A DNA stretch of 64,000 bases from Pseudomonas oryzihabitans (lineage in GTDB: Bacteria > Pseudomonadota > Gammaproteobacteria > Pseudomonadales > Pseudomonadaceae), in contig NZ_CP013987.1 of NCBI RefSeq assembly GCF_001518815.1, positions 2,936,501 to 3,000,500 on the forward strand, in the 5' to 3' direction. The position numbers and the translations under genes were made by a program. This document shows positions 1 to 64,000 of the stretch, one piece after another. The number at the start of each line of letters is the position of its first letter. Positions within the stretch are counted from its first letter, which is position 1. A model generated the notes under the pieces. It saw only the letters and a program-made list of their open reading frames with translations, was not told where the DNA came from and made no database searches.

Positions 1-307
1 GGCTGGCCACCGCGCCCTTGACCGTGGTGACGCTGCCCAGCCCATGGATGGCCAGGGCCTGGGCGCTGTCGAGCACCAGCCGATGATGACTGCCGTAGAC
101 GGTCACCGTGCCGCACTGGCCTTTCAACGTCAGGGTATTGCCTTCGCCGGACAGAGACACGTCCCGGCCTTCGCAGTCGAGGGTGCGACTGATGTTCATG
201 CCGTCGATATCGAGGGGCGCACTGGCCGTGGATACCGGCTCCTCGGCATGGACCAGCAGCGGAGCGACGAGCAGACAGCAACCCAGCAACGCCTTGAATG
301 ACGACAT
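1..307 (-). CDS. DUF3060-type secreted protein (partial, C-terminus beyond window)
   Basis: The minus strand is open from an ATG at 307 to the window edge, giving 102 residues without a stop. The N-terminus (MSSFKALLGCCLLVAPLLVHA) is a typical signal peptide with a predicted cut near residue 21. The remainder contains short beta-repeat phrases such as LSGEGNTLTLKGQCGTVTV and VLDSAQALAIHG, which is the pattern of DUF3060 proteins: small exported beta-helix-like proteins of unknown function. It is divergent from the LysR gene that starts about 170 bp away. Family assignment is by motif recognition only. The end of the gene lies outside the window. Confidence 0.6.
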   Translation of the reverse strand, partial: MSSFKALLGCCLLVAPLLVHAEEPVSTASAPLDIDGMNISRTLDCEGRDVSLSGEGNTLTLKGQCGTVTVYGSHHRLVLDSAQALAIHGLGSVTTVKGAVAS

Positions 308-479
308 GGAGACTCCTTGTCTTGCCTAGAGTGGGAAACTCATCGGCAAGCTTGGAGCGTGACGCCGGCAGGACATTTGCTCCTGAGTCTCGCTTTTTTT
401 CATCCCGTGATGGACACCGCGTTTTCCCATTGCCCCCTCAGGCACTACCATGCGCCCTTTCGTGGCTCCAGAGCGCTCG

Positions 480-1370
480 ATGAAGACTCCTCGCGTTTCC
501 CTCGATCAGTGGCGGACCCTGCAGGCGGTGGTGGACCACGGCGGCTATGCCCAGGCCGCCGAGGTGCTGCACCGCTCCCAGTCGTCGATCAGCTATACCG
601 TCGCCCGCATGCAGGAGCAGCTCGGCGTGCCGCTGCTGCGCCTGGAGGGCCGTCGCGCCGTGTTGACCGACGCCGGCGCCGTGCTGCTGCGCCGTTCGCG
701 CCGGCTGGTGCAGCAGGCCAGCCAGCTGGAAGAGCTGGCCTACCACATGGAACAGGGATGGGAGTCCGAGGTGCGCCTGGTGGTGGACGCCGCCTATCCG
801 ACTCGCTCGCTGTTGCTGTGCCTGCGCGAATTCATGCCGCAGAGTCGCGGCTGCCGGGTGCGTCTGCGCGAAGAGGTCCTGTCCGGGGTGGAAGAAGCCC
901 TGCTCGATGGCTCGGCGGACCTGGCGATCACCGGCCTGGTGATCGCGGCCCACCTGGGCGCCTCCCTGGGCAATGTCGAGTTCGTCGCGGTCGCCCATCC
1001 CGAGCATCCGCTTCATCAATTGCAGCGCACCCTGGTGACCGCTGATCTGGAAGAGCAGCTGCAGATCGTCATTCGTGACAGCGGTCGCGCCCAGCCGCGC
1101 GATGCCGGCTGGCTGGCCGCCGAGCAGCGCTGGACGGTAGGCAGCATCAGCACCGCGGCCACCTTCCTGCGTGACGGCCTGGGCTTCGCCTGGCTGCCAC
1201 GGGATGCCATCCAGACCGACCTCGACGCCGGGCTGCTCAAGCCGCTGCCGCTGGAACAGGGCGCGCACCGCTTCCATCCCTTCCAGCTCTACAAGACCCG
1301 CCAGCACGAGCTGGGCCCGGCCTCGCAGATCCTCATGAACCTCCTGCGCAAGCACGCTCTCCCACGCTGA
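480..1370 (+). CDS. LysR-family transcriptional regulator
   Basis: The 296-residue product has an N-terminal winged helix-turn-helix (about residues 4-62; [20 protein letters not shown] is the recognition region) followed by a LysR substrate-binding domain from about residue 90. Its length is normal for the family. I chose the ATG at 480 because the HTH begins immediately after it; an in-frame ATG at 450 would add ten residues with no homology-like content. The gene is divergent from the DUF3060 gene and upstream of a cyclophilin gene, so neither an obvious target nor an effector can be named. LysR proteins usually regulate a divergent neighbour, which here would be the DUF3060 gene, but no T-N11-A box was confirmed. 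Confidence 0.88.
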
Positions 1371-1435
1371 CCGTGGCGGGGGGCCAGCCGGGTTGCTATC
1401 GTTCGCCAGTCGTCTCCGCCACTCAAGGATCCATC

Positions 1436-1987
1436 ATGTTCAAAGCCCTGCTTGCCGCCTGCGCCCTGTTCGTCGCCTCCACCGCCTGGGCCGCGGACAA
1501 TCCGCACGTGCTCATCAGCACCAACAAGGGTGACATCGAGGTCGAGCTGGATGCGGCCAAGGCACCGGTCAGTACCGAGAACTTCCTCGCCTATGTCGAC
1601 AGCGGCTTCTACAAGGGCACCCTGTTTCACCGCGTGATCCCCGGCTTCATGATCCAGGGCGGCGGCTACACCCGCGACATGCAGGAAAAGCGCACCAAGG
1701 CACCGATCAAGAACGAAGCCGACAATGGCCTGAAGAACCTGCGCGGCACCCTGGCCATGGCACGTACTTCGGACGTCAACTCCGCCACCAGTCAGTTCTT
1801 CATCAACGTCGAGAACAATGCCTTCCTCGACCACGGCTCGCGAGACTTCGGCTACGCGGTATTCGGCAAGGTCGTGCGTGGCATGGAAGTCGTTGACCAG
1901 ATCGCCGGGGTCCAGACCACCCGCCAGGGCATGCTGCGCGACATTCCTCGTGAACCGGTCATGATTCTCGCTGCCAAACGGCTGTAA
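1436..1987 (+). CDS. ppiA: Periplasmic peptidyl-prolyl cis-trans isomerase (cyclophilin, PpiA type)
   Basis: The 183-residue protein begins with a signal peptide ([19 protein letters not shown]) with a cut near residue 19-20. The mature part is a single cyclophilin domain: [13 protein letters not shown] carries the catalytic Arg/Phe region and TSQFFINV the second active-site strand. It should catalyse proline isomerisation during protein folding in the periplasm. The ATG at 1436 is preceded by AAGGA about 8 bases upstream, whereas a longer upstream reading would lack a signal peptide at its N-terminus. The gene is followed by a perfect hairpin. It may be cotranscribed with nothing else. Confidence 0.9.
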
Positions 1988-1999
1988 GCCGAACCGTCC

Positions 2000-2029
2000 G
2001 ACTGGATGATCTGTGCCGATCATCCAGTC
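2000..2029 (+). terminator. Perfect 12-bp hairpin after the cyclophilin gene
   Basis: GACTGGATGATC (2000-2011) and GATCATCCAGTC (2018-2029) are exact reverse complements around the loop TGTGCC. The hairpin lies 13 bases after the cyclophilin stop. There is no T-run after it, so it may be a transcript-stabilising or Rho-assisted structure rather than a classical intrinsic terminator. Confidence 0.45.
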
Positions 2030-2091
2030 CCAACGGCGAGGTCCCCCTTTCGGCGACGCGACACGCTGTCTCCCCTCTACAAGGACCCCGC

Positions 2092-3963
2092 ATGATCTTT
2101 CGCCGCTTCGAACGCATCATCGATGCGTTTCGGGATGCTCCCGATGAAATGCCGCCCGCTCGGGTCGGTGCCTTCTACCTGCATTTCCTCAAGCAAGCCT
2201 GGCCCGCCTTCGCCCTGCTGCTGGTGGTCGGCCTGATCGGCGCCCTGGTCGAGGTCGCCCTCTTCAACTTCATCGGCCAGATCGTCGACCTGGCGGGCAG
2301 CGCGCCCAACAGCACCGTGTTCTTCCAGGAGCATGGCGGCACCCTGATCTGGATGGCCGTGGTCACCCTGGTCATCCGCCCGCTGTTCATCAGCCTGCAC
2401 GACCTGCTGGTGCACCAAACCATCACCCCCAGCCTCACCACTCTGATCCGCTGGCAGAACCATCGCTATGTGCTCAAGCAGAGCCTGGGCTTCTTCCACA
2501 GCGACTTCGCCGGACGCATCTCCAACCGCATCATGCAGACCGGCGTCTCCCTGCGCGATTCGGCGGTGCAGGCGGTGGACGCCATCTGGCACGTGCTGAT
2601 CTTCGCCGTCACCTCGCTGATCCTGTTCGCCCAGGCCGATGTCTGGCTGATGGTGCCCCTGATCCTGTGGATCATCGGCTACGTCATCGCCCTCTGGTAT
2701 TTCGTGCCCCAGACCAAGGAGCGCTCGGCCATCGCCTCGGAATCCCGCTCGCAGCTTTCCGGGCGCATCGTCGACGGCTACACCAACATCTCCACCCTCA
2801 AGCTCTTTTCCCATTCGGCCCAGGAGGAGCAATACGCCCGCCAGGCCATGGAAGAGCAGACCGAGAAAGCCGAGAGCGCCGCCCGCCTGATCACCGCCAT
2901 GGGCGTGACCATCGCCATCCTCAGCGGCTTCCTCATCGCTGGCACCACGGGCCTGGCCCTCTGGCTCTGGCACCAGGGCGTCATCAGCGTCGGCGCCATC
3001 GCCCTGGCCACCGGTCTGGTGATCCGGATCAACAGCATGTCCGGCTGGATCATGTGGGTGGTCAACGGCATCTTCGAGAACATCGGCATGGTGCAGGACG
3101 GCATGAGCACCATCGCCAAGCCGCGCCAGGTCGGCGACGCCCCGGACGCCAAGCCGCTGCAGGTGACCCGTGGCGCGGTGCTGTTCGAGGACATCGCCTT
3201 CCACTACGGCAAGGGGGCGGGCATCATCGAAGGCCTGACCCTGGACGTAGCTCCCGGCGAGAAGATCGGTTTGGTCGGCCCCTCCGGGGCGGGCAAGTCG
3301 ACGCTGATCAACATCCTGCTACGGCTCTATGACCTGGAAGGCGGTCGTATCCTGGTCGATGGTCAGGACGTCGCCCACGTCACCCAGGAAAGCCTGAGAT
3401 GCCAGATCGGCGTGGTCACCCAGGATACCTCGCTGCTGCATCGCTCGATCCGCGAGAATCTGCTCTACGGTCGCCCCGAGGCCACCGATGAGGAACTGCA
3501 CGCCGCGCTGCGCAAGGCCAAGGCCGATGACTTTATCGCGCGCATCACCGATGCCCATGGCCGCACCGGGCTGGATGCCCAGGTGGGTGAACGCGGGGTC
3601 AAGCTCTCCGGCGGTCAACGCCAGCGCATCGCCATCGCCCGCACCCTGCTCAAGGACGCACCCATCCTGCTGCTGGACGAAGCTACCTCCGCCCTCGACT
3701 CCGAGGTGGAGGCCGCGATCCAGGAGAGCCTGGAAACCCTGATGGAAGGCAAGACGGTGATCGCCATCGCCCACCGGTTGTCGACCATCTCGCGTATGGA
3801 CCGCCTGGTGGTCATGGAACGTGGTCAGATCGTCGAGATGGGTTCCCATGACGAGCTGATCGCCTACAACGGTCTCTATGCCCGCCTATGGCGCCATCAG
3901 ACCGGTGGCTTCGTCGGTCACGGCGTACCGGGCAGGCAGCGGGTGCGCAGCAGCTCAAGCTGA
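2092..3963 (+). CDS. ABC exporter, fused permease and ATPase (MsbA/multidrug type)
   Basis: The 623-residue protein carries an N-terminal six-helix transmembrane domain (about residues 30-330) and a C-terminal nucleotide-binding domain. Walker A is GPSGAGKST near residue 396, the signature is LSGGQRQR near 505 and Walker B is ILLLDEATSALD near 524, followed by an H-loop in IAHRLST. It is therefore an ATP-driven half-transporter acting as a homodimer in the inner membrane. The substrate cannot be inferred. AAGGA precedes the ATG. The last 46 bases overlap, tail to tail, the 3' end of the membrane-protein gene on the other strand, and the tail GVPGRQRVRSSSS looks like unconstrained extension. 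Confidence 0.9.
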   Translation: MIFRRFERIIDAFRDAPDEMPPARVGAFYLHFLKQAWPAFALLLVVGLIGALVEVALFNFIGQIVDLAGSAPNSTVFFQEHGGTLIWMAVVTLVIRPLFISLHDLLVHQTITPSLTTLIRWQNHRYVLKQSLGFFHSDFAGRISNRIMQTGVSLRDSAVQAVDAIWHVLIFAVTSLILFAQADVWLMVPLILWIIGYVIALWYFVPQTKERSAIASESRSQLSGRIVDGYTNISTLKLFSHSAQEEQYARQAMEEQTEKAESAARLITAMGVTIAILSGFLIAGTTGLALWLWHQGVISVGAIALATGLVIRINSMSGWIMWVVNGIFENIGMVQDGMSTIAKPRQVGDAPDAKPLQVTRGAVLFEDIAFHYGKGAGIIEGLTLDVAPGEKIGLVGPSGAGKSTLINILLRLYDLEGGRILVDGQDVAHVTQESLRCQIGVVTQDTSLLHRSIRENLLYGRPEATDEELHAALRKAKADDFIARITDAHGRTGLDAQVGERGVKLSGGQRQRIAIARTLLKDAPILLLDEATSALDSEVEAAIQESLETLMEGKTVIAIAHRLSTISRMDRLVVMERGQIVEMGSHDELIAYNGLYARLWRHQTGGFVGHGVPGRQRVRSSSS

Positions 3964-4553
3964 TACTCTTGGTCCAGGCCGGGATAGAAGCCCTGGACCT
4001 TCTGGAAGCCACCCAGCCAGCTGCGCCGCTCCACCACGCACTCGAACACCGGGCAGGCCGCCTGCCCGGCCTGCCCGCAGTCACGGTAGTAGGTCAGCTG
4101 CTGGCTCTTCTGTGCCGTACCCTTGAAAGTACCCGGACGATCCTGCAGCAGATAGAAGTCGATTTCCGCGGCGCTGCGATGATTCTCCCACTGGAACGCC
4201 AGAGTACTAGGATAGAAAAGCACCAGCAGGGAGGCCAGCAGCACCCAGAGAATGGCCGCGGTCAGCGGCAAGGGCAATCGCGAGCGAAAGCGGCGTCCGC
4301 CGCGAATGATCAGCGCGGTGACCACCGTGACCAGGGCCAGGGCGATGCACAGCGACGGCAAGCCTGTGATGACCTGGCCGGCCACACCGATATCCAGGCC
4401 GCTGGGCGATGGCACCGTCCGATAGCCGATCTCCAGCCGCTCCCAGCCCACCCGATTACCGATCAGACCGGCAAGACCGAAGGCGACGGCCAGGCCCACC
4501 AGGGCCCAGAAGGTACGAGGATTGGTACTGCGCATGGGCAATCGTCCAGACAA
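3918..4553 (-). CDS. Membrane protein of unknown function
   Basis: The 211-residue product has three hydrophobic segments (about residues 15-33, 60-83 and 97-115) followed by a roughly 95-residue hydrophilic C-terminal domain containing four cysteines (YRDCGQAGQAACPVFECVVE and RTRC near the end), suggesting a disulfide-bearing periplasmic domain. An alternative start six codons in (MRSTNPRT) is equally plausible. I do not recognise the family. The gene converges on the ABC exporter with a 46-bp overlap. Confidence 0.7.
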   Translation of the reverse strand: MSGRLPMRSTNPRTFWALVGLAVAFGLAGLIGNRVGWERLEIGYRTVPSPSGLDIGVAGQVITGLPSLCIALALVTVVTALIIRGGRRFRSRLPLPLTAAILWVLLASLLVLFYPSTLAFQWENHRSAAEIDFYLLQDRPGTFKGTAQKSQQLTYYRDCGQAGQAACPVFECVVERRSWLGGFQKVQGFYPGLDQEYQLELLRTRCLPGTP

Positions 4554-4649
4554 AGACCGGGAGACTGCCTAAGCCCGCCGGCGAAGGCAAATCAGAATTC
4601 TGCCCTGCTCCTGTGCTCTATTGAAGGCATCCGCCTGAGGAACCCGTCC

Positions 4650-4907
4650 ATGTCCATCGATCTTGACCGTGCTACCCACATCGTTGAAAAAGCCTTTTTG
4701 CCGCTGCGCGGCGACGTCCGCGAAGATCCCAGCGACGCCAGCTTTGCCCTGACCGTGACCGACGGCAGCCAGGTACTGGCCTCGATCGCCCACGTCGCGC
4801 GCAGTCAATACAGCCACGCCGGACACCTCGCGGCGCTGATCGAACAGACCCGCCTGGAACTGGCACGCGACGGCCACGCCCTCGAACCCTGGTCGATGCC
4901 GGGCTAG
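4650..4907 (+). CDS. Small conserved Pseudomonas-type protein (DUF1652-like)
   Basis: An 85-residue protein starts at ATG 4650, with GAGGAA about 8 bases upstream. The opening (ATHIVEKAFLPLRGDV) and the closing helix (IEQTRLELARDG) resemble DUF1652 proteins, which share an I-E-x-x-FLPL start and a helical C-terminus. This is a tentative match from memory. No signal peptide or membrane segment is visible. The same frame stays open far upstream, but that part has no start with a ribosome-binding site and lies antisense to the membrane-protein gene. Confidence 0.6.
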   Translation: MSIDLDRATHIVEKAFLPLRGDVREDPSDASFALTVTDGSQVLASIAHVARSQYSHAGHLAALIEQTRLELARDGHALEPWSMPG

Positions 4908-5003
4908 CAGCCGATCACCGCCGGTGACCGCGAGGTTCGGCAAGGCCGTGTCGAGCTGATAGACTGCCGCCCCGCAGCCGCCACACACCGTGGCCCAACG
5001 CGA

Positions 5004-5369
5004 GTGGTTATCGTGGAAATTTTCAAAGAATTCGTTTTCGAAGCCGCACACTTCCTGCCCAACGTTCCGCCGGGCCACAAGTGCGGGCGTCTCCATGGGC
5101 ATTCCTTCAAGGTAGGCCTGCATATCGAGGGCGCCGTCGACCCTCATACCGGCTGGGTACGGGATTTCGCCGATATAAAGGCCGCCTTCAAACCCCTGTA
5201 CGAGCGTCTCGACCACCATTATCTGAATGACATCCCGGGTCTTGAGAACCCCACCAGCGAAGTCCTCGCGCGCTGGATCTGGCAACAGCTCAAGCCGCTC
5301 CTGCCCGAGCTCAGCCAGGTTCGCGTCCATGAGACCTGTACCTGTGGCTGCATCTACCGCGGCGACTAA
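5004..5369 (+). CDS. queD: 6-carboxy-5,6,7,8-tetrahydropterin synthase
   Basis: The 121-residue protein has the QueD/PTPS fold signature: the zinc ligands in FEAAHFLPN and CGRLHGHSF, the catalytic Cys just before HGH, and a C-terminal [10 protein letters not shown] segment with the pterin-binding Glu. It converts 7,8-dihydroneopterin triphosphate to 6-carboxytetrahydropterin, the second step of queuosine/7-deazaguanine synthesis in the cytoplasm. No ATG is available. GTG codons at 5004 and 5013 are the candidates; the second would give a start (VEIFKEF) closer to known QueD proteins. The gene stands alone, 82 bp before pitA. Confidence 0.93.
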
Positions 5370-5451
5370 TTCGCCTCTCCCATTCAAGGCGGCGATGGTG
5401 GCAGTCATTTTTCTGCCATAATTCGCGCCTGCCAACTGTCGACGTATCCCC

Positions 5452-6918
5452 ATGTTCGAACTTTTCAGCGGACTCCACGCCTGGGTCGCCATCAGCCTCG
5501 TCTTGGCCCTGGCCTTTGTGCTGGCCTTTGAATTCATCAATGGCTTCCACGACACCGCCAATGCCGTCGCCACGGTGATCTATACCAAGGCGATGCCACC
5601 GCACCTCGCAGTGCTCTTCTCCGGCATCTTCAACTTCCTCGGCGTGCTGCTCGGTGGCGTTGGCGTTGCCTATGCCATCGTCCACCTCTTGCCGGTGGAA
5701 CTGCTGATCAACGTCAACACCGGCCACGGGCTGGCCATGGTGTTCTCCCTGCTCGCCGCGGCCATCACCTGGAACCTGGGCACTTGGTACTTCGGCATCC
5801 CCGCCTCCAGTTCCCATACGCTGATCGGTTCCATCCTCGGCGTCGGCGTGACCAACGCCCTGCTGACCGGCATTCCGATGAGCGAAGGCGTCAATTGGCA
5901 GAAGGCGATCGACATCGGCCTGTCGCTGATCTTCTCGCCACTGGCCGGCTTTGCCGTCGCCGGCCTGCTGCTGCTCGCCCTCAAGCGCTGGCGGCCGCTG
6001 TCCAAGATGCACAAGACCCCCGAGCAGCGCCGTGAGGTGGACGCCAAGAAGCATCCGCCCTTCTGGAATCGTCTGATGCTGGTTCTCTCGGCCATGGGCA
6101 TGAGCTTCGTGCATGGCTCCAACGACGGCCAGAAAGGCATTGGCCTGATCATGCTGGTGCTGATCGGCATCGTCCCGGCCAAGTTCGTCCTGGACCTGGA
6201 CAGCACGACCTACCAGATCGAGCGCACCCGCGACGCCGCCATCCACCTGGGCCAGTTCTACGAGCGCCAGGGCGACAACCTGAAGGACTTCCTCGCCGAA
6301 GTGCCCGGCAATCGCGACCTGCCCCAGGAATTCCGCTGCGCCCCGCACATGACCCTGCCCACCCTGCAGGCCCTGCTGGCCGACCTGGAAGGCATCACCG
6401 ACTACCGCGCCATGAGTGACGATCATCGCCAGCAGGTGCGTCGCTACCTGCTGTGCCTGGACGACACCGCCAAGAAAGTCAGCAAGCTGCCGGTACTGAC
6501 CGCGCGCGACCGTGACGATCTCAGCCGGCTGCGCAAGGACCTCACCAGCACCACCGAATACGCGCCCTTCTGGGTCATCATCGCCGTCGCCCTGGCCCTG
6601 GGCATCGGCACCATGGTCGGCTGGCGTCGCGTGGTACTCACCGTGGGCGAGAAGATTGGCCGCCAGGGCATGACCTATGCGCAGGGCGTCAGCGCCCAGG
6701 TGACGGCCGTGGCCGCCATCGGCATGGCCAACGTCTTCGCCCTGCCCGTCTCCACGACCCACGTGCTGTCTTCGGGCGTAGCGGGCACCATGGTCGCCAA
6801 CCGCAGCGGCCTGCAAGGCAGTACGGTGCGCAACATCCTCATGGCCTGGGTACTCACCCTGCCCGCCTCCATGGCCCTTTCCGCCGGCCTGTTCTGGCTG
6901 GCCCACCTGTTCCTGTAA
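5452..6918 (+). CDS. pitA: Low-affinity inorganic phosphate transporter, PiT family
   Basis: The 488-residue integral membrane protein shows the two repeated PiT signatures: EFINGFHDTANAVATVI near residue 30 and MSFVHGSNDGQKGIGL near 220. N-terminal and C-terminal membrane halves of about five helices each flank a roughly 140-residue hydrophilic loop. Length and pattern match bacterial PitA, which carries metal-phosphate in symport with protons. No PhoU-like partner gene precedes it. The gene is monocistronic, followed by an inverted repeat at 6928-6955. Confidence 0.9.
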   Translation: MFELFSGLHAWVAISLVLALAFVLAFEFINGFHDTANAVATVIYTKAMPPHLAVLFSGIFNFLGVLLGGVGVAYAIVHLLPVELLINVNTGHGLAMVFSLLAAAITWNLGTWYFGIPASSSHTLIGSILGVGVTNALLTGIPMSEGVNWQKAIDIGLSLIFSPLAGFAVAGLLLLALKRWRPLSKMHKTPEQRREVDAKKHPPFWNRLMLVLSAMGMSFVHGSNDGQKGIGLIMLVLIGIVPAKFVLDLDSTTYQIERTRDAAIHLGQFYERQGDNLKDFLAEVPGNRDLPQEFRCAPHMTLPTLQALLADLEGITDYRAMSDDHRQQVRRYLLCLDDTAKKVSKLPVLTARDRDDLSRLRKDLTSTTEYAPFWVIIAVALALGIGTMVGWRRVVLTVGEKIGRQGMTYAQGVSAQVTAVAAIGMANVFALPVSTTHVLSSGVAGTMVANRSGLQGSTVRNILMAWVLTLPASMALSAGLFWLAHLFL

Positions 6919-6927
6919 TCCCTGCCA

Positions 6928-6955
6928 CCCGGGCGATGCTCAGACGTCGCCCGGG
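6928..6955 (+). terminator. GC-rich hairpin after pitA
   Basis: CCCGGGCGA (6928-6936) pairs with TCGCCCGGG (6947-6955) around a ten-base loop, ten bases after the pitA stop. There is no following T-run. A weaker 5-bp stem followed by five Ts occurs at 7012-7033 and may complete termination. Confidence 0.4.
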
Positions 6956-7059
6956 CAGGCCCCTCGTCGGGAAAGCCTGAACAGGATAGCTATTGACGTG
7001 TCTAGTGAAATGTGTCCAGCAGCGACACTTTTTCCGAGACAGCCGTACGGTGAACGTCA

Positions 7060-7242
7060 ATGACTCCTGCGACCTATATCCTTCTTCTTGTACTTGGCTG
7101 GATGGCCCTGTCGCTAGCCATACTCTGGGCAATGCTACGTCTGGCACGCCGCGCTCGCCCTTTGGCGACGCCTTCGACCAGATTGCTACCCAGGGCGACG
7201 CCGGCCTCCCCCGTGAGCACGCGCAAACACCTGGCGTGCTGA
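7060..7242 (+). CDS. Possible small membrane protein
   Basis: A 60-residue reading frame starts at ATG 7060 with a weak GGTGAA upstream. The first 30 residues form one good membrane helix (TYILLLVLGWMALSLAILWA) followed by a basic stretch (RLARRARP), giving a plausible N-out or N-in single-pass protein. The second half is Pro/Ser/Arg-rich and may be read-through of non-coding sequence. The rest of the 420-bp gap between pitA and the next gene (6919-7340) shows nothing else convincing. Confidence 0.35.
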   Translation: MTPATYILLLVLGWMALSLAILWAMLRLARRARPLATPSTRLLPRATPASPVSTRKHLAC

Positions 7243-7340
7243 TCGGCCGGACGTGACGAGGCCACCTCGACACTCAGGGAGCGCGCGGAAGAAAAAGAGA
7301 GGATTCTTATCGTTATTTGAAGAGACGTGATTCGAGCGAA

Positions 7341-7550
7341 TCAGGTGAGCAGGGTATTTTCCTGAGCGCTGCGGCTCATCTGCTCGAGGATCTGGTCTTG
7401 CTGCTGCGGGGTCAGGGTGTCCCAGCAGTGGTGCTTGATGAACAGCCCGGCGCCAAAGGCGACGTACAGCGACAGGGCGACGATGACGAGCGTTTCCAGC
7501 CCGACGATGGCCCAGGACCGACTCTTGGACGCATTGTCCTTGGTTTTCAT
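7341..7550 (-). CDS. Small single-pass membrane protein, unknown function
   Basis: The 69-residue product starts at an ATG at 7550 with a good GAGG Shine-Dalgarno about 7 bases upstream. It has a basic N-terminus (MKTKDNASKSR), one long hydrophobic helix (about residues 14-33, VGLETLVIVALSLYVAFGAG) and a polar C-terminus with a QQQDQILEQMSRSAQE helix. I do not recognise the family. A longer frame upstream of 7550 has no ribosome-binding site. It is divergent from the isocitrate dehydrogenase gene. Confidence 0.6.
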   Translation of the reverse strand: MKTKDNASKSRSWAIVGLETLVIVALSLYVAFGAGLFIKHHCWDTLTPQQQDQILEQMSRSAQENTLLT

Positions 7551-10206
<2,656 letters not shown>

Positions 10207-10227
10207 GATCAGCTCCTGCGTTGACCG

Positions 10228-10253
10228 CGAACCCCGGCCCCGGCCGGGGTTCG
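10228..10253 (+). terminator. Hairpin after idh
   Basis: CGAACCCCGGCC (10228-10239) and GGCCGGGGTTCG (10242-10253) pair perfectly, about 20 bases after the idh stop. The following bases CTGCATTTG give only a poor U-tract. It lies upstream of the promoter candidate for the next operon and probably insulates it. Confidence 0.55.
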
Positions 10254-10259
10254 CTGCAT

Positions 10260-10289
10260 TTGGGACCGACAAAGCTTAAGGCGTATACT
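10260..10289 (+). promoter_or_regulatory. Candidate sigma-70 promoter for the NUDIX-mnmA-hflD operon
   Basis: TTGGGA (10260-10265) and TATACT (10284-10289) are separated by 18 bases, just after the idh hairpin and about 28 bases before the NUDIX start. The -10 matches consensus at five of six positions; the -35 at four of six. Confidence 0.4.
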
Positions 10290-10316
10290 GCGCGATTACC
10301 GATAGCGGAGTCCGAG

Positions 10317-10769
10317 ATGGATTGGCACGCCCACGTCACCGTGGCCACCGTAGTGGAAGACGCCGGCCGCTTCCTGCTGGTCGAGGAAGAGAAACAGGGC
10401 CGCCTGGTGCTCAACCAGCCGGCCGGGCACCTGGAGCCGGGCGAGAGCCTGATCGAGGCGGCACGCCGCGAGACCCTGGAAGAAACCGCCTGGCAGGTGG
10501 AGATCCAGGGCGTGATCGGCATCGGCCTCTATGTCGCGCCGGGCAATGGCGTCACCTACTACCGCACCGCCTTTCATGCCCGGCCCTTGGTCCATGAAAG
10601 CGAGCGCGCCCTGGACGCCGACATCACCCGTGCGGTCTGGCTGACGCTCGACGAGATCCGCGCCGAGCGGGCTCGGCTACGCAGCCCCCTGGTACTCGAT
10701 GCCATCGAAAAGTACCTGGATGGACACCGCTATCCCCTGTCGATGATCGTAGATATGAGAGGTTTTTGA
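10317..10769 (+). CDS. nudJ: NUDIX hydrolase, NudJ-like phosphatase
   Basis: The 150-residue protein contains a Nudix box, GHLEPGE followed by ARRETLEET, at about residues 36-58; the small residue after EE is Thr-Ala rather than Gly. It begins [15 protein letters not shown], typical of the NudJ/phosphohydrolase group that removes phosphate from thiamine pyrophosphate precursors and nucleoside di- and triphosphates. ATG 10317 is chosen because upstream sequence in the same frame covers the idh hairpin and promoter. It ends one base before mnmA starts, so the two are surely cotranscribed. Confidence 0.88.
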
Positions 10770-10770
10770 A

Positions 10771-11880
10771 GTGAACGGCACCCGCGTCATCGTCGGCATG
10801 TCCGGCGGAGTGGATTCCTCGGTCTCCGCCCTCTTGCTCAAGGAGCAGGGCTATCAGGTCGAGGGCCTGTTCATGAAGAACTGGGACGAGGATGACGGTA
10901 CCGAGTACTGTACCGCCAAGGAGGACTTGGCCGACGCCCAGGCGGTCTGCGACCGCATCGGCATCACCCTGCACACGGCCAACTTCGCCGCGGAGTACTG
11001 GGACCATGTCTTCGAGCACTTCCTCGCCGAATACAAGGCTGGCCGCACGCCCAATCCGGACATCCTCTGCAACCGCGAGATCAAGTTCAAGGCCTTCCTC
11101 GACTATGCCCTGGCCCTGGGCGCCGACCTGATCGCCACCGGCCATTATGTGCGCCGTCGCGATGTCGACGGCCAGACCTTGCTCCTCAAGGGCCTGGATG
11201 CCAACAAGGACCAGAGCTACTTCCTCCACGCCGTGGGTGGTGAGCAGCTGGCCCGCACCCTCTTCCCGGTGGGCGAACTGGAAAAGCCCGAAGTCCGCGC
11301 CATCGCCGAACTGCACGGCCTGGCCACCGCGCGCAAGAAGGACTCCACCGGCATCTGCTTTATCGGCGAACGCCGCTTCAGCGACTTCCTCAAGCAATAC
11401 CTGCCGGCCCAGCCAGGTGACATCGAGACCACCACCGGCGAGGTCATCGGTCGCCACCACGGCCTGATGTACCACACCATTGGCCAGCGCCAGGGCCTGG
11501 GCATTGGCGGCATGAAGGATGCCGGTGACGATCCCTGGTACGTACTGAGCAAGGACCTGACCCGCAACGTCCTGATCGTTGGCCAGGGCAATGCCCACCC
11601 CTGGCTGTTCGCCGAGTCCCTGACCGTCAGCGAGATGTTCTGGGTCAACGACCTGGACCTCACCCAGCCGCGCCGTCTCACCGCCAAGGTCCGCTATCGC
11701 CAGCAGGATCAGCCCTGCCAGATCGAACGCCAGGGCGCCGGCTACCGGGTGGTCTTCGACGAACCCCAGCGCGCCGTGACCCCGGGTCAGTCGGTGGTCT
11801 TCTATGATGGCGACGTCTGCCTGGGCGGCGGCGTGATCGAGCACTACCAACCCGCCTGCGCCGAGGCGCCCGCCGCATGA
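10771..11880 (+). CDS. mnmA: tRNA-specific 2-thiouridylase
   Basis: The 369-residue protein has the PP-loop GMSGGVDSS at residues 9-17 for ATP activation of the uridine, and the two catalytic cysteines in DILCNRE (residue 100) and STGICFIGE (residue 196), as in E. coli MnmA. It inserts sulfur at position 2 of the wobble uridine of tRNAs for Lys, Glu and Gln. Translation starts at a GTG, one base after the NUDIX stop, suggesting translational coupling. Its stop overlaps the hflD start by four bases. Confidence 0.96.
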
Positions 11881-12497
11881 ACCGTACCCAGGAACAACTC
11901 ATCGCCCTGGGCGGCGTCTTCCAGGCCGCCCTGCTGGTGGACCAGCTGGCGCGTACCGGCCAGGTAGCGGAAGAACCTCTGGCCTGCCTGCTCGGTAGCC
12001 TGCTGGTGCGCGATCCGGGCAGCACCCTGGAGGTCTATGGCGGCAGCGTCGCGCCGCTGCGCGAGGGCCTCGGCGCCCTGTCCAGCACCCTGGAGCGCAA
12101 TCCCAACAGCCTGCAGCGCGAACCCTTGCGTTATGCCCTGGCGATGACCGCCCTGGAGCGCAAGCTGGAGAAGCGTGGCGACCTGCTCGACCTCATCGGT
12201 CGCCGCCTCACCCAGATCCAGTCCCAGGTCGAGCACTTCGGCGTGGCCCACGAGAACGTCATCGCCGCCTGCGGTGGCCTCTACGAGGACACCCTGAGCA
12301 CCTTCAAGCAGCGCATCCAGGTGCACGGCGAAATGCGCTACCTGCAGCAGTCCGCCACCGCCTCGCGGGTGCGCGCCCTGCTGCTGGCCGGCATTCGCTC
12401 CGCACGCCTCTGGCGGCAGCTCGGCGGCCACCGCTGGCAGCTGGTGCTCAATCGTCGCAAGCTGCTCGACAACCTCTACCCCTTGCGCAACGTCTGA
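11877..12497 (+). CDS. hflD: High-frequency lysogenisation protein HflD homolog
   Basis: The 206-residue, mainly helical protein matches HflD (YcfC) along its length, including [18 protein letters not shown] near the start and [16 protein letters not shown] near the end. It is a peripheral inner-membrane protein; in E. coli it modulates lambda CII, and its own housekeeping role is uncertain. The mnmA-hflD-purB order is conserved in gammaproteobacteria. ATGA overlap with mnmA indicates translational coupling. Confidence 0.92.
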
Positions 12498-12541
12498 TCC
12501 CAGGCCGGCGGCGGTACTACAGCGCCGGCCTTTGCGTGTAG

Positions 12542-13951
<1,410 letters not shown>

Positions 13952-13968
13952 AGATCATCCTTTTTCTA

Positions 13969-13992
13969 CGCCCGGCCTCGCCGGGCGTTTTT
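13969..13992 (+). terminator. Intrinsic terminator after purB
   Basis: CGCCCGGC (13969-13976) pairs with GCCGGGCG (13980-13987) across a 3-base loop and is followed by TTTTTC. It lies 18 bases after the purB stop and just ahead of the L16 hydroxylase gene, whose ribosome-binding site (GAGGT) follows directly. Confidence 0.85.
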
Positions 13993-14009
13993 CATTGCGC
14001 GAGGTGTGC

Positions 14010-15188
14010 ATGAACCCGGATCAACCCCTGCAACTGCTCGGCGGCCTGACCGCCCGTGAATTCCTCCGCGATTACTGGCAGCAGAAACCCCTGCTGATCC
14101 GCCAGGCCCTCCCGAACTTCCAGAATCCCCTGGAGCCCGACGAACTGGCCGGCCTGTCTCTGGAAGAGGAAATCGAATCCCGCCTGATCATCGGCCAGGA
14201 CCAGACCTGGGAGCTGCGCCGCGGCCCGCTCCCGGAAGACACTTTCGCCGGCCTGCCCGAGCGGGACTGGACCCTGCTGGTGCAATCGGTCGACCAGTTC
14301 GTGCCCGAGGTGGCCGAGGTGCTGGAATCCTTCCGCTTCCTGCCCAACTGGCGCGTCGACGACGTCATGGTCAGCTATGCCGCCCCCGGTGGCGGTGTCG
14401 GCCCCCACTACGATCACTACGACGTCTTCCTGCTGCAGGGCCATGGCCGCCGCCGCTGGCGCATCGGCCAGCAATGCACCGCCGACAGCCCGCTGATCGA
14501 CGGCCTGGAGCTGAAGATCCTCGCTGATTTCCAGCAGACCGACGAATGGGTCCTGGAACCGGGTGACATGCTCTACCTGCCGCCGGGCCTGGCCCATGAC
14601 GGCATCGCCGAAGACGAGTGCATGACCTACTCCATCGGCTTCCGCGCGCCCAGTGCCGGCGAAGTGCTCACCCACTTCACCGACTTCCTCGCCCAGTTCA
14701 TCCCCGAGGACGAGCGCTACAGCGACGCCGGTTGCGCGCCGGCCAGCGAGCATCCGGCGGAGATCCCGCCCGAGGCCATCAAGCGCCTGCGCGGCCTGAT
14801 GGAGCGCCATCTGAGTGACGATCGCCTGCTGCTGGCCTGGTTCGGCCAGCACATGACCGAGCCGCGCTACCCGGAGCGGGTCGCCGGGGAAAACCTCAGC
14901 GCCAAGCAGCTGCGCAAGGAACTCGACGAAGGCGCACTGCTGATGCGCAACCCCAGTGGCCGCATCGCCTGGAGCCGCCTGGAAGACGAGGTGATGGTCT
15001 TTGCCAGCGGCCAGAGCCGCCTGCTGCCCATGCGGCTGCAACCGCTGCTCGACCTGCTATGCTCGGCGGACGTCTTGCACGAGGCCAATCTCGCGCCCTG
15101 GCTGCAGGACGACGATGCCATGCGCCTGATCCGCGAACTGCTCCAGCAGGGCAGCCTGATCTTCGCCGGAGAAGACGACGACGAGTGA
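14010..15188 (+). CDS. roxA: Ribosomal protein L16 arginine hydroxylase (JmjC/cupin oxygenase)
   Basis: The 392-residue protein matches YcfD/RoxA. The iron-binding triad is visible: H133 and D135 in GPHYDHYDVF and the distal H196 in GLAHDGIAED, at spacings like those of E. coli. It is a 2-oxoglutarate/Fe(II) dioxygenase that hydroxylates an arginine of ribosomal protein L16. A C-terminal winged-helix region follows the cupin. ATG 14010 is preceded by GAGGTG. The P. aeruginosa homolog occupies the same position after purB. Confidence 0.92.
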   Translation: MNPDQPLQLLGGLTAREFLRDYWQQKPLLIRQALPNFQNPLEPDELAGLSLEEEIESRLIIGQDQTWELRRGPLPEDTFAGLPERDWTLLVQSVDQFVPEVAEVLESFRFLPNWRVDDVMVSYAAPGGGVGPHYDHYDVFLLQGHGRRRWRIGQQCTADSPLIDGLELKILADFQQTDEWVLEPGDMLYLPPGLAHDGIAEDECMTYSIGFRAPSAGEVLTHFTDFLAQFIPEDERYSDAGCAPASEHPAEIPPEAIKRLRGLMERHLSDDRLLLAWFGQHMTEPRYPERVAGENLSAKQLRKELDEGALLMRNPSGRIAWSRLEDEVMVFASGQSRLLPMRLQPLLDLLCSADVLHEANLAPWLQDDDAMRLIRELLQQGSLIFAGEDDDE

Positions 15189-15200
15189 TAGGGAGCCGCC

Positions 15201-15731
15201 GTGGACGAGTCCTTTGCCGATCTGACCCTGGGCGCCCTGCCCGAACCCCAGCTCGGCCAGGACCTCGCCCTGCGCCTCGAAGGCCTGGACGCCCTGAGTG
15301 AGCACGGTGTCCGCCTCATCGCTCAAGCCAGCCGCCAGTTGTGTATCCAGACCCCTGACCTGGAAGCGCCCCTCTACGACATTCTGGACGTCGAGGCGGC
15401 GATCAAGCGCCTGCTGCTGGGCAATCCGCGACATCAGGTACGTATCCTGATCAACGACAGCGCCCTCGCCGTGCGCCAGGGCCATCGCCTCATCGCCCTG
15501 GCGCAGCGCCTGACCAGTAACCTGCTGATCCGGCGACCACCAGCCGACCAACAACCGGAAGGCGCCTGCCTGATCGTCGACGACCAGGCCCTGCTGCGCC
15601 GATCGGGCAACGCCCCCAATGGCTTCGTCCGTTATGGCGACCGTGCGGCGGTCAAGGTCCAGCAACAGCGTTTCGATCGCCTCTGGGCCATCAGCCAGCC
15701 GGATCAGGAACTACGGAGGATGGTGCTGTGA
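15201..15731 (+). CDS. Conserved Pseudomonas hypothetical protein (DUF7931-like)
   Basis: The 176-residue product starts at GTG 15201 with GGGAG upstream, 12 bases after the hydroxylase stop. The phrases HQVRILINDSALAVRQGHRL and SNLLIRRP recall the C-terminal domain of proteins annotated in Pseudomonas as putative acetyltransferases. No GNAT acetyl-CoA loop is visible here, so I do not call it an acetyltransferase. The DUF7931 name is a tentative recollection. It overlaps the next gene by four bases and is probably cotranscribed with both neighbours. Confidence 0.7.
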   Translation: MDESFADLTLGALPEPQLGQDLALRLEGLDALSEHGVRLIAQASRQLCIQTPDLEAPLYDILDVEAAIKRLLLGNPRHQVRILINDSALAVRQGHRLIALAQRLTSNLLIRRPPADQQPEGACLIVDDQALLRRSGNAPNGFVRYGDRAAVKVQQQRFDRLWAISQPDQELRRMVL

Positions 15732-16489
15732 GACGATTGCTTGGGCTGCTGCTACTGCTGACCGCCACCGCCTGGGCCACCCCCAGAACCGAAGTCATCC
15801 CGCTGCAGTACCGCACGGCCGGGGACCTCCTGCCCACCCTGCAATCCGTGCTCGGCGGCGAAGGCAAGGTCAACGTCTACGGCAACCAGCTGATCGTCAA
15901 CGCCGAGCCGGCCAAGCTGACCGAGATCAAGAATCTGTTGACCCAGCTGGACACCCAGCCGCGGCGCCTGCTTATCACCCTGGCGACACGCGCAGGCAGT
16001 TCAGGGGCCAGCCAGGATTATTCCGCAGGCGGCAACGTGCGTTCACCCCAGGTGCGCATCATCGAGGACAGCACCGATCGGCACGAGGATGGTGCCCAGC
16101 GCGTTCAGGTCACCGAGGGCTACCCTGCCTTCATTCGCTTCGGCGAAGACGTCCCCGTGACCACCTACCAGACCTCGCCCTATGGCCAGAGCTCTGCCCA
16201 GACCGACTATCGCCGCCTCGAACGCGGTTTTCAGGTCACCGCCCGTCTGAGCGGCAATCTGGTGCATCTGGACATAAACAGCGTCGACGACCGCGCGGCT
16301 GCCCACCATCCGGGCACGTTACAGACCCAGGGCGCCGCGACCCGCATCAGTGGCCCCCTGGGGCAGTGGCTTGACCTGGGAGGATTTCGTCAACAGATCG
16401 AAGGCGACCAGAGGGGCCTCACCCGCTACTACTCGACCGAGGGTCGTGACGATCGTCAGTTGAGCATTCGCGCCGATCTCATCGACTGA
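15728..16489 (+). CDS. Secretin/NolW-domain-like exported protein
   Basis: The 253-residue product starts with a signal peptide (MRRLLGLLLLLTATAWA). After it comes a short domain typical of secretin N-domains (VIPLQYRTAGDLLPTLQSVL and NQLIVNAEPAKLTEIKNLL), the NolW/N1 type fold. The rest is a roughly 150-residue beta-rich region with no full secretin barrel, so it is not a pore. P. aeruginosa has an equivalent gene before nuo. Function is unknown. The start (GTG at 15728) overlaps the previous stop. Confidence 0.75.
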   Translation: MRRLLGLLLLLTATAWATPRTEVIPLQYRTAGDLLPTLQSVLGGEGKVNVYGNQLIVNAEPAKLTEIKNLLTQLDTQPRRLLITLATRAGSSGASQDYSAGGNVRSPQVRIIEDSTDRHEDGAQRVQVTEGYPAFIRFGEDVPVTTYQTSPYGQSSAQTDYRRLERGFQVTARLSGNLVHLDINSVDDRAAAHHPGTLQTQGAATRISGPLGQWLDLGGFRQQIEGDQRGLTRYYSTEGRDDRQLSIRADLID

Positions 16490-16550
16490 CCAACCGGCGA
16501 ACGGGAGAACTCTCGCGGCGCCTGGCAATCTAGGTTTCACTAGACAATGA

Positions 16551-16595
16551 AAAGTTATTTGAGAATAATTCTTATATTCATTCTCAAATAACTTT
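16551..16595. repeat. 16-bp perfect inverted repeat with Fur-like half sites upstream of nuo
   Basis: AAAGTTATTTGAGAAT (16551-16566) is exactly mirrored at 16580-16595 around a 13-base AT-rich spacer. Inside it, TGAGAATAATTCTTA resembles the Fur operator core TGAGAATGATTCTCA at 13 of 15 positions. It lies between the preceding hypothetical gene and the nuo promoter candidate. It could be an operator, or an AT-rich terminator for the upstream gene, although no T-run follows. Confidence 0.6.
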
Positions 16596-16652
16596 GAAGT
16601 TCTGTTTAGTTTGATTCAAAGCAGTCCAATAGAATCTTTTTAAGCCAATAAA

Positions 16653-16680
16653 TTTACAGAATGAATCGATAGAGCATAAA
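16653..16680 (+). promoter_or_regulatory. Candidate nuo operon promoter
   Basis: TTTACA (16653-16658) and CATAAA (16675-16680) are spaced by 16 bases inside the 258-bp AT-rich gap before nuoA. Predicted transcription would begin near 16687, leaving a leader of about 60 bases. The whole gap (16490-16747) contains no coding potential and is far more AT-rich than its surroundings. Confidence 0.45.
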
Positions 16681-16692
16681 ATCTGTCTGTCT

Positions 16693-16709
16693 TGCGACAC
16701 CGTGTCGCA
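16693..16709. promoter_or_regulatory. TGCGACAC-C-GTGTCGCA dyad, RegA/PrrA/RoxR-like site
   Basis: TGCGACAC and GTGTCGCA form an 8+1+8 perfect dyad 39 bases before the nuoA start. It fits the loose RegA/PrrA family pattern YGCGRCR-Nx-GNCGC, the class to which Pseudomonas RoxR belongs. Assignment to RoxR is inference. Confidence 0.45.
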
Positions 16710-16747
16710 CTGATAGCGCCTGATACCCATAATTAAGGATTCAAAGC

Positions 16748-17161
16748 ATGTCTGAGCCGATCAGCCTACTGACCCACAACTGGAGCTTCGCGGTATTCCT
16801 CCTGGGCGTGGTCGGTCTGATCGCCTTCATGCTTGGAGTCTCGAGCCTCCTCGGCAGCAAAGCCGTAGGTCGTAGCAAGAACGATCCCTTCGAGTCCGGC
16901 ATCGTCCCCACCGGGGGTGCCCGTCTCCGTCTCTCTGCCAAGTTCTACCTGGTCGCGATGCTCTTCGTGATCTTCGATGTCGAAGCCCTCTTTCTCTTCG
17001 CCTGGTCGGTCTCCATCCGTGAATCGGGATGGGCCGGCTTCGTGGAAGCCTCCATTTTCATAGCAATTCTGTTGGCGGGTCTTGTCTACCTGTGGCGAAT
17101 CGGAGCGCTCGACTGGGCGCCTGCGAGCCGTCGTGAGCGACAGGCGAAGTCGAAACAATGA
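16748..17161 (+). CDS. nuoA: NADH-quinone oxidoreductase subunit A
   Basis: The 137-residue protein has three membrane helices (about residues 12-37, 66-90 and 97-118) and the conserved [17 protein letters not shown] loop of NuoA/ND3, which contacts the quinone site. It is the first gene of the complex I operon. AAGGA lies 8 bases before the ATG. Downstream nuoB starts after a 10-bp gap. Confidence 0.96.
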
Positions 17162-17171
17162 GGCTTTGGCA

Positions 17172-17846
17172 ATGCAATACAATCTCACCCGGATCGATCC
17201 CGATGCGGCAGTAGACCGCTATCCGGCCGGCCAACGGGAAACCGTTGCCGACCCTATGGAAAGTCAGGTCAACCGCAGTATCTTCATGGGCAAACTCGAA
17301 GATGTCCTGCGGGGCGCAGTCAATTGGGGACGCAAGAATTCTCTCTGGCCGTACAACTTCGGCCTGTCCTGCTGCTACGTGGAAATGACCACTGCCTTCA
17401 CGGCGCCCCATGACATCGCTCGCTTCGGCGCCGAAGTCATCCGGGCATCGCCGCGTCAGGCGGACTTCATGGTCATCGCCGGCACCCCCTTCATGAAGAT
17501 GGCTCCGGTCATCCAGCGCCTGTACGAGCAGATGCTGGAACCCAAGTGGGTTATCTCCATGGGTGCCTGCGCCAACTCCGGCGGTATGTACGACATCTAC
17601 TCGGTCGTTCAGGGCGTGGACAAGTTCCTGCCCGTCGACGTCTATGTGCCCGGCTGCCCGCCTCGCCCCGAGGCCTTCCTGCAGGGTCTGATGCTCCTGC
17701 AGGACTCCATCGGTGAAGAGCGCCGCCCCCTTTCCTGGGTGGTGGGCGATCAGGGCATCTACCGCGCCGAAATGCCTTCGCAGCGCGAGCAGAACCGCGA
17801 GCGCCGCATCCAGGTCACCAACCTGCGCAGCCCAGACGAAGTGTAA
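17172..17846 (+). CDS. nuoB: NADH-quinone oxidoreductase subunit B (PSST)
   Basis: The 224-residue peripheral-arm subunit holds cluster N2, the final [4Fe-4S] electron donor to quinone. The four ligands are visible in LSCCYVEMT (two adjacent Cys), MGACANSGG and VPGCPPRPE. Length agrees with the Pseudomonas form. ATG 17172 follows GAGGC at a suitable distance. A 7-bp hairpin occupies the gap to nuoCD. Confidence 0.97.
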
Positions 17847-17862
17847 GTCCCCTCCGGGACTT
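17845..17862 (+). other. Intercistronic hairpin nuoB-nuoCD
   Basis: AAGTCCC (17845-17851) pairs with GGGACTT (17856-17862) over a CTCC loop, beginning at the nuoB stop codon. No T-run follows, so it is more likely an mRNA-processing or stability element than a terminator. Confidence 0.4.
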
Positions 17863-17896
17863 GCATGCTGACGACGATCGATAGCGACGGAACATC

Positions 17897-19681
17897 ATGA
17901 CCGCAGACACCGCTCTGTCCGCCTCTGCGCTCGCCCCTGCCGGCGATGCGTCGGTGGTTGGCGAACTCCAGGGCCAATTCGGCGCAGACGCCCTGACCCT
18001 GCAAGACACCCGTACCGGCATGCCGGTGATCTGGGTGGCGCGCGAAAAAATCATCGAAGTGTTGCGCTTCCTGCGCAACCTGCCCCGCCCCTACGTCATG
18101 CTCTATGACCTGCATGGCGTGGACGAGCGCCTGCGGACTCACCGCCGCGGCTTGCCCAACGCGGACTTCACCGTTTTCTACCACCTGCTGTCCATCGACC
18201 GTAACAGCGATGTGATGCTCAAGGTGGCGCTTTCGGCGAACGACCTCCGCCTGCCGACCGCGACCGGCATCTTCCCCAATGCCAACTGGTACGAGCGGGA
18301 AGTGCTCGACATGTACGGCATCCACTTCGATGGCCACCCGCTGCCCAAGCGCATGCTGATGGCCGACAACTGGCAGGGGCACCCGCTGCGCAAGGACTAT
18401 CCCGCGCGGGCCACCGAGTTCGATCCCTATGCGCTGAACGCCGCCAAACAGGATCTCGAACAGGAAACCCTGAGATTCAAGCCAGAAGAGTGGGGCATGA
18501 AGGAACATGCGGAAAATTCCGACTTCATGTTCCTCAACCTGGGCCCGAACCACCCCTCGGCCCACGGTGCCTTCCGCATCATCCTGCAGCTGGACGGCGA
18601 AGAGATCGTCGACTGCGTGCCCGAGATCGGCTATCACCACCGTGGCGCCGAGAAGATGGCCGAGCGCCAGTCCTGGCACAGCTACATCCCCTACACCGAC
18701 CGGATCGACTACCTCGGTGGGGTGATGAACAACTTGCCCTACGTCCTTTCGGTAGAGAAGCTCGCCGGCATCAAGGTGCCCGCGCGGGTCGACTTCATCC
18801 GCGTGATGATGGCCGAGTTCTTCCGCATCAACAGCCACCTACTGTACCTGGGTACCTACATCCAGGACGTCGGCGCCATGACCCCGGTGTTCTTTACCTT
18901 CACCGACCGTCAGCGTGCCTACAAGGTCATCGAGGCCATCACCGGCTTCCGCATGCACCCGGCCTGGTTCCGTATCGGCGGCGTCGCCCACGACCTGCCT
19001 CGTGGTTGGGACAAGCTGGTCCGCGAATTCCTCGACTGGATGCCCAAGCGCCTGGACGAGTACGAGAAGGCCGCGATGAAGAACAGCATCCTCATCGGCC
19101 GGACCAAGAACGTTGCCGTCTATAACACCAAGGAAGCCCTGGAGTGGGGTGTCACAGGTCCCAACCTGCGCGCCACGGGTCTCGATTTCGACCTGCGCAA
19201 GGCTCGCCCCTATTCCGGCTACGAGAACTTCGAATTCGAAGTGCCCATCGCCCACAACGGCGACTGCTACGACCGCGGCATGCTGCGCGTCGAGGAGATG
19301 CGCCAGAGCCTGCGCATCATCGAGCAGTGCCTGCAGCACATGCCCGAAGGCCCGTACAAGGCGGATCACCCGCTCACTACGCCGCCGCCCAAGGAGCGCA
19401 CCCTGCAGCACATCGAGACCCTGATCACCCACTTCCTGCAAGTGTCCTGGGGTCCGGTGATGCCGGCGGGCGAAGCCTTCCAGATGATCGAGGCGACCAA
19501 GGGCGCCAACAGCTACTACCTGACGAGCGATGGCAGCACCATGAGCTACCGCACCCGCATCCGGACGCCGAGCTTCCCGCATCTGCAGCAGATCCCGGCC
19601 GTCATCCGCGGCAGCATGGTGTCCGACCTGATTGCCTACCTGGGCAGTATCGACTTCGTCATGGCCGACGTGGACCGCTGA
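17897..19681 (+). CDS. nuoC: NADH-quinone oxidoreductase, fused subunits C and D
   Basis: The 594-residue protein joins the 30-kDa NuoC domain (about residues 1-190, ending near [11 protein letters not shown]) to the 49-kDa NuoD domain (from about 205, [14 protein letters not shown]). The NuoD half has the quinone-site HPSAHG segment and lacks metal ligands, as expected. The fusion is normal in Pseudomonas and Enterobacteria. It forms part of the connecting module of complex I. ATG 17897 has a weak GACGGAA ribosome-binding site. Confidence 0.97.
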
Positions 19682-19683
19682 GC

Positions 19684-20184
19684 ATGAGCACCGAAACCCT
19701 GATCCAAACCGACCGTTTCGTCCTGAGCGACTCCGAGCGCTCGGCCATCGAGCATGAAATGCATCACTACGAGGACCCGCGCGCGGCGTCCATCGAAGCC
19801 CTGAAGATCGTGCAGAAGGAACGCGGCTGGGTGCCGGACGGTGCCATCTACGCCATCGGCGAGGTGCTGGGCATCCCGGCCAGCGATGTCGAGGGCGTGG
19901 CGACCTTCTACAGCCAGATCTTTCGCGTGCCGGTCGGTCGCCACATCATCCGTGTGTGCGACAGCATGACCTGCTACATCGGCGGCCACGAATCCGTGGT
20001 GGGCGAGATCCAGCGCCAGCTGGGCATCGGCCTGGGCCAGACCACCACCGACAGCCGCTTCACCCTGCTGCCGGTCTGCTGCCTGGGCAATTGCGACAAG
20101 GCCCCGGCGCTGATGATCGACGACGATACCCATGGCGATGTCCAACCTGCGGGCGTGGCCAAACTGCTGGAGGGATACGCATGA
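19684..20184 (+). CDS. nuoE: NADH-quinone oxidoreductase subunit E (24 kDa)
   Basis: The 166-residue subunit carries the [2Fe-2S] cluster N1a with ligands in [10 protein letters not shown] and [11 protein letters not shown]. It belongs to the NADH-dehydrogenase module with NuoF and NuoG. It starts two bases after the nuoCD stop and overlaps nuoF by four bases (ATGA), consistent with tight translational coupling. Confidence 0.97.
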
Positions 20185-21530
20185 GACTGACCTCCTTCGG
20201 GCCTGCCAACAGCATTGCCCGTACCCCCGAGACCCATCCCCTGACCTGGCGCCTGCGTGAAGACGGCGCCCCGGTCTGGCTGGAGGAATACCAGGCGAAG
20301 GACGGCTACGCCGCGGCGCGCAAGGCGCTGACCGAGCTGGCGCCGGATGCCATCGTCCAGGAAGTCAAGGACTCCGGCCTCAAGGGCCGCGGCGGTGCGG
20401 GCTTCCCTACCGGCGTGAAGTGGGGCCTGATGCCCAAGGACGAATCCCTCGATATCCGCTACCTGCTGTGCAACGCGGACGAGATGGAGCCCAATACCTG
20501 GAAGGACCGCCTGCTCATGGAGCAGCTGCCGCACCTGCTGGTGGAAGGCATGCTGATCAGCGCCCGGGCGCTCAAGGCCTATCGCGGTTACATCTTCCTG
20601 CGTGGCGAGTACGTCGACGCCGCTGCCAACCTGCGGCGCGCGGTGGAAGAAGCCAAGGCAGCTGGCCTGCTCGGCAAGAACATCCTCGGTAGCGGCTTCG
20701 ATTTCGAACTGTTCGTCCACACCGGCGCCGGTCGCTACATCTGTGGCGAAGAGACCGCCTTGATCAATTCCCTGGAAGGCCGCCGCGCCAACCCGCGCTC
20801 CAAGCCGCCCTTCCCCGCCGCCGTCGGCGTCTGGGGCAAGCCCACCTGCGTCAACAACGTCGAGACCCTGTGCAACGTGCCGGGCATCGTCGCCGGTGGC
20901 GTGGACTGGTACAAGAGCCTGGCCCGCGCCGGTAGCGAAGACATGGGCACCAAGCTCATGGGCTTCTCCGGCAAGGTGAAGAATCCCGGCGTCTGGGAAC
21001 TGCCCTTCGGCGTTACCGCCCAGGAACTGTTCGAGGACTATGCCGGCGGCATGCGCGATGGCTTCACGCTTAAGTGCTGGCAGCCTGGTGGCGCCGGTAC
21101 CGGCTTCCTGCTGCCCGAGCACCTCTCGGCACAGATGTACGCCGGTGGCATCGCCAAGGTAGGCACCCGTATGGGTACCGGTCTGGCCCTCGCGGTCGAC
21201 GACAGCGTCAACATGGTCTCGCTACTGCGCAACATGGAAGAGTTCTTCGCCCGTGAATCCTGCGGCTGGTGCACGCCCTGCCGCGATGGCCTGCCCTGGA
21301 GCGTCAAGCTCCTGCGCAGTCTGGAGAAAGGCGAAGGCCAGCAGGGCGACCTCGATACCCTGCTGCAGCTGGTCAACTTCCTCGGCCCAGGCAAGACCTT
21401 CTGTGCCCACGCACCGGGCGCTGTCGAGCCCCTGGGTAGTGCCATCAAGTATTTCCGCGAGGAGTTCGAGGCCGGTGTGCGCAAGACGCCCAGCGAACCT
21501 CGTCCGACTGCTTCCGCGACCGTGATCTGA
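20181..21530 (+). CDS. nuoF: NADH-quinone oxidoreductase subunit F (51 kDa, FMN/NADH-binding)
   Basis: The 449-residue subunit shows the FMN/NADH glycine-rich loop [14 protein letters not shown], the [13 protein letters not shown] motif and the [4Fe-4S] N3 ligands in [12 protein letters not shown]. It oxidises NADH and feeds electrons to the iron-sulfur chain. A 141-bp gap with two GC-rich hairpins separates it from nuoG, the largest internal gap in the operon. Confidence 0.97.
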
Positions 21531-21532
21531 AG

Positions 21533-21587
21533 TTTGGCCCCTCCTGGGGGCCGAACCTATCGCTTTCTGGCCGGGCCCGACCCGGCC
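21533..21587 (+). other. Two tandem GC-rich hairpins in the nuoF-nuoG gap
   Basis: The first hairpin spans 21533-21555 (TTTGGCCCC against GGGGGCCGAA with one bulged G). The second spans 21569-21587 (GGCCGGG, loop CCCGA, CCCGGCC). Neither is followed by a T-run. They sit directly after the nuoF stop and may modulate mRNA stability or reduce read-through into nuoG. Confidence 0.45.
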
Positions 21588-21671
21588 GGCGCTGCCACTG
21601 GCGACCGCCAGGGCGGCGCGAACGTTTTCCCATTAGCCAGACCCGCCCTGCGCGGGTGAGAAGAAAACCCT

Positions 21672-24389
21672 ATGGCCACTATCCATGTAGACGGCAAGAC
21701 GTACGAGGTCGACGGGGCGGACAACCTCCTCGAAGCCTGCCTGTCCCTGGGGCTCGACATCCCCTATTTCTGCTGGCATCCGGCGCTGGGCAGCGTCGGC
21801 GCCTGCCGCCAGTGCGCGGTGAAGCAGTTCGCCGACGAGAATGACACCCGCGGGCGCCTGGTCATGTCCTGCATGACCCCGTCCAGCGACAAGACCTACA
21901 TCTCCATCGAAGACGCCGAAGCCAAGGAATTCCGCAGCTCCGTCATCGAATGGCTGATGACCAACCATCCCCACGACTGTCCGGTCTGCGAAGAAGGCGG
22001 CCATTGCCACCTGCAGGACATGACGGTGATGACCGGTCACAACAAGCGTCGTTATCGCTTCACCAAGCGTACCCACCAGAATCAGGACCTCGGCCCGTTC
22101 GTCGCTCACGAGATGAACCGCTGCATCGCCTGCTATCGCTGCGTGCGCTACTACAAGGACTACGCCGGCGGTACCGACCTGGGCGTCTACGGTGCCCACG
22201 ACAACGTCTATTTCGGCCGCGTCGAGGACGGTGCCCTGGAGAGCGAATTCTCCGGCAACCTGACCGAGGTCTGCCCCACCGGGGTGTTCACTGACAAGAC
22301 CCACTCCGAGCGCTACAACCGCAAGTGGGACATGCAGTTCGCCCCGAGCATCTGCCATGGCTGCTCCTCGGGCTGCAACATCAGCCCCGGCGAGCGCTAT
22401 GGCGAACTGCGCCGCATCGAGAACCGCTTCAACGGTTCGGTGAACCAGTATTTCCTCTGCGACCGTGGCCGCTTCGGCTATGGCTATGTCAATCGCAAGG
22501 ATCGTCCACGCCAGGCGTTGCTGAAAGACGGCAGCCTGGAGACCGGCATCGACGCCGCCCTGGATCGCGCCGCCCTGCTGCTGCGCGGCAAGAAGGTGAT
22601 CGGCATCGGTTCGCCGCGTGCCAGCCTGGAAAGCAACCACGCCCTGCGCGAGTTGGTCGGCGCCGACAACTTCTCCAGCGGCATGAGCGCCCGTGACCTG
22701 GCCAACGTGCGCCTGGTGCTGCAGGTGCTCAAGGACAGCCCCCTGCCCGTCCCCACCCTGCGCGCCATGGAGAAGCACGATGCCGTCTTCGTGCTTGGCG
22801 AAGATCTGACCCAGACCGCGGCCCGTCTGGCGCTGTCCCTGCGGCAGTCGGTCAAGGGCAAGCCCGAGGCCATGGCCGCGGCGCAGAAGATCCAGCCCTG
22901 GCTGAATGCCGCCGTGCAGAACATCGGCCAGAGCGAGCGCAATCCGCTGTTCATCGCCAGCGTCGCCGCCACCCGCCTGGACGACGTCGCCGACGCCCGC
23001 CTGCATGGTTCGCCGCTGGAACTGGCCCGCTTCGGCCATGCCGTGGCCCATGCCATCGACGCCAGCGCCCCGGCCGTCGACGGCCTGAGCGACGAAGTCG
23101 CCGAACAGGCGCGCCTGTTGGCCGAAACCCTGCTGGCGGCCGAACGCCCGCTGGTGGTGTCCGGTACCTCCCTGGGTGAACCGGCGCTGATCGAGGCCGC
23201 CGCCAACCTGGCCAAGGCCCTGGCCGCCAAGGGCAAGGCCGGCTCCCTGAGTCTGGTGGTGCCCGAAGCCAACAGCCTGGGCTTGGCGCTCTACGGCGGC
23301 GAGTCCGTCGAAGACGCCTTCGCCGCCCTGGAAAACGGCCAGGCCGACGCCCTGGTGGTGCTGGAGAACGACCTCTATCGCCGCGCGCCTGCCGAGCAGG
23401 TGGATCAGGCCCTGGCCCGCGCCCAGGTGCTGGTGGTGCTGGATCACCAGCGTACCGCCACCGCCCAGCGCGCCGATCTGGTGCTGCCGGCGGCCAGCTT
23501 CGCCGAAGGCGACGGTACCCTGGTCAGCCAGGAAGGTCGCGCCCAGCGCTTCTTCCAGGTCTATGAGCCGAGCTACTACGACCCCTCCAGCCTGATCCGC
23601 GAGGGCTGGCGCTGGCTGCACGCCCTGCGCAACACCCTGGACAACCGTCCGGTGGACTGGACCCAGCTGGACCACGTCACCGACGCCGTGGCCACCGCTG
23701 CGCCGCAGCTGGACGGTATCCGCGATGCTGCGCCCAACGCCAGCTTCCGGGTGAAGGGTCTCAAGCTCGCCCGCGAACCGCATCGCTACAGCGGCCGCAC
23801 CTCCATGCGCGCCAACCTCAGCGTGCACGAGCCGCGTGCGCCTCAGGATGCCGACACCGCCTTCGCCTTCTCCATGGAAGGCTATGCCGGCAGCGTCGAA
23901 CCGCGTCAGCAGATTCCCTTCGCCTGGTCCCCGGGCTGGAACTCGCCCCAGGCCTGGAACAAGTTCCAGGACGAGGTGGGTGGTCACCTTCGCGCCGGCG
24001 ATCCGGGGGTGCGTCTGATCGAGTCCCAGGGCGATCGCCTGAGCTGGTTCGCCGTGCCGACCGCTGCCGTACGCAGTGCCGAGTCCGGCTTCCAGGCCGT
24101 GCCGCTGTACCACCTGTTCGGTAGCGAAGAGACCTCTTCCCGTGCCGAACCGGTACGCGAGCGCATCCCGGCCGCCTATGTGGCGCTGGCCAAGGCTGAT
24201 GCCGACCGCCTGGGCGTCAACGAAGGCGCCCTGCTGCGCCTGCAGGTCGCTGGTCAGGAATTGCGCCTGCCGCTGCAGATCAAGCCCGAGCTGTCGGCGG
24301 GCCTGGTCGGTCTGCCCGCCGGCTTCGAAGGGATTCCGGTGGACTTCGCCGGCCTCACCGTGGAAGGACTGCAGGAGGCCGCGGCATGA
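21672..24389 (+). CDS. nuoG: NADH-quinone oxidoreductase subunit G
   Basis: The 905-residue subunit begins with a ferredoxin-like [2Fe-2S] domain ([19 protein letters not shown]), then the His/Cys N5 site ([18 protein letters not shown]), the N4 site ([12 protein letters not shown] and [10 protein letters not shown]) and the extra N7 ligands ([13 protein letters not shown]) found in E. coli-type NuoG. The C-terminal two thirds is a molybdopterin-oxidoreductase-like fold without cofactor. It overlaps nuoH by four bases. Confidence 0.97.
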
Positions 24390-25396
24390 CCTGGCTCACC
24401 CCCACCCTCATCGCCGTCGTCATCGGCATCGTCAAGGCCATCGTCATCCTGCTGGCGGTGGTCATCTGCGGTGCGCTGCTGAGCTTCGTCGAGCGCCGTC
24501 TGCTGGGTCTCTGGCAGGACCGCCACGGTCCCAACCGGGTCGGCCCCTTCGGCGCCTTCCAGCTGGGCGCCGACATGTTGAAGATGTTCTTCAAGGAGGA
24601 CTGGACGCCCCCGTTCGCCGACAAGATGATCTTCAGCCTGGCGCCGGTGATCGCCATGGGCTCGCTGCTGGTGGCCTTCTCGGTCATCCCGATCACCCCC
24701 ACCTGGGGCGTGGCGGACCTGAACGTCGGCCTGCTGTTCTTCTTCGCCATGGCGGGCGTCAACGTCTATGCGGTGCTCTTCGCCGGCTGGGCGAGCAACA
24801 ACAAGTTCTCCCTGCTGGGCGCCATGCGCGCCTCGGCCCAGACCCTCTCCTACGAGGTGTTCATGGGTCTGTCGGTGATGGGCATCGTGGCGGTGACCGG
24901 CTCCTTCAACATGAGGGATATCGTCGAGGCGCAGCATCAGGGCTGGTGGTTCATCATTCCCCAGTTCTTCGGCTTCTGCACCTTCTTCATCGCCGGTATC
25001 GCCGTGACCCACCGCCATCCCTTTGATCAGCCGGAAGCCGAGCAGGAGCTCGCGGACGGTTACCACATCGAATACGCGGGCATGAAGTGGGGCATGTTCT
25101 TCGTCGGCGAGTACATCGGCATCGTGCTGATCTCGGCGCTGCTGGTGACCCTGTTCTTTGGCGGCTGGCACGGTCCCTTCCTGGACACCCTGCCCTGGCT
25201 GTCCTTTGTCTGGTTCGCCCTGAAGACCGCCTTCTTCATCATGATCTTCATCCTGCTGCGCGCGTCCATTCCGCGTCCGCGCTACGACCAGGTAATGGCC
25301 TTCAGCTGGAAGTTCTGCCTGCCCCTGACCCTGATCAACCTGCTGGTGACCGGCGCCGTGGTGCTTTACACCGCCACGCCGGCCATCGGCCAGTGA
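24386..25396 (+). CDS. nuoH: NADH-quinone oxidoreductase subunit H
   Basis: The 336-residue membrane subunit (ND1) has about eight helices and the conserved segments [20 protein letters not shown] and [18 protein letters not shown], which line the quinone-access chamber at the junction of the two arms. Length and start are normal. Its ATG overlaps the nuoG stop. Confidence 0.97.
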
Positions 25397-25406
25397 GGTA
25401 TCCGTC

Positions 25407-25955
25407 ATGATCAAGGAAATCCTGCACGTCCTGCATGGCACCTACACCCAGTTGCGCAGCATCGTAATGGTCTTCGGCCACGCCTTCCGCAAGCGCGACA
25501 CTCTGCAATACCCCGAGGAACCCGTGTACCTGCCGCCGCGCTATCGCGGCCGCATCGTGCTCACCCGTGACCCCGATGGCCAGGAGCGCTGCGTGGCGTG
25601 CAACCTGTGCGCCGTGGCCTGCCCGGTCGGCTGCATCTCGCTGCAGAAGACCGAAGCCGAAGACGGTCGCTGGTACCCGGAGTTCTTCCGCATCAACTTC
25701 TCGCGCTGCATCTTCTGCGGCATGTGCGAGGAGGCCTGCCCCACTACCGCCATCCAGCTGACCCCGGACTTCGAGATGTCCGAGTTCAAGCGCCAGGAGC
25801 TGGTGTATGAGAAGCAGGACCTGCTGATCTCGGGTCCGGGCAAGTATCCGGAGTACAACTTCTACCGCGTGGCCGGCATGGCCATCGCGGGCAAGCCCAA
25901 GGGTGCCGCGCAGAGCGAGGCAGAGCCGATCAACGTGAAGAGCCTGCTGCCCTAA
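25407..25955 (+). CDS. nuoI: NADH-quinone oxidoreductase subunit I
   Basis: The 182-residue subunit contains two [4Fe-4S] motifs, [15 protein letters not shown] and [15 protein letters not shown], which bind clusters N6a and N6b that pass electrons to NuoB. It starts 10 bases after nuoH with a good GAGG ribosome-binding site. Confidence 0.97.
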
Positions 25956-25964
25956 GGAGCTGTC

Positions 25965-26477
25965 GTGGAATTTGCCTTCTATTTCTCTGCCGGGGTGGCC
26001 GTCCTGGCCACCTTCCGGGTGATCACCAATACCAATCCGGTGCATGCCCTGCTGTACCTGATCATCTCGCTGCTGGCCGTGTCCATGGTGTTCTTCGCCC
26101 TGGGGGCGCCCTTCGCCGGCGCCCTGGAGATCATCGTCTACGCGGGCGCCATCATGGTGCTGTTCGTCTTCGTGGTGATGATGCTCAACCTCGGGCCGGT
26201 CATCTCCGATCAGGAACGCAAGTGGCTGACCCCCAAGGTCTGGATCGGTCCTTCGATCCTTGCCGGTGCACTGCTGGTGGAGCTGCTGGTGGTGCTGTCG
26301 CGCACCCCGGGCGGCGCCGCCATTGGCCACACCTCGGTAGATGCCAAGGCCGTGGGCGTCAGCCTGTTCGGGCCCTATCTGCTGGCGGTCGAACTGGCCT
26401 CCATGCTGCTCTTGGGTGCCCTGGTCGCGGCCTATCACCTGGGTCGCAGCGACGTCAAAGACGGGATCGGCGAGTGA
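25965..26477 (+). CDS. nuoJ: NADH-quinone oxidoreductase subunit J
   Basis: The 170-residue hydrophobic subunit (ND6) has five predicted helices and the conserved [20 protein letters not shown] stretch of the third helix. It starts at GTG 25965, preceded by AAGGAG, 9 bases after nuoI. Confidence 0.95.
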
Positions 26478-26502
26478 GTCGCCAAGGACTGGAGAACAGC
26501 CA

Positions 26503-26811
26503 ATGAACGCCATACCTCTGGAACACGGACTGGCCCTTGCCGGCGCCCTGTTCGCCCTTGGCCTGGTGGGCCTGATGGTCCGCCGCAATATCCTCTTCGT
26601 GCTCATGAGTCTGGAAATCATGATGAACGCCGCCGCCCTGGCCTTCGTGGTCGCGGGTAGCCGTTGGGGCGCTCCCGACGGCCAGGTGATGTTCATCCTG
26701 GTGCTGAGCCTGGCCGCCGCCGAGGCCAGTATCGGCCTGGCGATCCTGCTGCAGCTCTATCGCCGCTTCCACACCCTCGACGTCGATGCCGCCAGCGAGA
26801 TGCACGGATGA
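26503..26811 (+). CDS. nuoK: NADH-quinone oxidoreductase subunit K
   Basis: The 102-residue subunit (ND4L) has three helices carrying the conserved membrane glutamates in [11 protein letters not shown] and [11 protein letters not shown] that take part in proton transfer. GGAG lies upstream of ATG 26503. It overlaps nuoL by four bases. Confidence 0.96.
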
Positions 26812-28655
26812 ACCTGCTACCCCTCACCTTCGCCTTTCCCCTGGTCGGCTACTTCCTGCTGGCCTTCTCCCGCGGTCGGCTGTCGGAGAATCTCTCCGCG
26901 CTGATCGGCGTGGGTTCGGTGGGCCTGGCGGCGCTGGTCGCCGCCTGGGTCGGCTGGAACTTCCATGTCGCGCCGCCCGCCGACGGCCACCTGACCCTCG
27001 TCCTCTGGCAGTGGATGAACGTGGAGGGCTTCGCGCCCAACATGGCTCTCTATCTGGACGGCCTGTCGCTGACCATGCTTGGCGTGGTCACCGGCGTCGG
27101 CTTCCTGATCCACCTGTTCGCCTCGTGGTACATGCGTGGTGAAGAGGGCTACTCGCGCTTCTTCGCCTACACCAACCTGTTCATCTTCAGCATGTTGCTG
27201 CTGGTCCTCGGCGACAACCTGCTGCTGCTGTACTTCGGTTGGGAAGGCGTGGGCCTGTGCAGCTACCTGCTGATCGGCTTCTACTACAGCGAGCGCGCAA
27301 ACGGCAACGCCGCGCTGAAGGCCTTCATCGTCACCCGCGTCGGCGACGTCTTCATGGCCTTTGGTCTGTTCATCCTGTTCATGACCCTGGGCACCCTGGA
27401 CATCCAGGAGCTGCTGCAGAAGGCGCCCGACGTCTTCGCCAGCGGTGATCCACTGATCGTGCTGGCCACCCTGGCCCTGCTTGGCGGCGCCGTCGGCAAG
27501 TCGGCCCAGCTGCCGCTGCAGACCTGGCTGGCGGACGCCATGGCCGGTCCCACCCCGGTCTCCGCACTGATCCACGCCGCGACCATGGTGACCGCGGGCG
27601 TCTACCTGATCGCCCGGACCCACGGCCTGTTCCTGCTGGCGCCGGAGATCCTCAACCTGGTCGGTATCGTCGGTGCCGTGACCCTGGTACTAGCAGGCTT
27701 CGCCGCCCTGGTGCAGACCGACATCAAGCGCATCCTGGCCTACTCCACCATGAGCCAGATCGGCTACATGTTCCTGGCCCTGGGCGTGGGTGCCTGGCAA
27801 CCGGCGATCTTCCACCTGATGATCCACGCCTTCTTCAAGGCGCTGCTGTTCCTCGCCTCGGGCTCGGTGATCCTGGCCTGCCACCACGAGCAGAACATCT
27901 TCAAGATGGGCGGCCTGTGGAAGAAGATCCCCCTGGCCTATGCCAGCTTCGTGGTGGGTGGCTCGGCGCTGGCGGCACTGCCGCTGGTGACCGCCGGCTT
28001 CTACTCCAAGGACGAGATCCTCTGGGAAGCCCTCGCCAGCGGTCATACCTACCTGCTCTATGCAGGCCTGGCCGGTGCCTTCCTGACTTCGATCTACACC
28101 TTCCGCCTGATCTTCATCACCTTCCATGGCGAGGCGCATACCGAGGCCCATGCCGGCCACGGCATCGCCCACAACCTGCCGCTGGCGGTACTGCTGGTGC
28201 TCTCGACCTTCGTCGGCGCGCTGATCGTGCCACCCCTGGCAGGCGTGCTGCCGGAATCGATCGGGCATGCCGGTGGTGAAGCCAAGCATTCCCTGGAGAT
28301 CACCTCGGGAGCCATCGCCATCGCCGGTATCCTGCTGGCCGCCCTGCTCTTCCTTGGCAAGCGTTCCTTCGTGACCGCCCTGGCCAAGAGCGCGCCGGGT
28401 CGCTTCTTCGGGACCTGGTGGTATCACGCCTGGGGCTTCGACTGGCTGTACGACCTGATCTTCGTCAAGCCGTACCTGCTGCTGGCCCGCCTGCTGCGCC
28501 GTGACCCCTTCGACCAGGCCATCGGCCTGATCCCGATGGTGGCTCGCGGTGGCAACCTGGCACTGAGCATCACCGAGAACGGCCGTCTGCGCTGGTACGC
28601 GGCTTCCATCGTGGGAGGCGCCGTGCTGTTGCTCGGCGCGCTGCTGCTGGCCTGA
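26808..28655 (+). CDS. nuoL: NADH-quinone oxidoreductase subunit L
   Basis: The 615-residue antiporter-like subunit (ND5) shows [37 protein letters not shown] with the conserved membrane Lys/His region, and a long C-terminal lateral helix region with a final anchor (about residues 590-612). It pumps protons at the distal end of the membrane arm. ATG 26808 overlaps the nuoK stop. Confidence 0.97.
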
Positions 28656-28682
28656 CCCCCTGACTAAGGATAAGTACACGTC

Positions 28683-30215
28683 ATGCTTCTGCCCTGGCTA
28701 ATCCTGATCCCCTTCATCGGCGGCCTGCTCTGTTTCCTCACGGAAAAGACCGGCCCGCTGGTGCCCCGCTGGATCGCCCTGTTCACCATGCTGCTGGAGC
28801 TGGTACTCGGCCTGTGGCTGTGGGCCCACGGCGACTACAGCCTGGCTCCCGCCCCTGGCGCCGAAACCGCCTGGACCGCGGAATTCCAGATGAGCTGGAT
28901 TCCGCGCTTCGGCATCAGCCTGCACTTCGGTCTCGATGGCCTGTCGCTGCTGATGATCCTGCTCACCGGCCTGCTCGGTGTGCTGGCGGTAACCTGCTCC
29001 TGGCGTGAAGTGCAGCGCCACGTCGGCTTCTTCCACCTCAACCTGCTGTGGATCATCGGCGGCGTGGTGGGGGTGTTCCTGGCGCTGGACCTGTTCCTGT
29101 TCTTCTTCTTCTGGGAGATGATGCTGGTGCCGATGTACTTCCTGATCGCGCTGTGGGGCCATAGCTCCGCGGACGGCAAGAAGAGCCGCATCACCGCCGC
29201 CACCAAGTTCTTCATCTTCACCCAGGCCAGCGGTCTGATCATGCTGGTGGCGATCGTTGCCCTGGTACTGGTGAACTACGGTGCCACCGGCGTCCTGACC
29301 TTCGACTACGAAGACCTGCTGCAACTGCAGCTGGATCCCAAGCTGGAATACCTGCTGATGCTGGGCTTCTTCATCGCCTTCGCGGTGAAGCTGCCGGTGG
29401 TGCCGCTGCACTCCTGGCTGCCCGATGCCCACGCCCAGGCGCCGACCGCCGGTTCCGTCGACCTGGCCGGTATCCTGCTCAAGACCGCCGCCTATGGCCT
29501 GTTGCGCTTCGCCATCCCGCTGTTCCCCAACGCCTCGGCGGAATTCGCGCCGATCGCCATGTGGCTGGGCATCATTGGCATCTTCTACGGCGCCATCCTG
29601 TCGTTCGCCCAGACCGACATCAAGCGCCTGGTGGCCTACTCCAGCGTCTCGCACATGGGCTTCGTGCTGATCGGCATCTACTCCGGCAGCCCCCAGGCGC
29701 TGCAGGGCGTGGTGGTACAGATGATCGCCCACGGCCTCTCCGCCGCCGGTCTGTTCATCCTCTGCGGCCAGCTCTACGAGCGCATGCATACCCGTGACAT
29801 GCGCGAGATGGGTGGTCTCTGGGCACGCCTGCCCTACCTGCCGGCCCTGAGTCTGTTCTTCGCCTCGGCATCCCTGGGCCTGCCAGGCACCGGCAACTTC
29901 GTCGGTGAATTCCTGATCCTGCTGGGCGCCTTCCCGGTCGTGCCGATGATCACCGTCATCGCCACCTTCGGCCTGGTGTTCGCCTCGGTCTATTCGCTGA
30001 TCATGATCCACCGCGCCTACTTCGGTCCGGCCAAGGCCGAAGGCGCGCTACCGGGTCTGAACGCACGGGAACTGTCGATGCTGCTATTGCTTGGCGTGCT
30101 GCTGGTGCTGCTCGGCGTCTACCCGCAGCCGGTGCTGGATACCTCGGCCGCGAGCATGGCCGGTGTTCAGCAGTGGCTCGGCGAAGCCTTCTCCTCTCTC
30201 GTTTCCGCCCGGTAA
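28683..30215 (+). CDS. nuoM: NADH-quinone oxidoreductase subunit M
   Basis: The 510-residue antiporter-like subunit (ND4) has about fourteen helices, the [18 protein letters not shown] segment with the conserved glutamate, and [20 protein letters not shown], the diagnostic ND4 motif. It lies 27 bases after nuoL with a TAAGGA ribosome-binding site. Confidence 0.97.
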
Positions 30216-30222
30216 GAGCGCC

Positions 30223-31674
30223 ATGACCTTTACCTACGAACACTTCACCGCCCTCCTGCCGATCATCATCACCGGCCTCACCGCCGTGGTGGTGATGCTG
30301 GGCATCGCCTGGCGGCGGGATCACACCATCATTCCCACCCTGGGCGTGATCGGTCTCAACCTGGCCCTGCTGTCCTGCATCCCGGCCCTCGGCGTCGGCG
30401 CCATCGACGTCACCCCGCTGCTGCGCATCGACGGCTTCAGCTGCTTCTACATGGCACTGATCCTGATCGCCACCCTGGCCTGCATGACCCTGTCGCATGC
30501 CTACATGGAAGGCTATCCGGGCAACCGTGAAGAGCTGTACCTGCTGCTGCTGATCTCCGCCACCGGTGGTCTGGTGCTGGTGGCGGCGCAAAACGTCGCT
30601 GGCCTGTTCATCGGCCTGGAACTGCTGTCGGTGCCGGTCTACGGCCTGGTGGCCTACAGCTACTTCAACCGCCGCTCCCTGGAAGCCGGCATGAAGTACC
30701 TGGTGCTGTCCGCCGCCGGCTCGGCCATCCTGCTGTTCGGCATGGCCCTGCTCTATGCCCAGTCCGGTAGCCTGAACTTCGCCGATATCGGCATGCAGAT
30801 GGACGCCCCGGCCAGCACCGGCCTGCTGATGGAAATCGGCCTCGGCATGCTGATCGTCGGCCTCGGCTTCAAGCTGTCCCTGGTGCCCTTCCACCTGTGG
30901 ACCCCGGACGTGTACGAAGGCTCGCCGGCTCCGGTTGGCGCCTTCCTGGCCACCGCCAGCAAGGTCGCTGTCTTCGCCGTGCTGGTGCGGGTGTTCCAGA
31001 CCATGCCCATGGCCAGCGATGACGGCTGGCTGCACGATGCCATCGCCTTCATCGCCATCGCCTCCATGCTGGTGGGCAACCTGCTGGCGCTGATGCAGAG
31101 CAACCTCAAGCGCCTGCTGGGTTACTCCTCCATCTCCCACTTCGGCTACCTGCTGGTGGCGGTGGCGTCGGGCGAAGGCCTGTCGATGGAAGCCGTGGCG
31201 GTCTATCTGGTGACCTATGTCTTCACCAGCCTGGGTGCCTTCGGCGTGATTACCCTGATGTCCAGCCCGAGCAACGGCCAGCGTGATGCCGATGCGCTGT
31301 TCGAGTACCGCGGCCTGTTCTGGCGCCGCCCGTACCTGACCGCAGCGCTGACGGTGATGATGCTGTCCCTGGCCGGCATTCCGCTCACCGCCGGTTTCAT
31401 CGGCAAGTTCTACGTCATCACCGTGGGCGTGGAAGCGGGCATGTGGTGGCAGACCGCGGCCATCGTGCTGGGCAGCGCCATCGGCCTGTTCTACTACCTG
31501 CGCGTGATGGTCACCCTGTACCTGACCGAGCAGGGCCTGCAGCGCCATGACGCGCCGATGAATTGGGGGCAACGCGCCGGTGGCGTGATGCTGATCGCCA
31601 TTTCCATCGCCACCTTCGTCCTGGGCGTCTATCCGCAGCCGCTGCTGCAACTGGCGCAGCTGACGGTGTTCTGA
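30223..31674 (+). CDS. nuoN: NADH-quinone oxidoreductase subunit N
   Basis: The 483-residue antiporter-like subunit (ND2) contains GLELLSVPVYGLVAY and LVPFHLWTPDVYEGSPAPV, both diagnostic. It closes the operon and starts 7 bases after nuoM at ATG 30223. A strong hairpin follows the stop. Confidence 0.97.
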   Translation: MTFTYEHFTALLPIIITGLTAVVVMLGIAWRRDHTIIPTLGVIGLNLALLSCIPALGVGAIDVTPLLRIDGFSCFYMALILIATLACMTLSHAYMEGYPGNREELYLLLLISATGGLVLVAAQNVAGLFIGLELLSVPVYGLVAYSYFNRRSLEAGMKYLVLSAAGSAILLFGMALLYAQSGSLNFADIGMQMDAPASTGLLMEIGLGMLIVGLGFKLSLVPFHLWTPDVYEGSPAPVGAFLATASKVAVFAVLVRVFQTMPMASDDGWLHDAIAFIAIASMLVGNLLALMQSNLKRLLGYSSISHFGYLLVAVASGEGLSMEAVAVYLVTYVFTSLGAFGVITLMSSPSNGQRDADALFEYRGLFWRRPYLTAALTVMMLSLAGIPLTAGFIGKFYVITVGVEAGMWWQTAAIVLGSAIGLFYYLRVMVTLYLTEQGLQRHDAPMNWGQRAGGVMLIAISIATFVLGVYPQPLLQLAQLTVF

Positions 31675-31690
31675 TCCCAGGCACCGCCCA

Positions 31691-31720
31691 CGATCCCCGC
31701 TTCGGCGGGGATCGTCGTTT
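31691..31720 (+). terminator. Terminator of the nuo operon
   Basis: CGATCCCCGC (31691-31700), loop TTCG, GCGGGGATCG (31705-31714) is a perfect 10-bp stem with a stable tetraloop, followed by TCGTTT. It lies 16 bases after the nuoN stop. Confidence 0.85.
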
Positions 31721-31824
31721 CTAGCACCGGTGAAACAGCGGCCCTTGGCAGGGTCGCATCGCGACCGCTACCCTCGACCCCTACTCCGCTTTCCTCTGCC
31801 CTTTTCTGGAGCCCCCTTTCTCCC

Positions 31825-33858
31825 ATGCCTGCGTTGAAACCCCTCGCCCTGACCATCGGCCTGCTGCTCGGCAGCCAGGCTTTCGCTGCTCCTGTCTTCG
31901 ACGTCACCGAACTGGGTGACCCGGCCACCGCCTGTAGCGACCTCGACACCTTCGTCAACCAGAAATGGGTCTCGGCCAATCCCATCCCGCCGGACAAGTC
32001 GCGCTGGGGTTCCTTCATGGCCCTGGGCGAAAAATCGCTCAACGACCAGCACGCCATCCTGCAGCGCGCAGCCCGCACGGCGGATCGCGCGGAACAGGGT
32101 TCGGTAGAACAGAAGGTCGGTTGGCTGTATCGCTCGGGCATGGACGAAGCCGCCATCGAGCGCGCCGGCTATCAGCCGATCCAGGCGCAGCTGGCCGCCA
32201 TCGACCGGCTGCGCACCTCGGCCGATGTGGTGGCCTATCTCCAGAAGAGCTTTGCCCGAGGCGACATGCAGGTGTTCTCCTTCGGCTCCGGTGCCGACTA
32301 CCAGAACGCCAAGCAGCAGATCGCCTATGCCTACCAGGGTGGCCTGGGCCTGCCGACACCCGATTACTACACCGAGGCCGACTACGCCAAGCTACGCCAG
32401 GCCTACCTGGGTCATCTCGCACGGCTGCTGACCCTGACCGGCGTACCCAAAGCCCAGGCGGCCGCCCAGGCCGAGCTGGTGCTGGCCTTCGAAAGTCGCC
32501 TGGCACGTGCCTCGGTCAAGCCGGTGGATCTGCGCAATCCGGAAAACCAGTATCACTACCTGAGCTTCGCCGAAGCCAACAAGGTCACGCCGCACTTCGA
32601 CTGGCAGGCTTTCTTCGCCAGCCAGGGCGTCACCGGCCAGCAGGGCTTTTCCTTATCCCAGCCCGGCTTCTTCGCCGAGTTCGACCGCATGCTGGCCGAG
32701 ACGCCCATCGAACAGTGGCAGGCCTATCTGCGGGCCCACGTGATCGATGACGCCGCGCCGCTGCTGTCCAAGCCCTTCCAGCAGGAGAGCTTCGAATTCA
32801 ACCAGAAGACTCTGAGCGGCCAGCAGCAACAGAGCGAGCGCTGGAAGCGGGTGCTGAGCGCGGTCAATGGCGCCATGGGCGAAGGGCTCGGCCAGCTCTA
32901 TGTGCAGGAGCACTTCTCGCCCCAGGCCAAGGCGCGGGCCCAGGAACTGGTGGACAACGTGATGCTGGCGCTTCGCGCCCGCATCGAGAAGCTCGACTGG
33001 ATGAGCCCGGAGACCAAGCAGAAGGCCCTGGCCAAGTGGGACAGCTTCCTGCCCAAGATCGGCTACCCCGAGCGCTGGCGGGACTGGAGCGGCCTGACGC
33101 TCAAGCCGCAGGGCTTCTACGCCAACCTGGAAGCCGCCTCACGCTTCAACTATCGCCATGATCTGGACAAGATCGGCAAGCCCACCGATCGCCAGGAATG
33201 GGGCATGTACCCGCAGACGGTGAATGCCTACTACAGCCCCACCGACAACACCATCAACTTCCCGGCCGCCATCCTGCAGCCACCGTTTTTCTATGCCGAC
33301 GGCGACGATGCCATCAACTATGGCGGCATCGGCGCGGTGATCGGCCACGAGGCCAGCCATGGCTTCGACGACCAGGGCAGCAAGTTCGACGGCGCGGGCA
33401 ACCAGGTGGACTGGTGGACCCCGGCCGATCGCAAGGCCTTCGAGGCCCGTACCGGCAAGCTGGTGGAGCAGTTCGACAACTACCATCCGCTGCCCGACCA
33501 TCCTGAGCTGCACGTCAACGGCAAGCTCACCCTGGGCGAGAACATCGGCGACCTCGGCGGCATCAACGCGGCCTATGACGCCCTGCAACTGGCCCTGGCC
33601 AAGAAGCCGGAAGAAGCCAATCGCAAGATCGATGGCTACACCCAAGAGCAGCGCTTCTTCCTCAACTGGGCACGGGTCTGGCGGGGCTCGATCCGTGAAG
33701 AACAGGCGCGCCTGTTCCTCAACACCGATCCCCATGCCCCCATGAAATTCCGCGCCATCGGGGCGCCCTCCAACATGCCGTCGTTCGCGAAGGCGTTCAG
33801 CTGCAAGGCGGGTGATGCCATGGTCCGGCCGGACGAGAAACGCGTGGAAATCTGGTAG
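31825..33858 (+). CDS. M13-family zinc metallopeptidase (neprilysin/PepO-like)
   Basis: The 677-residue protein has a signal peptide (MPALKPLALTIGLLLGSQAFA) and an N-terminal M13 domain beginning with DLDTFVNQKW. The catalytic domain follows: the zinc motif HEASH near residue 508 in VIGHEASHGFDDQG, the third ligand in GENIGDLGG near residue 571, and the C-terminal CKAGDAMVRPDEKRVEIW with the family-typical terminal Trp. It is probably a periplasmic oligopeptidase. It has its own position after the nuo terminator and no cotranscribed partner is evident. Confidence 0.93.
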   Translation: MPALKPLALTIGLLLGSQAFAAPVFDVTELGDPATACSDLDTFVNQKWVSANPIPPDKSRWGSFMALGEKSLNDQHAILQRAARTADRAEQGSVEQKVGWLYRSGMDEAAIERAGYQPIQAQLAAIDRLRTSADVVAYLQKSFARGDMQVFSFGSGADYQNAKQQIAYAYQGGLGLPTPDYYTEADYAKLRQAYLGHLARLLTLTGVPKAQAAAQAELVLAFESRLARASVKPVDLRNPENQYHYLSFAEANKVTPHFDWQAFFASQGVTGQQGFSLSQPGFFAEFDRMLAETPIEQWQAYLRAHVIDDAAPLLSKPFQQESFEFNQKTLSGQQQQSERWKRVLSAVNGAMGEGLGQLYVQEHFSPQAKARAQELVDNVMLALRARIEKLDWMSPETKQKALAKWDSFLPKIGYPERWRDWSGLTLKPQGFYANLEAASRFNYRHDLDKIGKPTDRQEWGMYPQTVNAYYSPTDNTINFPAAILQPPFFYADGDDAINYGGIGAVIGHEASHGFDDQGSKFDGAGNQVDWWTPADRKAFEARTGKLVEQFDNYHPLPDHPELHVNGKLTLGENIGDLGGINAAYDALQLALAKKPEEANRKIDGYTQEQRFFLNWARVWRGSIREEQARLFLNTDPHAPMKFRAIGAPSNMPSFAKAFSCKAGDAMVRPDEKRVEIW

Positions 33859-33931
33859 TGCTCCAGGGGCGTCAGGCAGTCGGGTATCGCTTTTGCATTG
33901 CCCGTCACCTCTCCCCTCCGGCGCTCCGTCC

Positions 33932-35602
33932 ATGCCCCTAGAACTCGCCTTCGCCGAAGCCACTGCGACCGGTCCACGCAAGGAAAACCAGGACGCCTTG
34001 CGCAGTGTCCAGCCCAGCGCGGCGCTGGCAGCCACCAAGGGGCACCTGTTCGCCCTGGCCGATGGTGTCAGCGGTTGTCCGGATGGTGGACTCGCCGCGC
34101 GTGCCACCCTGCAGGCGCTGGCCCAGGACTATTATTCCACCCCGGAAACCTGGCCGGTGGCCCAGGCCCTGGAGCGGTTGCTGCTGGCGCAGAATCGCTG
34201 GCTGCAGGCCGCCGGCAGTGGCCAACCGCTGCTGACCACCCTGACGGCCCTGGTGATCCGCGGACGGCGCTATACCCTGGCCCATGTCGGTGATTGCCGC
34301 GCCTATCGTTGGCATCAGGGCCGACTCGGTTGTCTCACCGTCGACCACGTTTGGCAGCAGGCCGGTATGCAGCACGTCCTGACCCGCGCCCTGGGCCTGG
34401 AAAGCCATCTGGTAGTGGATTTTCGCGAAGGCGAACTGGAAACCGGCGAGACGCTATTGCTGGTCAGCGACGGCGTCTGGGCGGCGCTGGGCGAAGACAG
34501 CATGAGGCGTATTCTCGTCGACGGCGTGACCGATCTGGATGCCACCGCCCAGGCGCTGGTGGCCGGGGCGCTGCACGCCGGCGGCCAGGACAATGCCAGC
34601 GCCCTGCTGGTAAGGGTCGACCGCCTACCCGACATCTCCCTGGCCGATACCCTGGCCAACGCCGACACCTGGCCACCGCTGCCCGCCTTGAAGCCCGGCC
34701 AGGCCTTCGAAGGCTGGACAGTGGTCGAGCGCTTGGCGGAGTCGCGGCAATCGCTGCTCTATCGCGTCCACGACGAGCGTGGCCGCCCCTGGCTACTCAA
34801 GACCCTGCCCGCGGCGCTGCAATTCGACACCCTGGCCGGTCATGCCCTGCTCATGGAGGAATGGTTCCTACGCCGCGTCGCCGGCCGTGCCTTCGTCGAG
34901 GTACACCCCTTGCCCAGGCGGGCGCATCTCTACTTCGTTCAGCGTGAGTACCCAGGGCGGACGCTGGCGCAGCAGCTAACCAGCGAAGGGCCCCTGGCGC
35001 TGGCCGACTGGCTGGACGTGGCGTCGCGCCTGTTGCGCGCCCTCGGCCAGCTGCACAGACGCAACATCCTCCATCGCGACATCAAGCCGGACAACCTGCA
35101 TCGCGGCCTGGACGGCGAATTGCGCCTGCTGGACTTCGGTCTGGCCTACTGTCCGCAGTTGTCCGAGGATCTGCAGGACAGCCCGGGCACCCCCAGCTAT
35201 CGCGCGCCAGAGTCCTTCGAAGGCGCCGAGCCGAGTCCGGCCCAGGATCTCTACGCGGCCGGGGTGACCCTCTACCAGCTGCTGACGGGTGGCTATCCCT
35301 ACGGCGAGGTGGAACCCTTCCAGCGCCCACGCTTCGGCGCGCCCGCCAGCGTGCTACGGCGGCGTCCGGATGCGCCGGCCTGGCTCGAAGACTGGCTGCA
35401 ACGCGCCGTGGCAGTGGATCCCGATGAGCGCTTCGAGACCGCCGAAGAAGCGCTGCTGCTATTGGAACAGGGCGAACGCCAACCTCTGGCCCGACCCCTG
35501 CCGCTGCTGCAGCGCGATCCCCTGCGCACCTGGCAGATCGTGGCGGCCTGTTCGCTGACGCTGAATCTGCTGCTGATACTGCTCTGGCTCTATCGACATT
35601 GA
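33932..35602 (+). CDS. PP2C phosphatase / serine-threonine kinase fusion, membrane-anchored
   Basis: The 556-residue protein begins with a PP2C domain (about residues 1-245): RKENQDA, ALADGVSG with the metal-binding D44, AHVGDCRAY, LLLVSDGVW and GGQDNASALL are all intact. A kinase domain follows (about 260-515) with WLLKTL as the ATP-lysine strand, HRDIKPDN (D383 catalytic), LLDFGLAY (D401) and YRAPESF; the glycine-rich loop (VERLAESRQSLLYRV) is degenerate. A C-terminal membrane helix (about 533-553) ends in LYRH. In P. aeruginosa such a gene lies between nasA and nirB. Here it precedes cobA directly. Substrates are unknown. Confidence 0.9.
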   Translation: MPLELAFAEATATGPRKENQDALRSVQPSAALAATKGHLFALADGVSGCPDGGLAARATLQALAQDYYSTPETWPVAQALERLLLAQNRWLQAAGSGQPLLTTLTALVIRGRRYTLAHVGDCRAYRWHQGRLGCLTVDHVWQQAGMQHVLTRALGLESHLVVDFREGELETGETLLLVSDGVWAALGEDSMRRILVDGVTDLDATAQALVAGALHAGGQDNASALLVRVDRLPDISLADTLANADTWPPLPALKPGQAFEGWTVVERLAESRQSLLYRVHDERGRPWLLKTLPAALQFDTLAGHALLMEEWFLRRVAGRAFVEVHPLPRRAHLYFVQREYPGRTLAQQLTSEGPLALADWLDVASRLLRALGQLHRRNILHRDIKPDNLHRGLDGELRLLDFGLAYCPQLSEDLQDSPGTPSYRAPESFEGAEPSPAQDLYAAGVTLYQLLTGGYPYGEVEPFQRPRFGAPASVLRRRPDAPAWLEDWLQRAVAVDPDERFETAEEALLLLEQGERQPLARPLPLLQRDPLRTWQIVAACSLTLNLLLILLWLYRH

Positions 35603-35704
35603 ACGACCCAAGGCATGCCCTCTTTTGCAGCACACTGCGCACAAAGGAGGCAGCCGGGTGAGATTTTTTCGCCGCCAACCGCCAGAATGGACGGATCTGG
35701 GCCT

Positions 35705-35720
35705 TGGCATGAAGCCTGCA
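35705..35720 (+). promoter_or_regulatory. Sigma-54 promoter upstream of cobA
   Basis: TGGCATG-AAGC-CTGCA has the invariant GG (35706-35707) and GC (35718-35719) at the exact 12-base spacing of the -24/-12 promoter, and differs from TGGCACG-N4-TTGCA at only two positions. Transcription would begin near 35731, just before the first leader hairpin. An NtrC site upstream was looked for and not clearly found. Confidence 0.75.
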
Positions 35721-35737
35721 AACCTACCCATTACATA

Positions 35738-35783
35738 GGTCTTTCTTCAACGGCGAGGAAAGACCCTCCGGACAAAGGCGTCC
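35738..35783 (+). ncRNA. ANTAR-type tandem-hairpin antitermination leader
   Basis: Hairpin 1 spans 35738-35765: an 11-bp stem (GGTCTTTCTTC against GAGGAAAGACC, one G-U pair) with loop AACGGC. After a 4-base linker, hairpin 2 spans 35770-35783: stem GGAC/GTCC with loop AAAGGC. Both six-base loops have A at position 1 and G at position 4, the recognition signature for ANTAR RNA-binding regulators such as NasR and NasT. Hairpin 2 uses bases that also form the 5' arm of the terminator that follows, so the two are mutually exclusive. No nasR, nasT or nasS gene is in the window. Confidence 0.8.
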
Positions 35784-35813
35784 CAGCTGCTTGCAGCGGG
35801 ACGCCTTTTTTTT
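35774..35813 (+). terminator. Leader terminator before cobA
   Basis: AAAGGCGTCCC (35774-35784) pairs with GGGACGCCTTT (35798-35808). An inner GCTG/CAGC extension follows after one bulged base, and a run of eight Ts covers 35806-35813. It is one of the strongest terminators in the window and lies 38 bases before the cobA start, so it would block cobA unless antitermination occurs. Confidence 0.9.
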
Positions 35814-35851
35814 GCGTTACAGTCTCCACCCTGGATACGAGAGGTCACTAC

Positions 35852-36598
35852 ATGAGCGGGAAAGTCTGGTTGATCGGTGCCGGCCCTGGCGATCCCGAGT
35901 TGCTGACGCTCAAGGCCGTGCGCGCCCTGGGCGAGGCCGAGGTGGTGATGATCGACGACCTGGTCAACCCGGCGGTGCTCGAACACTGCCCGACCGCCCG
36001 GGTGATCCGCGTCGGCAAGCGCGGTGGTTGTCGCTCCACGCCCCAGGCCTTCATCCACCGGCTGATGCTGCGCTATGCCCGCCAGGGCCGTTGCGTGGCC
36101 CGGCTCAAGGGCGGCGATCCCTGCATCTTCGGTCGCGCCGGCGAGGAAGCCGAATGGCTGGCCGCCCGCGGTGTCGGCAGCGAGATCGTCAACGGCATCA
36201 CTGCCGGCCTGGCCGGTGCCACCGCCTGCGGCATCTCCCTGACCTTGAGGGGCGTGGCCCGCGGCGTGACCCTGGTCACCGCCCACACCCAGGACGACAC
36301 GGCGCCCAACTGGGCCGCCCTGGCAGCTACCGGTACCACCCTGGTGGTCTACATGGGCGTGGCCCGGCTCAGCGAGATTCAGCAAGGCCTGCTGGACGGC
36401 GGCTTGCCATTGGCTACGCCGGTAGCCATGATCGAGAACGCCTCCCTGCCCAGCCAGCGCGAATGCCGCTCGACCCTGCAGGAGCTGCAGGTGGACGCCG
36501 CGCTCTTCCAGTTGAAGAGCCCGGCGATCCTGGTGATCGGCGAGGTGGTGGGCCAGGCGGCTCTGCAGCAGGCCTTGAGCTACGCCGCCCAGGCCTGA
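35852..36598 (+). CDS. cobA: Uroporphyrinogen-III C-methyltransferase
   Basis: The 248-residue SUMT-type methyltransferase begins VWLIGAGPGDPELLTLKA and has the second signature VARLKGGDPCIFGRAGEE, both diagnostic. It methylates uroporphyrinogen III to precorrin-2, the branch point to siroheme and cobalamin. It is a stand-alone enzyme without the CysG dehydrogenase half. GAGAGG precedes ATG 35852. In P. aeruginosa the copy linked to nirBD-nasC supplies siroheme for nitrite reductase. Here it is the only gene left behind the sigma-54/ANTAR leader. Confidence 0.94.
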   Translation: MSGKVWLIGAGPGDPELLTLKAVRALGEAEVVMIDDLVNPAVLEHCPTARVIRVGKRGGCRSTPQAFIHRLMLRYARQGRCVARLKGGDPCIFGRAGEEAEWLAARGVGSEIVNGITAGLAGATACGISLTLRGVARGVTLVTAHTQDDTAPNWAALAATGTTLVVYMGVARLSEIQQGLLDGGLPLATPVAMIENASLPSQRECRSTLQELQVDAALFQLKSPAILVIGEVVGQAALQQALSYAAQA

Positions 36599-36659
36599 GC
36601 GGCGAACTCCAGAGCCCAGCCGCCGTTCCTATGGGTAATCCCCTAGCAGAGCGGCGCCC

Positions 36660-37679
36660 ATGGACCTCGTCATCGCCCGCCCGGACGGTCTCTATTGCCC
36701 GCCTGGCGACTTCTACATCGATCCCTGGCATCCGGTGGAGCGCTCGGTCATCACCCATGGCCACGGCGACCACGCCCGGGTGGGCAATGGTCACTACCTG
36801 GCCACCTCGGGCAGCGCTGGCATCCTACGCGCGCGATTGGGCGCCGATATCAACCTCCAGACCCTGGAATACGGCGAGGTCATCGACCACCACGGGGTCA
36901 AGCTGAGCTTTCATCCCGCCGGCCATGTACTGGGCTCGGCCCAGGTGCGCCTGGAATACCGGGGCGAGGTCTGGGTGGCCTCGGGCGACTACAAGGTCGA
37001 GCCCGACGGTACCTGCACCCCCTTCGAGCCGGTGCGCTGCCATACCTTCATCACCGAATCCACCTTCGGCCTGCCGATCTATCGCTGGCGGCCCCAGGCG
37101 GAGATCTTCGCCGAGGTCAACGCCTGGTGGCGCACCAACCAGGCCCAGGGGCTGGCCAGCGTGCTCTACAGCTATGCCTTCGGCAAGGCGCAACGCCTCC
37201 TGCACGGGCTCGATCCGGAGATCGGCCCGATCCTCGCCCATGGCGCGGTGGAGCCGCTCAACCGGGTCTATCGCGAAGCCGGCATCCGCATCCCGGAAAC
37301 CCACTATGCCGGCGACTTCAAGAAGAGCGATCCCTTGCTGCGCCAGGCGCTGATCATCGCCCCGCCCTCGGCTGGCGGCAGTACCTGGATTCGCCGTTTC
37401 GGCGAGCACAGCGATGCCTTCGCCAGCGGCTGGATGATGCTGCGCGGCACCCGCCGCCGGCGTGGGGTGGATCGCGGCTTCGTGCTCTCCGACCATGCCG
37501 ACTGGCCGGGCCTGCTGTGGGCCATCGAGCAGACCGGCGCCGAACGAGTGATGGTCACCCACGGCTCGGTGGCCACCCTGGTGCGCTATCTGCGTGACCA
37601 GGGCCTGGATGCTCAGGGCTTCACCACCGAATACGGTGAGGAAGACGATACCCCCTTCGCCACGGAGACCCAGGCATGA
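36660..37679 (+). CDS. Ligase-associated metallo-beta-lactamase DNA exonuclease
   Basis: The 339-residue protein has the metallo-beta-lactamase zinc motif HGHGDH at residues 33-38, HPAGHVLGSAQV near 84, SGDYK near 108 and a late SDHADW, the beta-CASP/YSH1-like arrangement of ligase-associated exonucleases (mRNA 3'-end processing factor type). It probably trims DNA ends for the adjoining ligase. Its stop overlaps the ligase start by four bases. Confidence 0.9.
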   Translation: MDLVIARPDGLYCPPGDFYIDPWHPVERSVITHGHGDHARVGNGHYLATSGSAGILRARLGADINLQTLEYGEVIDHHGVKLSFHPAGHVLGSAQVRLEYRGEVWVASGDYKVEPDGTCTPFEPVRCHTFITESTFGLPIYRWRPQAEIFAEVNAWWRTNQAQGLASVLYSYAFGKAQRLLHGLDPEIGPILAHGAVEPLNRVYREAGIRIPETHYAGDFKKSDPLLRQALIIAPPSAGGSTWIRRFGEHSDAFASGWMMLRGTRRRRGVDRGFVLSDHADWPGLLWAIEQTGAERVMVTHGSVATLVRYLRDQGLDAQGFTTEYGEEDDTPFATETQA

Positions 37680-39397
37680 AGGCCTTCGCCGAGCTCTATG
37701 GCCGTCTCGACGCCACGACGTCCAGCAACGCCAAGCTGGCCGCCCTGGTGGACTACTTCGGCAGCGCCCCGGCCGCCGATGCCGCCTGGGCGGTGTACTT
37801 CCTCGCCGGCGGCCGCCCCCGGCGCCTGGTGCCGACCCGGCAGCTGCGTGAGCTGACCATGGCCCTCTCCGGCCTGCCCGAGTGGCTGTTCGAGGAGAGC
37901 TACCAGGCGGTAGGCGACCTGGCCGAAACCATGGCGCTGCTGATTCCCACCGCCGATGCCGCCAACGCGGAAGGCCTGGCCTTCTGGCTGGAAGAATACC
38001 TGCTGCCCCTGCGCGGCCTGTCGCCGGAGGAGCTGGCCGAGCGTCTGCCGCCGCTCTGGGACCAGCTGGATCGCCAGAGCCTGATGGTCTGCATCAAGCT
38101 GATCACCGGTGAATTCCGCGTCGGCGTTTCCAAGCTGCTGGTGACCCGCGCGCTGGCCACCCTGGCGGACCTGGATCCCAAGCGGGTCGCCCAGCGCCTG
38201 GTGGGTTATACCGACCTTTCCCACCGCCCCACCGCCGAGGGCTATGCGCGCCTGGTCGCCCCGGAAAGTCCGGACGAACACGCCCAGCGCGGTGGCCAAC
38301 CCTACCCCTTCTTTCTCGCCCATGCTCTGCAACTGCCGGTGGAGCAATTCGAGGCGCAATTGGGTCCGGCCGAAGACTGGCAGGTGGAATGGAAGTGGGA
38401 CGGCATCCGCGCCCAGCTGGTCAAGCGTGACGGCCGGCTGTGGATCTGGTCGCGGGGCGAGGACCTGGTCACCGATCGCTTTCCCGAACTGCATCCCCTC
38501 GTGGAATCGCTGCCCGATGGCACCGTGATCGATGGCGAGATCGTGGTCTGGAAGGAAGACGCCGCCCCCGACACCCTGCTCAGCAGCGAGGAAGTCAGCG
38601 AGCACCAGGACGCCCGCGATCCAGCCGCGCCCATCCCCTTCGGCGTGCAGCCCTTCGCCCTGCTGCAGCAGCGCATCGGCCGCAAGACCCTGGGCAAGAA
38701 GATCCTGGAGGACGTACCGGTCATCCTGCTCGCCTACGACCTGCTCGAATGGCAGGGTCATGACCTGCGCAGCCAACCGCAACGGCAGCGTCGCGCCGAG
38801 CTGGAACGGGTGGTAGCGCACTGTGCCAGTCCGCTGTTGCGTCCCTCACCGCTGCTGCACGGCAAAGACTGGCAGGATCTCGCCCGCCAGCGCGAGGCCT
38901 CTCGCACCCTGGGCGTGGAAGGCATGATGCTCAAGGCACAGGACTCGCTCTATGGCGTTGGCCGTACCAAGGACATGGGCACCTGGTGGAAATGGAAGGT
39001 CGATCCCTTCTCGGTGGACGCTGTGCTTATCTATGCCCAGCGTGGCCATGGACGCCGCGCCAGTCTCTATTCCGACTACACCTTCGCTGTCTGGGACGGT
39101 CCGCCGGAGAGTTCCGAACGCACCCTGGTGCCCTTCGCCAAGGCCTACTCCGGTCTCACGGACGAGGAGATGCGCAAGGTGGATGCCATCGTCCGGCGCA
39201 CCACGGTGGAGAAGTTCGGGCCGGTACGCAGCGTCGAGCCGACCCTGGTGTTCGAGCTGGGCTTCGAAGGGATTGCCCTGTCCAAGCGCCACAAGAGTGG
39301 TGTCGCCGTGCGCTTTCCGCGGATGCTGCGCTGGCGCCATGACAAGCCGGTGGCCGAAGCCGATACCCTCGACATCCTGCAGAATCTCCTGGCCTGA
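37676..39397 (+). CDS. ATP-dependent DNA ligase
   Basis: The 573-residue protein has an N-terminal DNA-binding domain (about residues 1-205) and a nucleotidyltransferase domain with the adenylated lysine K240 in EWKWDGIRAQ, then the OB-fold domain from about 440 with TWWKWKVDPFSVDAVLIY and GFEGIALSKRHKSGV. This is the LigC/LcfB-type ligase of the exonuclease-ligase pair, thought to act in a DNA repair path separate from NAD-dependent LigA. It is followed three bases later by the FUSC gene. Confidence 0.93.
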   Translation: MKAFAELYGRLDATTSSNAKLAALVDYFGSAPAADAAWAVYFLAGGRPRRLVPTRQLRELTMALSGLPEWLFEESYQAVGDLAETMALLIPTADAANAEGLAFWLEEYLLPLRGLSPEELAERLPPLWDQLDRQSLMVCIKLITGEFRVGVSKLLVTRALATLADLDPKRVAQRLVGYTDLSHRPTAEGYARLVAPESPDEHAQRGGQPYPFFLAHALQLPVEQFEAQLGPAEDWQVEWKWDGIRAQLVKRDGRLWIWSRGEDLVTDRFPELHPLVESLPDGTVIDGEIVVWKEDAAPDTLLSSEEVSEHQDARDPAAPIPFGVQPFALLQQRIGRKTLGKKILEDVPVILLAYDLLEWQGHDLRSQPQRQRRAELERVVAHCASPLLRPSPLLHGKDWQDLARQREASRTLGVEGMMLKAQDSLYGVGRTKDMGTWWKWKVDPFSVDAVLIYAQRGHGRRASLYSDYTFAVWDGPPESSERTLVPFAKAYSGLTDEEMRKVDAIVRRTTVEKFGPVRSVEPTLVFELGFEGIALSKRHKSGVAVRFPRMLRWRHDKPVAEADTLDILQNLLA

Positions 39398-39400
39398 GCC

Positions 39401-40504
39401 ATGGCAGGCCAGTCACCCCCTCCTGTTGCCGATGGCGCCATAGGCGCGCCTCAGGAGCCCCGCTGGGCCCTGGCGCTGGCCTGTCTGCCGGCGCTGGCGG
39501 TGATCCTGCTCACCGGATGGTGGACCGGTGCCTGGCTACCCTGCGTGGTGGCCCTCGGTGGCGCCTACACGGTCGGCTTCGGCGCCTACAAGAGCTTTGC
39601 CGCCGAACCCCTGGCGCCCATGCTGGTGGCTGCCCTGGGCATGGCCTGTTCGGCGGTGGTCGGCTCGTTGCTCGGTCATCAGCTACCGGCGCTGGTGCTC
39701 GTCGGCGCCCTTTGGGCAGCCTGCTGCGCCTGGCTGTTCGCCGTCGGCAACGGCCCCTGGTGGATCACCCAGCAATGGACCGTGGCCCTGCTGGTGGCCG
39801 GTGGCTTTCCAGGCGACCTGCAGCAGGCGGTCTGGCGCGGCGGCCTGGTGCTCGCCGGCGGCCTGCTGCAACTGGCGCTCTTCGCCCTCCTGCAAAAGGC
39901 ACTCTACCGCTCCCAATGGCGCCTGCGTACCGGCTCGCTCAGGACCCACCTGCGCGAGGTGGTGGTGCTATTCGAGGACAGATTCCGCCTTGGCCGCTAT
40001 GGCTTCTATGCCGCCGCCGTGGTCGCCCTTTGCCAGATCCTGACCGGCCTGCTCGATTATGGTCATGGCTACTGGGCCCCCATGACCGCCCTGCTGGTGC
40101 TCAAGCCACGGCTGGGCGACACCTGGCGCCGTGGGCTGGGTCGACTGGGCGGCACCCTGGCCGGCTGCCTGCTGGCGGGCGCGGTGGTCTGGCTCGACAA
40201 CACGCCCCTCGTCCTGGCTGGTGCCTGCCTGCTGTGCGCGGCGGGCGCCTATCTGCTGCAGGACGGACGCTATTCATGGCAGACCCTGTTCATCACCGGC
40301 ACCACGGTGCTGATGGTCGCCTTGGCGGGTGCTCCCGAAGCCAGCATCGCCCTGGAACGCCTGGGCAGTACTCTGCTCGGAGGCGGCGTGGCCCTGCTCT
40401 TTCTTGCCCTGGAAGCCGGCGTCGAGCGTGCGCTTGCACGGCTTCAACGTGATCGGCGGGTGCGCCAGGCGAATACCGCCAAGCCGACCAGGGCGCCCAG
40501 GTAG
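39401..40504 (+). CDS. FUSC-family inner-membrane protein
   Basis: The 367-residue protein has two groups of about five to six membrane helices (about residues 24-165 and 205-345) around a short cytoplasmic loop, with GYWAPMTALLVLKPRLGDTW as the conserved FUSC motif that begins the second group. Such proteins export aromatic carboxylates or related compounds with a membrane-fusion partner, but no partner gene is next to it. The last 61 bases overlap the end of the opposite membrane-protein gene. Confidence 0.82.
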   Translation: MAGQSPPPVADGAIGAPQEPRWALALACLPALAVILLTGWWTGAWLPCVVALGGAYTVGFGAYKSFAAEPLAPMLVAALGMACSAVVGSLLGHQLPALVLVGALWAACCAWLFAVGNGPWWITQQWTVALLVAGGFPGDLQQAVWRGGLVLAGGLLQLALFALLQKALYRSQWRLRTGSLRTHLREVVVLFEDRFRLGRYGFYAAAVVALCQILTGLLDYGHGYWAPMTALLVLKPRLGDTWRRGLGRLGGTLAGCLLAGAVVWLDNTPLVLAGACLLCAAGAYLLQDGRYSWQTLFITGTTVLMVALAGAPEASIALERLGSTLLGGGVALLFLALEAGVERALARLQRDRRVRQANTAKPTRAPR

Positions 40505-40944
40505 CTGCCATCGTGCATCCAGGCCGCCAGCAGGAAACCTCGGCTATGCCGCACGCAAGCGGGTACCTGCTGCATACGACCCAGGTCCAGGGCGACCCAG
40601 CCCAGGGCCCGGCCTAGCAAGGCGAAGGCCAGGGCGCCAAGCAAGACAGCGCCGATCCCGCGCCAGAGACCTCGATCAGCGGCAGCACGCCGGTGGGTCA
40701 GCCAGAGCAGAACCAGCCCCAAGGGCAGTCCTGCGGCCGCCCCGGCCAGCACCCCGACCTGCGCGGCCCGCCAACGTGGCGCCACCTCCGAATCGAGCAG
40801 GCCGAACTGGGGGAATTTCAGACAGCTGAAGTATTCCGGACCTATGCCATAGCTGAGCTGGTCATGCAGCGCGCCATAGAGTGCGGCCAAGGCTACCAAG
40901 GCCAGCAGGCGCGCCAGTTGCCGGACCAGCCCCGGGGCGGTCAT
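40444..40944 (-). CDS. Four-helix membrane protein, unknown function
   Basis: The 166-residue protein has four hydrophobic segments (about residues 10-28, 62-82, 94-116 and 142-160) and a conserved-looking LSYGIGPEYFSCLKFPQF loop after the first helix. I do not know its function. The start ATG directly abuts the acetyltransferase stop (TAG-ATG), so the two minus-strand genes form an operon. Its 3' end overlaps the FUSC gene by 61 bp. Confidence 0.75.
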   Translation of the reverse strand: MTAPGLVRQLARLLALVALAALYGALHDQLSYGIGPEYFSCLKFPQFGLLDSEVAPRWRAAQVGVLAGAAAGLPLGLVLLWLTHRRAAADRGLWRGIGAVLLGALAFALLGRALGWVALDLGRMQQVPACVRHSRGFLLAAWMHDGSYLGALVGLAVFAWRTRRSR

Positions 40945-41382
40945 CTAGCCCAGCTCCTTATGGAAGCTGTGCAGCCCAGTCCCCAGAGGTCGCGGCAGAT
41001 AGCCGCAGTGCCGGTAGCCGCAGCGCTCATAGAAGGCAGCCGCCTGCGCAGTGCGCAGATAGGCCACCCGGGCACCTTGGGCGCGGGCATGGTCTTCCGC
41101 CTGTTGCAGCAACCGCCTGCCCAGGCCTCGCTGACGATAGGCCTCGTCCACCCAGAGCACCTCGATCTCCAGGCCCTGCCAGAACACCCGGCCGAGCACG
41201 CCCGCGATGACGCGATTGGCCTCTGTGATTACAAGCTGCAGGGGAAGATCGGCTGATTCGTCCGCCAACAGCGGATGCTGGGCGCTGACGAAGGCCTGAA
41301 AACCCTGAGCGACCGCCGCGACCTGGGCAGTCGTCGCCACCTGGATCGCGCCGGAAGCCACCCCGTTTTGCCCCTTGGTCAT
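40945..41382 (-). CDS. GNAT-family N-acetyltransferase
   Basis: The 145-residue protein has the acetyl-CoA loop in EVLWVDEAYRQRGLGRRLLQ (Q/R-x-x-G-x-G/A type) and a C-terminal FYERCGYRHCGYLPR, typical of a single-domain GNAT. The acceptor is unknown. ATG 41382 is preceded by a strong GGGAGGAAG ribosome-binding site; an ATG nine codons earlier has none. It is upstream of the membrane-protein gene in one operon. Confidence 0.87.
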   Translation of the reverse strand: MTKGQNGVASGAIQVATTAQVAAVAQGFQAFVSAQHPLLADESADLPLQLVITEANRVIAGVLGRVFWQGLEIEVLWVDEAYRQRGLGRRLLQQAEDHARAQGARVAYLRTAQAAAFYERCGYRHCGYLPRPLGTGLHSFHKELG

Positions 41383-41733
41383 CCGGTCTTCCTCCCGTTT
41401 CCTTTGCACACAGCCGCAGTGGATGATTGCTACCTAACGGAGACGGCCTCTATTGCAACGGGCTCTTCTGCTACCTTTCTGCCCACCTTTGGCGCAGCCG
41501 TGTCTTTTTAGACCCAAAGCGGTGCACTCGTCCGCCCCAGGCAGGAAAGCCGCGCCGTTCCGGTGCATAATGCGCGCCGCTCGATGCGGCTGGCTGCTAC
41601 AGGATGTAAACAACGCGGCAACCGCGTATAGATTTGGGACGATCTTCGCCGACTGGTAAGCTTATTGCTCCCGCGAGGGCACGGACGTCGTAATGGCGCC
41701 ATGATTTCATCCACATTCGCTCTAGGATCCGAC
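41383..41733. other. Divergent intergenic region between GNAT gene and aotJ
   Basis: This 351-bp region holds the divergent promoters. A CATAAT at 41566-41571 with an upstream TG could be an extended -10 element. I looked for ArgR half sites (TGTCGC) and found none convincing. Nothing else was recognised. Confidence 0.4.
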
Positions 41734-42513
41734 ATGAAAAAAAGCTGGCTGACTCTCTCTGCGCTCGCCCTGTGTCTGGCCGCCGGTTCGGCGATGGCCA
41801 AGGAATGGAAAGAGATCCGCTTCGGTGTGGACACCACCTACCCACCGTTCGAATCCCAGGCCGCCGATGGCAGCTTCGTCGGCTTCGACATCGAGCTGGG
41901 CAACGCCATCTGCGAAAAGCTGGCGGTGAAGTGCAAGTGGGTGGTGAGTGACTTCGACGGCCTGATCCCTGGCCTGCGCGCGCGCAAGTTCGATGGCATC
42001 CTGTCCTCGCTGACCAAGACCCCGGCGCGTGCCGAGCAAATCGACTTCTCCGACCTGCTGTGGTCGGGCCCCTCCTCCATGGTCGTCAAGGAAGGTTCCA
42101 ACCTGCAGGCCACCGCGGAAAGCCTGAAGGGCAAGACCGTGGGCGTGCAGCAGGGCACCATCCAGGAGACCTTCGCCAAGCAGAAGCTGGCGCCCAATGG
42201 CGTCAACGTGCAGAGCTACCAGAACCAGGATCAGGTCTACGCCGACCTGGTGTCGGGCCGTATCGACGTCGCTATGCAGGACATGCTGCAGGCCGAAGGT
42301 GGCTTCATGAAATCGCCCCAGGGCAAGGGCTACGTCAACACCGCCATCCACGACGAGCTGCTGCCGGCCGATACCGCCGTCGGTATCCGCAAGGGCAACG
42401 ACGAGTTCAAGACCTTCGTCAACAAGGGCATCGCGGCCATCCACGCCGACGGTACCTACGACAAGATCCAGAAGAAGTACTTTGGCGACCTGAACCTCTA
42501 CGATCCCAAGTAA
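41734..42513 (+). CDS. aotJ: Arginine/ornithine-type periplasmic binding protein
   Basis: The 259-residue protein has a signal peptide (MKKSWLTLSALALCLAAGSAMA) and a type 2 solute-binding fold (FGVDTTYPPFESQA, GFDIELGNAICEKL, GRIDVAMQDML). It matches the HisJ/ArgT/AotJ family. In P. aeruginosa AotJ binds arginine and ornithine and feeds AotQMP. ATG 41734 is chosen because it starts the signal peptide, with AGGA upstream. Confidence 0.92.
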   Translation: MKKSWLTLSALALCLAAGSAMAKEWKEIRFGVDTTYPPFESQAADGSFVGFDIELGNAICEKLAVKCKWVVSDFDGLIPGLRARKFDGILSSLTKTPARAEQIDFSDLLWSGPSSMVVKEGSNLQATAESLKGKTVGVQQGTIQETFAKQKLAPNGVNVQSYQNQDQVYADLVSGRIDVAMQDMLQAEGGFMKSPQGKGYVNTAIHDELLPADTAVGIRKGNDEFKTFVNKGIAAIHADGTYDKIQKKYFGDLNLYDPK

Positions 42514-42528
42514 GGTCGGTTCGGCAGA

Positions 42529-42555
42529 CGCCCCTGGTGCCACCGGGGGCGTTTT
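42529..42555 (+). terminator. Attenuating hairpin between aotJ and aotQ
   Basis: CGCCCCTGGT (42529-42538) pairs with ACCGGGGGCG (42542-42551) with one T-G wobble and a 3-base loop, followed by TTTT. It lies within the operon and probably makes the binding protein more abundant than the permeases, as in related amino-acid transport operons. Confidence 0.7.
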
Positions 42556-42615
42556 ACGTATGACCGCCGGCGCTCGCCGCGCCCGCGGACTCACCAGGCG
42601 ATTCCCCCAAGACGC

Positions 42616-43356
42616 ATGCAGCAGAATTCCTTCGACTCCTTCTTGCAGTCCATCGGACTGGGCACGCTCAGCCTGCATGGCTACGGCCCGCTGATCCTGG
42701 AAGGCACCCTGACGACCCTCAAGCTCGCCGGCTTCGCGCTGGTAGTGGCGGTCATCCTCGGCCTGCTCGGCGCCTCGGCCAAGCTGTCGCGCTTCACGCC
42801 CCTGCGCTTCATCGCGCAGAGCTACACGACCCTGATCCGCGGTGTACCGGACCTGGTGCTGATGCTGCTGATCTTCTACAGCCTGCAGAACTGGCTGGGC
42901 GCTCTCACCGACTACATGGGCTGGGACTACATCGACATCGATCCCATGGCCGCCGGTATCGCCACCCTCGGTTTCATCTACGGCGCCTACTTCACCGAGA
43001 CCTTTCGCGGCGCCATCCTCGCCGTGCCGCGCGGCCAGGGCGAGGCCGCCCTGGCCTACGGCCTGAACCGCTGGCAGACCTTCACCCTGATCACCTTCCC
43101 GCAGATGATGAGATTCGCCCTGCCCGGCATCGGCAACAACTGGCAGGTACTGCTCAAGGCCACCGCGCTGGTCTCCATCATCGGCCTGGCGGACCTGGTG
43201 CGTGCCTCCCAGGAAGCCGGTAAGGGGACCTTCAAGCTGTTCTACTTCCTGATCGTCGCCGGCGTCATCTACCTGCTCATCACCGCCGTGACCAATGCCA
43301 TCCTCGGTGCCCTGGAACGGCGCTATCACGTCGGCGTGCGGGAGGCTAAGCGATGA
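42616..43356 (+). CDS. aotQ: Arginine/ornithine ABC transporter permease Q
   Basis: The 246-residue HisQ-type permease has five to six membrane helices and the EAA loop EAALAYGLNRWQTFTLITFPQ that docks the ATPase. It forms a heterodimer with AotM. It overlaps aotM by four bases (ATGA). Confidence 0.9.
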   Translation: MQQNSFDSFLQSIGLGTLSLHGYGPLILEGTLTTLKLAGFALVVAVILGLLGASAKLSRFTPLRFIAQSYTTLIRGVPDLVLMLLIFYSLQNWLGALTDYMGWDYIDIDPMAAGIATLGFIYGAYFTETFRGAILAVPRGQGEAALAYGLNRWQTFTLITFPQMMRFALPGIGNNWQVLLKATALVSIIGLADLVRASQEAGKGTFKLFYFLIVAGVIYLLITAVTNAILGALERRYHVGVREAKR

Positions 43357-44063
43357 TCGAACTCCTGCAGCAATACTGGAAACCCCTGCTGTGGACCGAT
43401 GGCTACCACATCACCGGCCTGGCCATGACCCTCTGGCTGCTGGTGGCCTCGGTGGTGATCGGCTTCCTGGTCTCGGTGCCCTTGTCGGTGGCGCGGGTAT
43501 CCGAACGGCGCTGGCTGCGCTGGCCCATCGGCTTCTACACCTATGTCTTCCGCGGCACCCCGCTCTATCTGCAGTTGCTGATCTGCTACACCGGCATCTA
43601 CAGCCTGGGTTTCGTGCGCGACCAGCCACTGCTCGGCAGTTTCTTCCGTGACGGCCTGAACTGCACCATCCTGGCCTTCGCCCTGAACACCTGCGCCTAC
43701 ACCACCGAGATCTTTGCCGGGGCCATCCGCAACACCCCCCACGGCGAAGTCGAGGCGGCCAAGGCCTACGGCCTGGACGGCTGGCGGCTGTACGTGCACG
43801 TGATCCTGCCCTCGGCGCTGCGCCGGTCGCTGCCCTTCTACAGCAACGAAGTCATCATGATGCTGCACTCCACCACCCTGGCCTTCACCGCCACGGTGCC
43901 GGATCTGCTCAAGATCGCCCGCGACGCCAACACCGCGACCTTCCTGACCTTCCAGGCCTTTGGCCTGGCCGCGTTGATGTACCTGGCGGTGTCCTTCATC
44001 CTGATCGGCCTGTTCCGCCTCGCGGAACGCCGCTGGCTGGCCTTCCTCGGCCCGACCCACTGA
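43353..44063 (+). CDS. aotM: Arginine/ornithine ABC transporter permease M
   Basis: The 236-residue HisM-type permease has five helices and the EAA loop EVEAAKAYGLDGWRLYVHV. It is the partner of AotQ and is translationally coupled to it. Confidence 0.9.
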   Translation: MIELLQQYWKPLLWTDGYHITGLAMTLWLLVASVVIGFLVSVPLSVARVSERRWLRWPIGFYTYVFRGTPLYLQLLICYTGIYSLGFVRDQPLLGSFFRDGLNCTILAFALNTCAYTTEIFAGAIRNTPHGEVEAAKAYGLDGWRLYVHVILPSALRRSLPFYSNEVIMMLHSTTLAFTATVPDLLKIARDANTATFLTFQAFGLAALMYLAVSFILIGLFRLAERRWLAFLGPTH

Positions 44064-44100
44064 CCCAAGCGGCCGCGTCCTGCGCGGCCCCGGAGTAGTC

Positions 44101-45213
44101 ATGCGCCATCTCACCCATCAGCTGGTCGCCCCGGTTCCGGGCACCGAGCGCAGCATTCACAGCTTCCACTTCGGCCCCACTGACAGTGGCCGCAAGGTCT
44201 ATATCCAAGCTTCGCTGCATGCCGACGAATTGCCCGGCATGCTGACTGCCTGGCACCTCAAGCAGCGCCTCAAGGCGCTCGACGCCGCGGGCGAGCTGCT
44301 GGCGGAAGTGGTGCTGGTGCCCGTGGCCAACCCCATCGGCCAGGACCAGCAGGTGGCCGACGTCCACCTGGGTCGCTACGAGCTGGAGACCGGCCAGAAC
44401 TTCAACCGCCGGTTTCGCGACATGACCGCCCAGGTCGAAGCCGCCGTCGCCGAGCGCCTGGGTGACGACATCGCCACCAACCAGGCCCTGGTGCGCGAGG
44501 CCTTCCGCACGGCCCTGGCCGCGGAAACCGCTACCACCCAGCTCGACAGCCAACGCCTGACCCTGCAGCGCCTGGCCTGCGACGCCGAGGTGGTGCTCGA
44601 CCTGCACTGTGACTTCGACGCCGTGGCCCACCTCTACACCACGCCGGAAGCCTGGCCCCAGGTGGAGCCGCTGGCACGCTATTTCGGCTCGCAGGCCAGC
44701 CTGCTCGCCACCGACTCGGGCGGCCAGTCCTTTGACGAATGCTTCACCCTGCTCTGGTGGAACCTCAACCAGCGCTTCGGCGAGCGCCTGCCGATGGGCA
44801 GCCTGTCGGTGACCCTGGAGCTGCGCGGTCAGCTGGACGTGCGCGATGAGCTCGCCGGTCCGGATGCCGATGCCATCATCCATTACCTGCGTCATCAGGG
44901 CTTCGTGAGCGGCCAGGCGGCTCCCCTGCCGCCGCTGCTGGAGCCTGCCACGCCGCTGGCGGCCGTCGAGCCCGTGGCAACCTCCCAGGGTGGCGTGCTG
45001 GTACTCAAGGCCCAGGTGGGCGAGCGCATAGAGGTGGGCCAGGTGCTGGCGCAGGTCATCGACCCCATCAGTGATCGCGTGGAGGAGGTACGCAGTGCGG
45101 TCGCCGGTATCCTCTATGCGCGCTCCAATCGCCGCATGGCCACGGCCGGCATGGTGATCGCCCATGTGGCGGGCACCGAGGCCTATCGCAGCGGCTACCT
45201 GCTCTCGCCGTGA
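44101..45213 (+). CDS. aotO: Succinylglutamate desuccinylase/aspartoacylase-family protein AotO
   Basis: The 370-residue protein has the M14 zinc-carboxypeptidase-like motifs [10 protein letters not shown] (HxxE ligands near residue 39) and [10 protein letters not shown] near 165. A roughly 90-residue C-terminal domain contains [16 protein letters not shown], a biotinyl-like hairpin. The P. aeruginosa homolog aotO sits in the same operon position and its role is not established. Enzymatic activity is inferred only from the conserved metal ligands. Confidence 0.85.
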
Positions 45214-45247
45214 CCCCTATTCCTTTTCAGCTGTGGAATCCCTATCC

Positions 45248-46012
45248 ATGTACAAACTGACCGTCGAAGGCCTGCACAAGCGTTACGGCGACCACGAAGT
45301 GCTCAAGGGCGTCTCGCTCAAGGCCAAGACCGGCGATGTGGTCAGCCTGATCGGCGCCAGCGGCTCCGGCAAGAGCACCTTCCTGCGCTGCATCAACTTC
45401 CTCGAGCAGCCCAACGCCGTGACCATGACCCTGGACGGCGAGACCATCCGCATGGCCGATGACCATGGCGCGGTGCGGGTGGCCGATGCGGCTCAGCTGC
45501 AGAATCTGCGTACCCGCCTGGCCATGGTCTTCCAGCACTTCAATCTCTGGAGCCACTTGAGCGTGCTGGACAACATCACCCTGGCGCCACGCAAGGCTCT
45601 GGGTGTCGGCAAGGCGGAAGCCGAAGACCGCGCACGCAAGTACCTGGAGAAGGTCGGTCTGGCAGCAAGGGTCGCCGATCAGTACCCGGCGTTCCTGTCC
45701 GGTGGCCAGCAGCAACGGGTCGCCATCGCCCGTGCCCTGGCGATGGAGCCGGAGATCATGCTGTTCGACGAGCCCACTTCCGCGCTCGATCCGGAGCTGG
45801 TCGGCGAAGTGCTCAAGGTCATCCGCGCTCTCGCGGAAGAAGGTCGCACCATGCTCATGGTGACCCACGAGATGGCCTTTGCCCGGGAGGTATCGTCTCA
45901 GGTGCTGTTTCTGCACCAGGGTGTGGTGGAAGAAGAAGGTCCGCCGAGCGATGTGCTGGTCAATCCGCGCAGTGAGCGGCTACGACAATTCCTCAGCGGC
46001 AATCTCAAGTGA
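45248..46012 (+). CDS. aotP: Arginine/ornithine ABC transporter ATPase
   Basis: The 254-residue polar amino-acid ATPase has Walker [10 protein letters not shown] near residue 38, the [15 protein letters not shown] signature and Walker [15 protein letters not shown]. It energises AotQM. In P. aeruginosa argR follows aotP in the same operon; here the operon ends with aotP. Confidence 0.93.
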
Positions 46013-46098
46013 CCTCAGGTCCCTGTCGAGGGGCCGCCGCGCGAACCTGGCGCCCTTGGGCTTTCAGGTCCGCGCCCGATCACGCTTGAACGCGTCGC

Positions 46099-46230
46099 TC
46101 AGCGACGCTGTTGCTCGTGGCGACGCTGAGCCGCCAACCGCTCGCGCTCCTGGCTGCGAATCGGGATGGCCTTTACCAGGCCGAAACGGGCAAACAGGTC
46201 CAGCACCAAGGCTTGTATACGGTCGTTCAT
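46099..46230 (-). CDS. Small basic protein, 43 residues
   Basis: A short frame starts at an ATG at 46230 with a very good GAGGAG ribosome-binding site 6 bases upstream. The product has an amphipathic helix (NDRIQALVLDLFARFGLVKA) then a strongly charged tail (RSQERERLAAQRRHEQQRR). The family is not recognised. It lies convergent to aotP in an otherwise gene-poor stretch. The ribosome-binding site and codon pattern make it more likely real than chance. Confidence 0.55.
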   Translation of the reverse strand: MNDRIQALVLDLFARFGLVKAIPIRSQERERLAAQRRHEQQRR

Positions 46231-46699
46231 GAAAACTCCTCGAGCCAGTGCTCTATCAGGGACAGCCACGTCGGGACGGGCCTTGCTGCCCGTCACCTAA
46301 GATATTGAGTCTTCCGCTGCCGATTCAATCCACCAGGCCGCGGTTGTTCGTCGTAATGGCCCTACGCTTTGTCAAAAAGTATGTCCTCAGGCCTGGCAGC
46401 CAGGATTTCATCCGCACCACCCTGCCAGTTGGTGTGTCGATGATTATTGTTGGAACCCATATCAAATTCGCCTGTCTGGTTACTCTTGGCGAGTTCAATG
46501 GATGATCCGGAAACTGACGAATGGTGAAAAAAACCCAGCTTCGTTGGTTATCATCCAATGGCGATAACGGGTTAGCCGTGGTTTCTCATCTAATAACAAC
46601 GATGCCATCAAGGTGGTTGCACCCTGGTGTTCTCCCTGCTTGTTGTTATCCCCATCACATCTCCATCAATTGCGCTATCGGCACAGCAGGAGTGCTTAC
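46231..46699. other. Gene-free stretch before the TorF-type porin
   Basis: These 469 bases are lower in GC than the surrounding genes, and no coding frame is convincing. They contain a GTTATC...GATAAC inverted pair near 46545-46570 and the porin ribosome-binding site (CAGGAG) at the end. No argR remnant was seen on either strand. Confidence 0.45.
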
Positions 46700-47425
46700 A
46701 TGACCAGATCCTTACCTCTACTCCTCATCCTCGGACTCCTGACGAGCCCGGCGATGGCTGCCAGCTGGGGCATGCAGCGTGAAGTGGGGGATTTCGATCT
46801 GAAGATGAGCACGGCGCCCTCACGCAGCATGGCCCAAGGCCTGGTCGCCCCTAACTCCGCCGGCATGGGTGGTGGCTTCGATCTCACCCACGACAGCGGC
46901 CTGTACTTCGGCCAGTGGACGACCAACAACGCCTCGTCCGCCGAAGCGCCGCTGCTGGAGATGGACACCTACGCCGGCTACAAGCATCGCTTCGCCCCCG
47001 GCTATGGCTACGAACTGGGTGTGATCAACTACAGCAACCTGATCCAGAACGTCGATCCCAGCCGCGAGCTCTATTCCGGCATGACCGTCTACGGCAAGCG
47101 CCTGGGCGCGGCCTTCGCCAACGATCCGGGCCGCCACAACGCCTCGGTCTATGCCGACCTGGGTACCCTGCCCCTGATCAAGACCGGCGTATCGCTCAAG
47201 TACACCAATTACGTGCTGGATGTGCCCTCTACTCTCGACAGCGGTGGCATGGTGCGCAGCTTCAACGACTGGTCGGTGAATCTGAGCCGCAAGTGGGTGA
47301 ACACCCTGTTCAACCTGACCTATAGCGGTACCAGCCTGAGAGGCGCCGACTGCTCGGTGTATTCGGGCCACAACACCTACTGCGACAGTGCCCTCATGCT
47401 CAAGGCCTCGCACCCCTTCTTCTAA
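46700..47425 (+). CDS. TorF-family putative porin
   Basis: The 241-residue protein has a signal peptide (MTRSLPLLLILGLLTSPAMA) and alternating beta strands (GLYFGQWTTNN, YAGYKHRFAPGYGYELGV, SLKYTNYVLD), ending in aromatic HPFF, as expected for a small outer-membrane barrel. The pattern matches the TorF/Gcw_chp family. ATG 46700 is used because the signal peptide begins there, with CAGGAG upstream. It converges on lhr with a 16-bp gap. Confidence 0.8.
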   Translation: MTRSLPLLLILGLLTSPAMAASWGMQREVGDFDLKMSTAPSRSMAQGLVAPNSAGMGGGFDLTHDSGLYFGQWTTNNASSAEAPLLEMDTYAGYKHRFAPGYGYELGVINYSNLIQNVDPSRELYSGMTVYGKRLGAAFANDPGRHNASVYADLGTLPLIKTGVSLKYTNYVLDVPSTLDSGGMVRSFNDWSVNLSRKWVNTLFNLTYSGTSLRGADCSVYSGHNTYCDSALMLKASHPFF

Positions 47426-47441
47426 ACGCCACGGCTGTCCG

Positions 47442-50400
47442 CTACTGCCGCAACAGACTGCGCCCAAGCCCCACCTGGGGACGCTCCCGCCCCAGTTGCT
47501 GCAGAGCCTGACGCGCCCGCACCTGCTCCCCGGCCTCCAGCTCGACCAGCCAATTGACCTTCGCCCCTACCCGGGTGGCGATGGGTACGCCATCGCGATA
47601 GAGCAGGCGATTGCCAGCCACGGCAGGCACCTTGGCGCCCGGCAGCAGGGTGCCGACCAGATTGAGCGGATCGAGCGCCGACACGCATACCCATAGATCC
47701 TCCGGCGGGCGCTGGCGCCATTCCCGCAAGGGTGCGATGGCCGCCGGATCGGCGAACTGCTCGCCGGACAGGCCGGCGATGAAGCGACCGCCCCGGATCT
47801 CGCCACGGGCTTCCAGACGATGGCAGGCGCGCAAAAGATCGCGCCAGGGGGGCAACACCTCGCTCTCACGCTGCAGCAGCTGCCAGCAGAGCACGCCATA
47901 GCGGCGCAGCAACAGCCAGACCAACCGCTCCAGCAGGGCATCCGGCAACCGCTCCTCGGTAGGGCCCTCGGCCAGTCGCAAGGCCGCCCAGCGCCCGGCG
48001 TCGTCCATGCCGCCATAGAGAGGCATTCGCCCGCGGCGCAGACCGGTGCGGCTGCCGCGCTTGGCTGCTGGTAGCAACAGGGCGCGCAGACCGGCGAAGC
48101 TGTCGGCGTTGACCGCGCCCATACCAACCAGCTCGCCCAGGGCCGTTTCCAGCTCGCTGCGCAAGAGGCGCGCCTCGCCGAGCAGCTCATCGAAGAAGGA
48201 GGCACCGCGACGCGTGAGCACCTCCAGCACCCGCTGCCCCTTGGGCGACAGGGCCTCGGCCAGCGGGGGCGTGGTGAGGCTGTTCCAGTCGGCGAGATGA
48301 CGTCGGGGCAGCAGGACGATGGGTGAGCCCTTGACCGGGCCGCCGCCACCGCGTCCGGGTTGCGGCAGGCGCAGCCAGACGACCCGGCCAGCGCGGCAGA
48401 GATCATCGAGGTGGGTAAACTGGTAATCCGGTAGACGACTGGGAAGGACCTCCCCTTCCCAGCCCGCGGCGGCGACCTCGAAGCCTTCCAGCAGGCCGAT
48501 GACCTGTTCCAGGCCTTCTCCGCCCCTCAGGGTCGCCAGACCGGCCAGATGGTGATGCTCCAGCAGGAACCTCAGGTAGTCGGCCAGCGCCACCGGCTCG
48601 ATGGCCTTGCGCAGGCGTCCCAGGGTATAGCGATGGATGCGCGCCAGCAGGTGGCGCTCGCACCACTCCACCGCGCCGTCCGCCTCGGTAAAGCGCCCCT
48701 GCAAGACGTAGCCTTCGCTCTGCAGCACCAGCAGCGCCGGGGTGAGGCGCTCTGGCGGCAGGCCGAGGCTCGCGGCCAACGGACGCTGGTCCACCGGCCC
48801 AAGGGCGGTGAGGCGTGCGCGCAAGAGCTCCACCAGTGCCGTTTCAGGATCCGCAGGCGCCTTGAATCCGGGCGGCGGGCTGAGCGGCGGCTCCGTGGAG
48901 GCCTCGGGAAACAGCACCTGAAAGAGCGGCAGGCGCTCGGCCGCGATCCACAGGGTCGCCTCCGGCAGCCGCAGGCAACCGGCTCGGCCGGCCTTGACCA
49001 GCTGGCGGACCTGGGACTGGTGCCGCGTCAGCTCGGCCTCGGTGAGAAAGCCCACACCCAGCAGGGCTTCGTGCAGATCATCCGCCGTCTCCAGGCGTGG
49101 CCAGGCTTCGTCGCGCACCAGGGCGATGGCGGCGGGATCCAGGGCGCCCAGCTCGTCGGGATCGGCGCCGCCGAAGCGACGATTCTGCACCGCCAGCGTC
49201 CGCCGCTCCTCGACCGGGGCGTCGTCCAGATAGGCATAGGGCTTGGCCGTGAGTACTTCGGCAGCCAGCGGCGACGGCCCGGGCAGATCGCGGGTCAGCA
49301 GGGTCAATTGCCCACCGGTGATGCGCGCCAGCAGGGCCAGCCAGCCGCGGCTGTCGAGGGATTCGTGCAGGCAGTCATCCAGGGTCTGGCGGACCAGTGG
49401 ATGGTCTGGCACCTGACGCTCGCCCACGAGATTCTCCAGACAGGCGACCTGGTCGGGAAAGACCGTGGCTAGGAGGTCTTCGCTGCGCATGCGTTGCACC
49501 TGGGTAGCCACCTTGCGCCCGGCACTGAAGCGCGGCAGCGCCAGCGCCGTGGTGGCGTTCCAGCGCCAGCGCACGGCGAACAGTGGCGCATCGAGCAGGG
49601 CCTGGACCAGCACGGTCTCGGCGGTGGCCGGATGCAGGTAGCGCCAGACCTCGTCGAGCACGAAGCTGTGGCTCGTCGCCAGCGAGAGGATCAGGGCGTT
49701 CTCCGTGGCTGCTGCTTGCAGCTCCACATTGAAGTTGCGGCAGAATCTCTTGCGCAGGGCCAGGCCCCAGGCGCGGTTGATGCGGCTGCCAAAGGGGGCA
49801 TGGATGATCAGCTGCATGCCGCCGGCCTGGTCGAAGAAGCGCTCCATCACTAGCGTCTGCTGCGTCGGTAGCGCACCCAGCGCCTGCCGGGCACGACCCA
49901 GATAGTCCACCAACTGGCGGGCGGCACCCTCCTCCAGCTCATAGGCCGCGCCGATGCGGGCGATGGCCGGTTCCGGTGGCTCGTCGGTGCCGGGCAGCAG
50001 CGGTTCGAGTTCCGCCCGCAGCCGCGCCAGGCCCGCCGACAACTCGTCGCTGCGCCCCGGCGCCTCACCGTGCCAGAAGGGAATGTTGGGCGGCTGCCCC
50101 TTGGCGTCTTCCACCCGCACCTTGCTGCCTTCGATCTTGATGATGCGGTAAGCAGTGTTGCCAAGCTGAAAGACGTCGCCTACCAGGCTTTCGAAGGCGA
50201 AATCCTCGTTGACGCTGCCCACCGTATGGCCCTGGGGCTCCAACAGCACGCTGAAATCACCACTCTCGGGGATGGTGCCGCCGCTCATCACCGCCGTGGC
50301 CTTGCCGCCGCGCCGACCGCGTAGCAGGCCATTGACCGCATCCCGGTGCACATAGGCGGCACGCGGCCCGCGGCGATCCGTATAGCCCTGGCTGAGCATC

Positions 50401-51785
50401 TCCACGACCGCGGTATAGTCCGCCTCTTCGAGAGCGGCATAGGGTTCGGCCTGGCGTAGCACGGCCAGCAGCGCTGTCTCCGACCACTCCTGGCAGGCCA
50501 CCTCGGCCACCAGTTGCTGGGCCAGGACATCCAGCGGTGCCTGGGGGATGTGCAGGGTGTCCAGTTCGCCCCGGCGCACGCAATCAAGCAGCGCGACGCA
50601 TTCCACCAGATCGTCGCGCGAGGTGGGAAACAGTCGTCCCTTGGGCAGGCCGCCGACCTGGTGATTGGCGCGCCCGACCCGCTGCAGAAAGGCGGCGATG
50701 GAGCCTGGCGAGCCGATCTGGCAGACCAGGTCGACATCACCGATGTCGATGCCCAGTTCCAGGGAAGCGGTCGCCAGCAGCAGGCGCAATTCGCCGCGCT
50801 TGAGGCGCTGCTCCGCATCCAGCCGCTGCTCCTTGGCCAGGCTGCCATGGTGGGCGGCGACCTGGCCATTACCGAGGCGATCCGAGAGCTGACGCGCCAT
50901 GCGCTCGGCCAGGCGCCGCGTGTTGACGAACACCAGGGTGGTGCGGTGTGCCTCGGCCAGTTCGGCGAGGCGGTCGTAGACCAGCTCCCAGGCGTGGGTG
51001 GAGAGCATCGCCTCCAGGGGAACGGGGGGCACCTCCAGGGCCAGATCGCGAGCACGCTGGTGGCCGATGTCGACCACCGTACAGGGTCGTGCCTGCCCCT
51101 TGGCATCGCGCCCGACCAGAAAGGCGGCGACGGCGGCCAGGGGTTTCTGGGTAGCGGACAAGCCGATGCGTTGCAGTGGACGCCCCGCCAAGGCCTCCAG
51201 TCGCGCCAGGCTCAGCGTCAGGTGACTGCCGCGCTTGCCGTCGGCAATGGCGTGGATCTCGTCGACGATCACACCGCGGACGCTACCCAGCATCCGCCGC
51301 CCGGAATCCGAGCCGAGCAGCACATAGAGGGACTCGGGCGTGGTGACCAGGAGGTGCGGCGGCCGCCGACGCATCGCCGCCCGCTCCTTTTGTGGCGTAT
51401 CCCCCGTCCGCACCGCCGTGCGTAACCCCAAGGGCGGTAAATCCCGCGCCTCCAGCGCTGCACTGATGCCGGCCAGGGGTTCTTCGAGATTGAGACGGAT
51501 GTCGTTGGACAGAGCCTTGAGCGGTGACACATAGAGCCAGAGGCAGGTCTCGGGCAGGCCGCCTTCCCGCAACGCCTCCTGCACCAGGCCATCCAGCACG
51601 GCGAAGAAGGCGGTCAGCGTCTTGCCCGAGCCGGTGGGGGCCGCCACCAGCACCGAGGCGCCGGCGCGAATGGCCGGCCAGGCCTGCAGCTGCGCCTCGG
51701 TCGGAGCGGGAAAGCGCGTCGTGAACCAGCTGCGCGGCGCGTCGTGAAAGTCCGCCAGGACGGCGGCAGGCGATATCGAGGTCAT
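47442..51785 (-). CDS. lhr: Large Lhr-type DEAD/DEAH-box helicase
   Basis: The 1447-residue protein has Walker A AAPTGSGKT (K55), the DEIH box in VIVDEIHAIADG, SATQKPL as motif III and QRVGRANHQ as motif VI in the N-terminal core (about residues 1-560). A winged-helix and Lhr-specific region and a roughly 550-residue C-terminal domain complete the long Lhr form. It is a 3'-5' DNA-unwinding helicase connected with repair. Start ATG 51785 is preferred because the helicase fold begins directly after it; upstream the frame runs into the MITE-like element. Confidence 0.92.
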   Translation of the reverse strand: MTSISPAAVLADFHDAPRSWFTTRFPAPTEAQLQAWPAIRAGASVLVAAPTGSGKTLTAFFAVLDGLVQEALREGGLPETCLWLYVSPLKALSNDIRLNLEEPLAGISAALEARDLPPLGLRTAVRTGDTPQKERAAMRRRPPHLLVTTPESLYVLLGSDSGRRMLGSVRGVIVDEIHAIADGKRGSHLTLSLARLEALAGRPLQRIGLSATQKPLAAVAAFLVGRDAKGQARPCTVVDIGHQRARDLALEVPPVPLEAMLSTHAWELVYDRLAELAEAHRTTLVFVNTRRLAERMARQLSDRLGNGQVAAHHGSLAKEQRLDAEQRLKRGELRLLLATASLELGIDIGDVDLVCQIGSPGSIAAFLQRVGRANHQVGGLPKGRLFPTSRDDLVECVALLDCVRRGELDTLHIPQAPLDVLAQQLVAEVACQEWSETALLAVLRQAEPYAALEEADYTAVVEMLSQGYTDRRGPRAAYVHRDAVNGLLRGRRGGKATAVMSGGTIPESGDFSVLLEPQGHTVGSVNEDFAFESLVGDVFQLGNTAYRIIKIEGSKVRVEDAKGQPPNIPFWHGEAPGRSDELSAGLARLRAELEPLLPGTDEPPEPAIARIGAAYELEEGAARQLVDYLGRARQALGALPTQQTLVMERFFDQAGGMQLIIHAPFGSRINRAWGLALRKRFCRNFNVELQAAATENALILSLATSHSFVLDEVWRYLHPATAETVLVQALLDAPLFAVRWRWNATTALALPRFSAGRKVATQVQRMRSEDLLATVFPDQVACLENLVGERQVPDHPLVRQTLDDCLHESLDSRGWLALLARITGGQLTLLTRDLPGPSPLAAEVLTAKPYAYLDDAPVEERRTLAVQNRRFGGADPDELGALDPAAIALVRDEAWPRLETADDLHEALLGVGFLTEAELTRHQSQVRQLVKAGRAGCLRLPEATLWIAAERLPLFQVLFPEASTEPPLSPPPGFKAPADPETALVELLRARLTALGPVDQRPLAASLGLPPERLTPALLVLQSEGYVLQGRFTEADGAVEWCERHLLARIHRYTLGRLRKAIEPVALADYLRFLLEHHHLAGLATLRGGEGLEQVIGLLEGFEVAAAGWEGEVLPSRLPDYQFTHLDDLCRAGRVVWLRLPQPGRGGGGPVKGSPIVLLPRRHLADWNSLTTPPLAEALSPKGQRVLEVLTRRGASFFDELLGEARLLRSELETALGELVGMGAVNADSFAGLRALLLPAAKRGSRTGLRRGRMPLYGGMDDAGRWAALRLAEGPTEERLPDALLERLVWLLLRRYGVLCWQLLQRESEVLPPWRDLLRACHRLEARGEIRGGRFIAGLSGEQFADPAAIAPLREWRQRPPEDLWVCVSALDPLNLVGTLLPGAKVPAVAGNRLLYRDGVPIATRVGAKVNWLVELEAGEQVRARQALQQLGRERPQVGLGRSLLRQ

Positions 51786-51843
51786 GAGCCAAATATGGGA
51801 GTGGCCATCAGGGGCCACAACCCAAGCCGACCGGCGGCGAATA

Positions 51844-52016
51844 AGAGCCTGTTTAAAGTCTAGTGAGCTAGAGCCAAACAAGGCGAAGAGACCTGAGGAA
51901 GCGGACCGGGCTCGCGTGCGAGTTTACGAGTGGTAAATGAGCATTCCGACCGGGCTGGCGATCCAGGGTGTATTCAACGCCGTTTGGCCGACGCGCAGCA
52001 GACTTTTAACAGGCTC

Positions 52017-52017
<1 letters not shown>
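51844..52017. mobile_element. MITE-like element, 174 bp, with 18-bp terminal inverted repeats
   Basis: The left end AGAGCCTGTTTAAAGTCT (51844-51861) and right end AGACTTTTAACAGGCTCT (52000-52017) match as inverted repeats at 17 of 18 positions. Inside is a central TTTAC-GAGTG-GTAAA dyad, and a direct GACCGGGCT repeat flanks it. No coding frame is present, as expected for a non-autonomous element. No clear target-site duplication was seen. Its last base overlaps the final base of the dehydrogenase stop codon. Confidence 0.65.
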
Positions 52018-54398
<2,381 letters not shown>

Positions 54399-54496
54399 AG
54401 ACCGGCAAGCGAGACCGCCCGTCATAACCGGGCGAACTAAACTTATGCCGCCCGGTCGGTTTCCTGACCACAGGAAGACCGATCAGGGAGACCGTC

Positions 54497-55780
54497 ATGA
54501 ATCCTCTCGCCCGCGAACTGCCCGCCGCGAGCCATACCGCTGCCACCCCGCTGGAGCGTTTTCGGCGGGTCCGGGCCGCCAGCGAGGCGCTCTGTGCGCC
54601 CCTGACCACCGAAGACTACGTGATCCAGAGCATGGCCGACGTCAGCCCGCCGAAATGGCATCTGGCGCACGTTACCTGGTTCTTCGAGGCCTTTATCCTC
54701 AAGCCCTTCCTGAAGGGCTACCAGACGCTCAATCCCGCCTACGACTACCTGTTCAACTCCTACTACGAAACCCACGGCAAGCCCTTTCCCCGGGCGGCTC
54801 GTGGGCATCTGTCACGCCCAGGCGTGGACGACGTCTATCGCTTCCGCGCGGCCGTGGACGAGGCCATGGCCGAGCTGCTCAGCGCCCCGCCGGCCGAACA
54901 CGCCGCCGAGATCGCGCGGCGCCTGGAACTGGGGCTGCACCACGAGCAGCAGCACCAGGAACTGCTGCTCATGGACATCAAGCACATCCTGGCGCAGAAC
55001 CCGTTGCATCCGGTCTATCGCGCCGACCTGGCCGAGGGCAGCACGCGCCAGGTCACGTCCCTGGGCTGGGAGACGCACCCGGGTGGCGTCCGTCATGTCG
55101 GCCATGGCGGCGAAGGCTTCGCCTTCGATTGCGAGACCCCGGTCCACCGGCAGTTCGTCGATGACTTCCAGCTGGCCGATCGCCTGGTCACCAATGCCGA
55201 ATACCTGGCGTTCATCGAAGACAACGGCTATGGCCGCAGCGACCTCTGGCTGTCCGACGGCGCGGCGGCCATCCGCAGCCTCGGCTGGCAGGCGCCGCTG
55301 TACTGGCAGAAGCTGGATGGTGTCTGGCACCACTTCACCCTGGGCGGCCTGACCCCCGTCGACCCCGCGGCGCCGGTCTGCCACCTGAGTTTCTACGAAG
55401 CCGATGCCTATGCCAGTTGGGCCGGTGCCCGCCTGCCCACCGAGGCGGAGTGGGAAACCGTGGCAGCCCGCCAGCCGATCCTGGGCAATTTCGTCGAGCA
55501 GGACCGTCTGCAACCGGTCGCCAGCGAAGGCCAGGGCATGCGCCAACTGTTCGGCGATGTCTGGGAATGGACCGGCAGCGCCTTCCGCCCCTACCCCGGC
55601 TTTAAGCCACTTCCAGGTAGCCTGGGCGAATACAACGGCAAGTTCATGTCCGGTCAGATGGTGCTGCGCGGTGGCTGTTGCGCCACCCCACAGGACCATG
55701 TGCGTGCCACCTACCGCAACTTCTTCTATCCCACCATGCGCTGGCAGTTCTCCGGCCTGCGTCTGGCCAGAGAGGTCTGA
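54497..55780 (+). CDS. egtB: EgtB-type iron-dependent sulfoxide synthase
   Basis: The 427-residue protein has an N-terminal DinB-like domain with the iron ligands (HLAHVTWFFE near residue 55 and LGLHHEQQHQELL near 148) and a C-terminal formylglycine-enzyme-like domain (RLPTEAEWE, DVWEWTGSAF, VLRGGCCATP, RATYRNFFYP). EgtB joins a thiol to trimethylhistidine in ergothioneine synthesis. It starts behind a GGGAG ribosome-binding site, 98 bp after the porin, and is followed 3 bases later by egtD. Confidence 0.88.
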   Translation: MNPLARELPAASHTAATPLERFRRVRAASEALCAPLTTEDYVIQSMADVSPPKWHLAHVTWFFEAFILKPFLKGYQTLNPAYDYLFNSYYETHGKPFPRAARGHLSRPGVDDVYRFRAAVDEAMAELLSAPPAEHAAEIARRLELGLHHEQQHQELLLMDIKHILAQNPLHPVYRADLAEGSTRQVTSLGWETHPGGVRHVGHGGEGFAFDCETPVHRQFVDDFQLADRLVTNAEYLAFIEDNGYGRSDLWLSDGAAAIRSLGWQAPLYWQKLDGVWHHFTLGGLTPVDPAAPVCHLSFYEADAYASWAGARLPTEAEWETVAARQPILGNFVEQDRLQPVASEGQGMRQLFGDVWEWTGSAFRPYPGFKPLPGSLGEYNGKFMSGQMVLRGGCCATPQDHVRATYRNFFYPTMRWQFSGLRLAREV

Positions 55781-55783
55781 CCC

Positions 55784-56746
55784 ATGGCCCTTGCCGTGCG
55801 CTTCTTCGATCAGCAGCCGGTGGCCAGCGCCGGCACCTCGCTGCGGGACGATGTGCTCCAGGGCTTCGCCCAGACCCCCAAGGCGTTGTCGCCCAAGTAC
55901 TTCTACGATCAGCGCGGCTCGGAGCTGTTCGAGGCAATCACCCAGCAGCCCGAGTACTACCCTACCCGTACCGAAGAGAAAATCCTCGCCACGGCGGCCG
56001 GCGAGATCGCTCGGCTGGCCGGCCGGGACGCCGCGCTGGTCGAGCTGGGCAGTGGCGCCAGTCGCAAGGTGCGCCTGCTGCTGGAAGCCATGCGCCCGGC
56101 GGGTTACCTGGGCATCGACATCTCGCGGGAATTCCTGCTCAGCAGCACGCAGCGCCTGGCTGCTGACTATCCCTGGCTGGATGTGAGTGCCGCTTGCGCC
56201 GATTTCAGTCGGCCGATGACCCTGCCCGACAGCCTCGACGGCCTGCGGCCCATCGCTTTTTTTCCGGGTTCGAGCATCGGCAATTTCACCCCCGAGGAAG
56301 CCGGCGTTTTCCTCGGCAATCTGCACCGGATGCTGCCGGCTACTGGCGGCCTGCTGATCGGGGTGGACCTGATCAAGGACCGGGCCCGACTGGATGCGGC
56401 CTACAACGACGCCGCCGGAGTCACCGCGGACTTCAATCTCAACCTGCTGCGGCGCATCCGCCGTGAACTGGATACCGACCTGGATCCGGCACGCTTTCGC
56501 CATCTGGCCTTCTTCGAGCCCATCGCCTCGCGCATCGAGATGCATCTGGTCAGTACCCGCGACCAGACCGTGCGTCTGGAAGGCGAGAGCTTCACCTTCC
56601 ACGAAGGCGAACGGCTCCATACCGAAAACTCCTACAAATACAGCCTGGAAAGCTTTCGCGCCCTCGCCGAAAACGCCGGCTTCAGACAGATACAGGTATG
56701 GACCGACCCGGCCCGGTTGTTCGCCGTTTTCTACTTCGCCGCCTAG
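55784..56746 (+). CDS. egtD: L-histidine N-alpha-methyltransferase (EgtD-like)
   Basis: The 320-residue SAM-dependent methyltransferase has KYFYDQRGSELFE near residue 36, the SAM motif VELGSGASRKVRLLLEAM near 86 and FFPGSSIGNFTPEEA near 160, the EgtD-family pattern. EgtD trimethylates histidine to hercynine, the substrate of EgtB. The pair is adjacent and probably cotranscribed. No EgtC or EgtE gene is in the window. Confidence 0.87.
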   Translation: MALAVRFFDQQPVASAGTSLRDDVLQGFAQTPKALSPKYFYDQRGSELFEAITQQPEYYPTRTEEKILATAAGEIARLAGRDAALVELGSGASRKVRLLLEAMRPAGYLGIDISREFLLSSTQRLAADYPWLDVSAACADFSRPMTLPDSLDGLRPIAFFPGSSIGNFTPEEAGVFLGNLHRMLPATGGLLIGVDLIKDRARLDAAYNDAAGVTADFNLNLLRRIRRELDTDLDPARFRHLAFFEPIASRIEMHLVSTRDQTVRLEGESFTFHEGERLHTENSYKYSLESFRALAENAGFRQIQVWTDPARLFAVFYFAA

Positions 56747-56768
56747 ACCGCTGGAGGTACCGGCGGTC
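56746..56768 (+). terminator. Hairpin at the egtD stop
   Basis: GACCGCTGG (56746-56754), loop AGGTA, CCGGCGGTC (56760-56768) forms a 9-bp stem with one T-G pair. It starts at the last base of the egtD stop codon. No T-run follows, so terminator strength is uncertain. Confidence 0.35.
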
Positions 56769-56811
56769 GTGATGCAACCAACAAGGGAACTCTCGATCCG
56801 ATCACGCTCTA

Positions 56812-56828
56812 AGTAGCAATCTGCTACT
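56812..56828. promoter_or_regulatory. AGTAGCA-ATC-TGCTACT dyad upstream of the EAL gene
   Basis: A perfect 7+3+7 dyad ends 21 bases before the ATG at 56850. Its position over the promoter/leader area suggests an operator, possibly autoregulatory. No known regulator is recognised from it. Confidence 0.4.
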
Positions 56829-56849
56829 ACAGCGCACCGAGACGTTGCT

Positions 56850-58682
56850 ATGGAGCCTGCTCCACTCACTGCGGCCAATGAACGCCAGCGTCTTGCACTG
56901 CTGCGTGATCTTGCCTTGATCGATCGTCCCTCCGACCGTGCCTTCCAGGATCTCACCGACCTCTGCGCACGACTGTTCGACGTCCCCTACGCCATGATCT
57001 GCTTTCTCGATGGCCAGCAGGTCCACTGCCGGGCCACGGTGGGCTGCATGCCCTTTACCGTGCCGCGCTCCCAGTCGTTCTGCCAGCACCTGCAGGAAAC
57101 CTCCCTGCCGCTGCAGGTGGAAGACGCCCGCAGCGATGCGCGCTTCGCCGATCTGAAGGTGGTCAAGGAGGAGCCGAACATCCGTTTCTATCTGGGCGCA
57201 CCGCTACGCACGGCCGAAGGCCTGATGCTGGGCAGCCTGTGCCTGTTCGATTCGGCACCCCGGGCCGCCCTGCCTCAGGACCGCCTGCTGGCACTGCAGC
57301 AACTGGCGGCGCTGGCGGCCCAGCACATCGAGCTGCTGCGTACCGAGGCCTTCTGGGACCCGGTCACCCAGCTGCCCAATGGCCAGCGCTTCATCGAGGA
57401 CGCCGAAGCCCTGACCCGCCAGGGCACCCGGGTGGTCGCGGTGGCGGCCGACCTGTTCGCCCAGAGCTATCTCAACGACTTCATCAAGGCCATGGGCCAG
57501 GCGCACTTCGATGGCCTGCAGCGCGCCATCAAGCAGCACCTGCGCCGCCTGCTGCCGTCCGACCAGCCGCTGTATCGGCTGGGCGCCGCGCGCTTCGGCT
57601 TTCTCCTGCACGACGCCGACGAGGCCGCCCAACGGGACCTGCTCGAACGTCTGCAGCACGAGCTGACCGGGGTGCTGGATTACAACGGCATTCCTATCCA
57701 GAGCCGCCTCGGTCTGGGGGTGATGTCCCTGACCGACGACCATCCTACCGACTGGCTACGCGCCCTGATCGCCACCGCGGATGACGCCCGCGCCGAAATG
57801 CGCGGCTGCCGGCACTTCGATCCGCAACACGACGCCAGCTACCGCCGCGCCTTCGCCCTGCTCAGCGCCCTGCCCCAGGCCCTGCGTGCGGATGACCAGT
57901 TGAGCCTGGTCTATCAGCCGCGTATCGACCTGTCCACGGGGCGCTGCCAGAGCGTCGAGGCCCTGCTGCGCTGGGAGCATCCGCACCTGGGACCGATCAG
58001 CCCAGCGGAATTCATTCCCCTGGCGGAAAAGACCGCGCTGATCACCGCCTTGAGTCGCTGGGTGATGCAGAACGCCATCAGCCAGGCCTATGCCTGGCAG
58101 CGCGAGGGTCGCGGCCTGGGTGTGGCGATCAACATCTCCGCCCATGACCTCAACGATCCGGACTTCACCGACCAGACCACCGCGCTGTTGCGGCGCTATC
58201 CGGTCAATGCTCGGCGTCTGGAGCTGGAGGTCACCGAGAATGCCCTGCTGGGCGATGCGGCGCTGATCCACCGCCAACTGGCCGCCTTGCGCGAGCTGGG
58301 CATAGGGATCGCCATCGATGACTTCGGCACCGGCTACAACAACCTCTCGCACCTGCGTGAACTGCCGGCCGATACCATCAAGATCGACCGCAGCTTCATC
58401 CGCGAGCTAACCCATCGCACCAAGGACCGGCTGATCGTGAGTTCCCTGATCGAGCTGTCCCATCAGCTGGGCTTTCGCATCACCGCCGAAGGGATCGAGA
58501 CCGCAGAAGCGCTGGCCAGCCTGCTGGCCATGGGCTGCGACGAGGGCCAGGGCTTCTGGATCGGCAAACCCATGCCAGAACCGGAGCTACAGGCCTGGCT
58601 GCTGGTCCAGCAACCGGATCTGCAGCGGCCGACCCGTCGCGCGACGGTCTTCCAGCTGTTCGACAACACCGCCAAGCACTAG
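56850..58682 (+). CDS. GAF / degenerate GGDEF / EAL cyclic-di-GMP protein
   Basis: The 610-residue protein has a GAF domain (about residues 15-165), a GGDEF-like domain (about 170-310) whose signature is replaced by GAARF in LYRLGAARFGFLL, and an EAL domain (about 345-595) with EALLRW near 369, LEVTENALL, DDFGTGYNNL, IKIDRSFI and TAEGIET all intact. It should therefore act as a phosphodiesterase hydrolysing c-di-GMP, with no cyclase activity. The GAF domain may sense a small ligand. A dyad lies just upstream. Confidence 0.9.
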   Translation: MEPAPLTAANERQRLALLRDLALIDRPSDRAFQDLTDLCARLFDVPYAMICFLDGQQVHCRATVGCMPFTVPRSQSFCQHLQETSLPLQVEDARSDARFADLKVVKEEPNIRFYLGAPLRTAEGLMLGSLCLFDSAPRAALPQDRLLALQQLAALAAQHIELLRTEAFWDPVTQLPNGQRFIEDAEALTRQGTRVVAVAADLFAQSYLNDFIKAMGQAHFDGLQRAIKQHLRRLLPSDQPLYRLGAARFGFLLHDADEAAQRDLLERLQHELTGVLDYNGIPIQSRLGLGVMSLTDDHPTDWLRALIATADDARAEMRGCRHFDPQHDASYRRAFALLSALPQALRADDQLSLVYQPRIDLSTGRCQSVEALLRWEHPHLGPISPAEFIPLAEKTALITALSRWVMQNAISQAYAWQREGRGLGVAINISAHDLNDPDFTDQTTALLRRYPVNARRLELEVTENALLGDAALIHRQLAALRELGIGIAIDDFGTGYNNLSHLRELPADTIKIDRSFIRELTHRTKDRLIVSSLIELSHQLGFRITAEGIETAEALASLLAMGCDEGQGFWIGKPMPEPELQAWLLVQQPDLQRPTRRATVFQLFDNTAKH

Positions 58683-58690
58683 CCTGCCCT

Positions 58691-58724
58691 GCCGTGCGTG
58701 AGCGGTACCCGCCTCACGCACGGC
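58691..58724. terminator. Convergent hairpin between the EAL gene and the DEAD-box gene
   Basis: GCCGTGCGTGAG (58691-58702) and CTCACGCACGGC (58713-58724) pair perfectly over a ten-base loop, located between two converging genes. It lacks T-runs on either side and could act in both directions. Confidence 0.45.
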
Positions 58725-58730
58725 GCCGGA

Positions 58731-60050
58731 TCACTCCTGGGTGCGCTTGCGCGGCGGCGCGAAGCCGTCGGCCGAGGTCGGCACCAGGGCACCGGGACGA
58801 CGCTCGGACTTGGGTTTGGCCTTGGTCTTGGCCTTGCCGTCCTTCTTGCCCTCGGTCTTTTTCTTCTTGACGCCAGCGGCCTTGCCCGAGGCCTTGAGCT
58901 TTTTCGGACCGTTGTAGCTGGCCTTGAGGCCTGGCAGCTGACGACGCTCGAATCTCAGCTTGAGATAGCGCTCGATGCTGGACATCAGGTTCCAGTCGCC
59001 ATGGGTGACGAAGGAGATCGCCGTACCCGCCTCGCCCGCGCGACCAGTACGGCCGATGCGGTGGACGTATTCGTCGCCACTGCGCGGCAGGTCGTAGTTG
59101 ATCACCAGGTCGAGGCCTTCGACGTCCAGGCCGCGGGCGGCCACGTCGGTGGCGATCAGCACCTTGACCGCACCGCTCTGCAGCCGCTCGACGGCCAGCT
59201 TGCGGTCCTTGGTGTCCTTGTCGCCATGCAGCACGAAGACCTTGAGGCCCTCGGCCACCAGGCGGCCGGTCAGGCGATCGGCCTGCACCTTGGTGTTGGT
59301 GAAGACGATGGCCTTGCGGTAGGTCTCGTTGGCCAGCAGCCACTGCAGCAGGCGCTCCTTGTGCGGCGGCTCGTCGGCCAGGATCACCTGTTGCACCACG
59401 GCTTCGTTCAGTTCGCCGGTACGGTCCAGCATGAGATTCTGCGGCTCGCGCAGGACCTGCTCGACCACCTGGCGCAGACTGTTGCCGCCGCTGGTAGCGG
59501 AGAACAGCAGGGTCTGGCGACCCTCGCGCTCGCAGCTCGCGGCGATCTGCAGCACGTCCTCGGAGAAGCCCATGTCGAGCATGCGGTCGGCTTCGTCGAG
59601 CACCAGCATCTCGATGTCTTTCAGGTTCACGTTGCCGGCGTTGCGCTGCTCCAGCAGGCGACCGGGGGTGGCCACCAGGATCTCCGGATTCTTGCGCAGG
59701 CCGGCGGCCTGGACGCGGAAGTCCTCGCCGCCGATCACCACGCCGGCCTTGAGAAAGGTGAACTGGCCGAAGCGTTCGATTTCCTTGGCGGTCTGCTGGG
59801 CCAGCTCGCGGGTCGGCAGCAGGATCAGCGCACGGGCCCCCGACCGGGGTTGGGGATCCTTGAGCAGGCGATCCAGCAGCGGCAACAGAAAGGCCGCGGT
59901 CTTGCCGCTGCCGGTCCGGGCGGTGACACGCAGGTCGTGACCTTCCAGGGCCGGGCCGACGGCAGCGGCCTGGACCGGAGTGGGCGTCTTGAAGCCCAGG
60001 GTATCGAGGGCCTTGAGCAGGCGCTCGTGCAGAGCGAGTTCGGTAAACAC
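58731..60050 (-). CDS. DEAD-box RNA helicase (RhlE/SrmB-like)
   Basis: The 439-residue protein has the full DEAD-box set: Q-motif region GFKTPTPVQ, ARTGSGKT, PTRELAQQ, ATPGRLLEQ, VLDEADRMLD, FSATSGG, ATDVAARGLD and HRIGRTGRAGE. A Lys-rich C-terminal tail (about residues 375-439, KKKKTEGKKDGKAKTKAKPK) probably binds RNA. It remodels RNA with ATP. The subfamily cannot be set from motifs alone. Confidence 0.92.
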   Translation of the reverse strand: MFTELALHERLLKALDTLGFKTPTPVQAAAVGPALEGHDLRVTARTGSGKTAAFLLPLLDRLLKDPQPRSGARALILLPTRELAQQTAKEIERFGQFTFLKAGVVIGGEDFRVQAAGLRKNPEILVATPGRLLEQRNAGNVNLKDIEMLVLDEADRMLDMGFSEDVLQIAASCEREGRQTLLFSATSGGNSLRQVVEQVLREPQNLMLDRTGELNEAVVQQVILADEPPHKERLLQWLLANETYRKAIVFTNTKVQADRLTGRLVAEGLKVFVLHGDKDTKDRKLAVERLQSGAVKVLIATDVAARGLDVEGLDLVINYDLPRSGDEYVHRIGRTGRAGEAGTAISFVTHGDWNLMSSIERYLKLRFERRQLPGLKASYNGPKKLKASGKAAGVKKKKTEGKKDGKAKTKAKPKSERRPGALVPTSADGFAPPRKRTQE

Positions 60051-60101
60051 GGGTAGACCTCGGTAAAGAAAGGGCGGCCGCCGCGGGGCGACCGCGGGTG
60101 A

Positions 60102-61016
60102 TCAGGGGACCAGACGGCTGCGGAACAGCGCCTGGTGCTCGCGGCATTGGGCGGCGGCGAGCAGGAAGACGCCATGGCCGCCGCGCTCGAATTCGAGCCA
60201 GGTGAAATCGACTTCCGGATAGAGCGCCTCGACGTGGACCTGGCTGTTGCCCACCTCCACGATCAGGATGCCCTGCTCGGTGAGGTGATCGGCCGCTTCG
60301 GCCAGCATGCGTCGCACCAGGTCCAGGCCGTCGTCGCCACAGGCCAGGCCCAGCGCGGGTTCGTGCTGGTACTCGGCCGGCATGTCGGCGAAGTCCTCGG
60401 CATCCACATAGGGCGGGTTGCTGACGATCAGGTCGAAGCGCTGCCCCGGCAGGCCGGCGAAGCCATCGCCCTGCACGGTATAGACGCGTTCCTCCAGCCC
60501 GTGCCGCTCGATGTTCTGCCAGGCCACTTCCAGGGCGTCGTAGGACAGATCACCCAAGGCCACCTCGGCCTCGGGGAAGGCATAGGCGCAGGCGATGCCG
60601 ATGCAGCCCGAGCCGGTGCAGAGATCGAGGATGCGCGCCGGCGTGGCTGGTAGCCAGGGCGCGAATTGCGCTTCGATCAGCTCGCCGATGGGCGAGCGCG
60701 GCACCAACACCCGCTCGTCGACGGTGAACGGCAAGCCGCAGAACCAGGCCTCGCCAAGCAGATAGGCGGTGGGCACCCGCTCCTGGATGCGCTTGTGCAG
60801 CAGCACGCCCAGTTCGTAGCGCTCGTCGTCTTCCAGGGCGCAGTCCAGGTAGCGGTCGGCGGTGTCCCAGGGCAGATGCACGGCGCCCAGCACCAGGGCG
60901 CGGGCCTCGTCCCAGGCGTTGTCATGGCCATGGCCGAAGAACAGCTCTTCGGCATGGAAGCGGCTGACGGCCCAGCGGATGTGGTCGCGCAAGGTGCGCA
61001 GGCGGGATTCGCTCAT
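60102..61016 (-). CDS. prmB: Ribosomal protein L3 glutamine methyltransferase
   Basis: The 304-residue HemK-family methyltransferase has the SAM motif [16 protein letters not shown] near residue 137 and [10 protein letters not shown] with the glutamine-binding NPPY near 200. PrmB methylates Gln150 of ribosomal protein L3. ATG 61016 opens at [15 protein letters not shown], the normal PrmB N-terminus; the frame upstream has no supported start. Confidence 0.93.
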
Positions 61017-61127
61017 GAAAGGCTCCGGATGATCAGCCGCGCATTCTAACCCGCGCCCGGTCCGGCTGCAGGAACTTAACGTCCGGGCCCTTCTTCCTAA
61101 GCCTAGACCTTCAACGAGGAGAACGAC

Positions 61128-62894
61128 ATGAGCAAGACCGTAGCCGACCATCTCTGGGAACGTCTCGGCCAGTGGAACGTCGAGCGCATCTTTGGTTATC
61201 CCGGCGATGGCATCAACGGCATCATGGGCGCCCTGGGCCGGGTGGCCGACCAGTTCGACTATGTGCGGGTACGCCATGAAGAGATGGCCGCCTTCATGGC
61301 CTGTGCCCATGCCAAGTTCACCGGCGAGGTGGGCGTCTGCCTGGCCACCTCAGGCCCCGGCGCCATCCACCTGCTCAACGGCCTGTACGATGCCAAGATG
61401 GACCACATGCCGGTGGTTGCCCTGGTGGGCCAGCAGGCCGCCTCTTCGCTTGGCAGCGACTACCAGCAGGAAGTCGACCTGCATACCCTGTTCAAGGACG
61501 TCTCCGCCTATGTGGAGACGGTGGTGCACCCGGCGCAACTGCGACATGTCATCGACCGCGCCTTCCGCGTGGCCATCGCCGAGCGCCAGGTGGCCACGGT
61601 GATCATCCCCAACGACATCCAGCAGCTGCCGGCAGTGGAAAGCCCACCACACCAGCACGCCAATGTGCTGTCTGGCGCAGGGGCCATTCCACCCCGGCCC
61701 TATGCCCAGGAAGACGATCTGCAGTCTGCCGCCGATATCCTCAATGCCGGCAAGAAGGTCGCCATGCTGGTAGGCGCTGGCGCCCTGCAGGCACGTAGCG
61801 AGGTCATGGCGGTAGCGGAAAAGCTCAGCGCCGGGGTGGCCAAGGCGCTGCTGGGCAAGGGCGTGGTCTCCGACGAACTGCCCTACGTCACCGGCTCCAT
61901 CGGCCTGCTCGGGACCGAGGCCAGCGATGTGCTGATGAAGGAATGCGACACCCTGCTGATCGTTGGCTCGACCTTTCCCTATACCGAATTCCTGCCCAAG
62001 GAAGGCCAGGCGCGGGCGGTACAGATCGATCTGCATGCGCGCAACATCAGCATGAGGTATCCCATCGAGCAGCCGCTGCTGGGCGATGCCGCGGAAACCC
62101 TGCGCCGACTGCTGCCGCTGCTGGAGAGCAAGCCCCACGATGGTTGGCGCACGCGCATCGAAAAGAGCGTCGCGGAATCCTGGCACTCGATCAAGCAGCG
62201 CGCCCTGGCGCCGGCTGATCCGATCAATCCGCAGCGGGTGTTCTTCGAGCTGTCCAGCCAGTTGCCACGCGACGCCATCCTTTGCGGCGACAGCGGCTCC
62301 CACACCAACTGGTACGCCCGCGACATCCGCATGAGCGGCCAGATGATGGGCTCGCTGTCGGGCAAGCTGGCGACCATGGGCTGCGGCATTCCCTACGCCA
62401 TCGCCGCCAAGTTCGCCCACCCGGATCGCCCGGTGATCGCCCTGGTGGGTGATGGCGCCATGCAGATGAACGGCAACGCCGAGCTGGTTACCCTGCAGCA
62501 GTACTGGAAGAGATTCAGCAACCCGACCTTCATCGTCATGGTGCTCAACAATGGCGACCTCAACCAGGTGACCTGGGAGCAGCGCGCCCTGGCTGGTGAT
62601 CCCAAGTTCGCGCCGGCCCAGGACGTGCTCGACTTCCCCTATGCGCGCTATGGCGAGCTGCTGGGCTTCAAGGGCCTGCGCATCCATCGACCGGACGAGG
62701 TGGCGGATGCCTGGCAGCAGGCCTTCGAGGCGGATCGCCCGGTCGTGCTGGAGTTCGTCACCGATCCCAGCGTGCCGCCGTTGCCGCCACATATCAGCTT
62801 CGAACAGGCGCGGGCCTTCCTTGGCTCCATCGCCAGCGGCGATCCGAACGGCTGGGACATGCTCAAGCAGGGTGCGCGGCAGTTGCTGCGCTAG
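61128..62894 (+). CDS. Thiamine-pyrophosphate-dependent enzyme, pyruvate oxidase/acetolactate synthase-like
   Basis: The 588-residue protein has the N-terminal Pyr domain with the activating glutamate in [10 protein letters not shown] near residue 50, a central domain, and a C-terminal PP domain with [13 protein letters not shown] and the paired VLNNGDLN near residues 441-470, the TPP-Mg motif. It resembles stand-alone POX/ALS-like proteins rather than IlvB, since no small subunit gene is adjacent. Substrate (pyruvate likely) is inferred. GAGGAG precedes the ATG. Confidence 0.87.
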
Positions 62895-62965
62895 CCCGGG
62901 CTTTTCAGGCTCGCCAAGGCACGTCGAGGCGTATAACCTCGGCGGCCTGATAAAAAGCCTGGGGT

Positions 62966-63289
62966 ATGAGCATGCAGTTGCCCGAGCACGACCATTTCGA
63001 TCCGCCGCCACTGCGCTTGCGGCGGCCCTTTCTGACCTCCCTGACCGCTGGCGTGGGGACGCTCTCCGCACTCACTGGCCTCGCCGCGTTGCTTGTCGGC
63101 ACCGTGGCCTGGTTGCAGTTGCCGCAGGTGACGCCTTACCTGCCAATGGCACGCGAGACGGCCCAGGGTTTCCTGGGCGGGGGTATCCTGTCTTTGTTGA
63201 TCGGGCTCTGGCTCCGCCGACGCAGCCAGCACCGTGGGCGCTATCGCAACGCCCTGAGCCTGGCCCCGGAACTCAAGCGGCGGCGCTGA
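62966..63289 (+). CDS. Small two-helix membrane protein
   Basis: The 107-residue protein has two membrane helices (about residues 25-52 and 67-85) and a basic C-terminal tail (RLRRRSQHRGRYRN and LKRRR). A second ATG two codons in is possible. The family is not recognised. It converges on the rhomboid gene with no gap (stop codons abut). Confidence 0.65.
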   Translation: MSMQLPEHDHFDPPPLRLRRPFLTSLTAGVGTLSALTGLAALLVGTVAWLQLPQVTPYLPMARETAQGFLGGGILSLLIGLWLRRRSQHRGRYRNALSLAPELKRRR

Positions 63290-64000
63290 TCAGCGCTGGC
63301 GCAGACGCGCCAGCGCACCGCCCAGCAAGCCGGTAAGGCAGCCCAGCACCAGGCCGCCGACATGGGCGCCATTGGCGATGGAGCCGAAACCGAGCAGGTC
63401 GAAGACCCCGGTGAGGCAGATCAACAGCCAGATCAGCATCATGGCCACCACGCCGCGCGGCATGCGATAGGCCGGATTGGGTGACAGCCACTGGAACAGC
63501 CAGCAATGGCCGAGCAGGCCATAGAGCACGCCGGACAGGCCGCCGAACAGCGCCGGCCCGGTCCAGGCGTACTGCACGAGGTTGGAGCTGGTGGCGAAGA
63601 CCAGGGTCAGGAGCAGCAGCATCAGGCCGCCCTGACGGAATTCGATGCGCCGGCCCAGTTCCCAGAACCAGAGGGCGTTCATCGCCAGGTGCAGCAGGCC
63701 GAAGTGCAGGAAGATCGGCGTGACCAGGCGCCACCATTGCCCTCGGGACAGGCTGACGTCGAGATCGAGAAAGGCGATGTGCTCGGCATCGATCAGGCGG
63801 AATTCCTGCAGCGTCAGGTAATGGATCAGCGCCAGGTTGTCGCCCAGTTCGGTGACCAGGCCCAGGACCAGGGTGACAATGAGGAAAACCGCGGAGACCG
63901 GGCTGGCCTTGAGCTGCGCCAGCAGGCCGAAGCCGCGTGGCCGACGGGTGATCTGGACTTCGCCCTGGGGATCGCCATCGGGATAGCGCTCATAGAGGCT
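63290..64000 (-). CDS. Rhomboid-family intramembrane serine protease (partial, N-terminus beyond window)
   Basis: The minus strand is open from the window edge, giving 236 residues to the stop at 63290. WWRLVTPIFLHFGLLHLAMN contains the conserved His-Asn pair, LFGGLSGVLYGLLG the catalytic serine in GLSG, and NGAHVGGLVLG the catalytic histidine, so the Ser-His dyad is intact. A soluble stretch (SLYERYPDGDPQGEV) precedes the membrane part. It cleaves membrane proteins in the inner membrane. The start lies outside the window. Confidence 0.85.
   Translation of the reverse strand, partial: SLYERYPDGDPQGEVQITRRPRGFGLLAQLKASPVSAVFLIVTLVLGLVTELGDNLALIHYLTLQEFRLIDAEHIAFLDLDVSLSRGQWWRLVTPIFLHFGLLHLAMNALWFWELGRRIEFRQGGLMLLLLTLVFATSSNLVQYAWTGPALFGGLSGVLYGLLGHCWLFQWLSPNPAYRMPRGVVAMMLIWLLICLTGVFDLLGFGSIANGAHVGGLVLGCLTGLLGGALARLRQR

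Follow-up and report, generated by a model that had tools for sequence, protein, structure and literature searches.

The nirBD-PA1779-cobA operon of Pseudomonas aeruginosa, in which cobA is the last gene, reportedly works by antitermination, as the title of a 2012 paper by Romeo has it. CobA makes precorrin-2, from which siroheme is formed. Siroheme is contained in NirBD (PMC12830290). The leader of this operon, nalA, has been described as carrying sigma-54 boxes and a terminator (PMC3973561), and we infer that it is the same element as the Rfam entry P11. In published accounts, the RNA targets of ANTAR proteins are defined by paired hairpins with hexanucleotide loops bearing A1 and G4, the second hairpin overlapping a terminator (PMC3369931, PMC7496416). 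The NasR-nasF leader of Klebsiella oxytoca is described as such a two-hairpin target, with A1/G4 hexaloops closed by C:G pairs and with read-through of the terminator on nitrate (PMC7496416). In Paracoccus, the NasS-NasT complex is reported to dissociate with nitrate or nitrite, and NasT to bind the nasA leader (PMC3795266). Growth of P. putida on nitrate is reported to need nasT (PMC7261876), and P. putida cobA has been listed as putatively NasT-regulated (PMC7801951). In Bradyrhizobium, by one account, most NasT-dependent genes lack the hairpins, and the hairpin-bearing narK and bjgb rose in a nasT mutant (PMC6759348), observations that speak against the reading reached here. Within the open-licence PMC literature, no report was found of a leader of this kind standing before cobA alone.

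The window, that is, the whole stretch of 64,000 nucleotides of Pseudomonas oryzihabitans DNA that was analysed, contains such a leader directly in front of cobA. An earlier note made from the sequence alone had drawn attention to it as a sigma-54 promoter followed by two ANTAR hairpins and a terminator. The features of the locus are as follows:

33812..35602, + strand: upstream ORF, phosphatase/kinase-like by eye, a nas-cluster neighbour in relatives
35693..35805, + strand: hit to Rfam RF00625 (P11) at 56.6 bits and E 1.4e-11, short of the gathering score of 70
35705..35720, + strand: sigma-54 type -24/-12 promoter, TGGCATGAAGCCTGCA, assigned from sequence
35738..35765, + strand: ANTAR hairpin 1 (arms 35738-35748 and 35755-35765), 11 bp with one U-G pair, loop AACGGC at 35749-35754
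35770..35783, + strand: ANTAR hairpin 2 (arms 35770-35773 and 35780-35783), 4-bp stem, loop AAAGGC at 35774-35779
35774..35813, + strand: intrinsic terminator (arms 35774-35789 and 35794-35808), one bulged A, eight-T run at 35806-35813
35852..36598, + strand: cobA, uroporphyrinogen-III C-methyltransferase, 248 aa, Pfam PF00590, 165.4 bits

The cobA product is 78-96% identical to its counterparts in five relatives; its name within the methylase family rests on the earlier note and on the conserved place of the gene. In relatives, tblastn places counterparts of the upstream ORF (57-95% identity) close to the leader or to cobA, with intervening genes at some loci. Downstream of cobA, another ORF of that strand begins after 61 nt, and no terminator is evident by eye between the two, so the leader may control more than cobA. 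As the genome holds eight matches to the CobA methylase family, one of which may be CysG, CobA is perhaps not the sole source of precorrin-2.

When arms, loops and energies were computed, the two hairpins with six-base loops described in the earlier note were borne out. Hairpin 1 (-16.4 kcal/mol) forms all 11 of its stem pairs in the window, hairpin 2 has an energy of -5.1 kcal/mol, and in both hexaloops A1, G4 and a C-G closing pair are present. The overlapping terminator is equally real, with an energy of -26.0 kcal/mol ahead of its run of eight Ts; its 5' arm is made up of the hairpin 2 loop together with the 3' arm of that hairpin, so that the two structures overlap and exclude one another. 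The fold of the RNA at 35731-35815 has a z-score of -6.41, and none of 200 shuffles was as good. A search pattern consisting of an A1/G4 hexaloop on a stem of at least 4 pairs with an overlapping terminator, its thresholds set after the finding had been seen, turned up 10 times when both strands of 100 dinucleotide-shuffled versions of the window were scanned. Once a hairpin 1 of at least 9 bp within 160 nt upstream was added to the pattern, it occurred in none of 100.

The pairing is also reflected in an alignment of 21 leaders, which omits three of the 20 P11 loci, namely the window itself (L009) and two near copies (L013 and L016). Two-sided changes are found in six of the seven counted pairs of hairpin 1, with 87.8% of cells paired, and in two of the four pairs of hairpin 2, in one sequence each, with two gapped cells and one unpaired. 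The 8-bp outer stem of the terminator is paired in every one of the 21 leaders, and seven of its eight pairs are invariant. For hairpin 1 and the terminator, the observed covariation score was reached by none of 500 shuffles, a comparison in which related sequences can beat the shuffles without structure and for which the structure was partly derived from the same sequences. Sliding the pairing partner lowers the score from 0.284 to 0.114 or less. The count of further pair types is unexceptional, 72 of 500 shuffles being as high. Taken together with the computed folds, we regard the architecture of the leader as confirmed.

The -24/-12 promoter proposed at 35705-35720 stands as well. Its spacing is correct, with the -24 GG at 35706-35707 and the -12 GC at 35718-35719, and TGGCAY-N6-TGCA is conserved in all 13 cobA leaders listed for the genus to which the window belongs. 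On the two strands of the window there is a single instance of the strict form TTGGCA-N7-TGCA. A looser consensus, TGGC[AG]N7[TA]GC, has 25 instances where shuffles give 24.1, which is the level of chance; the match taken alone is weak, and it is position and conservation that carry the promoter claim. The start implied by this promoter, predicted near 35731, precedes both hairpins. In the 300 bp upstream of the promoter no NtrC-like box was found (374 of 500 shuffles were as good), and the nasA promoter of the same genome likewise yielded none (342 of 500). Candidate NtrC boxes are found upstream of nirB and nasC (9 and 3 of 500 shuffles as good), and these two are not independent, since both sit in one common intergenic stretch. 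The P. protegens nalA promoter is said, in the one account drawn on here, to be without an NtrC site (PMC3973561). Above the cobA promoter, at 35604-35660, lies a degenerate stem, recognized by eye, which resembles one that follows nrtC in relatives; it may mark the site of a loss or gain of nasR-nrtABC.

Searched with covariance models, a check that the earlier note had named, the leader region gives matches far above chance. At gathering thresholds no Rfam entry is found anywhere in the window. Besides the match to P11, a permissive threshold brings up narK RNA (RF03032; 30.1 bits, under the gathering score of 43.2), in an alignment covering the promoter-like block, the AACGGC loop and the second hairpin. 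On the evidence of similarity, the cobA leader appears to be a shortened homolog of P11 that is not filed as a member of that family; the stretch between its two ANTAR hairpins is much shorter than in P11. Like the cobA leader, the P. aeruginosa nalA/P11 leader has sigma-54 boxes, loops and an overlapping terminator, with cobA in the operon that it serves.

A covariance model built from the leaders finds four sites at E<1e-5 in the genome of the window, before cobA (84.1 bits), nirB (52.3), nasC (47.9) and nasA (44.6), scores which are not independent because all four leaders were in the training alignment. The next-best match (25.4 bits, E 0.022) is the reverse strand of the cobA terminator; no fifth leader was found among the 150 of 3964 candidates that were scored, and a search of plasmids with the leader gave no match. 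Independently of this model, the nasA and nasC leaders exceed the narK RNA gathering score of 43.2, at 57.6 and 59.3 bits, and the nirB leader matches P11 weakly (27.6 bits). That the nasA leader (L061:9881-9969, narK RNA 57.6 bits) passes the narK RNA threshold suggests that P11 and narK RNA, separate entries in Rfam, may be forms of one ANTAR leader. Between the divergent nasC and nirB genes, two ANTAR leaders lie back to back (L062:5710-5798 on the - strand and 6092-6216 on the + strand).

These matches also bear on two other explanations. P11 is an sRNA in the Rfam catalogue and has been investigated in that capacity in P. aeruginosa PA14 (PMC12080996), and the default fold of the leader finishes in a strong terminator. 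The leader could thus be mainly a small RNA, its terminated transcript acting on other RNAs and read-through into cobA being incidental, an idea which is compatible with antitermination. Conservation, however, falls on hairpin 1, the ANTAR loops and the terminator overlap; moreover, all four leaders precede nitrate-assimilation genes, and cobA starts 38 nt past the end of the T run. We consider a mainly small-RNA role very unlikely. A second suggestion would make the leader a relic, left behind when nirBD-nasC moved away, to which NasT does not bind and whose terminator merely limits cobA. It is true that most P11 matches exceed the leader in length, that the segment between the hairpins is missing from it and that no NtrC site was detected above it, but loops, stems and promoter have been kept throughout the genus and every pair of hairpin 1 still forms, which makes decay highly improbable.

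The proposed partner of an antitermination leader is an ANTAR protein, and the search of the genome for such a gene, which the earlier note had also put forward, returned NasT as the only ANTAR match at E<=0.001. Its gene adjoins that of NasS: at locus L061 4272-6169, PF13379 (NMT1_2, 288.7 bits) marks NasS and the adjoining ORF carries the receiver and ANTAR domains PF00072 and PF03861, marking NasT. The pair is located near nasA, at a distance of some 131 kb from the cobA leader. Leaders of the cobA type also precede nirB, nasC and nasA in this genome, nirB and nasC standing back to back. As the single genomic ANTAR match carries a receiver domain and not a NIT domain, the likely partner of the cobA leader here is NasT and not NasR. 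In this respect the system differs from that of K. oxytoca, where the nasF leader is read by a single NIT-ANTAR protein, whereas the likely partner of the cobA leader is a NasT held by NasS. Comparison of NasT with solved structures returned the receiver-ANTAR relatives 1s8n, 6wsh and AmiR (1qo0) along with many receiver domains, and added little. The hairpins, the terminator, the covariance matches and the presence of NasT support the NasR/NasT-type antitermination architecture that the note had recognized, the mechanism itself being carried over from relatives.

In eight of the 13 genomes of the genus (G003 and G005-G011), a NIT-ANTAR gene and genes for a nitrate ABC transporter separate the kinase-like gene from the cobA leader (the domains were tested for G010). 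This neighbourhood raises the question of whether a different ANTAR protein such as NasR, or some other factor, reads the leader instead of NasT. The genome of the window and G002 are without these genes at that place and, against such a reader, the one ANTAR match in the window's genome is NasT; another reader is here extremely unlikely. Next to the cobA leader, very weak model matches (L063:10394-10496 and similar ones in L073-L079, the loci of the window's genome and of G002 excepted; 14-24 bits, E 0.003 to 0.8, mostly insignificant) fall in the interval from the NIT-ANTAR gene to the transporter genes. At L074:7335-8677, the gene for the binding protein of the nitrate ABC transporter is matched as two adjacent pieces, which could reflect either a sequencing error or a disrupted gene.

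Across the genus, the leader stands directly before cobA in 13 of 13 genomes. A P11 search of 37 genomes gave a match at E<=0.001 in 17, including all 13 of the genus, and seven passed the cut-off. Ten of the 13 have a single P11 match, directly before cobA; the other three (G001, G004 and G012) have two leaders, before nirB and before cobA, with nasC between. In G001 the nirB behind the leader is partial, and a full-length nirB lies elsewhere with its own model match. In a FastTree tree of 22 leaders, which are short sequences, the cobA leaders of single-leader genomes in the genus cluster apart from those of double-leader genomes. Weak model matches (24.7-30.3 bits) are found directly before nasS in the three two-leader genomes (L064:943-1043, L065:19406-19508 and L066:18945-19044), so that NasS-NasT may control its own genes. 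Behind leaders at five loci, nirB is only partly matched (L066:8112-9440, L069:5627-6628, L112:5857-6864, L113:5857-6918 and L131:3014-4234) and may encode a shortened NirB-like protein.

In the wider family the leader is usually further from cobA. Among 59 sampled genomes, a close cobA (E<=1e-90) is present in 36 and the leader (E<=1e-4) in 35; a leader lies upstream on the same contig in 34 of the 36 genomes with a close cobA, and in two there is none. The coordinate difference between cobA and the nearest listed leader is 39-42 in five genomes, all of the window's genus, 1173 in two and 4020-5955 in 27. In G019, a genome with a strong P11 match (122.9 bits), the order is kinase-like gene, leader, nirB, nirD, nasC and cobA, and 5.6 kb separate leader and cobA, as against about 40 nt here. 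Of 80 named loci, 24 are Pseudomonas-like (L110-L132 and L160), and 22 of these contain a model match at E<=0.1; in the remaining two, L122 and L129, the sequence is truncated upstream of cobA. The other 56 loci were all searched with the model, and matches at E<=0.1 were found in L159 and L149 only. A partial nirB separates leader from cobA at L112 and L113. Relatives of the P. fluorescens/putida type likewise have cobA apart from nirB, in a nasS-nasT-nasA-kinase-cobA cluster with a model match upstream; at the four loci with this layout (L123, L126, L127 and L130), however, the matches precede nasA or nasS and none is directly before cobA. Among the 24 Pseudomonas-like loci, a leader stands directly before cobA in one, P. 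peli (L121; leader at 6713-6806, cobA at 7001). In the tree this leader joins the G019 nirB leader at a support of 0.853, a grouping that points to a probably independent origin of the direct placement in P. peli and in the window's genus.

We are confident that the cobA leader acts by NasT-dependent transcription antitermination and is a shortened homolog of nalA/P11 placed directly before cobA. By analogy with the relatives that have been studied, the start site, the binding of the regulator, the response to nitrate and the physiological role may be pictured as follows. Transcription would start from the sigma-54 promoter near 35731. When nitrate is absent, NasS would hold NasT, and the RNA would fold into hairpin 1 and the terminator and stop near 35813. 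When nitrate or nitrite is present, freed NasT would bind both hexaloops and hold hairpin 2, blocking the terminator, so that cobA is read; CobA would then provide precorrin-2 for the siroheme of NirB. Since the identical type of element stands before nirB, nasC and nasA elsewhere on the chromosome, one regulator could switch four separate units together. The best reading of the locus is of a scattered NasS-NasT regulon in which cobA has its own leader for the siroheme of NirB.

The earlier reading was thus right on architecture and very probably right on mechanism. Its surprise at finding cobA alone under such control is partly taken away: in P. aeruginosa cobA belongs to an antitermination operon, and the genome of the window has further leaders at nirB, nasC and nasA. 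Switches of this sort are already known, and their mechanism is commonplace in the bacterial family; here the setting has been rearranged, and novelty, of a modest degree, is confined to how the genes are arranged. What is unusual is that cobA has its own copy, which is not shared with the nitrite and nitrate reductase genes.

More speculatively, the genus may have given siroheme supply a nitrate checkpoint of its own, separating synthesis of the cofactor from that of the enzyme, with two ANTAR proteins perhaps reading one cobA RNA. The latter suggestion comes from the genes for a NasR-type sensor and a nitrate ABC transporter beside the cobA leader in eight relatives; we put this picture forward only tentatively and think it doubtful. 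If the main reading of the locus is true, it shows that the NasT leader can be placed as a unit before separate genes, bringing scattered enzyme, transporter and cofactor genes under one nitrate signal. With four leaders and one ANTAR match in one genome, the organism would offer a clean system for ranking the targets of a single antiterminator.
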